64,000 nt of DNA, from NCBI GenBank assembly GCA_016490735.1, contig JAEMWC010000196.1, positions 65,001-129,000 of the forward strand. Direction: 5' to 3'. Position numbers and translations under genes: made by a program. Source of the stretch: Pachyseris speciosa. Its lineage: Eukaryota > Cnidaria > Anthozoa > Scleractinia > Pachyseridae. A model generated the notes under the pieces. The model made no database searches. It was not told the origin of the DNA and was given only the letters and a program-made list of their open reading frames with translations. Shown piece by piece: positions 1 to 64,000 of this stretch (within the stretch, counting starts at the first letter, position 1; the number at the start of each line of letters is the position of its first letter).

Positions 1-108
1 GCTGGTAGAGATCCGCTGAGTATACGGAGCTCGCGGTCATGTGACTATCAGGGATCACAGCTGTGTTTGATACTCCAATAGGTTGTGTGGCGCAAGTAGA
101 AGAACTGT
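1..108 (-). CDS. Module 6, exon A: F5/8C start (cut by window edge)
   Basis: The first 108 coding bases of a sixth discoidin exon follow an acceptor identical to the others (TGCTTTCAG|ACAGTTC). It reads SSSTCATQPIGVSNTAVIPD and continues to the SAD-Y-Q region. It shows that the array continues to the left, so the total number of modules cannot be known from this window. Confidence 0.7.
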
Positions 109-1084
109 CTGAAAGCATGTGTTTAGAAGGTTATGAATACAAAGTGCATCGAAACTTAAAAGCTTGTCGTATAGATATCGCTAAACCATAAAAATTAAAC
201 TGGCAACCATAGAACTAGCCTCCTAGGCAGACGCTCTTTCGGGAGGAAGACGTTGCGAGCTCAAAGAGCGTCTTCGTAGGAGGCTACAATACAACGCGAC
301 TGAGGCAAAATTGCCTTCGCAGTAACCAGTGACTTGTCTCGACTCAGACGTAAATGATTTTCTCTAATAAGGTTGGCTGTTTTGTTTCTAGCTCAAGACT
401 TCACTTACAAACTGCACTAACCCAGGTTTATGGGAGCGAAACTATCTGAGGTTTTAAATGAATTAAATGCTCATAATTTAAGCCTCCGAGGAAAGTGACC
501 ATAGCAGCCACCAGATGTGGTTGCATTTCCGCTCGGAATGTCGACAACAGGAAGAGAATTGCTTTCGAGAAATACCTAGTGGCTTCGTTTAGAGAACCAG
601 GTGAATGTTAACATACTTGTACAGCACGTGTTTGCATCATAGGACAGAGAACCATTTAGCGTGATGTTCCCGTCTTTTTGAGCTGGCGGCGAGACTCCAG
701 AAATGTTAGCAACAGGTTCACGTTGAAGCACTTGCACGTAACCATAGTCATGTCCTATCACTTTTAGACCCGGGAGAACTCTCATAATGTAGCTGACAAT
801 ATAGTAGCTGTCAAAAACGTCTTGCCTCATTGACCACGCGGGTTGACTGGTTTTGAGGGCGTCTGGTAAAAATGACGTGAAGGTTTTTGATTTGAAGGAC
901 GCTTTGGTGATATGCCAGTATGACATCAGTTGACTTTTAGAGCTACAAACTGAATGGTTTACTTCGGCATTGAAAGCCATCAAGTCCGTTACATAGAAGA
1001 CTTTGGCTTGGTCCAGCGTCTTGCTTAAGTTAAGGTTAACTGTTGCTGAGGCACATGAGCAATTAACTATAAAGAACAATGTAA

Positions 1085-1115
<31 letters not shown>

Positions 1116-4100
1116 ACAATGCTTATTATTAACAGACAAACCATGGCCTTCACTGAGCCACTTGGAAAGGGTGATCTGCAGTGCTGTCATATTTGTGAGC
1201 GAGAAGGTGCTTATTTTGAGAGTCACACCCTGGCTTAGGAAACTGGCGATTTCTAAGTGGTTTACTTCGACACTGGAAGCCCATCAAATCAGAGACCTTT
1301 GGTCTAGACTAGCGTTTGACATCAAGGTTAACAGGTTCATCGGCCTACTTGTTAGTATCGTGATCATTTTTATTGTTATAAGATCACGGAAATGCACCAA
1401 GGAAGGGCCTCTTGACATAGCTATTACTGGCCATTCTAAGCAAAACCAGCCGAGCTTGTTTTCGACTGGTACATGACCATGGTATTAACAGCCCTTGCTC
1501 GTCGTATCCAAAGAAACAGTGAAAAAGTTAAAAGCCGTCTTCAGTCACAACGTTTTATTTAAAAAATAAGGTACCAGGGAGTCCTGGTGATTTGCCGAAC
1601 ATTTGCACATCTCCAGTCTAATGGTCCGCTTGTAGCGGGATTCAGACTTTCATTGATGTATAACCGGTTTCTGGGCATTTGTCATGCACCGGCCAGTTTA
1701 CGACTGAGTGAGCTTTCCATTCATCAAAAATCAGTGGTGCAAATCTTCAGAAGTTTCGCTGGTCGACTAGAACACGTCTAACCACATGCCAGAATACAAG
1801 GTCAGGTGCATTGATATGCTGGAGGAGGTTTTATTGTGTATTCGCTTGTCCACGTCAGCTCACGCTCGTTAGGGAGAATGATACTGACATCTCTCGTGAA
1901 TGGAAGATGAAAGTCTGGATAATTCTGGAAATTCCATCAAAGAAGGTGCCTCTCAAAACGTTTTTTGGAACTTTGCCCGTTCCATTCAATTTCGCACCGG
2001 AAATCTCGAAAATTGGAGTTGAATGGAAATCGCCATGAGCCTGTTTACTACGGTTTGAATTGGTGTTGAGCATCTGTCAAGATGCATCTCTTAAGCTTTC
2101 TTTTCTTGTCAACTTCTGTTTGTTGGCGGCAGAGAAAGAGGCCTTAAAGTTTTCTCAAATACTATCCTGATCCCTTTTATTTACCATATGGAGAAAAGAC
2201 AATAGAAACAGCTTGCTTCTGTTACCTGCCGTGTCTACGACGTCCAAATAGTTACCATCAAACAACGACACAGACTTTATACTTGATTTTGTTTTGTTGA
2301 ACAGCTGATCCTTGACAGCGGATGTCGTGCAGAACACTTTTATGTCCACCATTAGTAGCGTTGTGTTGGATTCAATGTTAGGACTCTGCGCACTGAAAGA
2401 AGAAGTGTATCCGGGTTATGAGATGGCATGAAGAAGCGCGGCTATAGTAATACAGCAGTAAACAAAAGGGCATGAATATCAGGAAACGCAAGTGCCATAT
2501 GATAGGTGAAAACTGCTATCTTTCGCAATGTCTAGTAATCCCCTTCTTACGTTTTGATTGTCCTATAATGCTAGCTATTTTCAATATCGAAGTAAAATGT
2601 CTTTTAAACTATTGAAGATAAGGACACGACTGGTATATCTATGAAATTGTTCACGTTAGGCACAACAAACAAATATCCCACCCAAATCTTTGAACTTCAG
2701 CCATTACGAAACCATACGATCCACCAAGAATGTTATTCACCTGCAGATAAAGGATCAAACGAAAAACAACGGAACGTTATAAAATTGATAAGTTCTTCAG
2801 GCACATACTTTAGTGATTTTACTGCAGTTTTCAGTGAAACGAAATCACTGGAAAGTTGAAATCCAACTGATGATTACGATGGCAATTACGACAACCACTG
2901 AAAAACCTAATGGAACCCAAAACAAAAAGTGGGGGAGGCAGTGTCATGGATTGTGAGTAAAACTGGAAATCAAAGGAGACCCGTTTACTGTGGCAAACAA
3001 AAAATGATAGCCAAATTTTTCCTAACCACGGCTATCTTGACTCGCGGAAACCATTCTTAAGTGTTTTTGGTTACCCGTAGCCAAGATGAAAATGATTCCA
3101 AACTTGAAAAAGTCGGCCCGTCGTTTTCAAATCCTTAGTCCTTAGTGTGGCTCACTTTTCTTGTAAAATTTACTCGATTTTATCACATTGGGGATGCAGC
3201 AGCAATTCATGAATGAACCGTCACTGAAAATTGATTAAGCAAATTTATGGTCAAAATAGCAGGGATAATTCCCATGATACTGCCCGTTTAAAACTTCATA
3301 ACTTGACCTTTGTTCAAGGTTATTATGAAAATTACTTGTTTTCTAAGTTGTCCCGACACTACAATTCAGTACTAAAGGTTTTTTTAAGATACTAATTAAC
3401 TTCAGAGTTGCTTTTTCAATGAAATACCCAGTCATTGATACCTCATCCGTTACATTGATCTTCATTGTCTGGAATTGTCGGGAAGTCGAGTTGATAAGAT
3501 CCAAGGTTAAGAGCTGGTTTGCAATTATAAGCCACATGTTAAAGTGGTACACTGAAAGAAAAACATCGCAATGGCAATGAAATGAAAGGAAATCTGTTTT
3601 CTTTTCCAGGATTGCGAAATTTTATAAAACACAAGCTTTCGATTCCGTCGCGAAATCCTTATCAAAAGATGGAGTTTTAAGTTGATCACGTGATTTGAAA
3701 TTGTAAAAATAACATATGACAAAACGTTCGGGTAGGTCACCAGGAGCTCGCATTCGCTGCCTCTATTCCATAGTAGTTTGCGTTCCCTGTTAGCCCTCTT
3801 CTTTTTTTTCTTTCTGTTTTTGTTTTTTTACAGCTTTTCAGCTGTCAACGTGGTGGTCGTAAGTTCTGTTTTGGATTTCGACATCCTCCAAGGTTTGCTT
3901 TTCCCAGCAGTTATTTAGTGAAATTTATTAGCATGCAACTCAAGTAATTCGCGCCTAGAGAAAAAGCTAGTGTAGGAAAATTTGGTCAAGTAGCAACTCA
4001 CATTTGGCGCAGTACACCTCCACTCTGAGACAGTTCCAGTTGTGTCGAGCAGTTGGATGAAAGCGAATGTAACGAGCTTGCACTGGTATTGTCAAATAAT

Positions 4101-7100
4101 GCTTGTCAGTAGTAGTATAGTCACCTTTGCGCTGAAACACCTTTAAAGATGTAAATACAAGAGTGATGATACACAGAGTATAGTAGAACTGCTCAACCTT
4201 TTTTGTTTGATTTATACTTAAAATTGGTCAAATCAACTATGCATTAACTCTCGTTACCACGATAATTTTCCAGAGAATACATTAATTGAATACGCTAACC
4301 AGGGAACTAGCAGAATTGTCGCTTGCCTAGTGATTTAATATTACTGCGTTTTCTAGGGCCTACTTCCGCGAACATTCTTATACAACCATCAACTTGGGAA
4401 AAGTACAGTCAATGTCGTTACAGCTGACTATAGAGCTGTAGAAAGGTTATTAATTGAGTGTTGGAAGTAATTCTCCTTTCCTTTGGTATTGCTATACTTC
4501 GTTCTGTTATTAATGGTAAAACTCGCGCTACTTTCTCAACCAATGAGAACCAAAACCAAAACCAACCGTGATTTGTCCGCACGCATTTTCCGCGCTTGTA
4601 AACATGCAGTTGCACATTCTGCTCCCTTATTCTCCAAATTGAGAACTTTAGACATTTTTCAGATAAATACGTTTCAAATAGCTAAATTTATGCACTGCTT
4701 TCACAACAACTTGTTGCCTCCATTGTTTATCAGCTTGTTTCTTACAAATAGTCAAATTCATAGCTAAAGCAGCAGAAAGCCAGCAATTATCGCGTGCATC
4801 ATTGCCGAACTAATCTGAAAAATTCACAATTCTTACCAAGGTCTAAAGATCTGGAATTTACTCCCTGTTACAATCACTTCTCTATCAAGTTTTCTTAACT
4901 TTAAGAAGAAACTGCTACAGTTTTTAGTAAAATAATTGCTGAATTGGCTTGGCCGCACACTTGAGCACTATCTATGTAAACATATTCCCAGTATGTACAA
5001 CGTGGCCTCAACCAAAAGCCTGGTCGTTTCTCGAGGTCACCTTGCCACATTTCGTACTTCTTATAAATTGTCAGCTTATTAGAAAGAAAAGCAAATAAAT
5101 GATGATGATAACGAATACCGCTTTGAATTCTGATTGGTCCTTTGCGGCTGTCTGTTTCTTTTGTCATTGGTCAGTCTTGGTTTTAAGACACTCAGCTGAA
5201 ACCCTATCATATGCATAAGCTGGATAGATACAATTGAATTGCTGCCGTTAACTATCACTTCAAATGAATGTCTTACCAAATCCGATCCATTGCTGTTCTT
5301 GAAAGTAGTCCACGTCTTTCCATCTGTTGAAAACGACAGTTTGAAAGTTGTTACCCATTTATTGCCATTGATGTTCCCCTGGGTATCAACGCGGCAAACC
5401 GTAAACATGTCTCCAAAGTAAACCTGGAGCCAGTCGTCGTTGCTATCATTCGTCAACGAGCACCAGCCATCGCCCCTGTTTCCACCGAGCCGACCAAACC
5501 AAGGCTGGTAGCGATCCGCTGAGTATACGGAGCTCGCGGTCATGTGGCTATCAGGGATCACAGCTGTGTTTGATACTCCAATAGGTTGTGTGGCGCAAGT
5601 AGAAGAACAGTCTGAAAGCATGTGTTTAGGAGATTATGAATACAAAGTACATCGCAACTTAAAAGCTAGTCGTATAGATATCGCTACACCTTAAAAATTA
5701 AACTCGCAGCCATACAACTAGCCTCCTAAGGCGACGCTCTTTGGGGAACAACGCGTTGTGAGCCCAAAGAGCGTCTGCGTAGGAGGCTACAACACAACGC
5801 CCCTGAGGCAAAATTGCCTTCGCAGTAACCAGTGACGTTTCTGGACCCAGACGTAAATGCTTTTCTCTAATAAGGTTGACTGTTTTCTTTGTAGCTCAAG
5901 ACTTCACTTTCAACCTGCAGCAGCGCAGGTTTATGCGAGCGAAACTATCTGAGGTTTTAAATAAAATAAATGCTCATAATTTAAGCCTCCCAGGAGCGTA
6001 ACCATAGCAGCCACCAGATGCGATTGCATTTTAGCTCGTAATACCGACAAAAGGAAGAGGGTCGCTTTCCGAAAATACCTGGTGGCTTCGTATAGAGAAC
6101 CAGGTGAATGTTAACATACTTGTACAGGACGTGTTTCCATCATAGGACAGGGAACCATTTAGCGTGATGTTCCCGTCTTCTGGAGCTTCCGACGAGACTC
6201 CAGAAATGTTAGCAACAGGTTCACGTTGAAGCACTTGCACGTAACCATAGTCATGTCCTATCACTTTTAGATCCGGGAGAACTCTCATAATGTAGCTGAC
6301 AATATAGTAGCTGTCAAAAACATCTTGTCTCATTGACCACGACGGTTGACTGGTTTTGAGGGCGTCTGGTAAAAATGACGTAAAGGTTTTTGATTTGAAG
6401 GACGCTTTGGTGATATGCCAGTATGACATTAGTTGACTTTTAGAGCTACAAACTGAATGGTTTACTTCGGCGTTGAAGACCATCAAGTCCGTTGCATGGA
6501 AGACTTTGGCTTGGTCCAGCGTCTTGCTCAAGTTAAGGTTAACGGCTGCTGACGAACACGTGCAATTAACTATCAAGAAAAATGTAAAAAAATAAACAAT
6601 GCTCATTATCAATAGAAAAGCCATACCCTTCACTGAGTGAAGTGTGATCAGCAGTGCTGTCATATTTGTGTGCGAGCAAGTGCTTATTTTGCGAGTGAAA
6701 CCTTGGCTCAGGAAACTGGCCAGTTCTAAGCGGCTGGTGGCTTACTTCGGCGTTGGAAGGCCTTGAAATTCCTTGAATAGACAGCTTTGGTTTGGTCTAG
6801 CCTTCTTAAGAGGTTCGTCAGCCTTTTGTCATTATCGTGACCATTTTGTTGTTATAAGATCACGGAAATGCATCAAGGAAGGGCTATTGCGGCCAGTCTA
6901 AGAAACCAGCCGAGCTTGTTTTTGACTGGTACATGACCATGATCTTAACAGCCCTTGCTCGTCCCATCAAAAGAAACAATTTAAAAGTCGTCTTCAGTCA
7001 CAACGGTTTATTAAAACCAGGTACCAGGGAGTCCTGGTGATTTGCCGAACATTTGCACTTCTCCAGTGTAATGGTCCACTTATAGAGGGAGCTTTCCATT

Positions 7101-10100
7101 CATCAAAAATCACTAGTACAAATCTTCGGAATTTTCGCCGGTCGAATAGAACGCGTATGAACACATGCCAGAATTCAAGGTCAGGTGCATTGCTATACTG
7201 GTGGTCAACGTGAGCTCACGCTCGGTAGGGAGACTAAAACCGACATCTCTCGTGAATAGAACATGAAAGTTTCGATAATTCGGAAATTCCATAAAAGAGG
7301 GTGCTCTCAAAACGTTTTCCTAAACGTTCGAAAACGTTCCCCGGAACTTTGCCCTTTCCATTCAATATCAGACAGGAAATCTCCAAAATTGTCTTTGAAT
7401 GGAAATCGGGGCCATGAGTCTGTTTACTACGGTTTGAATTGGTGTTCAGCATCTGTCAAGATGGATCTCTTAACCCTTCTTTTCTCTTCTTTTGTCGATT
7501 AACCTTTCTTTTCTCTTCCATTCACTTCTCTCAATTGGAAAAGTGCATGAAAGTTTCGATAATTCTGGAAATTCCATTAAAGAGGATGCTCTCAAAAAGT
7601 TTTCTTAAATGTTCGAAAACGTTTCCCGGAACTTTGCCCGTTCCATTCAATTTCCGACCGGAAATCTCGAAAATTATGTTTGAATAGAAATCGCCATGAG
7701 TCTGTTTACTACGGTTTGAATTGGTATTCAGCAACTGTCAAGATGCATCTCTTAACCTTTCTTTTCTTGTCAACTTCTGTTTTGCTGGCGGCAAAGAACA
7801 AGGCCTTCAAGTTTTCTCAGATACTATCCTGATCTCTTTTATTTACCGTATATAAAAGACAATAGCTTCCCTTACCTGCCGTGTCTACGGCGTCCAAATA
7901 GTTACCATCAAACAACGACACAGACTTTAAACTTGATTTTGTTTGGTTGAACAGCTGATCCTTGACAGCGGAGGTCGTACAGAACACCTTTATATCGACC
8001 ATTAGTAATGTTGTGTTGGATTCAATGTTAGGACTCTGCGCACTGAAAGAAGAAGGGTATCCAGGTTATGAGGTGGCATGAAGAAGTGCGGCTATAGTAA
8101 TACAGCAGTAAAAAGAGGGCATTGATATCAGAAAACGCAAGTGCCATATGATAGGGGAAAGCTGCTATCTTTCGTAACGTCTAGTAATCCCGTTCTTAGG
8201 TTTTGATTGTCCTATGATTCTAGCTATATTCGATATCGAAGACAAAAGTCTAATACACAATTGAAGTCAAGGAAACGACTAGTATATCTTCGAAATTGTT
8301 CACGGTAGGCACAACAAACAAATATCCTACCCAAATCTTTGAACCTCAGCCATGACGAAACCATACGATCCACCAAGAATGTTATTCACCTGCAGGTAAA
8401 GGATTAAAGTAAAAACAAAGCAACATTATTAAGTGGATAAGGTCTTCTGGCACATGTTCATCATTTAGTGATTACTCTAGTTTTCAGTGTAACGAAATTA
8501 CTGGAAAGATGATTACCATGGTGACGACAACCTAATGGAACCACAAACGAAAAAAATAGTGGAGTAGGAAGTTAAAAGGGGCAGTATCATGGATTGTTAG
8601 TAAAACTCTTAAAATCAAAAGAGACCTGTTTACCGATGGCAAACGAAAAATAATAGCCAAATTTTTCCTCAAAACGGCTATCTTGACTCGCGGAAACCAT
8701 TCTTAAGTGTTTTTGGTTACTCATAGCCAAGATGAAAATGAATCCCAACTTGAAAAAGTCGGCCCGACGTTTTCAAGTCCTCCCATTGCATTTTAGATGA
8801 ACTTCGTAATAACTTAGTGTGGTTCACTTTTCTTGTACAATTTACTCGATTTTATCACACTGGGGATCCAGCAGCAATTCATGAATGAAACGTGACTCAA
8901 AATTGATTAAGCAAATTTATGGTCAAAATATCAGGGATAATTCCCATGATACTGCCCGTTTAAAACTTCATAACTTGACCTTTGCTCAAGGTTATTATGA
9001 AAATTACTTCTTTTCTAAGTTGTCCCGCAACTACAATTCAGAATCGAAGTTCTTTTCAAGATATCAATTAACTGCAGAGTTGCTTTGTTAATGAAAGAAC
9101 CAGCCATTGATACCTCATCCGTTACATTGGTCTTCATTGTCTGGAACTGTTGTGAAGTCGAGTTAAGACGATCCAAGGTTAAGAGCTGGTTTCCAATTAT
9201 AAGCCACATGTTAAAGTGGTACACTGAAAGAAAAACATCGCAATGGCAATGAAATTAAAGGAAATCTGTTTTTTTTTCCAGGATCGCGAAATTTTGTAAA
9301 ACGCAAGCTTTCGATTCCGTGGCCAAATCCTTATCAAGTGATGGAGTTTTAAGTTTTATTACGTTATTTCAAATTGTTAAAAATAACACACGAGAAAACG
9401 TTCCGGTAGGTCACGGGGAGCTCGGATCCGCTGCGTCTATTCCATAGTAGTTTCCGTTCCTTGTAGTAACTTCTCTTTTGGATTTCGACATCCTCGAAGC
9501 TTTGCTTTTTTCCGCAGTTGTATAGTGAGATTTGCTAGAAGGCCACTCAAGTAATTCGTACCTGTAGAGTAATTCGCGCCTACAGAAAAAGCTAGTGTAC
9601 GAAAATTTGATCAAGTTGCAACTCACATTTGGCGCCGTACACCTCCACTCTTAGACAGTTCCAATTGTGTTGAGCAGTTGGATGAAAGCGAATGTAGCAA
9701 GCTTCCACTGGTATTGTCAAATAATGCTTGTCAATTGTAGTATAGTCACCTTTCCGCTGAAACACCTTTAAGGATGTAAATACAAGAGTGGTGATACACA
9801 GAGTATAATAGAACTGCTCAACCTTTTTTTTTTATTTATAGTTAAAATTGGTCAAATTAACTATGCATTAACTCTTATTACCGCGATAATTTTCCAGAGA
9901 ATACATAATTGGAATACGCTATCCAGCGATCAAGCACAATTGTCGCTTGGCTAGTGATTTAATATTACTGCGTTTTCTAGGGCCTTCTTCCGCGAACATT
10001 CTTATACAAACATCAACTTGGGAAAAGTACAGTCAATGTTATTAGAACTGACTATAGAGCTGTAGAGAGGTTTTTAATTGAGTGTTGGAAGTAATTCTCG

Positions 10101-13100
10101 TTTGCTTTGGTATTGCTATACTTCGTTCTGTTATTTTATGGTAAAACTCGCGCTACTTTCTCAACCAAAAAGAAGCAAAACCAACACCAACCGTGCTTTG
10201 CTTGCACGTATTTCCCACGCTTACATGTAATTGCACATTCTGCTCCCTTATTCTCCAAATTGGTAATTTTACATTCTTTTCAGATAAATACGTTTCAAAT
10301 AGCTAAATTTATGCACTGTTTTCACAACAACCCGTTGCCTCCATTGTTTGTCAACTTGTTTCTTACAAATAGTCAAATTCATAGCTATAGCACCAGAAAA
10401 GCCAACAATTATCGCGTGCATCATTGCCGAACTAATCTGAAAAATTCACAATTCTTTACCAAGGTCCAAAGCTCTGGAATTCCTTCCTGTTAATATCACT
10501 TCTTTACCACGTTTTCCCAACTTTAAGAAGAAACTGCTACAGTTTTTAGTAAAATAATACCTAAATTGGCTAGGCCGCACACTTGAGCACTATCTTTGTA
10601 AACATATTATCAGTATGCACAAGGTGGCCTCAACCAAATGCCTGGTGGTTTCCAGAGGTCACCTTCCCATACATTGTACTTCTTGTAAATGTTTGGAGTA
10701 TTAAAAAAAGAAAAGCAAATGAATGATGATGATTATGATGATGATGATTGCTTTGAATTCCGATTGGTCCTTTGCGGCTGTCTGTTTCTTTTGTCATTGG
10801 TCAGTTTTGGTTTTAAGACAATCAGCTGGAACCCTATGATATGCATAAGCTGGATAGCTAGAATTGAATTGCTGCCGTTAACTATCACTTCAAATGAATG
10901 TCTTACCAAATCCGATCCATTGCTGTTCTTGAAAGTAGTCCACGTCTTTCCATCTGTTGAAAACGACAGTTTGAAAGTTGTTACCCATTTATTGCCATTG
11001 ATGTTCCCCTGGGTATCAACGCGGCAAACCGTAAACATGTCTCCAAAGTAAACCTGGAGCCAGTCGTCGTTGCTATCATTCGTCAACGAGCACCAGCCAT
11101 CGCCCCTGTTTCCACCGAGCCGACCAAACCAAGGCTGGTAGCGATCCGCTGAGTATACGGAGCTCGCGGTCATGTGGCTATCAGGGATCACAGCTGTGTT
11201 TGATACTCCAATAGGTTGTGTGGCGCAAGTAGAAGAACAGTCTGAAAGCATGTGTTTAGGAGATTATGAATACAAAGTACATCGCAACTTAAAAGCTAGT
11301 CGTATAGATATCGCTACACCTTAAAAATTAAACTCGCAGCCATACAACTAGCCTCCTAAGCGGACGCTCTTTGAGGCACAACGCGTTGTGAGCCCAAAGA
11401 GCGTCTGCGTAGGAGGCTACAACACAACGCCCCTGAGGCAAAATTGCCTTCGCAGTAACCAGTGACGTTTCTGGACCCAGACGTAAATGCTTTTCTCTAA
11501 TAAGGTTGACTATTTTCTTTGTAGCTCAAGACTTCACTTTCAACCTGCAGCAGCGCAGGTTTATGCGAGCGAAACTATATGAGGTTTTAAATAAAATAAA
11601 TGCTCATGATTTAAGCCTCCCAGGACCGTAACCATAGCAGCCACCAGATGCGATTGCATTTTAGCTCGTAATACCGACAAAAGGAAGAGGGTCGCTTTCC
11701 GAAAATACCTGGTGGCTTCGTCTAGAGAACCAGGTGAATGTTAACATACTTGTACAGGACGTGTTTGCATCATAGGACAGGGAATCATTTAGCGTGATGT
11801 TCCCGTCTTGTGGGGCTGCTGACGAGACTCTAGAAATTTTAGCACCAAGTTCACGTTGAAGCACTTGCACGTAACCATAGTCATGTCCTATCACTTTTAG
11901 ATCCGGGAGAACTCTCATAATGTAGCTGACAATATAGTAGCTGTCAAAAACATCTTGTCTCATTGACCACGACGGTTGTCTGGTCTTGAGGGCGTCTGGT
12001 AAAAATGACGTGAAGGTTTTTGATTTGAAGGACGCTTTGGTGATATGCCAGTATGACATTAGTTGACTTTTAGAGCTACAAACTGAATGGTTTACTTCGG
12101 CGTTGAAGACCATCAAGTCCGATACATGGAAGACTTTGGCTTGGTCCAGCGTCTTGCTCAAGTTAAGGTTAACGGCTGCTGACGAACACGTGCAATTAAC
12201 TATCAAGAAAAATGTTAAAAAATAAACAATCCTCATTATCAAAAGAAAAGCCATACCCTTCACTGAGTGAAGTGTGATCAGCAGTGCTGTCATATTTGTG
12301 TGCGAGAGAGTGCTTATTTTGAGAGTGAAACCTTGGCTAAGGAAACTGGCCAGTTCTAAGCAGTTGGTGGCTTACTTCGGCGTTGGAAGGCCTTGAAATT
12401 CGTTGAATAGACACCTTTGGTTTGGTCTAGCTTAAGAGGTTCGTCAGCCTCGTGTTATTATCGTGACCATTTTTGTTGTTATAAGATCGCGGAAATGCAC
12501 CAAGGAAGGGCTATTGCTGGCCAGTCTAAGAAACCAGCCGAGCTTGTTTTTGACTGGTACATGACCATGATCTTAACAGCCCTTGCTCGTCCCATCAAAA
12601 GAAACAATTGGAAATTTAAAAGCCGTCTTCAGTAACAACGTTTTATTAAAACCAGGTACCAGGGAGTCCTGGTGATTTGCCGAACATTTGCACTTCTCCA
12701 GTCTAATGGTCCAATTATAGGGCGATTCCAACTTCCATTGATGTATAGCCGGTTTCTGGGCATTTGTCATGGACCGGCCATTTTACGACTGTGCGAGCTT
12801 TGCATTCATCAAAAATCATTAGTACAAATCTTCGGAATTTTCGCCGGTCGAATAGAACGCGTATGAACACATGCCAGAATTCAAGGTCAGGTGCATTGAT
12901 ATACTGGTTGTCAACGTGAGCTCACGCTCGGTAGAGAGACTAAAACCGACATCTCTCGTGAATGGAAAATGAAAGTTTCGATATTTCTGGAAATTCCATC
13001 AAAGAGGGTGCTCTCAAAACGTTTTCCTAAATGTTCGAAACGTTCCCCGGAACTTTGCCCGTTCCATTCAATATCAGACAGGAAATCTCCAAAATTGTCT

Positions 13101-16100
13101 TTGAATGGAAATCGCCATTAGTCCGTTTACTACGGTTTGAATTGGTGTTCAGCATCTGTCAAGATGGATCTCTTAACCCTTCTTTTCTCTTCTTTTGTCG
13201 ATTAACCTTTCTTTTCTCTTCCATTCACTTCTCTCAATTGGAAAAGTGCATGAAAGTTTCGATAATTCTGGAAATTCCATTAAAGAGGATGCTCTCAAAA
13301 AGTTTTCTTAAATGTTCGAAAACGTTTCCCGGAACTTTGCCCGTTCCATTCAATTTCCGACCGGAAATCTCGAAAATTATGTTTGAATAGAAATCGCCAT
13401 GAGTCTGTTTACTACGGTTTGAATTGGTATTTAACAACTGTCAAGATGCATCTCTTAACCTTTCTTTTCTTGTCAACTTCTTTTTGCTGGCGGCAAAGTA
13501 TGAGGCCTTCAAGTTTTCTCAGATACTATCCTGATCTCTTTTATTTACCGTATATTGAAAAGACAATAGCTTCCCTTACCTGCCGTGTCTACGGCGTCCA
13601 AATAGTTACCATCAAACAACGACACAGACTTTAAACTTGATTTTGTTTGGTTGAACAGCTGATCCTTGACAGCGGAGGTCGTACAGAACACCTTTATATC
13701 GACCATTAGTAATGTTGTGTTGGATTCAATGTTAGGACTCTGCGCACTGAAAGAAGAAGGGTATCCAGGTTATGAGGTGGCATGAAGAAGTGCGGCTATA
13801 GTAATACAGCAGTAAAAAGAGGGCATTGATATCAGAAAACGCAAGTGCCATATGATAGGGGAAAGCTGCTATCTTTCGTAACGTCTAGTAATCCCCTTCT
13901 CAGGTTTTGATTGTCCTATGATTCTAGCTATATTCGATATCGAAGACAAAAGTCTAATACACAATTGAAGTCAAGGAAACGACTAGTATATCTACGAAAT
14001 TGTTCACGGTAGGCACAACAAACAAATATCCTACCCAAATCTTTGAACCTCAGCCATGACGAAACCATACGATCCACCAAGAATGTTATTCACCTGCAGG
14101 TAAACGATTAAAGTAAAAACAGAGCAACGTTATTAAGTGGATAAGGTCTTCTGGCACATGTTCATCATTTAGCGATTACTCTAGTTTTCAGTGTAACGAA
14201 ATTACTGGAAAGATGATTACCATGGTGACGACAACCTAATGGAACCACAAACGAAAAAAAAAGTGGAGGAGAGTGTTAAAAGGGGCAGTATCATGGATTG
14301 TTAATCAAAAGAGACCTGTTTACCGATGGCAAACGAAAAATAATAGCCACATTTTTCCTCAAAACGGCTATCTTGACTCGCGGAAACCATTCTTAAGTGT
14401 TTTTGGTTACTCATAGCCAAGATGAAAATGAATCCCAACTTGAAAAAGTCGGCCCGACGTTTTCAAGTCCTCCCATTGCATTTAGATGAACTTCGTAATA
14501 ACTTAGTGTGGTTCACTTTTCTTGTACAATTTACTCGATTTTATCACACTGGGCATCCAGCAGCACTTCATGAATGAAACGTGACTCAAAATTGATTAAG
14601 CAAATTTATGGTCAAAATATCAGGGATAATTCCCATGATACTGCCCGTTTAAAACTTCATAACTTGACCTTTGCTCAAGGTTATTATGAAAATTACTTCT
14701 TTTCTAAGTTGTCCCGCAACTACAATTCAGAATCGAAGTTCTTTTCAAGATATCAATTAACTGCAGAATTGCTTTGTTAATGAAAGAACCAGCCATTGAT
14801 ACCTCATCCGTTACATTGGTCTTCATTGTCTGGAACTGTCGTGAAGTCGAGTTAAGAAGATCCAAGGTTAAGAGCTGGTTTGCAATTATAAGCCACATGT
14901 TAAAGTGGTACACTGAAAGAAAAACATTGCAATGGCAATGAAATTAAAGGAAATCTGTTTTCTTTTCCAGGATCGCGATATTTTACAAAACACAAGCTTT
15001 CGAATCCGTGGCCAAATCCTCTAGTTATCAAGTAATGGAGCTTTAAGTTTTATTACGTGATTTCAAATTGTTAAAAATAACACATGAGAAAACGTTACGG
15101 TAGGTCAGGGGGAGCTCGCATCCGCTGCGTCTTTTCAATAGTAGTATGCGTTCCTTATAGTAAGTTCTCTTTTGGATTTCGACATCAGCAGTTGTATAGT
15201 GAGATTTGCTAGCAGGCCACTCAAGTAATTCGTACCTGTATACTAATTCGCGCCTAGAGAAAAAGCTAGTGTACGAAAATTTGATCAAGTTGCAACTCAC
15301 ATTTGGCGCCGTACACCTCCACTCTGAGACAGTTCCAATTGTGTCGAGCAGTTGGATGAAAGCGAATGTAGCGAGCTTCCGCTAGTATTGTCAAATAATG
15401 CTTGTCAATAATAGTATTGTCACCTTTCCGCTGAAACACCTTTAAGGATGTAAATACAAGAGTGGTGATACACAGAGTATAATAGAACTGCTCAACCTTT
15501 TTTGTTTGATTTATACTTAAAATTGGTCAAATTAACTATGCATTAACTCTTATTACCGCGATAATTTTCCAGAGAATACATAATTGGAATACGCTATCCA
15601 GCGATCAAGCACAATTGTCGCTTGGCTAGTGATTTAATATTACTGCGTTTTCTAGGGCCTTCTTCCACGCACATTCTTATACAAACATCAACTTGGGAAA
15701 AGTACAGTCAATGTTATTAGAACTGACTATAGAGCTGTAGAGAGGTTTTTAATTGAGTGTTGGAAGTAATTCTCGTTTGCTTTGGTATTGCTATACTTCG
15801 TTCTGTTATTGATGGTAAAACTCGCGGTACTTTCTTAACCAATGAGAAGCAAAACCAACACCAACCGTGCTTTGCTTGCACGTATTTCCCACGCTTACAT
15901 GTAATTGCACATTCTGCTCCCTTATTCTCCAAATTGGTAATTTTAGATACTTTTCAGATTAATACGTTTCAGATAGCTAAATTTATGCACTGTTTTCACA
16001 ACAACCCGTTGCCTCCATTGTTTGTCAACTTGTTTCTTACAAATAGTCAAATTCATAGCTATAGCACCAGAAAAGCCAACAATTATCGCGTGCATCATTG

Positions 16101-19100
16101 CCGAACTAATCTGAAAAATTCACAATTCTTTACCAAGGTCCAAAGCTCTGGAATTCCTTCCCTGTTAATATCACTTCTTTACCACGTTTTCCCAACTTTA
16201 AGAAGAAACTGCTACAGTTTTTAGTAAAATAATACCTAAATTGGCTAGGCCGCACACTTGAGCACTATCTTTGTAAACATATTATCAGTATGCACAAGGT
16301 GGCCTCAACCAAATGCCTGGTGGTTTCCAGAGGTCACCTTCCCATACATTGTACTTCTTGTAAATGTTTGGAGTATTTAAAAAAGAAAAGCAAATGAATG
16401 ATGATGATTATGATGATGATGATTGCTTTGAATTCCGATTGGTCCTTTGCGGCTGTCTGTTTCTTTTGTCATTGGTCAGTTTTGGTTTTAAGACAATCAG
16501 CTGGAACCCTATGATATGCATAAGCTGGATAGCTAGAATTGAATTGCTGCCGTTAACTATCACTTCAAATGAATGTCTTACCAAATCCGATCCATTGCTG
16601 TTCTTGAAAGTAGTCCACGTCTTTCCATCTGTTGAAAACGACAGTTTGAAAGTTGTTACCCATTTATTGCCATTGATGTTCCCCTGGGTATCAACGCGGC
16701 AAACCGTAAACATGTCTCCAAAGTAAACCTGGAGCCAGTCGTCGTTGCTATCATTCGTCAACGAGCACCAGCCATCGCCCCTGTTTCCACCGAGCCGACC
16801 AAACCAAGGCTGGTAGCGATCCGCTGAGTATACGGAGCTCGCGGTCATGTGGCTATCAGGGATCACAGCTGTGTTTGATACTCCAACAGGTTGTGTAGCG
16901 CAAGTAGAAGAACTGTCTGAAAGCATGTGTTTAGAAGATTATGATTACAAAGTACATCGAAACTTAAAAGGTAGTCGTAAAGATATCGCTAAACCATAAA
17001 AATTAACCTTGCAGCCACACAACTAGCCTCCTAAGCAGACGGTCTTTGGGGAGGAACGCGTTACGAGCCCAAAGAGCATCTGCGTAGGAGGCTACAATAC
17101 GGCGTTCTTGAGGTAAAATTGCCTTCGCAGTAACCAGTGACTTGTCTGGACTCAGACGTAAATGCTTTTCTCTAATAAGGTTGGCTGTTTTGTTCTAGCT
17201 CAAGACTTCACTTACAAACTGCACTAACGCAGGTTTATGCGAGCCAAACTATCTGAGGTTTTATATGAAATAAATGCTCATAATTTAAGTCTCCCAGGAC
17301 CGTAACCGTAGCAGCCACCAGATGTGGTTGCATTTCCGCTCGGAATTTCGACAACAGGAAGAGAATTGCTTTCGAGAAATACCTAGTGGCTTCGTTTAGA
17401 GAACCAGGTGAATGTTAACATACTTGTACAGCACGTGTTTGCATCATAGGACAGCGAACCATTTAGCGTGATGTTCCCGTCTTCTGGAGCTTCCGACGAG
17501 ACTCCAGCAATGTTAGCAACAGGTTCACGTTGAAGCACTTGCACGTAACCATAGTCATGTCCTATCACTTTTAGATCCGGGAGAACTCTCATAATGTAGC
17601 TGACAATATAGTAGCTGTCAAAAACGTCTTGTCTCATTGACCACAAGCTTTGACTGGTTTTGAGTGCGTCTGGCAAAAATGAAGTGAAGGTTTTTGATTT
17701 GAAGGACGCTTTGGTTATATGCCAGTATGACATCAGTTGACTTTTAGAGCTACAAACTGAATGGTTTACTTCGGCATTGAAGACCATTAATTCCGTTACA
17801 TGGAAGACTTTGGCCTGGTCCAGCGTCTTGCTTAAGTTGAGGTTTACGGTTGCTGAGGAACATGAGCAATTAACTATAAAGAGAAATGTAATAAATAAAT
17901 AAATAAATAAACAATCCTCTTTATTAAAAGACAAACCATGGCCTTCACTGAGCCACTTGGAAATGGTGATCTGCAGTGTTGTCATATTTGCGAGCGAGCA
18001 AGTACTTATTGTGAGAGTCACCCCCTTCCTTTGCAAACTTGCCAATTGTAGGTGGTTTACTTCGACATTGGAAGGCCATCAAATCCCTTGACTAGAGGCC
18101 TTTGGTCTGGTTTGGTCTAATGTTTGACATTAAGGTTAACAGGTTCGTCAGCCTGTTATTATTGGGACCATTTTTATTGTTAAAAAAATCACGGAAGTGC
18201 ACCAAGGAAGGCCCTCTTAACATCACTATGGGTGGCCAGTCTAAGAAACCAGCCGTGCTAGTTTTTGACTGGTACATGACCATGATATTAACAGCCCTTG
18301 CTCGTCCCATCAAGGGAAACAATTGAAAATTTAAAAGCCGTCTTCAGTCACAACGTTTTATTAAAAAAAGGTACCAGGGATTCCGGGTGATTCGCCGAAC
18401 ATTTGCACATCACCAGTCTTATGGTCCGCTTATACCGGGATTCATACCGGCCATTCTACGAGCTTTCCATCCATCAAAAATCACTGGTGCAAATCTTGGG
18501 AATTTTCGCTGGTCGAATGGAGCGCGTCTGACCACATGCCAGAATACAAGGTCAGGTGCATTCATATGCTGGAGGTGGTTTTATTGTTTTTTCGCTTGTT
18601 TACGTGAGCTGACGCTCGGTAGGGACACTAAAACCGACATCTCTCTTGAATGGAACATGAAAGTTTCCATAATTCTGGAAATTCCATCAAAGAAGGTGCC
18701 TCTCAAAACGTTTTCCTAAATGTTCGAAAACGTTTTCCGGAACTTTGTTCGTTCCATTCAATTTCGCGCCGGAAATCTCGAAAATTGTGGTGTAAATGAA
18801 ATCGCCATTAGTCTGTGGTTTGAATTGGTGTTCAGCATCTGTCAAAATGCATGTCTTAACTTTTTTTTTTGTCATCTTCTGTTTTGCTGGCGGCAAAGAA
18901 AGAGGCCTTCAAGTTTTCTCAAATACTATCCTGATCCCTTTTATTTACCATATAGTAAAAGACAATAGAAACAGCTTGCTTCCGTTACCTGCCGTGTCTA
19001 CGGCGTCCAAATAGTTACCATCAAACAACGACACAGACTTTATACTTGATTTTGTTTTGTTGAAAAGCTGCTCCTTGACAGCGCAGGTCGTACAGAACAC

Positions 19101-22100
19101 CTTTATGTCCACCATTAGTAGTGTTGTGTTGGATTCAATGTTAGGACTCTGCGCACTGAAAGAGGAAGTGTATCCGGGATATGAGATTGCATGAAGAAGC
19201 GCGGCTATAGTAATACAGCAGTAAAAAAGAGGGCTTGAATATCAGAAAACCCAAGTGCCATATGATAGGTGAAAGTTGCTATCTTTCATAACGTCTAGCA
19301 ATCCCCTTCTTAGGTTGTGTTTGTGCTATGATGCTAACTATTTTCAATATCGAAGAACAATTATAAATAAACAATTGAAGTCAAGGAAACGACTGGTATA
19401 TCTATGAAATTGTTCACGGTAGACACAACAAACAAATATCCTACCCAAATCTTTGAACCTCAGCCATAACGAAACCATACGATCCACCAAGAATGTTATT
19501 CACCTGCAGGTAAAGGATCAGAGTAAAAACAACGGAAAGTTATTAAATAGATAAGGTCTTCAGGCACATGTTCATCCTTTAGTGATTACTGTAGTTTTCA
19601 GTGTAGCGAAATTACTGGAAAGTTGAAATCCAACTGATGATTACCATGGTGACGAAAACCTAATGGAACCACAAACGAAAAAAGATGGAGGAGGAAGTTA
19701 AAGGGGCAGTGTCATGGGTTGTTAGTAAAACTCTGAAAATCTACAGAGACCTGTTTACCAATGGCAAACGAAATATAATAGCCAAAGTTTTCCTCAAAAC
19801 GGCTATCTTGACTCGCGGAAACCATTCTTAAGTGTATTTGGTTACTCGTAAGCAAGATGAAAATGAATCCCACTTGAAAACGTCGGCCCGACGTTTTCAA
19901 GTCCTCCCCTTGCATTTTCGATGAACTTCGTAATATCTTAGTGTGGCTCACTGTTCTTATAAAATTTACACCGTTTTATCACAGTGAGGATCCAGCAGCA
20001 ATTCATGAATAAAACGTCGCTAAAAATTGATTAAGCAAATTTATGGTAAAAATATCAGTACCAATATCAAATACCAATGGCAAACGAAATATAATAGCCA
20101 AAGTTTTCCTCAAAACGGCTGTCTTGACTCGCGGAAACCATTCTTAAGTGTATTTGGTTACTCGTAAGCAAGATAAAAATGAATCCCACTTGAAAACGTC
20201 GGCCCGACGTTTTCAAGTCCTCCGCTTGCATTTTCGATGAACTTCGTAATATCTTAGTGTGGCTCACTGTTCTTGTAAAATTTACACCGTTTTATCACAG
20301 TGAGGATCCAGCAGCAATTCATGAATAAAACGTCGCTAAAAATTGATTAAGCAAATTTATGGTAAGAATATCAGAGGTAATTCCAATGATACTGCCCCTT
20401 TAAAACTTCATAACCTGACCTTTGTTCAAGGTTATTATGAAAATTACTTGTTTTCTAAGCTGTCCCGGCACTACAATTCAGAACTTAAGTTTTTTTTCAA
20501 GATATCAATAGACATTTTTAGCTTGTAGATTTTTTTTTTAATGTAGAGCACGTGATGTTACCCTAGAGAAGTGTTTCTTTAAATTTCGCCTTATTCACGT
20601 GCATATGTACGCATAATTTATGAAAAGACAAAAGGCAAATACCCTTAAAACGATCACGTAGTCTACATTGGGAAAACAAAACCTACGAGCTAAAAAGGTC
20701 TATTAACTTCAGAGTTGCTTTGTTAATGAAAGACCCAGTCATTGATACCTCATCCGTTACATTGATCTTCATTGTCTGGAATTGTCGGGAAGTCGAGTTG
20801 AGAAGATCCAAGGTTAAGAGCTGGTTTGCAATTATAAGCCACATGTTAAAGTGATACACTGAAAGAAGAACATTGCAATGGCAATGAAATTAAAGAAAGT
20901 CTGTTTTCTTTTCCAGGATCGCGAAATTTTATAAAACACAAGCTTTCGATTCCGAGGCGAAATCCTTATCAAGTGATGGAGTTTTAAGTTTTACTACGTG
21001 ATTTTAAATTGTTAAAAATAACACATGACAAAGTGTTCCGGTAGGTCACCGGGAGCTCGCATCCGCTGCCTCTATTCAATAGTAGTTTGCGTTCCTCTTT
21101 TTCCTCCAAGCTTTCCTTTTGTTAGGAGTTGTATAGTGAGATTTGTATAGTGAGAATTTGCCACTCAAGTAATTCGGACCTGTACAGCAATTCGCGTCTA
21201 CAGAAAAAGCTAGTGTACGAAAATTTGATCAAGTTGCAACTCACATTTGGCGCCGTACACCTCCACTCTGAGGCAGTTCCAATCTTGTTGAGCAGTTGGA
21301 TGAAAGCGAATGTAGCGAGCTTCCACTGGTATTGTCAAATAATGCTTGTCAATAGTGGCATAGTCACCTTTCCGCTGAAACACCTTTAAGGATGTAAATA
21401 CAAGAGTTATTATACACAGTGTATAATAGAACCGCTCAACCTTTTTTTGTTTGATTTATACTTAAAATTGGTCAAATCAACTATGCATCAACTCTTATTA
21501 CCGCGATAATTTTCCAGAGAATACATTAATTGAATACGCTATCCAGCAATCAAGCAGAATTGTCGCTTGGCTAGTGATTTAATATTACTGAAATAAATGA
21601 AATAATGAGTTTGAAAGTATATAACTTGGCATTAGATATTCCAAGAAAATGCATAAGACACGCAGCATACCATATATACGAGGCATTAAGTATGGTTTTC
21701 AATCAAACTCTATTACAAGGAATATTTCCGGAAAATTTTAAAGTTTCAAAAGTCACACCAATAGATAAAGGGTGTGAGGAGATGGATCCTTTTAATTATC
21801 GACCTATCTCTACACTCTCTGCACTAACTCAAATTTTCGAAAAACGCATTTGTAAACAGCTTGTAAACTATTTGGAAAAGCATGAAATCCTATACGAGTT
21901 CCAATTTGGCTTTAGAAAGGGACATTCAACCTCACAAGCCATTCCAGAAATTGCTGATAATTTACGTCATGCGATAGATAATAATTTGTATTCTTGTGGC
22001 GTGTTTTTGACTTTTCCAAGGCATTTGATACGGTGACCCACACAATTTTACTTTAAAAAATGGAACGGTACGGGATACGGGGCGTACCCCTCCAATTTTT

Positions 22101-23533
22101 TATAAGTTATCTTACAAATAGACAGCAATAAGCACAGATGGGAATTACAGTTTCCTCAAAGCACACAATGATGTGTGGAATTTCGCAAGGGAGTTCCCTA
22201 GTATTATTTCTAATCTATATAAACAATTTTCCAAACTGTTCCAATTTTTAACATTTAGAATATTTGCAGAAGATACAAACGTCTTTGCCTCAGCCCGCGA
22301 CCTGAAAGTTCTCGAGAATATAGTTAACTCTGGACTTTGAAAAGTGAAAAAATGTTGTGATGTAAATAGATTGTCAATTAACTTCTCTAAAACAAACTTC
22401 ATGATTATTAAATCGCCAAAGAAAAAAGACGACCAAGTAAATATCAATATTGAAAGTGCAGACGGTACATTAAATGTGCTGCAAAGGAAGCAAAAATTAA
22501 AGTATTTAGGAGTTTTGCTTGATGAAATGATGTCTTTTAATTACCATATTTCATACATCTGTACAAGAATTGCACGAAACAATGGTATTATTTGTAAGCT
22601 GAGACATTATCTTACTCTTCTGCATAGGAAACAAATCTACTATAGCTCAATATACCCATATATCCACGCAATATTGGCATGGAGAGGTGCATACAAAACA
22701 CATATTGATAAGATACAAACCAAACAAAATCATTCTGCTTGGCTTATTTTCTTGCCACCACTTATGGTGAGCACTCAAAAAGTGCAGTTCCCCTGCTAAA
22801 TCTGTTAGATGTTCTTACGGTACATAATGTTTATCGATGTAAGATTCTAAAATTCACGTACCTTTGACATAAAGGCCTCCTGCCAAAGCTGTTTTCAAAT
22901 TGTTTTCAATATGCCAGTAATGTTCACAAATACAGTACGAGTTATGCATCGAAACAAAAACCTTAACGTATAAATAGTGCGCACTAATGCAGGAAAACAA
23001 ACCATCGGATATGCTGCATGTATTTTCTGGGACAAACTTCGCTTAAATCTTAAAGAACTAAACATTATAACTTATAACTTAAGCATATACTCTTTCTCTC
23101 TTATTACATTGTACTTTTAAAACTGCTTCTTTGAAAATAGATTCTATCTCAATTCTTTACAACTTTAAAATCTGGAGAACTGGCTAGAAAATCTTAGGAT
23201 TATTTCAGCTCCAGGCTTTATTAAGTACAAACAAATATTATCTTTTCTCTATTTATGTATGTATGTAAATAAGTAGAAGGCAAATAAAGGCGTTGTTGTT
23301 GTTGTAGTTGTTGTATTGCTATAATTCGTTCTGTTGTTGATGGTAAAGCAAATAAATGAAAATGATAATGATTACTTTGAATACCGATTGGCCCTTTGCG
23401 GCTGTCTGCTTCTTTTGTGATTGGTCAGTTTTGGTTTTAAGACACTCAGCTGAAACCCGATAATATGCTTGAACTGGATAGTGATAGCGGAGCTCCAGCT
23501 GCCCGCAGGGCAGCCAAGCGGAGCACCATACCT

Positions 23534-23565
<32 letters not shown>

Positions 23566-26500
23566 AAAATGGCTAGCGGTATTGCTCGTGGGCGCGACCG
23601 CATGACGACGACGACGACGGAGTCGCACAATAATTAATAATAACCTAATAACAATCATAATAATCCAACATGGCGGTCATACTCCACCTGGACCACCTGA
23701 CAAGCTGGTTTACAGCGTACGACTTTGATACTGGACATCAATCTTATAGCCAATTGACACCTGTCAAAACAAGGCATTCGCTGACCAGTGTCACATGACC
23801 ATATCGCGGGCTCAAATTAAGACCTCATCAAGGTCAGTTGTTTTTTTTAGTTGACCGCTGACCAGGTACTTGCTTTCGATTTAATCGCGGGCTCAAGCCA
23901 GGTGTCGGACACCCAAACCAAAACGAGGCTTAATTTTTTTGCACGAGTTCTGCGGCTCGAAATTTCTCATTCAGTTGGTTTCTTCGTTTTGAGAAAAACA
24001 ACTTCATCTTCTTCCATCGGATCGGAGTTTGTCTTTAAATTCGCGTAAAAAGTATAAAAATCAAGAACTTGTCAAAAGATACTCCGAAAGGTGAATTTTC
24101 AAGTGACGAAAGGAAGAGCGAAAGATTTTTCTCAAGTAAAGCTTCAAACTTGGATCGATTGTGCGGTTAAAAAGACAGTACCATTCAACGCTTCAGCGGC
24201 TTTCACTTTACCGCGGTATCTTGCCTCTCACCAATAAAAGTCACTTAACAGTTAAACAGTATTAATGGAAGGAACGAGTAGCTCAGACTCTGTGGAAGAA
24301 GTCCTTTCTTCGGACAAACAGTTTGTTATTTTTGCGGATGCTTTTTTTTTTTACTTTACTGAAGCTTACGTATTTTCAAATGGTAGAAATCTCTGCAACA
24401 CAGGACAGCGAGGTACATTAAATAAATAGACAACAACAATACAACAATACTTTATTTCACCCCATGATTACTACAAGATAAAAACAAATAATAATAATAT
24501 GGCAGATGATAGGGGTGCTGGCTGCCCGAAATAACCTAAAAGTTAAAAATGCCAGGCAGTCAGTGAAAAGAAAAGATGATTAAATGTTTAGGTCAGAGAC
24601 ACAAGAGCAAACAGACACAAACACACACAAAAACAGAGATAAACAGAGTCACGTAAACTACCAGTATATTAAAATTAAAATTAAATATAATAGGAGCTTA
24701 ACATTTGGTTTAATCGTTGTTACTTTTATTCAGGAGTGATACTTGTATTTTGCTCTCTACTGGATATAAATAACAATCATCTGTACCCGTTTTGGACGCA
24801 AAGAAGTAGTTGAATAGTTTGTTTGTTTTGTTACGTTGTTTTCTTTGCAAGCGAACGAGTGTTTTTACTCGGCTTGGCTGACTGTTTCTCGACCTTGGTG
24901 TCTGAACAGCGTTAAGAAACTTTTGGCCTTATTAACACGTAATCGCAATGAGTCCTCGTAAAATCAAGGATTAAAGGCGGAAACGCAAGCTCGAGCAAAA
25001 AAAAAAAGATGAAATGCATGTGCATGTGCACGTCTCAAACTCTGACATGTAGTTGTCAAAATTCTGTCAAAAATGTCAAAAACCTGCGCGCTTCACTGTC
25101 ATTTGACACTGCCTTCGTCGAAGGCGGCCTGTAAAGAACAATTAAGTTTCGCCGTCTATAAACATGTCGCGTTTGGATGTTAAAAACAGCGAAATGGGTT
25201 GACTGGCTGCCTGGCTTTGATAAATTTTATAGTGGACGGGTCTGCGAGAGAAATGCTGGTGTGGTTTTGCAGGAGCTTTCTTCGTTAACTGGATGATGTT
25301 TTGCCACTGAGAGTCATTAATTGAAGAAGGTCCTTCGGAAGTCATGGGAAGTAACAGTAAAACTATCAAAGCACTTTAGTGTTTTGTGTCAGCCAAGGAA
25401 AGATTTTGTGGGAAATGGCGGTATTATTCAGCTCTGTCGCGTTCCGAGTGATTACTGCCTCAGCGATTCATGTTGACTGCTCTAAACGATCAGGTGCGGA
25501 CCTCTTTTTTGTCTTTTCTATGGACATTTATATCAAAATTGCTAAGCAAGTTTTCTAGCTTAATACAAGATATTTTGATACTTGTCTAATTTCTCCACCT
25601 TCCCCAAGAATGTTCGAAGAAATATTATTCGTATTGTGCTTTGTTTTCTTGTAATATGTTTGTTGTTCTGTTGTTCCTGAAACGCGGTCAAGTCCTGTTG
25701 ACTGCTGTAAACGATCAGTTTGTAACCTTTATTTTCTTTTCTAGGGGCATTTATGTCAAAATAAATACTGATTTTTCCAGCTTACTTAGTACAAGCTATT
25801 TTTATTACTAGCTAGTCTTCTTTAATTTCTCCACCTTCTCCTTTTTCGAGCTAACACTCGCATCGTACTGTGTTCGCTTGTAGTGCTTTTTTTATCCGCT
25901 TTAAATTCCTTTACGCTTTCATCTGAAAATAGTTAGGACTCAAGAAGGTCTGCCTTTTTTTTTAAACGTTTTCTATCTAAAACCCTTCGTTTTCTCTGCT
26001 GCTGCTCAATTGTTTCGGACATAAATTAAACTGGCCCTAATAGAGCCATGCGAAGTTGCCCGGTGAGAGTGTGCAGCTCCGATTCTAGGCTTGTGAATTG
26101 GAAGATGTGCGTGCTAGTGGTAATGCTACACCGAATGTTGGTCTCGAAGTTCCGCCGAATTTTTCTCAGGCGCAAAATGCACCAAGATCGTACACCTCGC
26201 TAGAAACAAGACAAATGGAGAATCCAGGGACAGCGCGGACTGTTGCGGAAACAACGGCGGGTTTAAATTTGGTAGTGAATCAATTAAGCCGCGAACGGAT
26301 CGATGGTGAACTATATCCTGGGGAGGAAAGATTAGAGACATACACGGATATTGAAGCGAATAACAATGACGGAGGTCAGTTAGGTGCAGTTAATGAAGAA
26401 TTTACTTACTTGGATGCTCGTGGAGAGATGCAAACTGTTGCAGAGACTACGTTGGGATTGAATACGGTCGCGAATCTCTCACTTCGGGAATTGACTGATA

Positions 26501-28862
26501 GTGAGGTATCTTTATTATCTAAGGGCTTAAAATTTTGCCCAACTCCAAGAGACCTTGATAGATATAGTTTACGTAAGGACATTAATAACTTTATTAGACG
26601 TATAAGACTTAAGGAGTACTTCTATGATGGGGATAATGTCGGGGGGGATTTTTCGAGTTTTCCCGCCTTTAGGAATAAATCTGTGTGGTGCCCAGAACGG
26701 GGAAGGGAGTTGGCCATTGAAGCATATGCTCAGGCGGTAGAGCAAGAGATATTATCATCCATTATTAATGAGAGAGGTATTTACAGCAATTTGTCAGAGA
26801 CTGAGCGCGATGCGCTAAGAAATCTTAAATCGTATGATGACATTATTATCAAAGAGGCAGATAAAGGGTCTGGGGTTGTAGTAATGGATAAAGATAAATA
26901 TATTACTGAGGCTTTTAGACAACTAGAGGACCGTAACGTTTATAGGGAGACTCCTGTTGATCTTACTCAACGGATTTCTGAACTGGTTAATGATAGAATT
27001 CAGAAGGTTTTTGATGATGGTTACATTGATGACAAGACGCTTGAATATCTTTTGATAAACAGCAAGCCTAGTGCGGGTCGGTTTTATTTATTACCTAAAA
27101 TACATAAGAAGGGTTGCCCGGGGAGGCCGGTTATCTCGGGGTGTGGGACGTGCACGGAGAGGGTCTCGGAATTTGTGGATTTTCATATTAAACATTTGGT
27201 TCCTGAAATACCATCCTACATTAGGGACGCTAAACATTTTTTACAGGTGCTTAATGACTTGGGGAGGTTGCCGGAGGGGGCTATATTGGTTACAGCCGAT
27301 GTAGTCGGCCTATATCCTCACATTCCCCATGAGGAGGGGTTAAAGGCTTTGGGCGAAGCTTTGACTAGATCCACTCACACTACTGTCCCTCCTGATGTTT
27401 TAGTGGATTTGGCTAGGTTGGTGCTCACTAACAACAACCTTACTTTCAATGGTAGACATTTCCTACAGGTCCTGGGGACAGCAATAGGGACAAAAGTGGC
27501 GCCGTCTTATGCCAATATCTTTATGGGTAAACTAGAATCGGACCTATTTGAACAAGCATCAATAACGCCGCTTTTCTGGCGTAGATTTATAGATGACATC
27601 TTTTTTATTTGGACGGAGGGAGAGGAGAGACTCAAAGAGTTTATGGGGCTTATGAACTCGTTTCATAATACTATTAAATTCACTTTTAGCTGGTCGTCTG
27701 AGCAAGTCAACTTTTTAGTTGTTAGTGTTTTGTTAAACGAGGGGGTAATTTCCACAGATTTATATCGTAAGCCTACGGACAAACACCAATATTTGTTTCA
27801 TTCCTCTTGTCACCCTAATTCATATAAGAAAGGTATCCCTTATGGTCAGGCCCTTAGAATAAGACGTATATGTTCCACGGATGCTTTGTTTGATAAACGG
27901 GCTGAGGAATTGTGCCGTTACTTGGTTATAACAGGGAGCATGTGGAGGGGCAAATAGATCGAGCGCGTAGGATTCCCAGGGAACAAACCCTTAGGGATAA
28001 GCAGCCTGCTTGTAATAAACGTATTCCTTTTGTGGTCACATTTCATCCGGCACTCCCTTGTATTTCTAAAATATTACACAGGCTTCATCCTGTTTTGCAA
28101 TCTTCTAGGCGTTGCCAGCTGACCTTAGAACAGGTGCCCATGGTGGCTTTCCGGCGTCCTAAATGCCTTAAGGACATTCTGGTACATTCCGAACTTAAGA
28201 CACCAGTTACTGTTAAGGGTTGTGGTAGATGTGGGGATAGACGATGCAGGATTTGTGATTTCTTGGATGAGGGCATTTGTTTCAAAAGTAGAGTTACTGG
28301 GAGAGATTTTGTGATTAATTTTAAGATGGATTGTAATTCAGACCACGTAGTCTACCTATTGTCTTGTGCAATGTGTCAAATGCAATATGTGGGATCTACT
28401 ATTAACAAATTTAGGACTAGATTTAATAACCACAAGGCTAGGATTAATGCGCACAGAGGACTATCCTCTGAGAATAAACTTAAAGACGATGTTATATACA
28501 GGCATTTCAATCAGGCAGACCATCATGGTTTGAGTGATGTTAGAATACAGTTAATAGACAAGTGTTCAAGTGAGGAATATCTTAGGGATAGGGAGGCCCA
28601 GTGGGCATACCGTCTTCGATGTATTTATCCACTGGGTCTTAATAGTGATGATTTTTTCTGTAGTAGGAATCCTCGAAGGGATTCGCTCTCATTGCTTCAC
28701 TTATATGTAACGCGCGCGCGAGCAGCTTTAAGTCTCGTATTAGCGTCTCACATCAGCTAGCGTATATCTTATAACGGTTTTAACCGCTTTCACATCAGTT
28801 GCCCTGATGAAGTCTTTTAATAAAGACGAAATATTGGCAAAGTCGTATTTTCCAGTTCTTGG

Positions 28863-28915
<53 letters not shown>

Positions 28916-29246
28916 AGGTTAATTTGAGAACAGAAATCAACAACTAAGTAATTAAGTGAAAATGTGGCTCAGCCAGGAATCGAACCTGGGTCTCCAGATT
29001 ACCGGTCGGATGCCTTAACCACTAGGCCACTGAACCAACCACACTGGGTTGACACATATTTTTTACTGTACAACACATACACAGTGTGGCCTTATTTTTA
29101 TGGTAAGGTCCTAGGAGACAATTTCACACATTTTCTGCAACCAGGATCACGTCACTACTCCCCGATCGATCAGCGATGCAAGGCCAAATCCCCCTGGAAA
29201 TTAATTATATATACTTATATATATATAATTAATTAATTATATATAC

Positions 29247-29326
<80 letters not shown>

Positions 29327-30729
29327 ATGTCAAAAACATCCACTGTCGTGGTTGTGTCTCCAGACGAATTAAAATAATAGCCAAGAACTGGAAAATACGA
29401 CTTTGCCAATATTTCGTCTTTATTAAAAGACTTCATCAGGGCAACTGATGTGAAAGCGGTTAAAACCGTTATAAGATATACGCTAGCTGATGTGAGACGC
29501 TAATACGAGACTTAAAGCTGCTCGCGCGCTGTAAAGCGCGCGCGTTACATATAAGTGAAGCAATGAGAGCGATATTAAAATAAATCCCTTCGAGGATTCC
29601 TACTACAGAAAAAATCATCACTATTAAGACCCAGTGGATAAATACATCGAAGACGGTATGCCCACTGGGCCTCCCTATCCCTAAGATATTCCTCACTTGA
29701 ACACTTGTCTATTAACTGTATTCTAACATCACTCAAACCATGATGGTCTGCCTGATTGAAATGCCTGTATATAACATCGTCTTTAAGTTTATTCTCCGAG
29801 GATAGTCCTCTGTGCGCATTAATCCTAGACTTGTGGTTATTAAATCTAGTCCTAAATTTGTTAATAGTAGATCCCACATACTGCATTTGACACGTTGCAC
29901 AAGACAATAGGTACACTACGTGGTCTGAATTACAATCCAGCTTAAAATTAATCACAAAATCTCTCCCAGTAACTCTACTTTTGAAACAAATGCCCTCATC
30001 CAAGAAATCACAAACCCTGCATCGTCTATCCCCACATCTACCACAACCCTTAACAGTAACTGGTGTCTTAAGTTCGGAATGTACCAGAATGTCCTTAAGG
30101 CATTTAGGCCGCCGGAAAGCCACCATGGGCACCTGTTCCAAGGCCAGCTGGCAACGCCTAGAAGATTGCAAAACAGGATGAAGCCTGTGTAATATTTTAG
30201 AAATACAAGGGAGTGCCGGATGAAATGTGACCACAAAAGGAATACGTTTATTACAAGCAGGCTGCTTATCCCTAAGGGTTTGTTCCCTGGGAATCCTACG
30301 CGCTCGATCTATTTGCCCCTCCACATGCTCCCTGTTATAACCCCTTTTAACCAAGTAACTGCACAATTCCTCAGCCCGTTTATCAAACAAAGCATCCGTG
30401 GAACATATACGTCTTATTCTAAGGGCCTGACCAAAAGGGATACCTTTCTTACATGAATTAGGGTGACAAGAGGAATGAAACAAATATTGGTGTTTGTCCG
30501 TAGGCTTACGATATAAATCTGTGGAAATATATATATATATATTTGAAGACAGTCTGATCAACTGAAGATCTGACTTGGCATATTTATTACTATATAGTTT
30601 CGTACCGCACAACCTGTACGGCACTCATCAGATAAATAGGCAAATGCCTTACCACAACCCTTAACAGTAACTGGTGTCCATTCCAGTCTATCATTCCAGT
30701 CAGCGATTAAAAAAAGAAAAGCTGTAGGC

Positions 30730-30821
<92 letters not shown>

Positions 30822-33800
30822 GCCTACAGCTTTTCTTTTTTAATCGCTGACTGGAATGATAGACTGGAATGGTGTTCCATCGAACATCATGCATGCACCT
30901 TCTTTAAGCAGTCTTAAGTCCTTTCTAATACATTATTTGTGTCAATTTTAAATCAGATGTAGCTTGTAAGTGACAAGTATGTAATTTAATTAGGTTAGCT
31001 TTGGATTGTATTTCAATTTTACTTCTTAATTTTTAGTGTCAATCACAAATCAGGGGTGACTTGTAAGAGAGAAGTATTCGATTTAATTTGATTAGGTTAG
31101 GTTTGGGCCACGTTTAAATTTCACCTCTTAGTTTTTAGAATGTGTAATATCAGATAATATTCTTTGTATGGGAATTAACTTTCTCCCAATCATTCTGCAG
31201 TCATGCAATTTTTTGTTTTGTATCGACTTAGTTGTATTCGCATGACAAAGTATTATTAAACTTTAAACTTAAAATTAAACTGAAAGTAAGCTCTTTCTCA
31301 TCAATGTACACATCCTTTGGCATGGACTTCCTTCTCCCGCATACAGTCTTTCAATTAATTTTATTAGTAGCTGGTCACACCAATATGGGATGTTGGAGTT
31401 GGGCCTGGCTGCATGGCGTGTAGACGTCTCTTCTAACGCTCCGCTAAAAGTGAGCTCTCTGCCAAGCTTCTGAACCAATTTAAATGCTTTCGATAGCCAC
31501 TGACAGCTAAAATCACAAATTGCCTCACTGGCTAACGCTTGGAACTTCTTTAACTAGTTTATTTGACTACTTAACATAACTTTATTTTTCTTAATATTTC
31601 CGTTACCTTATTGCTTTGTTCTTAACAAGAAATAATCTATCGTATGCAAATTTCTACTAAATGGCAAACGAGCTCGATTCATTCACACTAGCAACCAATC
31701 CTGCTGGGACTCAAATCAACAATGAGTTATTTTTATGTGTTGTATTTCACACTTTGTTAGATGTATTTCGCCTGTTCAAAACTACAAACATCGCGCTTGG
31801 TTGTATTAACTACGATAACTATAGTATGCTCTTATTCCATGGTTTTTCCAATAGATAACTTTCTTCTTTTCTTTTAATGGATCTAAAAGTATGTTCCCTT
31901 AATGTGAGGAGTCTTGGCGACCGGTTAAAAAGACGGGAAATGTTTAATTGGCTAAGAAAGAAAAACTATTCAGTTTACATGCTTCAAGAAGTGCACTGCT
32001 CGGAAAAAGCAATTCCTGTACGGTCTGCCGAATGGGGATATAAAACTCTTTTTAGCTGTTGTACCAGCGCTAGAGGAGGAGTCGCTATTTTATTCAATAA
32101 TAATTTCAACCTCCAACTCCAACGAACATACTCGGACTCTAATGGAAGATTTATCATCTGCGACATTATAGCAGATAACAAATCCGTGACGATGGCTGTG
32201 CTCTATGCACCTAATGACGATGATCCAAGTTTTTTTCTGAATTTCTTTGATCATTTAAATGATTTTAAATGTGAAGAGTTAATAATCGGAGGAGATTTCA
32301 ACCTGGTTTTGGACCTAGACATTGATAAAAAAGGCGGTCTCGCTAAAACACATGCGGAATCAGTGAAAACACTAAACGATTTCTGCGCTCAATTTGATCT
32401 ACTAGACGCATGGAGAATATTGAATCCGGACACCCGCAGATATACTTGGCGGCGCAAACGGCCAGACATCCACTGCCGTTTAGACTTCTTCCTTATTACT
32501 CAAAGCCTAATGTGCAACATTACGTTCGCTAATATATCAATTGGATATAGAACAGATCACTCCCTAATAGAAATCACAGTCGCTACCCACTCGAATATGA
32601 GAGGCCCTGGCTAAAAGCAGAAAAAACCGATCGAAGCTCAAAGAAAATGGGTCGCGGACTGCAAACTCGAAACCCAAGAAAACATTGATTGGAACACAGT
32701 GTACCGATCATCTTTTCTGTGTACAAGGATCTCAAAACTAATTGTCTTCCAATTTAAGCTACTACACAGGAGATTAGCGACTAATAGTTTTTTAACAAAA
32801 ATAAACCTACAGGATAATGAGCAGTGCACTTTTTGTCAAAATGATACGGAGTCTCTGATTCACCTCTTCTGGACTTGTAGCGTATCCACTCTTTTCTGGC
32901 AAGATTTTAAGCAATGGGCAGTTAATCGTGGAGAGCTTTCAACTACTATTAATCTAACGGCATATCTAGTATTAGGATTGAATCCAAACAGGAACAAGAG
33001 AGTAGACTTCTACTTTTTGATCGCCAGATTTTTTCTCTGGGTATGCAAAACACGTAATACTTCCCCAAAATAGAAAATTTCTCTCTCTTCCTCTCACATT
33101 ACGATACACCGAAATCCAACAGTTAATTAGTACCACATTGGCAAAACCATGCACATCTTTCCTTTTTTTTTTCTTTTTCACTTCATCATCAACTGTTTCC
33201 TTTTCTTTCTTTTTTTTTTTTTTTTTGAAATCGTTTAAAAATGGAAAGGTAATGTAATGTAACGTTTCTTTTTAATGTTATGTACCGTAACTTAGTGCAT
33301 TGTAATGTTGTGAAGTTATGTAATTGATTATAAATTAAATAAATAAATAAATAAATAAAATCTTGTGGGATGTTTGGATGACATTTGGCATTAATATTTA
33401 ATGGGATTTCTGATGTTTGATGAAGTATGTTGTGTAATTTCAAATGTACATAGAGAAATGTGACACTAGTCCTTACTTTTCTTGAAAAATAGAAAATCAA
33501 GTTAAGATGGCTAACACGGATTTCCGGACGTTTGTTAATTACCTTGATAATGGTATCAACCAAATGCCCAATATTTTATTATCAAGTTGCTTGGTCTTGC
33601 ACTTAACTGGCTAGAAGAGCAACTGGATTTCTTTTTGAAAAAACTGTAGGTGCATTGATTGATGAGCTTAATGTTAGCAAGCAGTTTTTGTGATAGTAAT
33701 GTCAAGAAGTAACTGATCAAAAGAAATATCTTGGTCTTAATTCATATCATCTCAATACTTTTATTGATTTCCATGTATCTTTCGATTCTTTCATAATTTT

Positions 33801-36800
33801 TTGAGGCATACGTATATCCAGAGGATACAAAATTCCTGATTTCCGACTGTCTCATGGGAGGCTGTGGATAACTGAAATTGCATTCATTATGAAGTGATGA
33901 TCTAAATCACTATAGATGATGTAATCCTGATTCAAAGAAGCAATCTCCAGGCTTCTCCACCAATTTCTAGTGGCTCTAAACCATAACTAAGTAGCCTACA
34001 GTTGAACGGGGAAACAGACCTATCCTTAGGTATTGCTCTAAGATGTTAAGAAATGTTTTGGTATAAAAATTTATAGATGCAAACTAGCGTTGCAGGTTCT
34101 TTTTACACAAACTATTAAATATTATTATTATTTTTGAAAAAAACCTACCTCAATATTTTATTTTTGGTTTTTTAACATCTCCAACTCAATTTGCAAAGGA
34201 ATTTTTATTACCTTACCCAATAGAACGCTTGTTTTTTAGGAAGGGTGGAGGTCCAAATCCGTAAAAGGGGATTCATATCTCTTAGCAGTTCTGGACTAGG
34301 GGGTCAAATCTGATCCACAAGCAGATCTGGACTGCAGGGTGAAAATCCGCGGGGGCTCCAAATCCACTGTGCCACTGGCTCAGATCACCTTTCCATACTT
34401 TTTTTACAGCATTGGGTCTGTACCTTGAGTGAGGTCAGATGGGTGATATGACAAGCAGACTATATGTAAATGCCACTAGAAAAAGAATGCCTTTGGAGCT
34501 ACGCTTTTAGGCTTGGCTTAATATATATATTAATTTAATTGCTGCCGTTAACTATCACTTCAAATGAATGTCTTACCAAATCCGATCCATCGTTGGCTTT
34601 GTAGGTAGTCCACGTCTTTCCATCTGTTGAAAACGACAGTTTGAACATTGTTACCGATTTATTGCCATTGATGTGCCCCTGGGTATCAACGCGGCAAACC
34701 GTAAACATGTCTCCAAAGTAAACCTGGAGCCAGTCGTCGTTGCTATCATTCATCAGCGAGCACCAGCCATCGCCTCTGTTTCCACCGAGCCGACCAAACC
34801 AAGGCTGGTAGAGATCCGCTGAGTATACGGAGCTCGCGGTCATGTGACTATCAGGGATCACATCTGTGTTTGATACTCCAATAGGTTGTGTGGCGCAAGT
34901 AGAAGAACTGTCTGAAAGCATGTGTTTAGAAGGTTATGAATACACAGTACATCGCAACTTAAAAGCTAGTCGTATAGATATCGCTACACCTTAAAAATGA
35001 AACTCGCAGGCATACAACTAGCCTCCTAAGCGGACGCTCTTTGGGGAGGAACGCGTTGCGAGCCCAAAGAGCGTCTGCGTAGGAGGCTACAATACAACGC
35101 TCCTGAGGCAAAATTGCCTTCGCAGTAACCAGTGACTTGTCTCGACTCAGACGTAAATGCTTTTCTCTAATAAGGTTGACTGTTTTCTTTGTAGCTCAAG
35201 ACTTCACTTTCAACCTGCAGTAGCGCAGGTTTATGCGAGCGAAACTAGTTTGAGGTTTTAAATGAAATAAATGCTCATAATAAGCCTCCCAGGACCGTAA
35301 CCATAGCAGCCACCAGATGCGATTCCATTTCAGCTCGTAATACCGACAAAAGGAAGAGGATCGCTTTCGGAAATTACCTAGTGGCTTCGTCTAGAGAACC
35401 AGGTGAATGTTAACATACTTGTACAGCACGTGTTTGCATCATAGGACAGCGAACCATTTAGCGTGATGTTCCCGTCTTCTGGAGCTGCCGACGAGCCTCC
35501 AGAAATGTTAGCACCAGGTTCACGTTGAAGCACTTGCACGTAACCATAGTCATGTCCTATCACTTTTAGATCCGGGAGAACTCTCATAATGTAGCTGACA
35601 ATATAGTAGCTGTCAAAAACATCTTGTCTCATTAAAACCGAGGGTTGACTGGTTTTGAGGGCGTCTGGTAAAAATGACGTGAAGGTTTTTGATTTCAAGG
35701 ACGCTTTGGTGATATGCCAGTATGACATTAGTTGACTTTTAGAGCTGCAAACTGAATGGTTTACTTCGGCGTTGAAGACCATCAAGTCCGTTACATGGAA
35801 GACTTTGGCTTTGTCCAGCGTCTTGCTTAAGTTAAGGTTAACGGTTGCTGGCGAACACGTGCAATTAACTATCAAGGAAAATGTAAAAACATAAACAATG
35901 CTCATTATCAAAAGAAAAGCCATACCCTTCACTGAGTGAAGTGTGATCAGCAGTGCTGTCATATTTGTGTGCGAGCAAGTGCTTATTTTGAGAGTGAAAC
36001 CTTGGCTTAGGAAACTGGCCACTGATTTCTAAGCGGGTGGTGGTTTACTACGGCGTTGGAAGGCCATGAAATTTCTTTTCTCTTCTTTTCTCGATTAACC
36101 TTTCTTTTTTCTTCCATTCACTTCTGTCAATAGGTGAAGTGCATGAAAGTTTCTATAATTCTGGAAATTCCATCAAAGACGATGCTTTCAAAACGTTTTC
36201 CTAAATGTTCGAAAACGTTTCCCGGAACTTTGCCCGAAGTTCCATTCAATTTCGGACCGGAAATCTCGAAAATTGTGTTTGAATGGAAATCGCCACGAGT
36301 CTGTTTACTACGGTTTGAATTGGTGTTCAGCATCTGTCAAGATGTATCTCTAACTTTTCTTTTCTTGTCAACTTCTGTTTTGCTGGCGGCAGAGAATGAG
36401 GCCTTCAAGTTTTCTCAGATACTATCCTGATCTCTTTTATTTACCATATAGTGAAAAGACAATAGCTTCCCTTACCTGCCGTGTCTACGGCGTCCAAATA
36501 GTTACCATCAAACAACGACACAGACTTTGTACTTGATTTTGTTTTGTTGAAAAGCTGATCCCTGACAGCGGAGGTCGTACAGAACACCTTTATGTCCACC
36601 ATTAGTAATGTTGTGTTGGATTCAATGTTTGGACTCTGCGCACTAAAAGAAGAAGGGTATCCGGGTTATGAGGTGGCATGAAGAAGCGCGGCTATAGTAA
36701 GACAGCAGTAAAAAAGAGGGCATGAATATCAGAAAAAGCAAGTGCCATATGATAGGTGAAAGCTGCTATCTTTCGTAATATCTAGTAATCCCCTTCTTAG

Positions 36801-39800
36801 GTTGTGATTGTCCTATGATGCTAGTTATTTTCAATATCGAAGAAAAAAGTCTAATAAATAATTGAAGTCAAGGAAACGACTGGTATATCTATGAAATTGT
36901 TCACGGTAGGCACTACAAACAAATATCCTACCCAAATCTTTGAACCTCAGACATAACGAAACCATACGATCCACCAAGAATGTTATTCACCTGCAGGTAA
37001 AGGATCAAAGTAAAAACAACGGAACGTTATAAAATTGATAAGGTCTTCAGGCACATGTTCATCCTTAAGTGATTACTGTAGTTTTCAGTGTAGCGAAATT
37101 ACTGGAAAGTTGAAATCCAACTGATGATTACCGTGGAGACGACAACCTGATAGAACCACAAACGAAAAAAAAATGGAGGAGGAAGTTAAAGGGGCAGTAT
37201 CATGGATTGTTGGTAAACCGTCGACCCGACGTTTTCAAGTCCTCCCCTTGCATTTTAGATGAACTTCGTAATAACTTAGTGTTGGTCACTTTTGGTGTAC
37301 AATTTACTCGATTTTATCACACTGGGGATCCAGCAGCAATTCATGAATGAAACGTGACTGAAAATTGATTAAGCAAATTTATGGTCAAAATATCAGGGAT
37401 AATTCCCATGATACTGCCCGTTTAAAAGTTCATAACTTGACCTTTGTTCAAGGTTATTATGAAAATTACTTCTTTTCTAAGCTGTCCCGCCACTACAATT
37501 CAGAACTGAAGTTTTTTTCAAGAAATCAATTAACTTCAGAGTTGCTTTGTTAATGAAAGACCCTATCATTGATACCTCATCCGTTACATTCGTCTTCATT
37601 GTCTGGAACTGTCGGAAGTCGAGTTGAGAAGATCCAAGGTTAAGAGCTGGTTTGCAATTATAAGCCACATGTTAAAGTGGTACACTGAAAGAAGAACATT
37701 GCAATGGCAATGAAATTAAAGGAAATCTGTTTTCTTTTCCAGGATCGCGAAATTTTATAAAACACAAGCTTTCGATTCCGTCGCGAAATCCTTATCAAGT
37801 GATGGAGTTTTAAGTTTTACTACGTGATTTTAAATTGTTAAAAATAACACATGACAAAGTGTTCCGGTAGGTCAACGGGAGCTCGCATCCGCTGCCTCTA
37901 TTCAATAGTAGTTTGCGTTCCTTTTTAGCCCTCTTTTTTGTTTGTTTGTGTGTGTTTTTTTTTTTTTTTACAGCTTTTCAGCTTTCAACGGTGTGGTCGT
38001 AAGTTCTGTTTTGGATTTCGACATCCTCCAAGCTTTCCTTTTGTCAGCAGTTGTATAGTGAGATTTGCTAGCAGGCCACTCAAGTAATTCGTACCTGTAT
38101 AGTAATTCGCGCCTACAGAAAAAGCTAGTGTACGAAAATTTGATCAAGTTGCAACTCACATTTGGCGCCGTACACCTCCACTCTGAGACAGTTCCAATTG
38201 TGTCGAGCAGTTGGATGAAAGCGAATGTAGCGAGCTTGCACTGATATTGTCAAATAATGGTTGTCAATAGTAGTATTGTCACCTTTCCGCTGAAACACCT
38301 TTAAGGATGTAAATACAAGAGTCATGATACAAAGAGTGTAATAGAACTGCTCAACCTTTTTTGTTTGATTTATACTTAAAATCGGTCAAATTAACTATGC
38401 ATTAACTCTTATTACCGCGATAATTTTCCGGAGAATACATAATTGGAATACGCTATCCAGCGATCAAGACGAATTATCGCTTGGCTAGTGATTTAATATT
38501 GCTGCGTTTTCAAGGGCCTTCTTCCACTCACATTCATCTTATACAACCATCGAATTTGGAAAAGTACAGTCAATGTTATTAGAACTGACTATAGAGCTGT
38601 AGAGAGGCTTTTAATTGAGTGTTGGAAGTAATTCTCGTTTGCTTTGGTATTGCTTTACTTCGTTCTGTTATTGGCTGAGAAAACTCGGGCCACTTTTCTC
38701 AACCAAAAGCAACCGTGTTTTGCCCGCACGCATTTCCCCCGCTTACATGTAATTGCTTTGAATTCTGATTTGCTCATCGCGGCCTACTGCTTCCGTTGTG
38801 ATCGGTCAGTTTTGGTTTTACGACACTCAACTAAAACCTGCTCTAATTATATGCGTGAGCTGGATAGTGAGAATTTAATTGCTGCCGTTAACTATCACTT
38901 CAAATGAATTTCTTACCAAATCCGATCCATCGCTGTTCTTGTAAGTAGTCCACGTCTTTCCATCCGTTGAAAAAGAAAGTTTGAACGCTGTCGACCAATC
39001 ATTACCATTGATGTCCCCCTGAGTATCAACGCGGCAAACCGTAAACATGTCTCCAAAGTAAACCTGGAGCCAGTCGTCGTTGCTATCATTCGTCAGCGAG
39101 CACCAGGCATTACCCCTGCTTCCACCCAGCCGACCAAACCAAGGCTGGTAATGATCCGCTGCATATGTGGAGCTCGCGGTCATGTGACTATCAGGGACCA
39201 CATCTGTGTTTGATACTCCGATAGTTTGTGTGGCGCAAGCAGAAAAACTGCCTGAAAGCATGTGTTTAAAAGGTTATGAATACAAAGTACATCGAAACTT
39301 AAACGCTAGTGGTATAGATATCGCTAAACCTTAAAAGTTAAACTCGTAGCGACACAATTAGCCTCCTAAGCAAACGTTCTTTGGGGAGGAACCGGTTGCG
39401 AGCCCAAAGAGCGTCTGCGTAGGAGGCTACAATACAACGCTCCTGAGGCAAAATTGCCTTCGTGGTAACCAGTGACTTGTTTGGACTCACACGTATATGA
39501 TTTTCTGTAATAAGGTTGATTGTTTTGTTTCTAGCTCAATACTTCAGTTACAAACTGCAGTAACGCAGGTTTATGCGAGCGAAACTATCTGAGGTTTTAA
39601 ATGAAATAAATGCTCATAATTTATTTCTCGTTGCCGTGTTTCAATATTTTCGCCAGCTCATTCACTCGCGGTTATATAACCAGCTCCTAAGTTTTCTTTT
39701 CACCTTATCATGGCTGTACACACTAGCATACCCAAAAAGAAAACGTACCTTTCATCTCCGCCAGTATTTCACTGTTGTTTAAAGCCTTCTTAAAGACCTT

Positions 39801-42224
39801 GATCTTTCTGAACATACCATGAAGTCCCCTGCCTCCTATCTTGTAATAACTGTTGGAGTTGTTTCTCAGTACATAGCTTAACTTGCCGTCCTTAGCCACT
39901 TTACTTTGTTTCCTAGTGCCATTGAAAAATATTTCGGCAAGTCTCGAATCTTGATCCCACGTGACCGTCAGGTGTACCCAGGCGTTAATGGGAATGGGAC
40001 TAGAAAACAAGAAAGATAATAGCAAAGTCAAAGTTCCCATTTATTTCGAGTAGACTGCCTTTTGTTCCCTCTTTTGAATGTAAGGATGGCAAAAATTTAA
40101 TAATGCTTTGTTGGTTACTCGAATTTTATGGAACAAAAGTATTATAATTTGTTGTAGCAAGTTGCAAGTTAATATAAGGGAGCAGGCAGCTTGAAGATAA
40201 ACAACGTGTAAGACCCATTTCTGGAAGCCAGAAGCATGTCAGTCCAGCCAATTTATGGCGTAATGGAGAACGGGAACACTTAGAATAAGTTCGAAAGTGA
40301 TTGAAAGGCTGCCTCTTTATTTAAGCAATATACCACAAGTTTCTATGGTTTATAGGCTGATAAACCAAGCGTGATGTTAGAACACTCGAAGAATTCGTAA
40401 ATCACGAGCCGCGTCGAGTGTTCTTCCAACATCCCAAGTGGGTTATCATGCCTATAAACCATAGAAACTTGTGGTATATTGCTTTTACATAATAATTCAG
40501 AAGACGCGCGAAATTTCCATGAGTTTATTGGAACCATAAACCATAGCTGATTGACCAATCAGAGCGCGCGCATTGATTTGGTTATTATATAAATTCATAT
40601 ATTGCATAGCTCAATTACAGTATTTGTAAATTCGAATCGATGTCAAGTTTGAGTTATGAGGCAAACATTTCTTTGGCTTTTCTGTCGAGAATTGTATCGT
40701 TTCCCAGATAACTAGGCTGTTGGTTTATGTCAGTCTAAAATAATGCACTAATCCTGGAAAGTATAGCCAAGACAACACCAATTAGCGATGGCTGTTCTTT
40801 TAAACGTTACATCTCCCTTTGGTTACATTCGATGATCACACAGAATTTGGTTGGTTAATTATTTCTGGTGCCGGATTAAAAAAGAGATCAGCAGCAACGT
40901 GTTACATAATTATAATTGTCCTCTCCATTCAATGAAGAGGACAATAGAACAATGCTGCTTACACAAAAAATCAATGCTAGGGAGTAGGGCAAATGAAACA
41001 GGTAGTTCTCGGGGTGTGCTATTTTAAACTTAAACTAAGTTGTCAATTTTCTATCAGACGGAGGCTACTAGTACCAGAAAAGGCGAGTGGGGTGGATGAA
41101 ACAACTTTGGTCCGCTCAGATATTCACGTTTCCCGGTTGAGTTACTGGAGGGCTTAAGCAATGAGGACGGCGACGGCAACGAATGCGCCATTTCAAAAAA
41201 GATAACCTCTCGTTTTTGCAACTCTTTCGCGGTTATTCCCATTTATGCAACTTGGAAAATGCTGGCGAACTGTTCAGGGACTAAATTACTATAAACGGCG
41301 CTAAGGTAAGGAAAGGCCCATTGAACCTACTGTTTTGTGGCGTTCTCGTTGGCGTTGCCGTCCTCGTTGCTAACTGAGCTCCCTAATATGAATAGCGGAA
41401 AAGCTGGAAAACGGTATCCACTTACTGGTAGTCAACAAGAATAAGATCTTGCCCTAGCTGGTTTACGAGCTTGAACCACACACTCCTGATGCTCTCATTA
41501 AACCAAATAGCAAATTGTTTTAGGTTCGTCCAGTCAGAGTAGATCGCGCTTGAGACTCCGGGCTCTAAAAGTTTCACCCAACATGTGATCGAAAACGTGG
41601 GGAATTGGTAAATGCTGACAGATGGTGCATCTGCGTACGATCCGTTTCCATCTAAGTATAGAGCTGGCAGGCCGTCTACGAATCTGTAGGACGCATTTCC
41701 TCTCAAACTGAATTAAATACAAAATGTAATAGTTAACATTGGCTGACATAAAAGACACCTAATTGAAGAAACGTCGTTGGAAAAAAAGGTAATAAACATA
41801 AACGAAACGACCATATGGAATTATGGTAGGGCTAACATAGTGCACATTAATATTTCAAAATTTTCCTCGTCGCACTGGGGCCAGTTTCTGGGTGAGAGTA
41901 ATCGGGAAAAAAGGATGCAAACTATCCACGCTTTTTTGAAAGTAACCAAGTTGGCTAACAAATTGCAGTAGTGGAAGTAGTTTACAACTTTTTCATCTGT
42001 TACATGCATAAAAAATGCAGCCATGTGGGCCATAAACGCAAGGCTTCTGCGGTCTGTTTTGGGCATGCTGATCTTCAGTGTAAGTAAACAGCTTTTAGAA
42101 TGTAAATAAGTAAATGGTTCAGAAATTTCCCAGAGAATCATGGGCTCGTACGTATCTTTGGTGGATTAGACTCTTCTTAACCCCACACCAGCTGGGAGCT
42201 GGTCAAACAAATCTGTGAGCGATG

Positions 42225-42272
<48 letters not shown>

Positions 42273-42337
42273 GCTTAGTGCTTATCTTTTCATATGAAAA
42301 TTCATATATGCAAATTAAACTCATTTTCATACGAATG

Positions 42338-42368
<31 letters not shown>

Positions 42369-45300
42369 TAGGCCTCGCTTTGAAAAAGAGGCTAAGGTAA
42401 TTCGAAAATGGCCTATTGACTACGAAGACATGAAAATCATATAAGCTTTATAACCAACTAAAACTTCAGGTTAGTGTTTTTAAAAAGAACTATACGCATC
42501 ATTTTAAAGTGTGCCTCTATAGAGGAGAAGCAAGAAAACGATCTATCTTTCCGTCAATCAATCTATATCCATTCTTTGAATGGCATTAATTTCATAGACA
42601 TGTCATCGTATGGAGCGGTGACACTCAACAAACCCTGGACCTTACAGGGAGAGGTCAAGTTTTATGCAATAGGTACATAAAACATGGGCAAGAGTATTTC
42701 ATTGAATATCCAAGCACCGAGAGTCGGGTTGAAAAATGAGGGACAGCCGATGTTTTTTAACCGAACTCAAACTGTTTGTTCAAACATTCTGGTGTTTCTT
42801 ATTCCAGTGTTTGATATAGTTTTTTTTTATTTCCTTTGTTTTATCTTCATAAATTGTCAATGTGTGTGAGAATAGCGTTTAAAAATATTAATACTTCACA
42901 GCACTGTGATGTTCGCTTACATTACGTCTTTCTCGGACCCGTCGAGAAGCCAGCCAGCAACACCGTTATCTGCAGAATCTGCAACAAACAATAAAAAACT
43001 ATTCAAACAAGAGGCTTCAAGTAGCCTATACTCGGGCGTTTATGTGTAGCGCCTTGCCTCAATCGGGTAACAAACGCACTAGGAAGCAAACATCTTGGGT
43101 TCGCATCTCTCGGCAGGAACTCAGTTTAATAAAATTTAATTTAAAAGATCAGCATAAGTAGTAGGCGAGAACAAATTTGCATTACACAATGTGACCCGAA
43201 ACGAAAAACGGAGGCAAAACCTTAACTTATGCGCTCGCTGCGCATGAGTAAAAGGTGCTATAACTTCGTTACATAAACACATGATTCGGTTAACCTGAAG
43301 TTATTATTTAAAATTATACTGTTTGCACACAGAGGGAAAAAAAAAATTCAGGGAAATATAATGTTTCCGAGGACCCTTTTCTCTTTTCTCATCTTCTTTT
43401 TTTTCTCGTCAGTCAAAACTTGACTCCTGTTCAAACTTTCAGGACAAACGTTTTCTATCACAAGAAAGAGCTGCTCAGTGGCTAAAACACTAGCAAGCAT
43501 CAAAGCACAAATTGAGAATGAAAGGTAACGGGATCTTTCGATCGAACGCAAAAAATCGAAACCCCGTGCTGAATTTTGAATTGGGTACATGCCCCAAGTC
43601 GAATATGGCAGAAATGGTTACATCATTAATATGTTACAGCGGTTTCCCATTGGGCAACGAAAGTAAACTGCGTTTGCTTTGGTTTTGAATTGCTTTACTC
43701 TGTGGCTTGGAAACAAAACTCGCGCCGCTTTTCCCACCAGTGAGAAGCATTTTCATTTTCTCGCGCTTTGCTTCGGCCGCATGCAATTGCTTCGTATTCT
43801 GATTGGCTCATTGCGCTGTTTGTGTTCATTGTGATTGGCCAGGGAAATTGATTTGATTTTGGTTTTTACGACACTATCTACTCGACCAATTAACATTCCT
43901 TTTATTCTGGATTTAGGCGTAGTTCTATCCTGTAGGACCGAATGGAGATATTGGTGTCCGTGGATTGTAGAAAGACGGTTGTGAATATCCATTTGGTGCC
44001 GCATTGCGTTGATAAACACATATCTTGAAATAAAAAATGATTTTGAACGATTGGTTATCGTCAAAAAGGCTACACTTTCACCTAAATAAAAAATTGCAAA
44101 CCGCTAACGACTTTATGATCAATTTCTTGTTATGAACGACAAGACGCCGGAGTATATGCAACAAATACAATGAAAATGTAGCTACCTGGCTACCAAGAGA
44201 GTTTCGCTTCGGAAATATAAAAACTATGGTCCTTGCAAGTCCTTGTGTATCCTTTCGCTCTTGTCTTTTCTCTCTTTTTGTGATTTGGAGGCTGATTAAT
44301 TGGAATAATTAAAGTTTTACTGCGAGCACTGCATGTTGTAATTGTGGTTAAACTGTTAAAATTTTTATGAACCCAGTTTTCAAAACATCGCCTACATAGA
44401 AAACAAAATGACCATTTGAAAAATGTTTTCATACGGTTCATTTATACCCTTTTGGCAAGCGGTGCCACCGCATAGCTATACAGACGCTTCTGATTCTTGC
44501 AACAAGTATTGATCGCACTATCCGCTAATTAAAAAGCAGGTCTTAACTCAAAGGAAAAAGGAACTGGGTCGCATACACCTTTTAGTATTTTCCAAAGTTT
44601 GTTAATCGAAATATAAACCACGACTAGCATCAGCTAAAACATCAGCTCCTTATGATGTAATTATTTTCCTACTAAGTGCGTGCGATCGAGAGGCATAACA
44701 CAACGTTTCAACCGCTCGGCTTGACTTTTAAGACACCTTTAATATTTCAGTTGCGCAATGGCAAATGACCAAACTTCTAAAACGTTTTCGGTGCAACTTT
44801 CAATAATGGTACAGACTCTACGGTTTCATTTCACTTAGACTGGTTGCTTTTGGAAACTTTTTTTAAAATTATGTTTGGCTCCTCCGCAAGTCACTGTATT
44901 TTGTTCGGCGTTTATTGTTCGTTTTCCTACTATGTTAAATCTCAACTGACAGAGACATATAGAGTGCGATATAATAGATCAGGGGCGAATGCCCAAAATT
45001 TCTATATTTTTCTGTGCAGAAGTCAACGGCATGGGCTCTGGGATTCAGATGCGTATATCTCCATCACTATTTTTTTCGGCCTTCAGAGAAAATGAGCGGA
45101 AGCCTTCGCATTACGTAACGCATATTATCCCGACCCTTCGTGATTGAAAATTACTCTTCAACGGCGCAGGCGGCTTTATTTTTGTGACTCCTCATTTTTT
45201 TTCTTAACAATCCACAACAAGAGAGGAAAAGATATCTTTATCCTTTTTTGTCCACAATTATGGATGCGTGAAATTAAGCCCCCTCAACCACCTCCCTGAA

Positions 45301-48300
45301 AAGATTTTTGAGAATGTAAATATTCTAAATATTTCATAGCTGCTAAAAGTGTTACAATTGTCGTTATTCACCGCTAAAAGGAGACAAAAGAAAGGAAAAT
45401 TCCTTCTTGGCAAACAAACGACGATGACAAATGTTCATATTTACACAGAAAGAATAGCCATATTGCACGAATTACACAGATATCAGGTTATAAATACCAT
45501 TTCGTGATATATTCGTGCAATACAGAGTTTGACATATACACTAAACGGTGAACTATATATTTCACGCTCTAAAAGAACGTGTTCATTTGATCCTTGAATG
45601 AGAAACGTGAAATCATTCCAGTCACGTTTTAAGGTTTTTCTTTACCATTCCGCGCAAGAGAACAAACGAATATTAAAGGCAACTATAAAAGTTCACCGTT
45701 GACGGAAATTACAAAAGGTCAAGGTTTTCATGCTCTTTATATTCAAAATTTATAACAATAATTTATTTACTTGTATCCTCAAATTTTAAAATGAATTGTA
45801 TTATTTGCGACACCTGTATTAAATGCTACTACGAGGACATAAAGAGAAGAAATATTAAGATAGTGCCAAGTAGCTTAAAGGAAACCATGGGGCTTAAAAA
45901 TGTTACACTTCCTCGATTTAAACGTACAGATATATACAACTAGAATAAATTAACATTACACATGTTTATAAATGCTGCAATCCGTTTAGCTGGAATAAGA
46001 GGAAGAAATGCATGCTCACGTCTCCAGTTTTTTTCTCTGCTATTAAGCTCGGGAGAACAAAACATGTTTGCTAAAACCAACGTTTCTAGTCTGTATTGCC
46101 TGAAATACAGGCTGTTATGGAGGAGAAACACAAATGTCCCACCGTCGGGGCAAACTGGATACGTATTCTATTTCCTTTCCTTCAGACTCTTAATTGAAAG
46201 GGTTTTGAGGGTCATCCCAAAACGTAACAACCTGAAAATGTGAATTACCCTTGTGAAACGCTAGAACTAGAACTTTTCAAAATCAATGTTAACTTTTCAA
46301 AATCAATGTTAACTCGGCGAGTTAAAACTTGAGGGATCGCCATTGTACAGTTTTCTCCTCTAGATTGTTGATAAAATCATTTTTAAGAGCCAATGTCAGA
46401 ATATAGCGAGAATCTCGAATCAGTTTCGAAAAATCGAATTTTGGCTAACACCACCCAAACAACCCTTTAGGGGAATTATTTCAAGAAATGCTATTAAAAA
46501 ATCCCAAAGCACTTTACATTTGGAGAATTTTGGAAAAGTTCGAAAATTCGCAAAAAATACAATTTTTATTCATGAAACTGGTCTGAATTTCAAACAATTT
46601 CAAAGAAATAGTACCGGCGCGCAAAAGCTCCTATTGACGTCATCTTCCTCACATAATTAGAAGACTTCCAAAGTTTCAAGATTGTGTAAAAGGTTTGAGC
46701 AAAGTTACGTTATAGTATAGTTTTTATCCTTCGTTGTTTACCCTATCTTTGTATGTTGTTTTGAATGTCAAAATATCGCTCAACTTTAGCCGCCCAAAAT
46801 CGGTCCTGCTATAATTCAAATTAAAAAAGCAGTCATACTACATAAAAGAACGGTCATTTTATTCTTAAGAACTGAAGTTTCAGCTCTGCAAATTTAAACG
46901 CTGGCGTATACTAACATTTTAACCGGAGGGCTTTGGACCCTGCGCGCGTCAGAACGTGGAATGTAAACAAAGCGAAACAAATTTAATTAAAGCGAGGAAA
47001 GTCGCACGGAAATTATTTACATCTCATAGAATCACCTGGCATTGACAAAAATTATATCAAAATAAGCCTTTCTCTTTGAAAAGCTAATAAAACGAAGTTT
47101 TCTGTTGAATATTCTGAAACAATCTGGAAAAACAGCCGAAAGTTAACGCTCACGAAGTCGGGGACGTCGCGTGGTAATTGTTATTCTCCGAACTGTCCGT
47201 TTTGCCCAGCATCACTTCAAACTATGAAGCATCTTTTTATCAACTGTGTGCAAGCGTTCACCTTTTGGTCCGAATTTCAAAATTGGATTTTTCAATCACG
47301 CAACATTGAGATTCGTCTTTCTACCAAGGACATTATATGTTGACTTACTCGCCAATTAAACCCTCATTCTTTGGCCCTTAACCATCTTATAATACTAGGA
47401 AAATATTTTTTGCACGTTAACGCACTAAATGACAAAAAATCCTTTTTATTCTTATTAAAAGATTAGTACAGGACAAAATTGAATTAGGAAAGTATATTGC
47501 AGTCACCTTTCTTCAAGAAATGGCAGAATTTTGCTACCTCCGTTCATGTTTGTGGAGTACTATGTCTAAATAAGCGTCACATATCTTGTCCTTTGTAAAT
47601 TTCGAAATCTTTGTAAATTGATGTATGTATTAGTGGTTTAAGTTAGAGTTCTCTCAAAAGCCTGATTTGAAACGGTTTGCTAAATGTTAAGCCCAACCTA
47701 AACTGAAGGCCTCTGAAAACGCCATCCAACATTTTTGGTCAACAACATCAACATTGGTAGGCCCACCAGATTGTTGGGAATTGTTGAGACTCTGACTGCC
47801 AACACCACGATGTCAAAATGTCGTCGCCCAATAGGGAGCACGGGCTTTGCCTCAACAGTAGCGAGTCCACATGCGGAATTCAATAGCTGCGATGATCATT
47901 CACACATTTAAAATTTACTAGCTATCGTCGATGTACATCCAAAAGAAACAAAATATTCAGAAACGAAGTCAAACTTATGAAGTTACTTCTGCACAACGTG
48001 AAAAGTGTTCTGGCACTTCCTCGGTTTCAAAGGGCGCTCGGAATGTAATGGGTTTGTTCTTCGTTATCACCGTTAAACGACGTCTGATACTTGCCTTCAG
48101 TTTGGTCGCATAGGATTTGGATAAGCAAGATCGTGGCAGCCAGAAACTTTGAAGGAAATCGAACAGGGAGGACAGAAGTTTAAGGGTTTCAATCAGGGCG
48201 AATGAATCCGAATCAATAACCCGGTTTCAAGAAAAAATGTCATGTCTACCGACATGTTGATTAATATATATTGTCCAAAAAATGTATTCTCACCTTGGCA

Positions 48301-48372
48301 GACTGTTTTCCCATCCAACACGGGAGAGTAAAAACCGAACAAAAAACACACAATGATCCAAGAATCGACCAT
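1..48372 (-). CDS. Giant LamG / multi-F5/8C / REJ-like surface protein gene (3' partial)
   Basis: Gene-level call, exons joined by reading splice sites. Order on the minus strand: signal-peptide exon, three LamG exons, then five full copies and one partial copy of a five-exon module (A and B = F5/8C, C and D = linker, E = REJ-like). Predicted residues: signal 1-26, LamG about 27-223, modules at 404 residues each from about 224, sixth module beginning about 2244. Every junction checked has GT donor, AG acceptor and matching phase: signal exon ends in phase 1; LamG exons end in phases 2, 2 and 1; A to B 0; B to C 1; C to D 0; D to E 1; E to next A 1. REJ-like and discoidin segments suggest a polycystin-1-like or adhesion-type extracellular region; any GPS, PLAT or membrane part would lie off the left edge. 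Seen: domains and splice phases. Inferred: that all modules belong to one transcript. The main alternative is several shorter tandem genes. Module 1 exon C carries a frameshift (see its entry). Confidence 0.62.
216..285. repeat. Intronic foldback between exon E and the next exon A (copy 1 of 6)
   Basis: Arms TAGCCTCCTA..GACGCTCTTT and AAAGAGCGTC..TAGGAGGCTA form a hairpin of about 24 bp with a loop of about 20 bases. The same hairpin is at the same intron position in every module: 5719-5789, 11349-11419, 17024-17094, 35019-35089 and 39359-39429. Shared position shows it was present before the module multiplied. It is probably an old MITE; no function is evident. Confidence 0.7.
617..5611 (-). 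CDS. Module 5: F5/8C, linker, REJ-like
   Basis: Exons: A 5259-5611, B 4002-4140, C 3442-3551, D 2226-2385, E 617-1066. Lengths match the other modules exactly. Exon B ends VYCAK where the others have VYGAK, again adding a cysteine at the discoidin C-terminus. Exon E reads VANISGV and NITLNGSLSYDANTCC. Its acceptor lies in a run of TTTA repeats (forward strand AAAT, 1083-1117) that lengthens the pyrimidine tract compared with modules 1, 3 and 4. The frame just past the exon E donor closes with TAG. Confidence 0.67.
5719..5789. repeat. Intronic foldback, copy 2
   Basis: Same hairpin as at 216-285, in the intron between module 4 exon E and module 5 exon A. The loop reads with ACGCGTTGT, slightly different from the other copies. 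Confidence 0.68.
6120..11241 (-). CDS. Module 4: F5/8C, linker, REJ-like
   Basis: Exons: A 10889-11241, B 9627-9765, C 9114-9223, D 7876-8035, E 6120-6569, all standard lengths and open. Exon B has EACYIRFHP, so the arginine of the conserved A-R-Y-I-R discoidin motif is replaced by cysteine; this adds an unpaired cysteine and may weaken the fold. Exon C has DRLNSTSQQF where others have DLLNSTSRQF. The exon E donor is GTATGT after ACAA; beyond it the frame stays open through QVFSESDPLPF before a stop, as in module 3. Confidence 0.68.
7260..7690. repeat. Intronic dispersed repeat, doubled in modules 3 and 4
   Basis: A segment of about 170-280 bases marked by GAAAGTTTCGATAATTC, ...TTTGCCCGTTCCATTCAATTTC... 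and CGGAAATCTC lies in the D-to-E intron of every module (about 1800-2040, 7190-7690, 12900-13390, 18550-18810, 36120-36300). In modules 4 and 3 it is present twice in direct orientation (7260-7440 and 7545-7690; 12960-13130 and 13250-13390). A reverse-strand copy lies outside the gene at 57737-58030, so this is a mobile or dispersed element and not just part of the module. Confidence 0.6.
11349..11419. repeat. Intronic foldback, copy 3
   Basis: Same hairpin, in the intron between module 3 exon E and module 4 exon A; closest to the copy at 5719. Confidence 0.68.
11750..16916 (-). CDS. Module 3: F5/8C, linker, REJ-like
   Basis: Exons: A 16564-16916, B 15301-15439, C 14803-14912, D 13580-13739, E 11750-12199, all with the standard module lengths and open in frame. 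Exon B reads AEARYIRFHPTARHNW. Exon E has KISRVSS where the other modules have NISG or NIAG, and a DSLSYD in place of GSLSYD, so the REJ-like block has drifted slightly here. Downstream of the exon E donor the frame reads on (CACCAG) rather than hitting TAG as in modules 1, 2 and 5. Module 3 is almost the same sequence as module 4 over long intron stretches, which points to a very recent duplication or conversion. Confidence 0.68.
17024..17094. repeat. Intronic foldback, copy 4
   Basis: Same hairpin, between module 2 exon E and module 3 exon A. Changes such as GGTCTTT and GAGCATC are not compensated, so the stem is decaying. Confidence 0.65.
17424..21383 (-). CDS. Module 2, exons B to E
   Basis: Exons: B 21245-21383, C 20749-20858, D 18989-19148, E 17424-17873. 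Exon B completes the discoidin domain (EARYIRFHPTAQQ, LRVEVYG). C and D encode about 90 residues (FNMWLIIANQLLTLDLLNST, then DIKVFCTTCAVKEQLFN). Their strand, then 'L..n.tS..f..m...v', pattern recalls a SEA domain, but this is only a possibility. E encodes the REJ-like segment: VNLNLSKTLDQAKVF, W-H-I-T-K-A-S-F, then VANIAG and NITLNGSLSYDAN, which matches the REJ/polycystin-1 'GGs.r.....L.LDGSlSYD' block. All four exons are open in frame. The intron between C and D holds a 316-bp tandem duplication. Confidence 0.66.
19757..20363. repeat. 316-bp tandem duplication in the module 2 C-D intron
   Basis: The block starting ACCAATGGCAAACG at 19757 starts again at 20073 and runs through GATTAAGCAAATTTATGGTA in both. 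The copies differ at a few bases. Each contains a perfect 15-bp palindrome arm pair, ACTTGAAAACGTCGG and its complement, with one base between. In modules 3 and 4 the same site is a less perfect palindrome. Confidence 0.75.
21591..23311 (+). pseudogene. Dead Jockey/CR1-type LINE reverse transcriptase
   Basis: 5'-truncated non-LTR element. Readable parts: FPENFKVSKVTPIDKG and NYRPISTLSALTQIFEKRI at 21605-21860, FGFRKGHSTSQAI, then a frameshift at about 22007 inside the motif A region (V-F-L then F-S-K-A-F-D-T-V in another frame), GISQGSS (motif B), and LSINFSKTNFMI with LKYLGVLLDE at 22344-22560. The catalytic F-A-D-D box reads F-A-E-D at about 22262, so the enzyme would be inactive even without the frameshifts. 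The 3' end carries GTT repeats (23293-23315), typical of this LINE group. Insertion removed a piece of the host intron: module sequence stops after GATTTAATATTACTG and resumes at GTATTGCTATAATTCG. Confidence 0.78.
23312..23485. other. Remnant of module intron between LINE and Penelope block
   Basis: This stretch matches the A-to-B intron of the other modules (CTTTGCGGCTGTCTG, GGTCAGTTTTGGTTTTAAGACA). It has lost internal pieces compared with 15790-16530. It ends at GAACTGGATAGTGA, after which unrelated sequence begins. It marks the host DNA between two separate insertions. Confidence 0.6.
23486..24424. other. Uncharacterised sequence in the giant intron
   Basis: No protein or RNA gene recognised. 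GC-richer patches (GAGCTCCAGCTGCCCGCAGG; a GAC/GACG triplet run at 23600) alternate with AT-rich DNA. It may be an untranslated part of a mobile element, but nothing links it firmly to the downstream Penelope element. Confidence 0.3.
24425..24600 (-). mobile_element. 3' end of a second Jockey-type LINE
   Basis: On the minus strand this reads GTGAAATAAAGTATTGTTG followed by TATTGTTGTTGT, a polyadenylation-like AATAAA followed by the short repeat tail seen at the ends of this LINE group. No coding part could be recognised, so it is probably a 5'-truncated tail fragment of under 200 bases. Confidence 0.42.
25469..25845 (+). repeat. Direct repeat upstream of the Penelope element
   Basis: A block of about 140 bases beginning GTTGACTGCTCTAAACGATCAG (25469) and containing TTTTCTATGG, ACATTTATATCAAAAT and AATTTCTCCACCTTC is present again from about 25696 (GTTGACTGCTGTAAACGATCAG). 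The offset is about 227 bases. It lies 250-600 bases upstream of the reverse transcriptase ORF and may be the tandem leader (pseudo-LTR-like) structure that Penelope-like elements often have. Confidence 0.55.
26098..27957 (+). CDS. Penelope-like element reverse transcriptase ORF
   Basis: 619 codons. After a low-complexity N-terminal region, residues about 160-600 are a Penelope-type RT: FYLLPKIHK and GRPVISGCG (palm entry), TADVVGLYPHIPHEEG (motif A, catalytic D), GTAIGTKVAPSYANIFMG (motif B), FIDDIFFIW (motif C, catalytic DD), then STDLYRKPTDKHQYL and SSCHPNS. The segment after motif C reads NFLVVSV where family members usually have F-L-D, a possible inactivating change. The ORF ends early because a 10-base stretch present in the other copy is missing at 27924-27928, between two GGTT words. 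The GIY-YIG endonuclease is therefore in another frame. Penelope elements copy RNA and insert at nicked or telomeric ends. No start context was used to choose the ATG beyond it being the first in the open frame. Confidence 0.85.
   Translation: MEDVRASGNATPNVGLEVPPNFSQAQNAPRSYTSLETRQMENPGTARTVAETTAGLNLVVNQLSRERIDGELYPGEERLETYTDIEANNNDGGQLGAVNEEFTYLDARGEMQTVAETTLGLNTVANLSLRELTDSEVSLLSKGLKFCPTPRDLDRYSLRKDINNFIRRIRLKEYFYDGDNVGGDFSSFPAFRNKSVWCPERGRELAIEAYAQAVEQEILSSIINERGIYSNLSETERDALRNLKSYDDIIIKEADKGSGVVVMDKDKYITEAFRQLEDRNVYRETPVDLTQRISELVNDRIQKVFDDGYIDDKTLEYLLINSKPSAGRFYLLPKIHKKGCPGRPVISGCGTCTERVSEFVDFHIKHLVPEIPSYIRDAKHFLQVLNDLGRLPEGAILVTADVVGLYPHIPHEEGLKALGEALTRSTHTTVPPDVLVDLARLVLTNNNLTFNGRHFLQVLGTAIGTKVAPSYANIFMGKLESDLFEQASITPLFWRRFIDDIFFIWTEGEERLKEFMGLMNSFHNTIKFTFSWSSEQVNFLVVSVLLNEGVISTDLYRKPTDKHQYLFHSSCHPNSYKKGIPYGQALRIRRICSTDALFDKRAEELCRYLVITGSMWRGK
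27912..28760 (+). CDS. Penelope-like element GIY-YIG endonuclease part (frameshifted from RT)
   Basis: Continues the RT in a shifted frame. It has a cysteine cluster GCGRCGDRRCRICDF (C-x2-C-x4-C-x2-C, probably zinc-binding), then the GIY-YIG nuclease core: VVYLLSCAMCQMQYVGST in the place of the GIY and YIG strands, FRTRFNNH with the catalytic-region arginine, and DREAQWAYRLRCIYPLGL with the glutamate. Compared with the minus-strand copy, this one also lacks a short AT stretch near 28683 and a GC stretch near 28717, which changes its C-terminal residues. Not an independent gene. Confidence 0.83.
   Translation: MPLLGYNREHVEGQIDRARRIPREQTLRDKQPACNKRIPFVVTFHPALPCISKILHRLHPVLQSSRRCQLTLEQVPMVAFRRPKCLKDILVHSELKTPVTVKGCGRCGDRRCRICDFLDEGICFKSRVTGRDFVINFKMDCNSDHVVYLLSCAMCQMQYVGSTINKFRTRFNNHKARINAHRGLSSENKLKDDVIYRHFNQADHHGLSDVRIQLIDKCSSEEYLRDREAQWAYRLRCIYPLGLNSDDFFCSRNPRRDSLSLLHLYVTRARAALSLVLASHIS
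28799..28840 (+). ncRNA. Hammerhead-like hairpin in the Penelope 3' region
   Basis: TTGCC, then CTGATGAA, then the perfect 6-bp stem GTCTTT-TAAT-AAAGAC, then GAAATATT, then GGCAA. The outer TTGCC/GGCAA pair encloses the CUGAUGA and GAAA core words of a hammerhead ribozyme. It departs from the consensus by an extra A before stem II and by very little room for stem III, so it may be a decayed or inactive hammerhead. Hammerhead motifs are known in Penelope-like elements. Confidence 0.45.
28864..28911. repeat. (TA)n microsatellite
   Basis: Pure TA run starting exactly where Penelope copy 1 ends. Confidence 0.95.
28965..29036 (-). tRNA. tRNA-Thr(GGT)-like sequence, probably a SINE head
   Basis: The minus strand folds as a cloverleaf: acceptor GGTTCAG/CTGAGCC (one G-U), D arm GCC/GGC, anticodon loop CCGGTAA with anticodon GGT, T arm CCAGG-TTCGATT-CCTGG perfect. 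The anticodon stem has one mismatch. GGT is not a normal eukaryotic threonine anticodon, and the sequence sits between microsatellites and retroelements. This makes a tRNA-derived SINE or pseudogene more likely than a working tRNA. The B box GGTTCGATTCC is perfect. Confidence 0.45.
29207..29322. repeat. (TA)n tract
   Basis: AT-only sequence that becomes a pure TA run from about 29249. It borders the 3' end of Penelope copy 2. Confidence 0.93.
29403..29444 (-). ncRNA. Hammerhead-like hairpin in Penelope copy 2
   Basis: Mirror image of the hairpin at 28799-28840, identical in all paired and core positions, in the 3' region of the minus-strand copy. Confidence 0.45.
29575..30527 (-). CDS. Penelope RT C-terminus plus GIY-YIG endonuclease, in frame
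   Basis: This copy keeps the frame that copy 1 lost: YLVKRGYNREHVEG reads straight from the RT tail into the endonuclease. The cysteine cluster GCGRCGDRRCRVCDF, VVYLLSCATCQMQYVGST, FRTRFNNH and DREAQWAYRLR are all present. The frame is open upstream to 30624, but those residues come from the TA run and the ribozyme and are not element protein. Without the RT catalytic motifs it cannot be autonomous. Confidence 0.8.
30577..30648 (-). ncRNA. Type I hammerhead ribozyme (complete)
   Basis: All hammerhead elements are readable on the minus strand in order. Stem I 5' strand: GGCA, a 6-base bulge, TATTTAT (30648-30632). Core CUGAUGA (30631-30625). Stem II of 9 bp, GTGCCGTAC/GTGCGGTAC with two G-U pairs and the 5-base loop AGGTT (30624-30602). 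Core GAAA followed by C (30601-30597). Stem III, ACU/AGU with loop AUAU. Cleavage triplet GUA ending at 30588. Stem I 3' strand ATAAATA plus TGCC (30587-30577). Open ends in stem I make it type I, and stem III is short, as reported for animal retroelement and retrozyme hammerheads. The bulge in stem I could make the tertiary loop contact with stem II. Expected activity is self-cleavage of a transcript 3' of A at 30588. It lies immediately 5' of Penelope copy 2. Confidence 0.86.
30650..30678 (-). repeat. 29-base Penelope coding fragment next to the ribozyme
   Basis: Identical to the part of the Penelope ORF that encodes TPVTVKGCG (compare 28198-28228 and the minus-strand copy at about 30040-30068). 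It lies directly upstream of the ribozyme on the same strand. Ribozyme flanked by element sequence on both sides suggests a head-to-tail junction, or a template switch, between two Penelope copies. Confidence 0.7.
30678..30872. repeat. Foldback with a TA core
   Basis: Arms of about 55 bp (starting CCATTCCAGTCTATCATTCC, ending GTAGGCCAAATAT) are near-perfect inverted copies at 30678-30733 and 30818-30872, separated by about 85 bases of pure TA. The structure could extrude as a cruciform. It may be a MITE with an expanded TA centre. Confidence 0.88.
30873..31876. other. AT-rich stretch without recognised gene
   Basis: No conserved coding or RNA signal seen. It contains a diverged internal repetition (GTGTCAATTTTAAATCAG and GTGTCAATCACAAATCAG, about 30940 and 31037, each followed by TTGTAAG and TTTAATT..ATTAGGTTAG). 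It may include the untranslated 5' part of the LINE that follows. Confidence 0.4.
31877..32614 (+). pseudogene. L1-type LINE apurinic endonuclease domain
   Basis: 245 codons giving an almost complete APE-type endonuclease: CSLNVRSLGD (start), MLQEVHCSE (catalytic E), VLYAPNDDD, IIGGDFNLVLDLDID (D and N), RRYTWRRKRPDIHCRLDFFLI, and YRTDHSLIEI (terminal D-H). It stops soon after this domain, and the reverse transcriptase that should follow is missing. As DNA it is part of an internally deleted LINE (see next entry). Confidence 0.82.
32615..33360 (+). pseudogene. L1-type LINE C-terminal zinc-finger region and tail, after deletion of RT
   Basis: 32699-33073 encodes the LINE C-terminal domain: LVFQFKLLHRRLATNSFL, CTFCQNDTESLIHLFWTC (C-x2-C...H-x5-C finger) and FLWVCKTRN. 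Joined almost directly to the endonuclease, it shows that the whole RT domain was removed. The 3' end has TTTTTT runs, an AT-rich stretch and a TAAA-repeat tail (33331-33360). Confidence 0.75.
33361..34534. other. Uncharacterised intron sequence
   Basis: No ORF of interest, RNA or clear repeat recognised. It ends in an AT run (34521-34533) directly at the boundary to module sequence. Confidence 0.4.
34559..34911 (-). CDS. Module 2, exon A: F5/8C N-terminal part
   Basis: 353-nt discoidin exon with acceptor TTTCAG and donor GAA|GTGATAG, open throughout in the expected frame. It carries IPDSHMTASS, QPWFGRLGGNRG and DDWLQVYFGDMF. Its partner, exon B, is about 13.2 kb downstream at 21383 because several retroelements sit in the intron. 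The exon and its splice sites are intact despite the insertion, which begins within about 30 bases after the exon end (TA-rich sequence at 34522-34533). Confidence 0.72.
35019..35089. repeat. Intronic foldback, copy 5
   Basis: Same hairpin, between module 1 exon E and module 2 exon A; well preserved. Confidence 0.68.
35419..39251 (-). CDS. Module 1: F5/8C, linker, REJ-like (exon C frameshifted)
   Basis: Exons: A 38899-39251 (353 nt), B 38160-38298 (139), C 37576-37684 (109), D 36476-36635 (160), E 35419-35868 (450). A and B form one F5/8 type C domain: IPDSHMTASS near the start, W-F-G-R-L-G-G, DDWLQVYFGDMFTV in the middle, and QARYIRFHPTARHNW with LRVEVYG at the end. This is the most diverged module and has the shortest introns (4.3 kb between A exons against 5.5-5.7 kb in modules 3-5). 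Exon C lacks one G in the run after CTGTC (forward strand about 37611) that all other modules have. With these splice sites the frame shifts and meets a TGA within the exon. B and C together begin and end in phase 0, so skipping both would restore frame at the cost of the discoidin C-terminal half. A sequencing error is also possible. Confidence 0.6.
39359..39429. repeat. Intronic foldback, copy 6
   Basis: Same hairpin, here in the intron between LamG exon 4 and module 1 exon A. It therefore marks the intron 5' of every A exon, not just those between modules. Confidence 0.65.
39749..39999 (-). CDS. Exon 4: LamG-like domain, second half
   Basis: 251 nt between acceptor TTTTCTAG and donor AAAG|GTACGT, entering in phase 2 and leaving in phase 1. 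It contains PINAWVHLTVTWDQDS, the W-H-h-x-h-T-x-D signature of LamG-like domains, then IFFNGTRK and a final helix-like segment ALNNSEILAEM ('xLs.xEI..l'), which closes such domains. Phase 1 exit joins directly to the first discoidin exon at 39251. Confidence 0.75.
40323..40484. mobile_element. Foldback MITE in the LamG intron
   Basis: Perfect 34-bp terminal inverted repeats, AAGCAATATACCACAAG... at 40323-40356 and its complement at 40451-40484. The interior folds too (GAACACTCG / CGAGTGTTC). It lies in the intron between LamG exons 3 and 4. Confidence 0.85.
41148..41388. mobile_element. Imperfect foldback element beside LamG exon 3
   Basis: Left arm GAGGACGGCGACGGCAACGA and right arm GTTGGCGTTGCCGTCCTCG are imperfect inverted copies, and the ends GGAGGGCTTAAG and GAGCTCCCT extend them. 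About 240 bases, no coding potential. It ends only about 40 bases from the exon 3 donor. Confidence 0.6.
41426..41707 (-). CDS. Exon 3: LamG-like domain, first half
   Basis: 282 nt, entering and leaving in phase 2 (acceptor TTTAATTCAG, donor CA|GTAAGTGG). The product has the hallmarks of a LamG-like fold: LYLDGNGSYADAPS (the 'alxfdG..dyv..p' strand), then FSITCWVKLLEPG and WFKLVNQLG. Expected role is carbohydrate or protein binding outside the cell. It joins exon 4 to complete the beta sandwich. Confidence 0.72.
42228..42417. mobile_element. 190-bp MITE with long inverted repeats
   Basis: Arms of about 75 bp: AATAGGCCATTTCCGAATTA... and its near-perfect complement ending GAAAATGGCCTATT. Inner words TTTTCATATGAAAA are themselves palindromic. 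It lies between LamG exons 2 and 3. Confidence 0.85.
42921..42978 (-). CDS. Exon 2: start of the LamG-like domain
   Basis: Short exon bounded by a pyrimidine-rich acceptor (TTGTTTGTTGCAG) and the donor GTAAGC. It reads SADNGVAGWLLDGSE, the usual opening of a LamG/concanavalin-like domain (small residues, then a W-x-L/F-D-G-type strand). A second CAG nine bases in gives a same-phase alternative start at 42969. Entry in phase 1 and exit in phase 2 match the neighbouring exons. Found by looking for the missing N-terminal strand of the next exon, so confidence is moderate. Confidence 0.55.
46490..47185. repeat. 690-bp dispersed repeat, copy 1
   Basis: Shares long stretches with 58258-58945 in the same orientation, for example ACTTTACATTTGGAGAATTT, AGTACCGGCGC, AAAGCTCCTATTGAC and GCAAATTTAAACGCTGGCGT. 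Differences are scattered substitutions and small indels. No ORF crosses it, so it is probably a non-autonomous element or a LINE untranslated region: copy 1 runs straight into a LINE C-terminal fragment. Confidence 0.8.
47186..47620 (+). pseudogene. Decayed L1-type LINE C-terminal fragment
   Basis: Broken reading frames give NCPFCPASLQTMKHLFINC (C-x2-C...H-x4-C, the LINE C-terminal finger), FTFWSEFQNWIF, LALNHLIILGKYFLH and LVQDKIELGKYIAV. Stops and frameshifts interrupt it. It resembles the C-terminal region at 32699-33073 in pattern, though not closely in sequence. Confidence 0.6.
48294..48372 (-). CDS. Exon 1: signal peptide of the giant gene
   Basis: An ATG at 48372 opens a 26-residue peptide with a hydrophobic core (IIVCFLFGFY) followed by a more polar stretch ending in KTVCQ, a typical secretory signal. 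It ends at a strong donor, CAAG|GTGAGAAT, in phase 1. That matches the phase needed by the first LamG exon about 5.3 kb downstream. In-frame codons extend 5' of this ATG to about 48435, but starting there would bury the hydrophobic segment behind a charged N-terminus (MKFRHTKQQRN), so the 48372 start is preferred. Confidence 0.6.
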
Positions 48373-49066
48373 AATAGATTGCTGGTAAAGTACCGAGTTC
48401 TCGTTGCGTTGCTGCTTTGTATGTCTAAACTTCACACTGATGGATCACTCACGAGGCACCTGGGCTATATTCAGATTACCAAAGAATGTCTATTTATAGC
48501 TATTTGCAATTCACAGAGACAACTAATTGATAATTACTCTGATTCCACTTCGCGCGGACAGCATCGGGAGTATTGTTTACAGAACTACCCTAACTGTTTG
48601 TAGCAGTGAAAGATGCGATGTCCCGATTTTGCGAAAGCATAAGTTCATATAACGTTCTCTTAAGAAGTAAATAATAGAAATTGAGACAAAATATACAAAT
48701 TGATTCTTCGCTCAATTGTAGGGAAAAGCCCTGAGGCCATCATCTAACTTGAAGGTAGAAAATTTTCACGAAGGCATATGCGCACGTAAACTTCTACAAA
48801 GAGTAAAATCTTTACCCGGGAACTATTAGCAAGTCAAAGGCACGTAGCCTTTAAAAAAGACAAAAAACGTCTTCATGTTAATGCAAGCCAAAAATAGTTA
48901 TATAGTTATGTAAAGATTTTAAAGTAATGCCAAGTGATTCAAATGTGAACTAGCAACTTATTATGCTGCTCAGTATTAATATTATATAATTTTACATAAA
49001 TTTGTTCCGCTGTCCCAAGTGTAATATCTATCTTGTATCTAGTTTTTTGCTGTCATTATATATATA
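48373..49066. other. Upstream region of the giant gene
   Basis: Contains the TATA box noted above. Otherwise it is AT-rich without recognised genes. Near 48775-48845 a word series (CTTCTACAAAGAGTAAAATC, CCCGGGAACTATTAGCAAGT) recurs in diverged form at 49510-49570, so the DNA between may be inserted. Confidence 0.35.
48491..48498 (-). promoter_or_regulatory. TATA box of the giant gene
   Basis: The minus strand reads TATAAATA here, about 120 bases upstream of the signal-peptide ATG at 48372. This would place transcription start near 48465 with a 5' leader of about 90 nt. An ATTGCAAAT octamer-like word lies just upstream on the same strand. Motif match only; AT-rich DNA gives such matches by chance, but the spacing fits. 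Confidence 0.38.
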
Positions 49067-49226
49067 TATACATAAGTTGAATGATTAAAGAGGAGGCATC
49101 GATTCTCTGTGACTCTGAGTTACGCGCCTAAGAGCTCGTCAGGTTCTGTCTGACGAGCGCTTAGGCGCGAAACTCAGAGTCACAGAGAATCGATGCGTCT
49201 TCTTTAATCATTCAACGTATGTATAC
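49067..49226. mobile_element. Long near-perfect foldback
   Basis: Arms of about 75 bp, read as AAGTTGAATGATTAAAGA... GCATCGATTCTCTGTGACTC... GCTCGTCAG, with a 7-base loop GTTCTGT. Mismatches are few, so the duplication is young. TA-rich DNA flanks both sides (49058-49072; 49293-49345). Confidence 0.88.
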
Positions 49227-49292
49227 TTAGCTCTGCTACCACAGCATTGAGCACTTTATGCCAAGGTAGACTCTACCTCCACATGTATTAAA

Positions 49293-49345
49293 ATTATATA
49301 TATATTATATATTATTAAAATTATATATATATATATATATATAAT
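49293..49345. repeat. TA-rich palindromic tract
   Basis: ATTAAAATTATATATA... followed by its complement ...TATATAATTTTAAT; AT only. Confidence 0.85.
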
Positions 49346-50713
49346 TTTAATAAGGGGCACAATATTAGTCTTCCTAGATGTGCCCCTCTCCTATTTTAGT
49401 ATTACTTCATTCTCTGTAATCAATAATTCTGCAATTAATGCTAAATGGGGAAAAATAGAATACCAAACTACAAAATACAGAGTGACAGAAAGAGAATTGT
49501 CAAGAATTCACGTACACTTCTACAATCAGTGAAATATTTATCCGGTAATTACGAGCAAGTAGCAAACCACAAGTTCAAGTAATATCTAAATTTTAAAAAG
49601 CCTTGACTTAATTGAATGGCACACATATGTCATTTTTATTCCATTCAATCAGCCGCAGTCCCCGCGAGGGCTTTTTCAAAAACTCATTGACAATTTATAA
49701 CAATGTCTTTAACGAATGTCTTTATATCTGATATAGACACGGCTAAATGTTACGTCCAATTTTCTAGGACAAAATAACCCAAAATCTAAATGTTAGTTTA
49801 AGAATGGATAGATCTACATCAGAAGTTTTGAAGTCATTCAAGGTTTAAGTTAAAATTCATTTCGTATTCTCTTCAAAATTGTATGCATTAGCAAAGGTGT
49901 TAAATAGTGATTCGAATACTTCTTTTCCCTAACAACGGAAAAACTCAGTGAAAGTGCTCCTTTGAACAATCACGGATATTCTTGTGTAAAGAAAGTAGAA
50001 CGTAAATCGGTTTAGAAGAAGACCTCGCTAGAGTGTTAAAACTCAGCCATGCCCAATTGTATGTCTTCTAAGATCGAAGAGCTGGTGTTGGAAGGAATTG
50101 ACTTGTATGCACATTTGGCATTACCATGCTGACCTTGGCTCGATTTTTCCACTTCGAAACTGACAAGTTTTCAATTTCCATTAGAGAAAAGATAAAATAT
50201 CAAAATGGTAATAAGGTTTGGTCAAGAGATCGTAATTATCATGAGTGCTAAAATTTTGGCTTCAGTATCAACAAGAATGGCGAGTAGTTTTGTGGCCTAC
50301 ACTTGAACTTATATTAAGCGGCCATCTATCAGTGAAGGGGCACCTTCACTGATAAACCAAAGGTGCATTCGCTCCAATGTAATCTTTAAAACATTTTTGC
50401 TGCTTTATTACAAATTACTTAATATGAGGATTAAAACATTTACTATTTGCGGTTCTCTATGGCCACGGAATGGATTGCAACTTGAAATAGGTGGGCTAAA
50501 TATTTCAAGTTTTGTCATTGCGTCTTGGAGAAACTGCCACAAATAAAACTGTCTACCTCTTTTTCTCTCACAAGTCATTCATGTAACAGAGAAAAGTATT
50601 TCCTCAAACATACTTATAACAAGAATTCCCGTGACAGTGACCCTTTGAGAGCCACCCCACATTAGGTGGCCAGTTACCATAGCTCCGATATTATTGTCAC
50701 AATACTATAAATA
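49346..50713. other. No gene recognised
   Basis: AT-rich DNA without convincing ORF. It holds a small perfect hairpin ATCAGTGAAGG/CCTTCACTGAT at 50328-50353. Confidence 0.4.
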
Positions 50714-50934
50714 AAAACGTAAAGCTTGTGGGATGTGGCTGGAGTGACAAGGATACTTCACAAATTAATGTGATCAAGTGAGCTGAAGCCACTCTAAGGG
50801 CAAATTAATGTGATCAAGTAAACTGAAGCCACTCTAAAGGCACTAGTGCCCTTAGAGTGGCTGCAGCTTACTCGATCATATTAATTTGTAAAGTTTCCTT
50901 CTCACTCCAGCCACATCCCACAAGCTTTACGTTT
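50714..50934. repeat. Inverted repeat left of the Tx1/L1 LINE
   Basis: AAAACGTAAAGCTTGTGGGATGTGG... at 50714 is inverted at its right end (...CCACATCCCACAAGCTTTACG). Inside, the block CAAATTAATGTGATCAAGT..CTGAAGCCACTCTAA occurs twice in one orientation (50761, 50801) and once inverted (50848-50895). A fourth copy lies beyond the LINE at 56838-56905. Confidence 0.82.
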
Positions 50935-51066
50935 TCATTGCTTGTTTTATTGATATGTGGGTGCTTGAGCCTGAGCATTAGCTATGCCATGCTGATGAGG
51001 CCTAACAAGTTAGGATAACTGCTGATTGGTCCACATAGCAGCATCTTCACCCCTCAAGTTGTCAGC

Positions 51067-52611
51067 ATGACGAAAGGTGACGAGAATCAACCGGATGAGA
51101 ATGCGAAAGCGGATGAGAATGCGGATGGTGATGTTGTCGCCGAAACGCCAGCCTTATTTTCCGAGGAAAACAATACTTCCCAGGGGTCCAAGTCCTCAGA
51201 GGCTGAGGAACGAGAAGATTTCGTTCCTGCACCGAGTGTTTTGCAGGATTTATATGCGAGCGGGGCTCGTTTTACAAAAGTCCCTGGCAACACGTGGTCG
51301 TTTGGAAAAAAATGGTGTACGTCTGAAGAAGGAGTTATCTGTTTACTTCACAATATACACCCTCTGCTCTAGCCAAGACATTCTAGAAGGGCTTGACAAA
51401 GCGGGCCTGGACATTGACACCATTAATTCTATACAGCGCCGCGCTTCAAACAACACGTGGATTGTGTCCTTTAAATCTAGTGACGCTAAAAGTGTTGTCC
51501 TCGGCCTTCAAGAAGTTTGGATCAATGGTTGCCAAGTTTTCTTGGGGAATTGTGAATAGAAAGTGGTGCTTGTTAAAATTTTCGAAGCTCCGACCGAATT
51601 GCCGGATACGATTTTAATTGGGCGGCTTTCGGCGTACGGAAAGGTTTTTTCTTTTCGTCGAGATAGAGTTGCGTCTTCTATTTTTAATGGGATTCGTACT
51701 GCTCGAATGCGCCTTCAAATGGACATCCCGTCCACTGTTTTATTGCAGGCGAGTTCATTCGTATCTGGTATCCAGGTCAACCGAAGACCTGTCGTCGTTG
51801 CGGGGACTCTGATCATTTGGCCGCGAGTTGTTCCTCTGTTCGTTGTTTCAATTGTGAGAAACCTGGACACCGCTTGGAGGATTGCGAGGCGTCTACTCGG
51901 TGTTGTATTTGCCGTTCAAATGAGCATCCCGCCCTGGATTGTCCATTCTTGTTGTACAGTGCAAACATTGACGTTCAGCCTTCCAATTCATCATATGCTG
52001 ATGTTGCGAAGACCGTAACTTCCCCGCCGACCGTAGTTTCCCAACCGGCCGCGTCGCCCTCGTACGCGAGTGTGGCCTCGCGTTCGCCGGAACAAGTCGA
52101 GGCTATTCGCGCTGCGGGGGCCGCGTCGGGCGGGACATCTACTCAATTGAATTCCAGTGGTAAAAAGGCTCGGCGAAATTCCCCTAAGATGAATAGTGCT
52201 ACGGTAGCACCCGAGAAGAGTGAGAGGGAGAGGAAGAGAGAGGAAAGGAAGCAAGAGGACAGGAGGAAGGAAGAAGAAAAGAGGAAAGATTTTCAGAAGG
52301 AAGATCGTAAAAGAAACTCTCGAAAACATGCTGATGCATCGTTGGACAATGAGCGGGTTCGCGATAGTCCACGCGAGTCCCGTGAGTATGATCGTGAACA
52401 CGATCGACACCGAGACCGTGAGTACGACCGTGCTTCGACGCGTGACCGCGATCGGGATCGCGATCGTCGTCGCGAGCGGGATTACTATAGGGATGATAGC
52501 CGTCATAGATCAACAACCCGTGAGCGAGATCACAGCAATAACTCTGAATCTGACTCTGATGATGCATCTGAGTGGGTAAGAGTACGAAGGAGGAGGAGGG
52601 GTCGCCATTAG
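51067..52611 (+). pseudogene. Tx1/L1-type LINE ORF1 (frameshifted)
   Basis: Reads in three frames. 51067-51300: acidic N-terminus (DENAKADENADGD). Then, shifted, SQDILEGLDKAGLDIDTINS and NNTWIVSFKSSDAK, resembling an RNA-binding fold. 51563-51780: PDTILIGRLSAYGKVFSFRR. From about 51785: three CCHC knuckles (CRRCGDSDHLAASC, CFNCEKPGHRLEDC, CCICRSNEHPALDC). 51817-52611 continues with a long charged tail rich in R, D, E and K. CCHC knuckles in ORF1 are usual for Tx1-like LINEs. The product would coat element RNA. Confidence 0.75.
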
Positions 52612-52619
52612 CGCCAATG

Positions 52620-53090
52620 CTAAAAGTTGCCACCTTAAATGCTCGGGGGTTAATTACCCCCGCTAGATGTGATCTAGCCTTACACGAATTGTCTCGGGCT
52701 GATTTTGATATTGTCTTATTACAGGAGACTCATGTCTCTTGCAAATTACAAGCTGATAAAATTGTGCGGAAATGGTCTGGTGATTGTCTCTGGTCTTTTG
52801 GGAGTGGCCGGTAGGCCGGTTTTGGCTTGCTTGTCTCTCCTAGATTCCAGGGCAAGATTTCTCGATATGTTTTTTATTCTGATGGCAGAGTTATTAGTGC
52901 ATTGGTGCTTTGGGGGTCACACAAATTTAATATTGTAAATATTTACGCTTAGTGAAATACGTTTGCTTAAACAAAGTGTTACCGAGTCCTTTTTCAGACC
53001 ATGATTCTGTTGTTTTAAATCTGTCTGTTGATAATCGCTCTGGTCCTCGAAACAGTATTTGGAAATCTAACGGCCCTTTTGTCTGATGTA
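52620..53090 (+). pseudogene. LINE ORF2 endonuclease with internal deletion
   Basis: Starts with VATLNARGLITPARC and DIVLLQETHVS (APE-type endonuclease, first strands and catalytic E). The frame is lost at about 52814. The domain end (PFSDHDSVVLNLS, with the D-H pair) appears by 53000, leaving too little DNA between for the usual central part with the G-D-F-N box. The nuclease is therefore dead. Confidence 0.75.
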
Positions 53091-53091
53091 G

Positions 53092-53799
53092 ACTATTTTG
53101 TCTCCACTCCAAAACAAACAACAACACAGCATCGCTTAACCAAATAAGTTTATTACGGGAGGGTTTGGCGAGAACCACCCCGCGCACTATATAACACAAA
53201 CAATTGACGATTTACAAGACAAATCCTTGAAAAGCAACCAAGGATAAAGCCATCTCCACGCGAGCCACGACACTTTAATCGATAGACGAAATAGATGGCC
53301 TACTTCTCCGATAAGCAACCAGTCTTAGTACCGGTTAGGCTGGGGGACATCAGCTCCGTCATTACATGTGACTATAAGATCGTGAAACAGGCGATCTTGG
53401 CCTACTTCCCCAAATAAGCTCTCATTGCAAGCTTTGTGCCAGTTAGGCTACCAGTTAGGCTGGGGATGATTAACTCCGACATTACATTAAAGTATAACTG
53501 AATATAAACATGTCATCTTGGCCTACATCCCCGTATAAGCTCTCAAGCTTTGTACCAGTCAGACTGCCAGTTAGGCTGGGGATCATCAACTCCGACGTAC
53601 AATATAAATAACCTACAAAATAAACCTAGAGTACAAAAATACAAGAAGAAAACGAACAAAAGTCTTAGAAATCTCGTAGAGCTGAGCAACCGCTAACAAA
53701 GCAAATGCGATTAGAACGGAGGCCAGAAAAAACCTGCCAGAAAAAACCCCTGTGGGGAAAAATGTGCAGGAAATCTGGGTCTGGTGCCGACAAAATAGT
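53092..53799. mobile_element. 708-bp TIR element inserted in the LINE
   Basis: Bounded by 11-bp terminal inverted repeats ACTATTTTGTC (53092-53102) and GACAAAATAGT (53789-53799). LINE sequence resumes after it. A TATTT word at both sides of the insertion may be the target duplication. Inside, a unit of about 110-150 bases with GTTAGGCTGGGG, CATCAGCTCCG / CAACTCCGAC and ATCTTGGCCTAC..CCCC occurs three times (about 53300-53600). No ORF; a non-autonomous DNA transposon is the best guess. Confidence 0.68.
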
Positions 53800-53839
53800 T
53801 ATTTCAGCCTTATTCGCAAGCTCACTCGTCGGAAATAAC

Positions 53840-56495
53840 ATTTAAGCGTGAATTGTCAGCGCTCATTAAGAGTCACAAGGGTGGTATTGCTGATTTCTGT
53901 TCTCTGGGGAAATGGTGGGATAGTTTAAAACTTGTTATCCGCAACGCATGCATTGGTTTTTCTTATCGTAAGCGTAAAATTGCCAATCTCGAGCGTAATC
54001 GCTTGACTAAACGTTTAATATGGGCCAAGCCTGCCTTTTCACAAGGTGACCATTCTATGTCTTCGGAAATAAGAGACCTCGAAAGTGCCCTTTCGTCCCT
54101 CCTATTACGGGAGGCGGAGGCGCGAAAATTCGCTCACGTGCCAAATGGATGGAGGAAGGTGAAAAACCAACTCGGTATTTCTTTCGGCTCGAGCAAAAGC
54201 GAGCTGAGAAGAATTCGTTTGATTGTCTCTTCGATTCAAATGGTGTGGAGAAAACGTCACAGTCTGATGTTGAGTCTATTCTTGTCTACTTTTATAAAAA
54301 TATTTTCACCAAAGATGATCTTGACGCACAGATTCAAGTTGAAATAATTGACCACCTTGAATTGTCTTTAACAGACCTTGAACGCGAAAGCTGTGAGGGT
54401 GAAATAACGAAAGATGAGCTTTTTTCTGCCCTGAAAGGCCTTCAGACTGGCAAATCGCCTGGGTCTGATGGTCTTCCGCCTTAATTTTATCTGTCTTTCT
54501 GGGATGGTTTGGGCGTCCTAACTGACAGCCAGCGTGAGGGCCTCTTGCGCTTGCTGTACAAAAAGGATGATAGGCGATTGCCGAAAAATTGGCGTCCAAT
54601 ATCTCTCCTAAACACAGATTATAAACTGGCATCCAAGGTAATCACAGAGTGTTTAAAACCGGTGATGAGTTCTATTGTTCATCACGATCAAACGTGCGGC
54701 GTAGTGGGAAGATCTATTTATTCTAACTTACAGTTCATCCGTGATACACTCGATATGATTGACAAAACTAATGAAACTGGCATTCTTGTTACGCTAGACC
54801 AGGAAAAAGCTTTTGATCGCGTTGACCATGGTTTTCCTATGCGCACTCTTTCTAAATTTGGTTTTGGTCCTTCTTTTTCTCGCTGGGTGCGTCTCTTTTA
54901 TAATGATGTCTTTTCACGTATTATCTGTAATGGCAATCTCACTAACGCCGTTCTCCTTGAGAGGGGAGTGAGGCAGGGTTGTCCCCTGTCTCCCCTTCTT
55001 TATGTCTTGGTATCGGAGGTTTTGTCAACTCAAATCAGGAAATGTAAGCAAATCGAGGGCTTCCGGCTCCCCAGAGCTGGGGGTCTTCAATTTAAAATCT
55101 CCCAGTACGCCGATGATGCCAGTAATTTTGTTAAAAGCGAGCTTTCTCTCTGTCATCTTTTGCGTGTTGTACATAAGTATGAACTAGGCTCAGGCGCCAA
55201 GCTCAACTCCTCCAAGTCAGACGCTATGTGGCTTGGGCGGTGGAGAACGAATGGCGCCTCTCCCTTCGGTTTAAATTGGGTATCGAAAATGAAAATTTTA
55301 GGGGTTTATTTTTCAAATGGCCTAGTATCTGTCGAGTCGGATAACTGGAAATCGAAGCTTGAAAAACTAGAAACCGTTCTTAATTTATGGAAACAGAGAG
55401 AGCTGTCTTTTTCAGGCCGTGCAATGATTGTTAATGTACTTGGCGCTAGCCGGTTTTGGCACGTGGCCAAAATTATCGCGCCTGCCAATTGGGTTTGGGA
55501 TCGTTTTCATCGTCTCGTATGGTCTTTTCTGTGGAAAGGTAAAACGGAGAGCGTCAGTCGGCAGCGTTGCTGCGCGCCTATCGAACTTGGTGGCTTAAAC
55601 GTTGTTGACTTTCGTTCTAAATGTGTTAGTCTTCGTCTGTCTTGTTTTTGTAGTCTCCGCGATAATTTTGGTGGCCACAAATGGCATTATCTGGCCCGTT
55701 ATTTTATCGGGAATCGCCTAGAAAGACTTGACGCGCGATTTGCTTTTGCTTCGAATCTGGTTCAGTCTTCATCGGAGCCTTCTCTTTTTTACCGTAGATC
55801 TCTAAACATTTTCCAGCAGCTATTTGATAAGTATGGTGCGTTACCTGACGATCTTTCTTGTAAGGAAATTTATTTGCTTTTATTTGATTTCCCATGTGCT
55901 GCGCCTAGGTGTGCCGGCTTGTGGAGGTCTGTTGTGGGCCGTCCCATAGAGCGGTGGACCTCGGTTTGGCGCAAATCGCGCCTTAAGTTTATTGAAAATC
56001 GCAAAAATGATGTCTTATGGCTTCTCTTGCATAATGCAGTTCGTGTCAGGTCCATTCTTAAATCCTGGGGTTATATTAGTTCTGATTGTTGTGCTGTGTG
56101 CTCGCGCAAGGAAACTTCTGATCATTGTTTTGTTTCCTGTCCTAGAGTGATCCGGGTATGGAATTATTTTGTTCCCTTTCTTTCCCGTCTTCGGGGCTCT
56201 CCTTTTGTGTTATCCTTTTCTTCTGTTCTCTTTCCTCTCTCTGATGCTCCGTCTTCCCCTATTCTTCCTATCTTTCACTATTTAGTTGCTTCGATCTTGT
56301 TTTTTGTCTGGCGAACCTGAAACCTAGCGACTTTCCGAAATAACGTTTTAGATTCTCGCTCCATCATTGATATGATTATTAAAGATATCAAATTGCGTAT
56401 CCGATGTGATGCTTTTGACAGAGTTAGGTTTTTTTGGTCCACTAATAATATTATTTGCTCTGTCGATGCAGATAACGAGATTTTCTTTAATTTGT
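53840..56495 (+). pseudogene. Tx1/L1-type LINE ORF2: reverse transcriptase and C-terminal finger
   Basis: Linker ELSALIKSHKGGIADFCS (53853 on), then EEGEKPTRYFFRLEQKR and GKSPGSDGLPP, an in-frame TAA at 54482, and the RT: NWRPISLLNTDYKLASK, LVTLDQEKAFDRVDH (motif A), GVRQGCPLSPLLYVL (motif B), SQYADDASNFV (motif C, catalytic DD intact), LGVYFSNG, FSGRAMIVNVLGASRFWHV. A C-terminal finger follows (CCAVCSRKETSDHCFVSC). A further frameshift near 56318 moves the last part (DMIIKDIKLRIRCDAF) to another frame ending at 56495. RT core 54509-56320 is uninterrupted for 603 codons, so decay is recent. Confidence 0.85.
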
Positions 56496-56837
56496 AGTTT
56501 ATAATCCTCCTTCCTCTCTCAGGGCATATTCTTCTAAGGTTTCTGCAATTTTTCTTTTAACACGTATTAGTGATGTCCTTTAATTAGTGATGTCCTCGAT
56601 TGCTTTAATTGGTGTACTAATTATGCAATTGTCATTTTGAACTTGATCTTTTGTAATTAGTGCTTTTCTTTTTGCGTTCGTCGTCATATTGTATTGTATT
56701 TGCTCTTTTTATCAACGACCCTTTGGCCGTTGTGTAAATAAATTTTATCAAAAAAAAAAGCTGTCCATGGCTGCTAATGCTTGGGCTCAATCTTTGCTTT
56801 GGTAGATTTAAGGGGTAATGCCCGCTATCTTGTGGCC

Positions 56838-56905
56838 TTAGTGCCCTTAGAGTGGTTTCAGCTTACTTGATCACATTAATTTGTGAAGTATCCTTATCAC
56901 TGTAA
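56838..56905. repeat. Fourth copy of the 50.7-kb inverted-repeat unit
   Basis: AGTGCCCTTAGAGTGG..CAGCTTACTTGATCACATTAA, same orientation as the copy at 50848-50895. Confidence 0.75.
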
Positions 56906-57192
56906 ATGAAAACCCTGTTTTTGTCGAGCTGGACACCTGCCTATGAATAAATTCATAAACAGAAATTTCTGGGGTCGGTGGCTCATTTTCAAGCTTCAAA
57001 TCTCTGAATTTTGAGGGTCGATTCCGTTGAAATTTGACAGAGATCTTGATCGATGGTGGAATTACATCATGATTGTCGATTTATAGGCGGATCGCGATTT
57101 ACGGTGATATTTCTGGCTGCTAAATTTAGAACTGGCAAAAAACAATGTTTGTATCCGAGTTTTCTGATTGAGAAGCGCAGTAAAGTAAATGG

Positions 57193-57234
<42 letters not shown>

Positions 57235-57736
57235 GTTATTGTTGTTGTTGTTGTTGTTGGTATGTATTAGTGTCTATTTTGATTTGCTACAAACACGCAG
57301 CTAATTACTGTTGGAAGTGAGTTCGCGGCACCACACCTAGAGACAACAGTTTAGGCACGTAAAAAATGGCGTCATACCTACAGACAATACGTTTTATGCA
57401 TATAGAAGTGACGTCATTATGCAGACAAAAGGTTCATGGACGCCAGAAGATTGTACCAATACGGGTCTGAGTTCAGTCAAAGTGTATGCATAGTAGACAG
57501 TTATTGAATTCGGTTTCTGTGTTATCCTCCTCAGCCTTCAGCTTTTCGGCAGAAAGCACATGAAAACCCCCGGCCATGATAATTCTCGCGTTCTGCATCA
57601 ATACAGATAAGATTCCTCAGTCATGGAGTAGGTGCCTCCAGGCACCCAATTAAGTTTGTAGGTGGGACTTTGAAAAGTAACAACCTCTAAAATGGCTCTT
57701 GGCGATTATGGTTAAGGTTTTGTCACTATATGGGGC
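56906..57736. other. No gene recognised; microsatellite inside
   Basis: Contains an ATT run turning into GTT (57195-57258). The 83-codon ORF across it is a product of that repeat. Confidence 0.5.
57195..57258. repeat. (ATT)n-(GTT)n microsatellite
   Basis: TTATTA units followed by TTGTTG units without interruption. Confidence 0.93.
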
Positions 57737-58030
57737 GCTTTTCATTCAACCAAAATTTCCGAGATTTCCGGTTCGAAATTGAATGGAACGGGTAAAGTTC
57801 CGGGAAAAGTTTTTGAAAATTTAGGAATACATTTAAAGTGCACTCTCTTTGATGGAATTTCCGGAATTATCGAAATTTTCATGTTCCAGTCGCGATCGAT
57901 GTCGGTTTTAGTCTCCCTACCGAGCGTGAGCTCACGTGGACAAGCGAAAAACCAATAATAGCGGACAAAGCACTTCCAGCATGTCAACGCATGTGACCCC
58001 GAAGGTCGGACGCCTTCCATTCGACCATCC
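57737..58030 (-). repeat. Dispersed copy of the module-intron repeat
   Basis: Reverse-strand match to the D-to-E intron segment of the giant gene: GAGATTTCCGG, GAATGGAACGGG, GTTCCGGG, GATGGAATTTCCGG, GATGTCGGTTTTAGTCTCC, CGAGCGTGAGCTCACG. It shows this intron segment is mobile. Confidence 0.72.
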
Positions 58031-58257
58031 GCAAAATTCCGAAAATTTGTATCGGTTATTTTAGTTCAATGGATAGTGCCTATGGTTTATATTTATGCCT
58101 TGCTTAACAATCATGCAGTCTGCATAATGCTTAATCTTGGCCCTTACGAGAAAGGAATTTAAGTTTTGAAGGAATAATCAAGTTATGACTTGTTACCGTA
58201 ATAAAGCTGATTAGAATAAGTATAAAAAGAACAGAAAATGAATTAAGAGCCCTCCTT

Positions 58258-58945
58258 ATTTCAAGAAATGATATTAAGAACCCCCAAGCGCTTTACATTT
58301 GGAGAATTTTCGAAAAGTTCGAAAATTCGCAAAAAATACAATTTTTACTCATGAAATTAGTCTAAATTTATTGACAATTTCAAAGAAACAGTACCGGCGC
58401 TCAAAAGCTCCTATTGACTTCATCTTCGACACATGATAAGAAGACTTCCAAAGCTTCAAGAGTGTGTAAACGTTTTAAGCAAAATAACTTTATAGTATAG
58501 TTTATAACCTTTGTTGTTAACCCCATCTTTGTATGCTGTTTTGAATGTGAAAATATCGCCCAACTTTAACCGCCCAAAATCGATCCTGGTATAATTCAAA
58601 TTGAAAAAGCAGTTATACCACATGAAAGAACGGTCATTTTATTCATAAAAACTGAAGTTTCAGCTCTGCAAATTTAAACGCTGGCGTGTACAAAAACTTT
58701 TAACTGGAGGCCTTCGGACTCCATGCGCGACAGAACGTGGAATGTAAACAAAGCGAAACAAATGTAATTTAAGCGAAGAAAGTCGCACGAAAATTATTTA
58801 CATCTCATGGAATCGCAAGCCTTTCTCGTTGACAAGCTAATAAATAAAGTAAAGTTTTCTGTTGAATAAACTGAAGCAACCTGGGAAAACAGCCGAAAGT
58901 ATTTAACGATCACGAAATCGGGGTCGAGTAGTAATTATTATTCTT
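58258..58945. repeat. 690-bp dispersed repeat, copy 2
   Basis: Partner of 46490-47185. The sequences part company at about 58945, where copy 1 enters LINE coding sequence and this copy does not. Confidence 0.8.
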
Positions 58946-59633
58946 TAAAGTTCAAAATGAACAGCAATTGTAGATGTACAAGCCCAAAAAACACCAAGAT
59001 GCAAATGAAATAGAGTTTAACTATAATGATCTATATGCTGTTATTAAGAACTTGAATTCGTCGCTAAGCTCATGAGGCTGAATTAAGGCCCTCTATTTTG
59101 CCTATACATTTGAAGTGGTACTTTCACTGGTGTTAATAAACAGCCTGTATCTCCAAGTCGACAGATAGTACGATTTTCTGAATAATTGTACCCTGCGATG
59201 AACGACATGTCCGTTGAAAGTCTAATAAGAAACAGTAAAATAAGATTTAAAAAATAATAATAAATAAAAAACAAATAAACAGTCAATAAACAGTCTAATA
59301 AGAAACAGCCCGAATAAGAAACAGTATAGAAAATGCATATCGATTTGCAAACCAAAATGGAATCATTAACCGCCCGCGAGAACACCGATCCGATTTCTTG
59401 GTGATTTGTATGTGTAAAATCCATTCTCTGAAGATGTGAACCAAATTGTCAATTATCTTTTTACTCGCGCTTCGCGCGTCTTAAAATGTCGACCATTCTT
59501 ATTTTATTTATTTTTTTTATTCGTCGTCGAGTTTCAGCCACAAAGCTCACTTCCGGCGTTTCTGCGCAAGCGCTAACTAATTATGGTCATTTTGGAATAA
59601 GTAAACTATCTTTTACCTTGTCAGCAATCCTAA
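58946..59633. other. No gene recognised
   Basis: AT-rich. A 113-codon minus-strand ORF at 59083-59424 is hydrophobic but has no recognisable family, and sits in low-complexity AT DNA (ATAATAAATAAAAAAC). Confidence 0.4.
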
Positions 59634-59694
59634 ATGACCGTGGCCTAGCGGTAATCTTTACCGCTTCTGATGCAGAGGTCCCAGGTTCGATTTC

Positions 59695-59752
<58 letters not shown>

Positions 59753-59880
59753 CATCTTTTTTAAATATTTTTTTAGCAAGTGTTATAATTATTGTAAGTT
59801 ATAAATTGTTGAGCTGTAAAGCAATTTTCAAGGGATATATGTTTATAGGGGTCTATGGATATACACTGCAAAGAAACAGA
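59634..59880 (+). mobile_element. tRNA-derived SINE, family 1, copy 1
   Basis: The head has Pol III boxes GTGGCCTAGCGGTAAT (A) and GGTTCGATTTC (B). A TC microsatellite (59696-59743) follows, then a body with CAAGTGTTATAATTATTG, GTTGAGCTGTAAAGCAA and GGGATATATGTTTATAG. The body matches the copy at 60848-61075. Confidence 0.65.
59696..59743. repeat. (TC)n microsatellite in the SINE
   Basis: Pure CT/TC run between the tRNA-like head and the SINE body. Confidence 0.95.
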
Positions 59881-60136
59881 CACGAACCGATGAATGATGC
59901 CTGTTGTCACGTATCGCAAAACTTCGATTCACCTTGTGTCTTTCAAGTCTCAACAACTAATATGTTAAAAGAAGTGTCCATACGAATGTTTGCAAGTTCA
60001 ACTGCGAGAAGAAAGCTTTTAACATGTTCGAACTTACCTCCAGATGTTTTTAATTAGAATGCCGTGTTTCCCCGTGTCCGCTCCATTAAGAGGTAGTACA
60101 TTTTGTTGAATAACTCAAGTGCGGGATATCATACCG

Positions 60137-60480
60137 CCGACCGGTTAGCCCTGTGGTAGAGCATCGGACTAGCGTGCGGGAGGTCGGTGGTTCAAACCCC
60201 GGTCGGACCAACACTCAGGGTCTTTAAATAATTGAGGAGAAACTGCTGCCTTTGTAATAACATCTGCAAATGGTTAGACTTTCTAGTCTTCTCGGATAGG
60301 GACGATAAACCGTAGGCCCCGTCTCACAACTCTTCACAATTGATTCTGTGGGACGTAAAAGAACCCACACACTGTTCGAAAAGAGTAGGGGACGTAGTTC
60401 CCGGTGTGGTGGTCTATCTCTCATCTGATGATTAAATGCTCGGAGATATTAGCTGCACAAGCTACTCTAAAATCCGAGGG
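60137..60480 (+). mobile_element. tRNA-Ala-like SINE with conserved central domain
   Basis: 60137-60207 folds like a tRNA: acceptor CCGACCG/CGGTCGG perfect, A box TAGCCCTGTGGTAGAGCA, loop CTAGCGT (anticodon AGC), B box GGTTCAAACCC, and an encoded CCA directly after. The downstream body contains GGGACGTAAAAGAACCCACA and GAAAAGAGTAGGGGACGTAG, a block that resembles the conserved central domain of widespread animal SINEs (MetaSINE-like). The family name is from memory; the two-part structure is seen directly. Confidence 0.68.
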
Positions 60481-60847
60481 TAAATAATGTGATGTATACA
60501 CCCCTGAGACTTTGACAGATAGTTTATTTACAATTTTTCCACAATATCTAAATTTCTGGACATTAGTTTTTGAATGATAAGCGATTAGTTTTTACTTGCT
60601 TGACTTGAAACTGACCGCAGAAACGTTCGGCTTTCTTATGTTTCAAATGACCCTGGATTGACGTATTTGTAAACAGTTTCACTCTGTTGATTATTTTTCT
60701 CCTCACATTTCACCGAGACTCCATTAACCTTTATGCGAAATAAAACCACATCGTTCGATGAGCGCTTTCTTTCTAAAATATCGAAACGAAAACAAGTGTG
60801 CTTAGTTTTTTTGGAATCAATACACTATTTTATCATATTACATTGCG

Positions 60848-61075
60848 ATGAACCTCTGTGGCCAAGAGGTCATTGTTCCTGCCACTGACTCAGCTAATCC
60901 GGGTTCGATATCTATTAGTGGCATATATCGCGGGCTGTTTTTTCGTTTCTCTTTTTCTTCTTCTTTTTTACAAGTGTTACAATTATTGTTCTCAATGGTT
61001 GAGCTGTAAAGCAAGTTTGTAATTTTAGGGGGATATATGTTGATAGCGGTCTAAAGAAATAGACTCCAACACAAG
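60848..61075 (+). mobile_element. tRNA-derived SINE, family 1, copy 2
   Basis: Head with GTGGCCAAGAGG and GGGTTCGATATC boxes. The body has ACAAGTGTTACAATTATTG, GTTGAGCTGTAAAGCAAG and GGGGATATATGTTGATAG, matching 59760-59855. The TC run of copy 1 is here only TTTCTCTTTTTCTTC. Confidence 0.62.
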
Positions 61076-61484
61076 CTAAGCTCATTGCGTCCGATGTAAG
61101 AAAGACAGACTTCTCTCTATTCTTTTGTTTAGTGCTAAATTAGGGAGACAATGCTGTTTTGTGCAAGCCCGAGTTTAGGCTAATTGTAGCCTCTTGTTTT
61201 TGTTTGTTTTTCCGCGTGCCTATGTTCTCGTTAGCTTTTCATGAGCCGCCAAAATTATGCGTTGCAAACTCGAAAGATGGAACCATAGAATATGTACCTT
61301 CGACTCCAGAAATTAACGGGTATAAAGATCCATTTTAACTACACGTTAAACAAACAAACAAAACACGTTAAAGCAAGCTAAAATTATGTTAATTCTAGAA
61401 CATTTAGTATAATTACTCATCAAAACTCAAACGTTGTCTTTCCTCACGCATTGGTTGTTGTCGTGCGCAATTTCAAATCGTTTA

Positions 61485-61520
61485 CATACCACTGATGAAG
61501 GGCTAAGCCCGAAACGTATG
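61485..61520 (+). ncRNA. Hammerhead-like hairpin, Penelope 3'-end relic
   Basis: CATAC, CA, CTGATGAA, stem GGGC-TAA-GCCC, GAAAC, GTATG. It has the same layout as 28799-28840 (outer stem, CUGAUGAA, inner stem, GAAA) with different stems, so the structure is kept while the sequence changes. No Penelope coding sequence is visible nearby. Confidence 0.42.
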
Positions 61521-62757
61521 CTTTGTCTTTCAAACTACTTTTTGGCACCTTACTAACTTTTTTTTAACACTTTGACCCGTATTAGTGCTACGCAGTACTT
61601 TTGAACTATTGTTCATCATTTAATTACTCATCATCTCGAGTATAAAACGTACCGAATTTCTCCAAGTAAAATAAAATAACAACCGATTGAAGATATCTAT
61701 TTCCAAGGGCCTTTATATAACTAGATAATTTTCCATTCTGTGTGGACGGCCAAACTTGTGCCTAATACAAGATTTATTAAGGAAAGCAGTTTCTCAACAA
61801 CTTTGATCAAATTCAATGTAAGAGACAAATGAGGAAAAAGACTGAAGAGATCCTCAATTTGAATTAGTGATTATGCATAGTGGCAGCGGGACTTGTCATG
61901 ATTCAACGGAAGTTTCTGGAAGTGCCTTCACCGTAATGGAAGCCTCTTTATGCTTTTCTGAACTTGTAATTGCTGTCAGTTATGTTTTATTTTCCATTTG
62001 CGCTGTCAGGGAAACAACTTCGAAACGTAAGAATGCACTCTTAATTTTGTAAGCGTTCCAGCTTTGGCGACATTTTACCAAGGATATTACCGCAATTTAG
62101 CATTTGATACCGGAACAGGTCTTCGTGTTGATTTTATGAAGCACTGTAGCTGCAGATTATATTAAGTAATGTGAAATTAAATCTCCCATTCCCTTGTTCT
62201 ATTAGAATATCTCGAGTGACAGCATAACGAAAGAAGAAACCCATAACATGGTGCTACATATTTCTGCATACAGGTGGTCCGAAACGACTTAAGTGCAAAC
62301 AGAATGGTGCATTTGTATTGTAAATGTCGATGAAGGGAAAGTTCCTTCTGGCCTAAAAGGTTGATTTATATTAAGTGCATCCGTACCGCGTTTAATATAT
62401 AGATATAAAATTATATGTATACTTCTAAGAAAAGTGCCCTTGGACGTAACAGCTGAAGAAACAACCCTTTTATGTTTTGTTCAGAGGAAAATACATGAAA
62501 ATATATAATTAAACGAAAACAGGAAGTTTTGTAATTTCAGGACTTTTGCCAATTTAAGAATTCAATGCATGTTAACACAATCAATAAATTTTCGAGATCG
62601 TACCCATGTTTTAAGAGGAGTCGTCGTGATTCAGAAGAAAGTGAAAAGGGTTATAAGACAATTTTTGCTTAATTTTCCTTCAAAAATAAAGATTCGCACC
62701 AGTAACTGGCTATTGGGATACCTATATAAGAGCATTGATTTAAGGCTATTAAGCCCT
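61521..62757. other. No gene recognised
   Basis: Short ORFs at 61867-62052 (ends in a hydrophobic segment) and 62569-62763 have no family resemblance. AT-rich throughout. Confidence 0.4.
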
Positions 62758-62926
62758 GGCTAAACGATCAAACATTTTCGCCCAGGTCTTTTTGGAAGAG
62801 CATTTGTTTGACTGGCGTTAATCTATCTCTCTGAACTGTGCTTTTCAGCGGTTTTCTATCTTTGATCTAGATCAAACATTTTCAACCAACATTTAGCCTA
62901 ACGAAAAAATGTTTGATCGTTTAGCC
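62758..62926. mobile_element. 169-bp MITE
   Basis: Perfect terminal inverted repeats GGCTAAACGATCAAACATTT (62758 on) and its complement (ending 62926). The interior carries further half-copies (GATCAAACATTTTC at 62871). No coding potential. Confidence 0.87.
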
Positions 62927-64000
62927 ACCTCTGTCAACAAAGCTCCCCCGAGCGGGTAATTGCACACACATAACGCCGAAATTACGTTCTGTAGCGGACT
63001 CACTTTGTCTGGCATTTGGTCACTGAACATTTATAGCCACCAAAGGTTGTTTAGCAAACACGATGTTGGACCTGAAGCCTTTTGTTATCCGGGGCTTTAA
63101 AGGTACTTTGTATTGCATCCGGTTGCCCTTTTTACTGAGATAAAAACCCGGCGAATATTTTTAATGACAGCAATTTTTTAAACATTTTACATGAGCAATA
63201 TCATAGTACCTTGAAATCTTTGCTATTCACTTCCGCAGGGGAATTAACTTAAGCTTGGTTATTTGTATTCATCTGCATCCCAAAACATTTCTTCAAATTC
63301 TAGGAAGCGTTTTGGTCTTCTCAGGGACCTCGGAGGGGAGGGGCTGAGGGGCATAGCCCCCCCCCCCCCACATTTTCCGGAAGAGCATGCCCCCGGACTC
63401 CCAAGTTGAGACACGCTAACGCTTTCGAAGTAACGGCCACGATTAGGGGACAGATTTTTGAACATTTGCCAGGTGCTTTTGTTAAAACCACATAAGACAA
63501 TAGCATGGCTGATTCGAGGAAAAGCTAAAAATTTACGGTTACCGTATTTTGTCGAATAACAGCAGTCTCTAGATTAATCCTCCCCTCCCCGTCCCATTAG
63601 AATAACCGCCTGGTACAGATTTTCTGAAAATTGTTATGTGTTTTTCGTAAAAACACATAAGATATATAATAGCACAGCTGATTCGAACAAAAGCTAAAAC
63701 GTGTTGGAAAGCTGAATGATAGCCGTCCCTATTTATTAATCGCCACCATCCCCCAGCCCCTTGCCTAATCAACTCCCTCTAGGAGTAGCGAGTTCAGAAT
63801 AAAACAAAAACAGCCCTTTTTTATTCCTAAGCGATGGACATACAAAACACCGAAGGATTGCGTTGAAGATTACATCAATAAATCAATAAATAACAAATCA
63901 TGCTCGCCGAACTGGGCCATGAAGCGGCGGAAATTTGCTCGTCGTCTTTCATCTCATTCCTTTGCAATCAACTGCAACTATTATTAGAGATAAAGAATGC
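62927..64000. other. No gene recognised; diverged direct repeat
   Basis: A block of about 100-130 bases is repeated: AAAACCACATAAGACAATAG with GCTGATTCGAGGAAAAGC at 63484-63528, and AAAACACATAAGATATATAA with GCTGATTCGAACAAAAGC at 63649-63697. Each is followed by TTAAT and a C-rich stretch. A C12 run lies at 63358-63369. The minus-strand ORFs here are low-complexity. Confidence 0.45.

Follow-up and report, generated by a model that had tools for sequence, protein, structure and literature searches.

A complete type I hammerhead in a coral genome as a probable solo 5' leader of a Penelope-like element

Penelope-like elements carry minimal hammerhead motifs in their pseudo-LTRs (Cervera & De la Pena 2014; Lunse et al. 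2017, as relayed in the accessible parts of PMC7761336 and PMC6155905), and according to the same parts of those two papers these motifs usually lack helix III and loop contacts. Most classical animal type I hammerheads lie in retrozymes, which the accessible text of PMC7229834 describes as tandem direct repeats expressed as linear and circular RNAs of 170-400 nt. Penelope copies with partial tandems, inverted pairs and tails have been published (PMC3846280 and PMC11167929, in the sections available). For PAc, the Poseidon element of Anolis carolinensis, the available sections of PMC11167929 report a tail, internal initiation, and cutting and extension of both strands, with uncleaved RNA as the main substrate in vitro. 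In the open literature, represented mostly by titles and the opening lines of abstracts, we recognised no description of solo leader units or of 5'-end mapping at Penelope hammerheads.

In this study, we examine a 64,000-nt stretch of the Pachyseris speciosa genome (the window), in which a sequence-only reading had reported a complete and, as its intact pairing suggested, recently active type I hammerhead beside a Penelope element; its remark that hammerheads of this kind are already known from Penelope-like elements and retrozymes agrees with the literature above. We put the probability at roughly 0.7 that the window feature is the 5' leader, copied on its own, of a Penelope-like retrotransposon family, here called X, whose pseudo-LTRs each contain a complete type I hammerhead. 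Like the minimal Penelope hammerheads as those sources present them, X has its type I hammerhead in pseudo-LTRs, where the direct repetition might permit each unit to be cut twice, and has no stem-I loop; the difference is helix III, which is complete, at 3-4 bp, in X and in the other families examined. With metazoan non-LTR retrozymes, as outlined in the accessible text of PMC7229834, the window unit shares its shortness, its dispersal and its complete type I hammerhead. Unlike the tandems that text describes, window-type units at the loci examined are solo or head-to-head and are pieces of an autonomous element. PAc, going by the available sections of PMC11167929, resembles X in its tail ends, its AT-rich targets and a hammerhead near the ORF start; the PAc hammerhead is described there with two stems, I and II, and overlaps with the start of the ORF, whereas the X start codon lies at q154, well past the predicted cut (q numbers are positions in the family X unit).

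Core, fold and covariation of the window hammerhead

Read on the minus strand from 30648 to 30577, the sequence contains CUGAUGA, GAAA and the cleavage triplet GUA. Stem II has 9 bp, including two G-U pairs, and a loop AGGUU; stem III pairs ACU with AGU around the loop AUAU; stem I has 7 bp, and GGCA can be paired with UGCC past a 6-nt bulge. The core positions, stem II with its two wobbles, stem III with its 4-base loop and the 7-bp stem I all lie where the sequence-only reading had placed them, and its type I assignment stands, with a CUGANGA/GAAA core, an NUH triplet and three helices backed by covariation. The sequence also permits its fuller stem I, with 4 bp beyond the first 7 and a 6-base bulge between them, but this is not the native structure, the outer pairs recruiting foreign bases 30647-30648; because these bases lie outside the element, we regard the bulge and outer stem as an accident of the junction. 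The native X stem I consists of 7 bp, one bulged U and another 7 bp. Because that single bulged U is all the family has, X lacks the larger bulge that was thought able to reach the stem II loop, and comparison within X lends the proposed docking no support.

A descriptor requiring the exact core, at least 4 bp in stem II, at least 3 in stem III and at least 5 in stem I matched the window once when both strands were scanned. It matched 2.496 Gb of first-order Markov sequence 22 times, equal to 0.0006 expected per 64 kb, and a strict form (at least 8 bp in stem II and 6 in stem I), which also picks out the window hammerhead once, had no match in the same 2.496 Gb. The Rfam type I covariance search that had been suggested as a check stayed below threshold: no hammerhead match for the feature reached the gathering score, RF00163 (Hammerhead_1) giving 23.4 bits, with E 0.0027 for 501 bases, where 34 are required. 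The alignment to RF00163 runs over the full model and agrees in core, helix order, GAAA and cleavage position; stem II in the window is longer than the consensus. Model R1, whose training set includes the X family, gave 62.9 bits (E 2e-15).

For the isolated 72-mer, ViennaRNA gave the hammerhead structure -17.4 kcal/mol and the minimum free energy structure -20.1, so that another fold is preferred by 2.7 kcal/mol. The ensemble share was 5-7% for stem I and about 3% for stem III; when the motif was folded within three longer sequences, stem I reached at most 4% and stem III 5-17%. The native X hammerhead is itself the minimum free energy structure (-24.5 kcal/mol), with a weak helix III (pair probability 0.21-0.24), and the window copy differs from it by one substitution in the outer stem. 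Of 73 TA-type X copies covering the core, 64 have both core and GUA intact.

Across nine hammerhead families of the genome, 92.3% of cells are paired and 12 of 16 pairs show double changes, giving a covariation score of 0.788 against 0.200 in shuffles (0/500). The six families that were not chosen by pairing gave 92.7% and 0.654 against 0.225 (0/500). The three pairs of helix III form in 9/9 families, three of which (U, V and T) had been selected with that condition, and in 6/6 of those not chosen by pairing; one of the three pairs varies, changing on both sides. A further covariation run agrees, its alignment having been fitted to the model. Among sister ORFs (52-59% identity; 4 fetched of 29 listed), all four have a complete hammerhead within about 200 nt downstream, and three families are represented. 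Judged by these sequence comparisons, related families keep the fold through compensatory changes, and the window motif is a real type I hammerhead whose self-cleavage is a prediction.

Neighbouring elements and other features of the window

The unit lies between pieces of a second Penelope family, Y (Table 1). The minus-strand order is Y coding piece (30678-30650), unit (30646-30539), (TA)n and Y copy 2, the coding piece standing directly 5' of the unit across a 3-nt filler. In Y copy 1 the reverse transcriptase (RT) ORF (26089-27957) and the GIY-YIG ORF (27906-28760) are in different frames. The tail at the 3' end of Y resembles that of the hammerhead, with a score equalled by 1.1% of shuffles and by 0.8% of genomic stretches; homology is not claimed.

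Table 1. Coordinates of hammerheads and associated elements in the window
Feature	Position	Strand	Details
Type I hammerhead	30581..30638	-	Helices I 7 bp, II 9 bp, III 3 bp; predicted cleavage 3' of 30588
Probable solo 5'-leader unit of family X, q2502-2609	30539..30646	-	108 nt; complete hammerhead and 3' tail
(TA)n after the solo unit on the minus strand	30527-30538	-	Sequence
Exact 29-bp Y coding piece, equal to 28199-28227 of copy 1	30650..30678	-	Self-BLAST E 3e-8
Penelope Y copy 2, 5'-truncated inside reverse transcriptase	29377..30528	-	96% to copy 1; GIY-YIG PF01541
Penelope Y copy 1	26089..28866	+	RT and GIY-YIG ORFs; 3' end precedes (TA)24
Minimal Y hammerhead, no helix III, extra A after CUGAUGA	28797..28842	+	R1 22.5 bits, E 0.001
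Minimal Y hammerhead, 3' end of copy 2, same motif	29401..29446	-	R1 22.5 bits, E 0.001
Complete type I hammerhead, family T (CUGACGA)	49143..49188	+	R1 44.7 bits, E 4e-10 (R1 training set includes a T row from L010)
Decayed partner facing the T hammerhead head-to-head in inverted orientation, GTAA in place of GAAA	49106..49149	-	R1 12.6 bits, E 0.71, not significant alone

The family T hammerhead scored 28.6 bits against RF00163, below gathering. The T pair spans 49055-49260, with (TA)n at about 49055-49075 at one end and a tail-like hairpin at about 49230-49253 at the other; because of these ends, and because a similar core lies behind an X-clade ORF at another locus (L042, below), we tie T provisionally to Penelope.

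Several further features of the window were recorded. A near-perfect 195-bp palindrome surrounds (TA)n at 30678-30872, and its edges may carry GGTGT as a short duplication; inspection by eye showed no hammerhead core in it. Between the two Y copies lies a tRNA-Thr-like sequence (28964-29036), which may be a tRNA-derived SINE because an identical 3' flank also follows an X copy elsewhere in the genome (L020). The sequence CTGATGAAGGGCTAAGCCCGAAA at 61492-61514, flanked by CATAC and GTATG, resembles a minimal Penelope-type hammerhead without helix III. A 316-bp tandem duplication (98%) occupies 19756-20374, and no CTGANGA was found in it. Similar ORFs are repeated on the minus strand over 576-39273; two were scanned, one containing an F5/8 type C and the other an REJ domain, and the ORFs are possibly a tandem family of polycystin-like genes.

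Family X and the 5' ends of its copies

A search of the species' own genome (984 Mb) with the 72-mer returned at least 42 matches, 40 of 270 candidates having been scored; young, near-identical copies are numerous. At one locus (L010) direct hammerheads 2560 nt apart flank a stop-free ORF of 717 aa; a second (L009) has the same layout, with hammerheads 2555 nt apart and the ORF in two frames. The 717-aa protein had no Pfam match to RT or to GIY-YIG, and by eye we recognised in it what we take to be the motifs of both. It has 2629 homologues among 7997 scored candidates, one of which, from Solemya velum (P0150, 55%), has GIY-YIG PF01541; with the Y RT it shares 21% identity. Three of 63 protein matches cover residues 1-717 without a stop.

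Copies of X occur as partial tandems and head-to-head inverted pairs. One end of a copy lies at q2609 and is followed by (TA)n, and the other lies at a hairpin "tail" near q102-109; genome-wide there are 115 TA-type ends and 138 tail/leader matches, and reversed-pattern controls gave 0. The loci examined thus display the hallmarks of Penelope: pseudo-LTRs, partial tandems, inverted copies, a tail and AT-rich targets. Family X is a different and younger Penelope-like family than the Y copies in the neighbourhood of the unit, with a hammerhead in both pseudo-LTRs. Compared with the best-matching X copies of the genome, the solo unit shows 2 substitutions in 118 nt (98.3% identity), which bears out the youth that had been read from its intact pairing.

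Beyond this genome, no relatives were found in viral contigs, and DNA pattern scans of viral contigs and GTDB genome contigs gave no match to the window hammerhead. The DNA pattern matched nothing in the genome contigs, where alignment of the X protein matched two loci, L042 and L043. The first, filed under a bacterial MAG, holds an X-clade Penelope ORF (54% aa) with a hammerhead core at the very edge of the contig; no core was recognised in the second. Both, lying in bacterial records, are probably eukaryotic contaminants. Even so, L042 is an independent example of an X-clade ORF with a hammerhead core. A palindromic repeat (C50, at L053 and L119) was read over one stretch, some of it N, and no hammerhead core was seen there.

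We measured 5' ends in 89 of the 115 TA-type matches and, as a new sample, in 20 of the 138 tail/leader matches, in addition to earlier loci. Among the 89, 43 copies run on for 196 nt or more, while 7 stop at 2391-2421 and 1 at 2488; 17 cluster at q2495-2503, the outer base of the hammerhead; and the remainder end at 2506-2510 (5), 2515-2520 (3), 2537-2554 (6) and 2560-2569 (7). The binomial chance of the cluster is about 1e-10 for a 9-nt range picked after the data had been seen. Eight of the 17 clustered ends lie in (TA)n, 8 are joined to an inverted X copy and 1 is of another kind. Ends at the cleavage site, sought among the 89 as an in vivo signature, numbered just 2. Eight of the 20 tail-type copies reach the edge of the stretch compared, and 4 of the remaining 12 start at q2503-2506. 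A TATA-like box, TATATATAG, starts 35 nt upstream of A2503.

Origin of the solo units

The preferred reading would explain the solo units through the transcript of X. A TATA promoter in the pseudo-LTR would start RNA at about q2502, so that the hammerhead would form the first 74 nt or so of the X mRNA and cleavage would strip 58-59 nt of capped leader. Reverse transcription by the Penelope protein may begin within the tail of the leader, on AT-rich DNA, and run off the uncleaved 5' end, which would yield solo units of 108 nt (TA-type) or about 168 nt (tail-type). Solo units would then be reverse-transcribed 5' leaders, copied from mostly uncleaved RNA. The behaviour of PAc in the available sections of PMC11167929, where both strands are cut and extended and mainly uncleaved RNA is used, would fit the X pattern. 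That the window unit is flanked by Y pieces left and right may be explained most simply by template jumping while Y was being inserted.

An alternative that we consider improbable, yet one to be taken seriously, accepts the same X solo unit and attributes the 5' ends at the hammerhead base to DNA or RT structure, rather than to a transcription start: the long stem I would stop RT or let the cDNA snap back and prime itself. The 8 clustered ends joined to an inverted X copy at the stem speak for it, as does locus L029, in which the inverse of q2576-2609 is followed by q2501-2609 and both breakpoints fall at the stem base; self-priming in Penelope has also been proposed (PMC3846280, in the part available). 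Against it, the 8 clustered ends in (TA)n have no inverted copy adjoining, and the TATA-like box stands at a suitable distance. Much less likely is that the unit is a retrozyme, an independent small non-autonomous element spreading through circular RNA. Its hammerhead is complete rather than minimal and its size is small, and coral retrozymes of 225-245 bp are reported in the accessible text of PMC7229834. The unit, however, is a sub-sequence of the X pseudo-LTR, 94-98% identical to the X copies compared, its ends are the TA and tail ends of Penelope, no direct tandem array of a short hammerhead unit was seen at the loci examined, and against published sizes of 170-400 nt, 108 nt is too short and about 168 nt borderline at the short end. 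A retrozyme-Penelope chimera had also been entertained and was dropped because the unit turned out to belong to the X pseudo-LTR.

That the hammerhead is the 5' pseudo-LTR of the neighbouring Y is very improbable, even though it adjoins Y copy 2 in the same orientation and has a Y coding piece on its other side. Both Y 3' ends bear a different, minimal motif, the X protein has little identity to the Y RT (the 21% given above), and the unit recurs genome-wide in X elements; the placement beside a Penelope was accordingly right as to adjacency and wrong if taken to mean membership. Least credible of all is a chance resemblance in AT-rich DNA, to which the sub-threshold Rfam score and the weak helix III might be thought to point, and which the lack of strict matches in 2.5 Gb, family conservation and covariation refute.

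The genome thus has Penelope families with complete, covarying hammerheads, and in X the hammerhead would sit at the predicted 5' end of the transcript. The 5' ends of X copies may record the template, and the record in our sample favours uncleaved RNA. The purpose of the ribozyme thereby becomes a directly testable question, and a simple source for stray hammerheads in animal genomes is on offer. More tentatively, and on balance we doubt it, dispersed complete type I hammerheads of animals, perhaps metazoan retrozymes too, could be Penelope 5' leaders, the Penelope reverse transcriptase starting within its own leader and copying the first 108-168 nt of uncleaved RNA into (TA)n. If this were true, retrozymes would be physically linked to the Penelope machinery, and genomic 5' ends would be a record of whether the ribozyme had cut.
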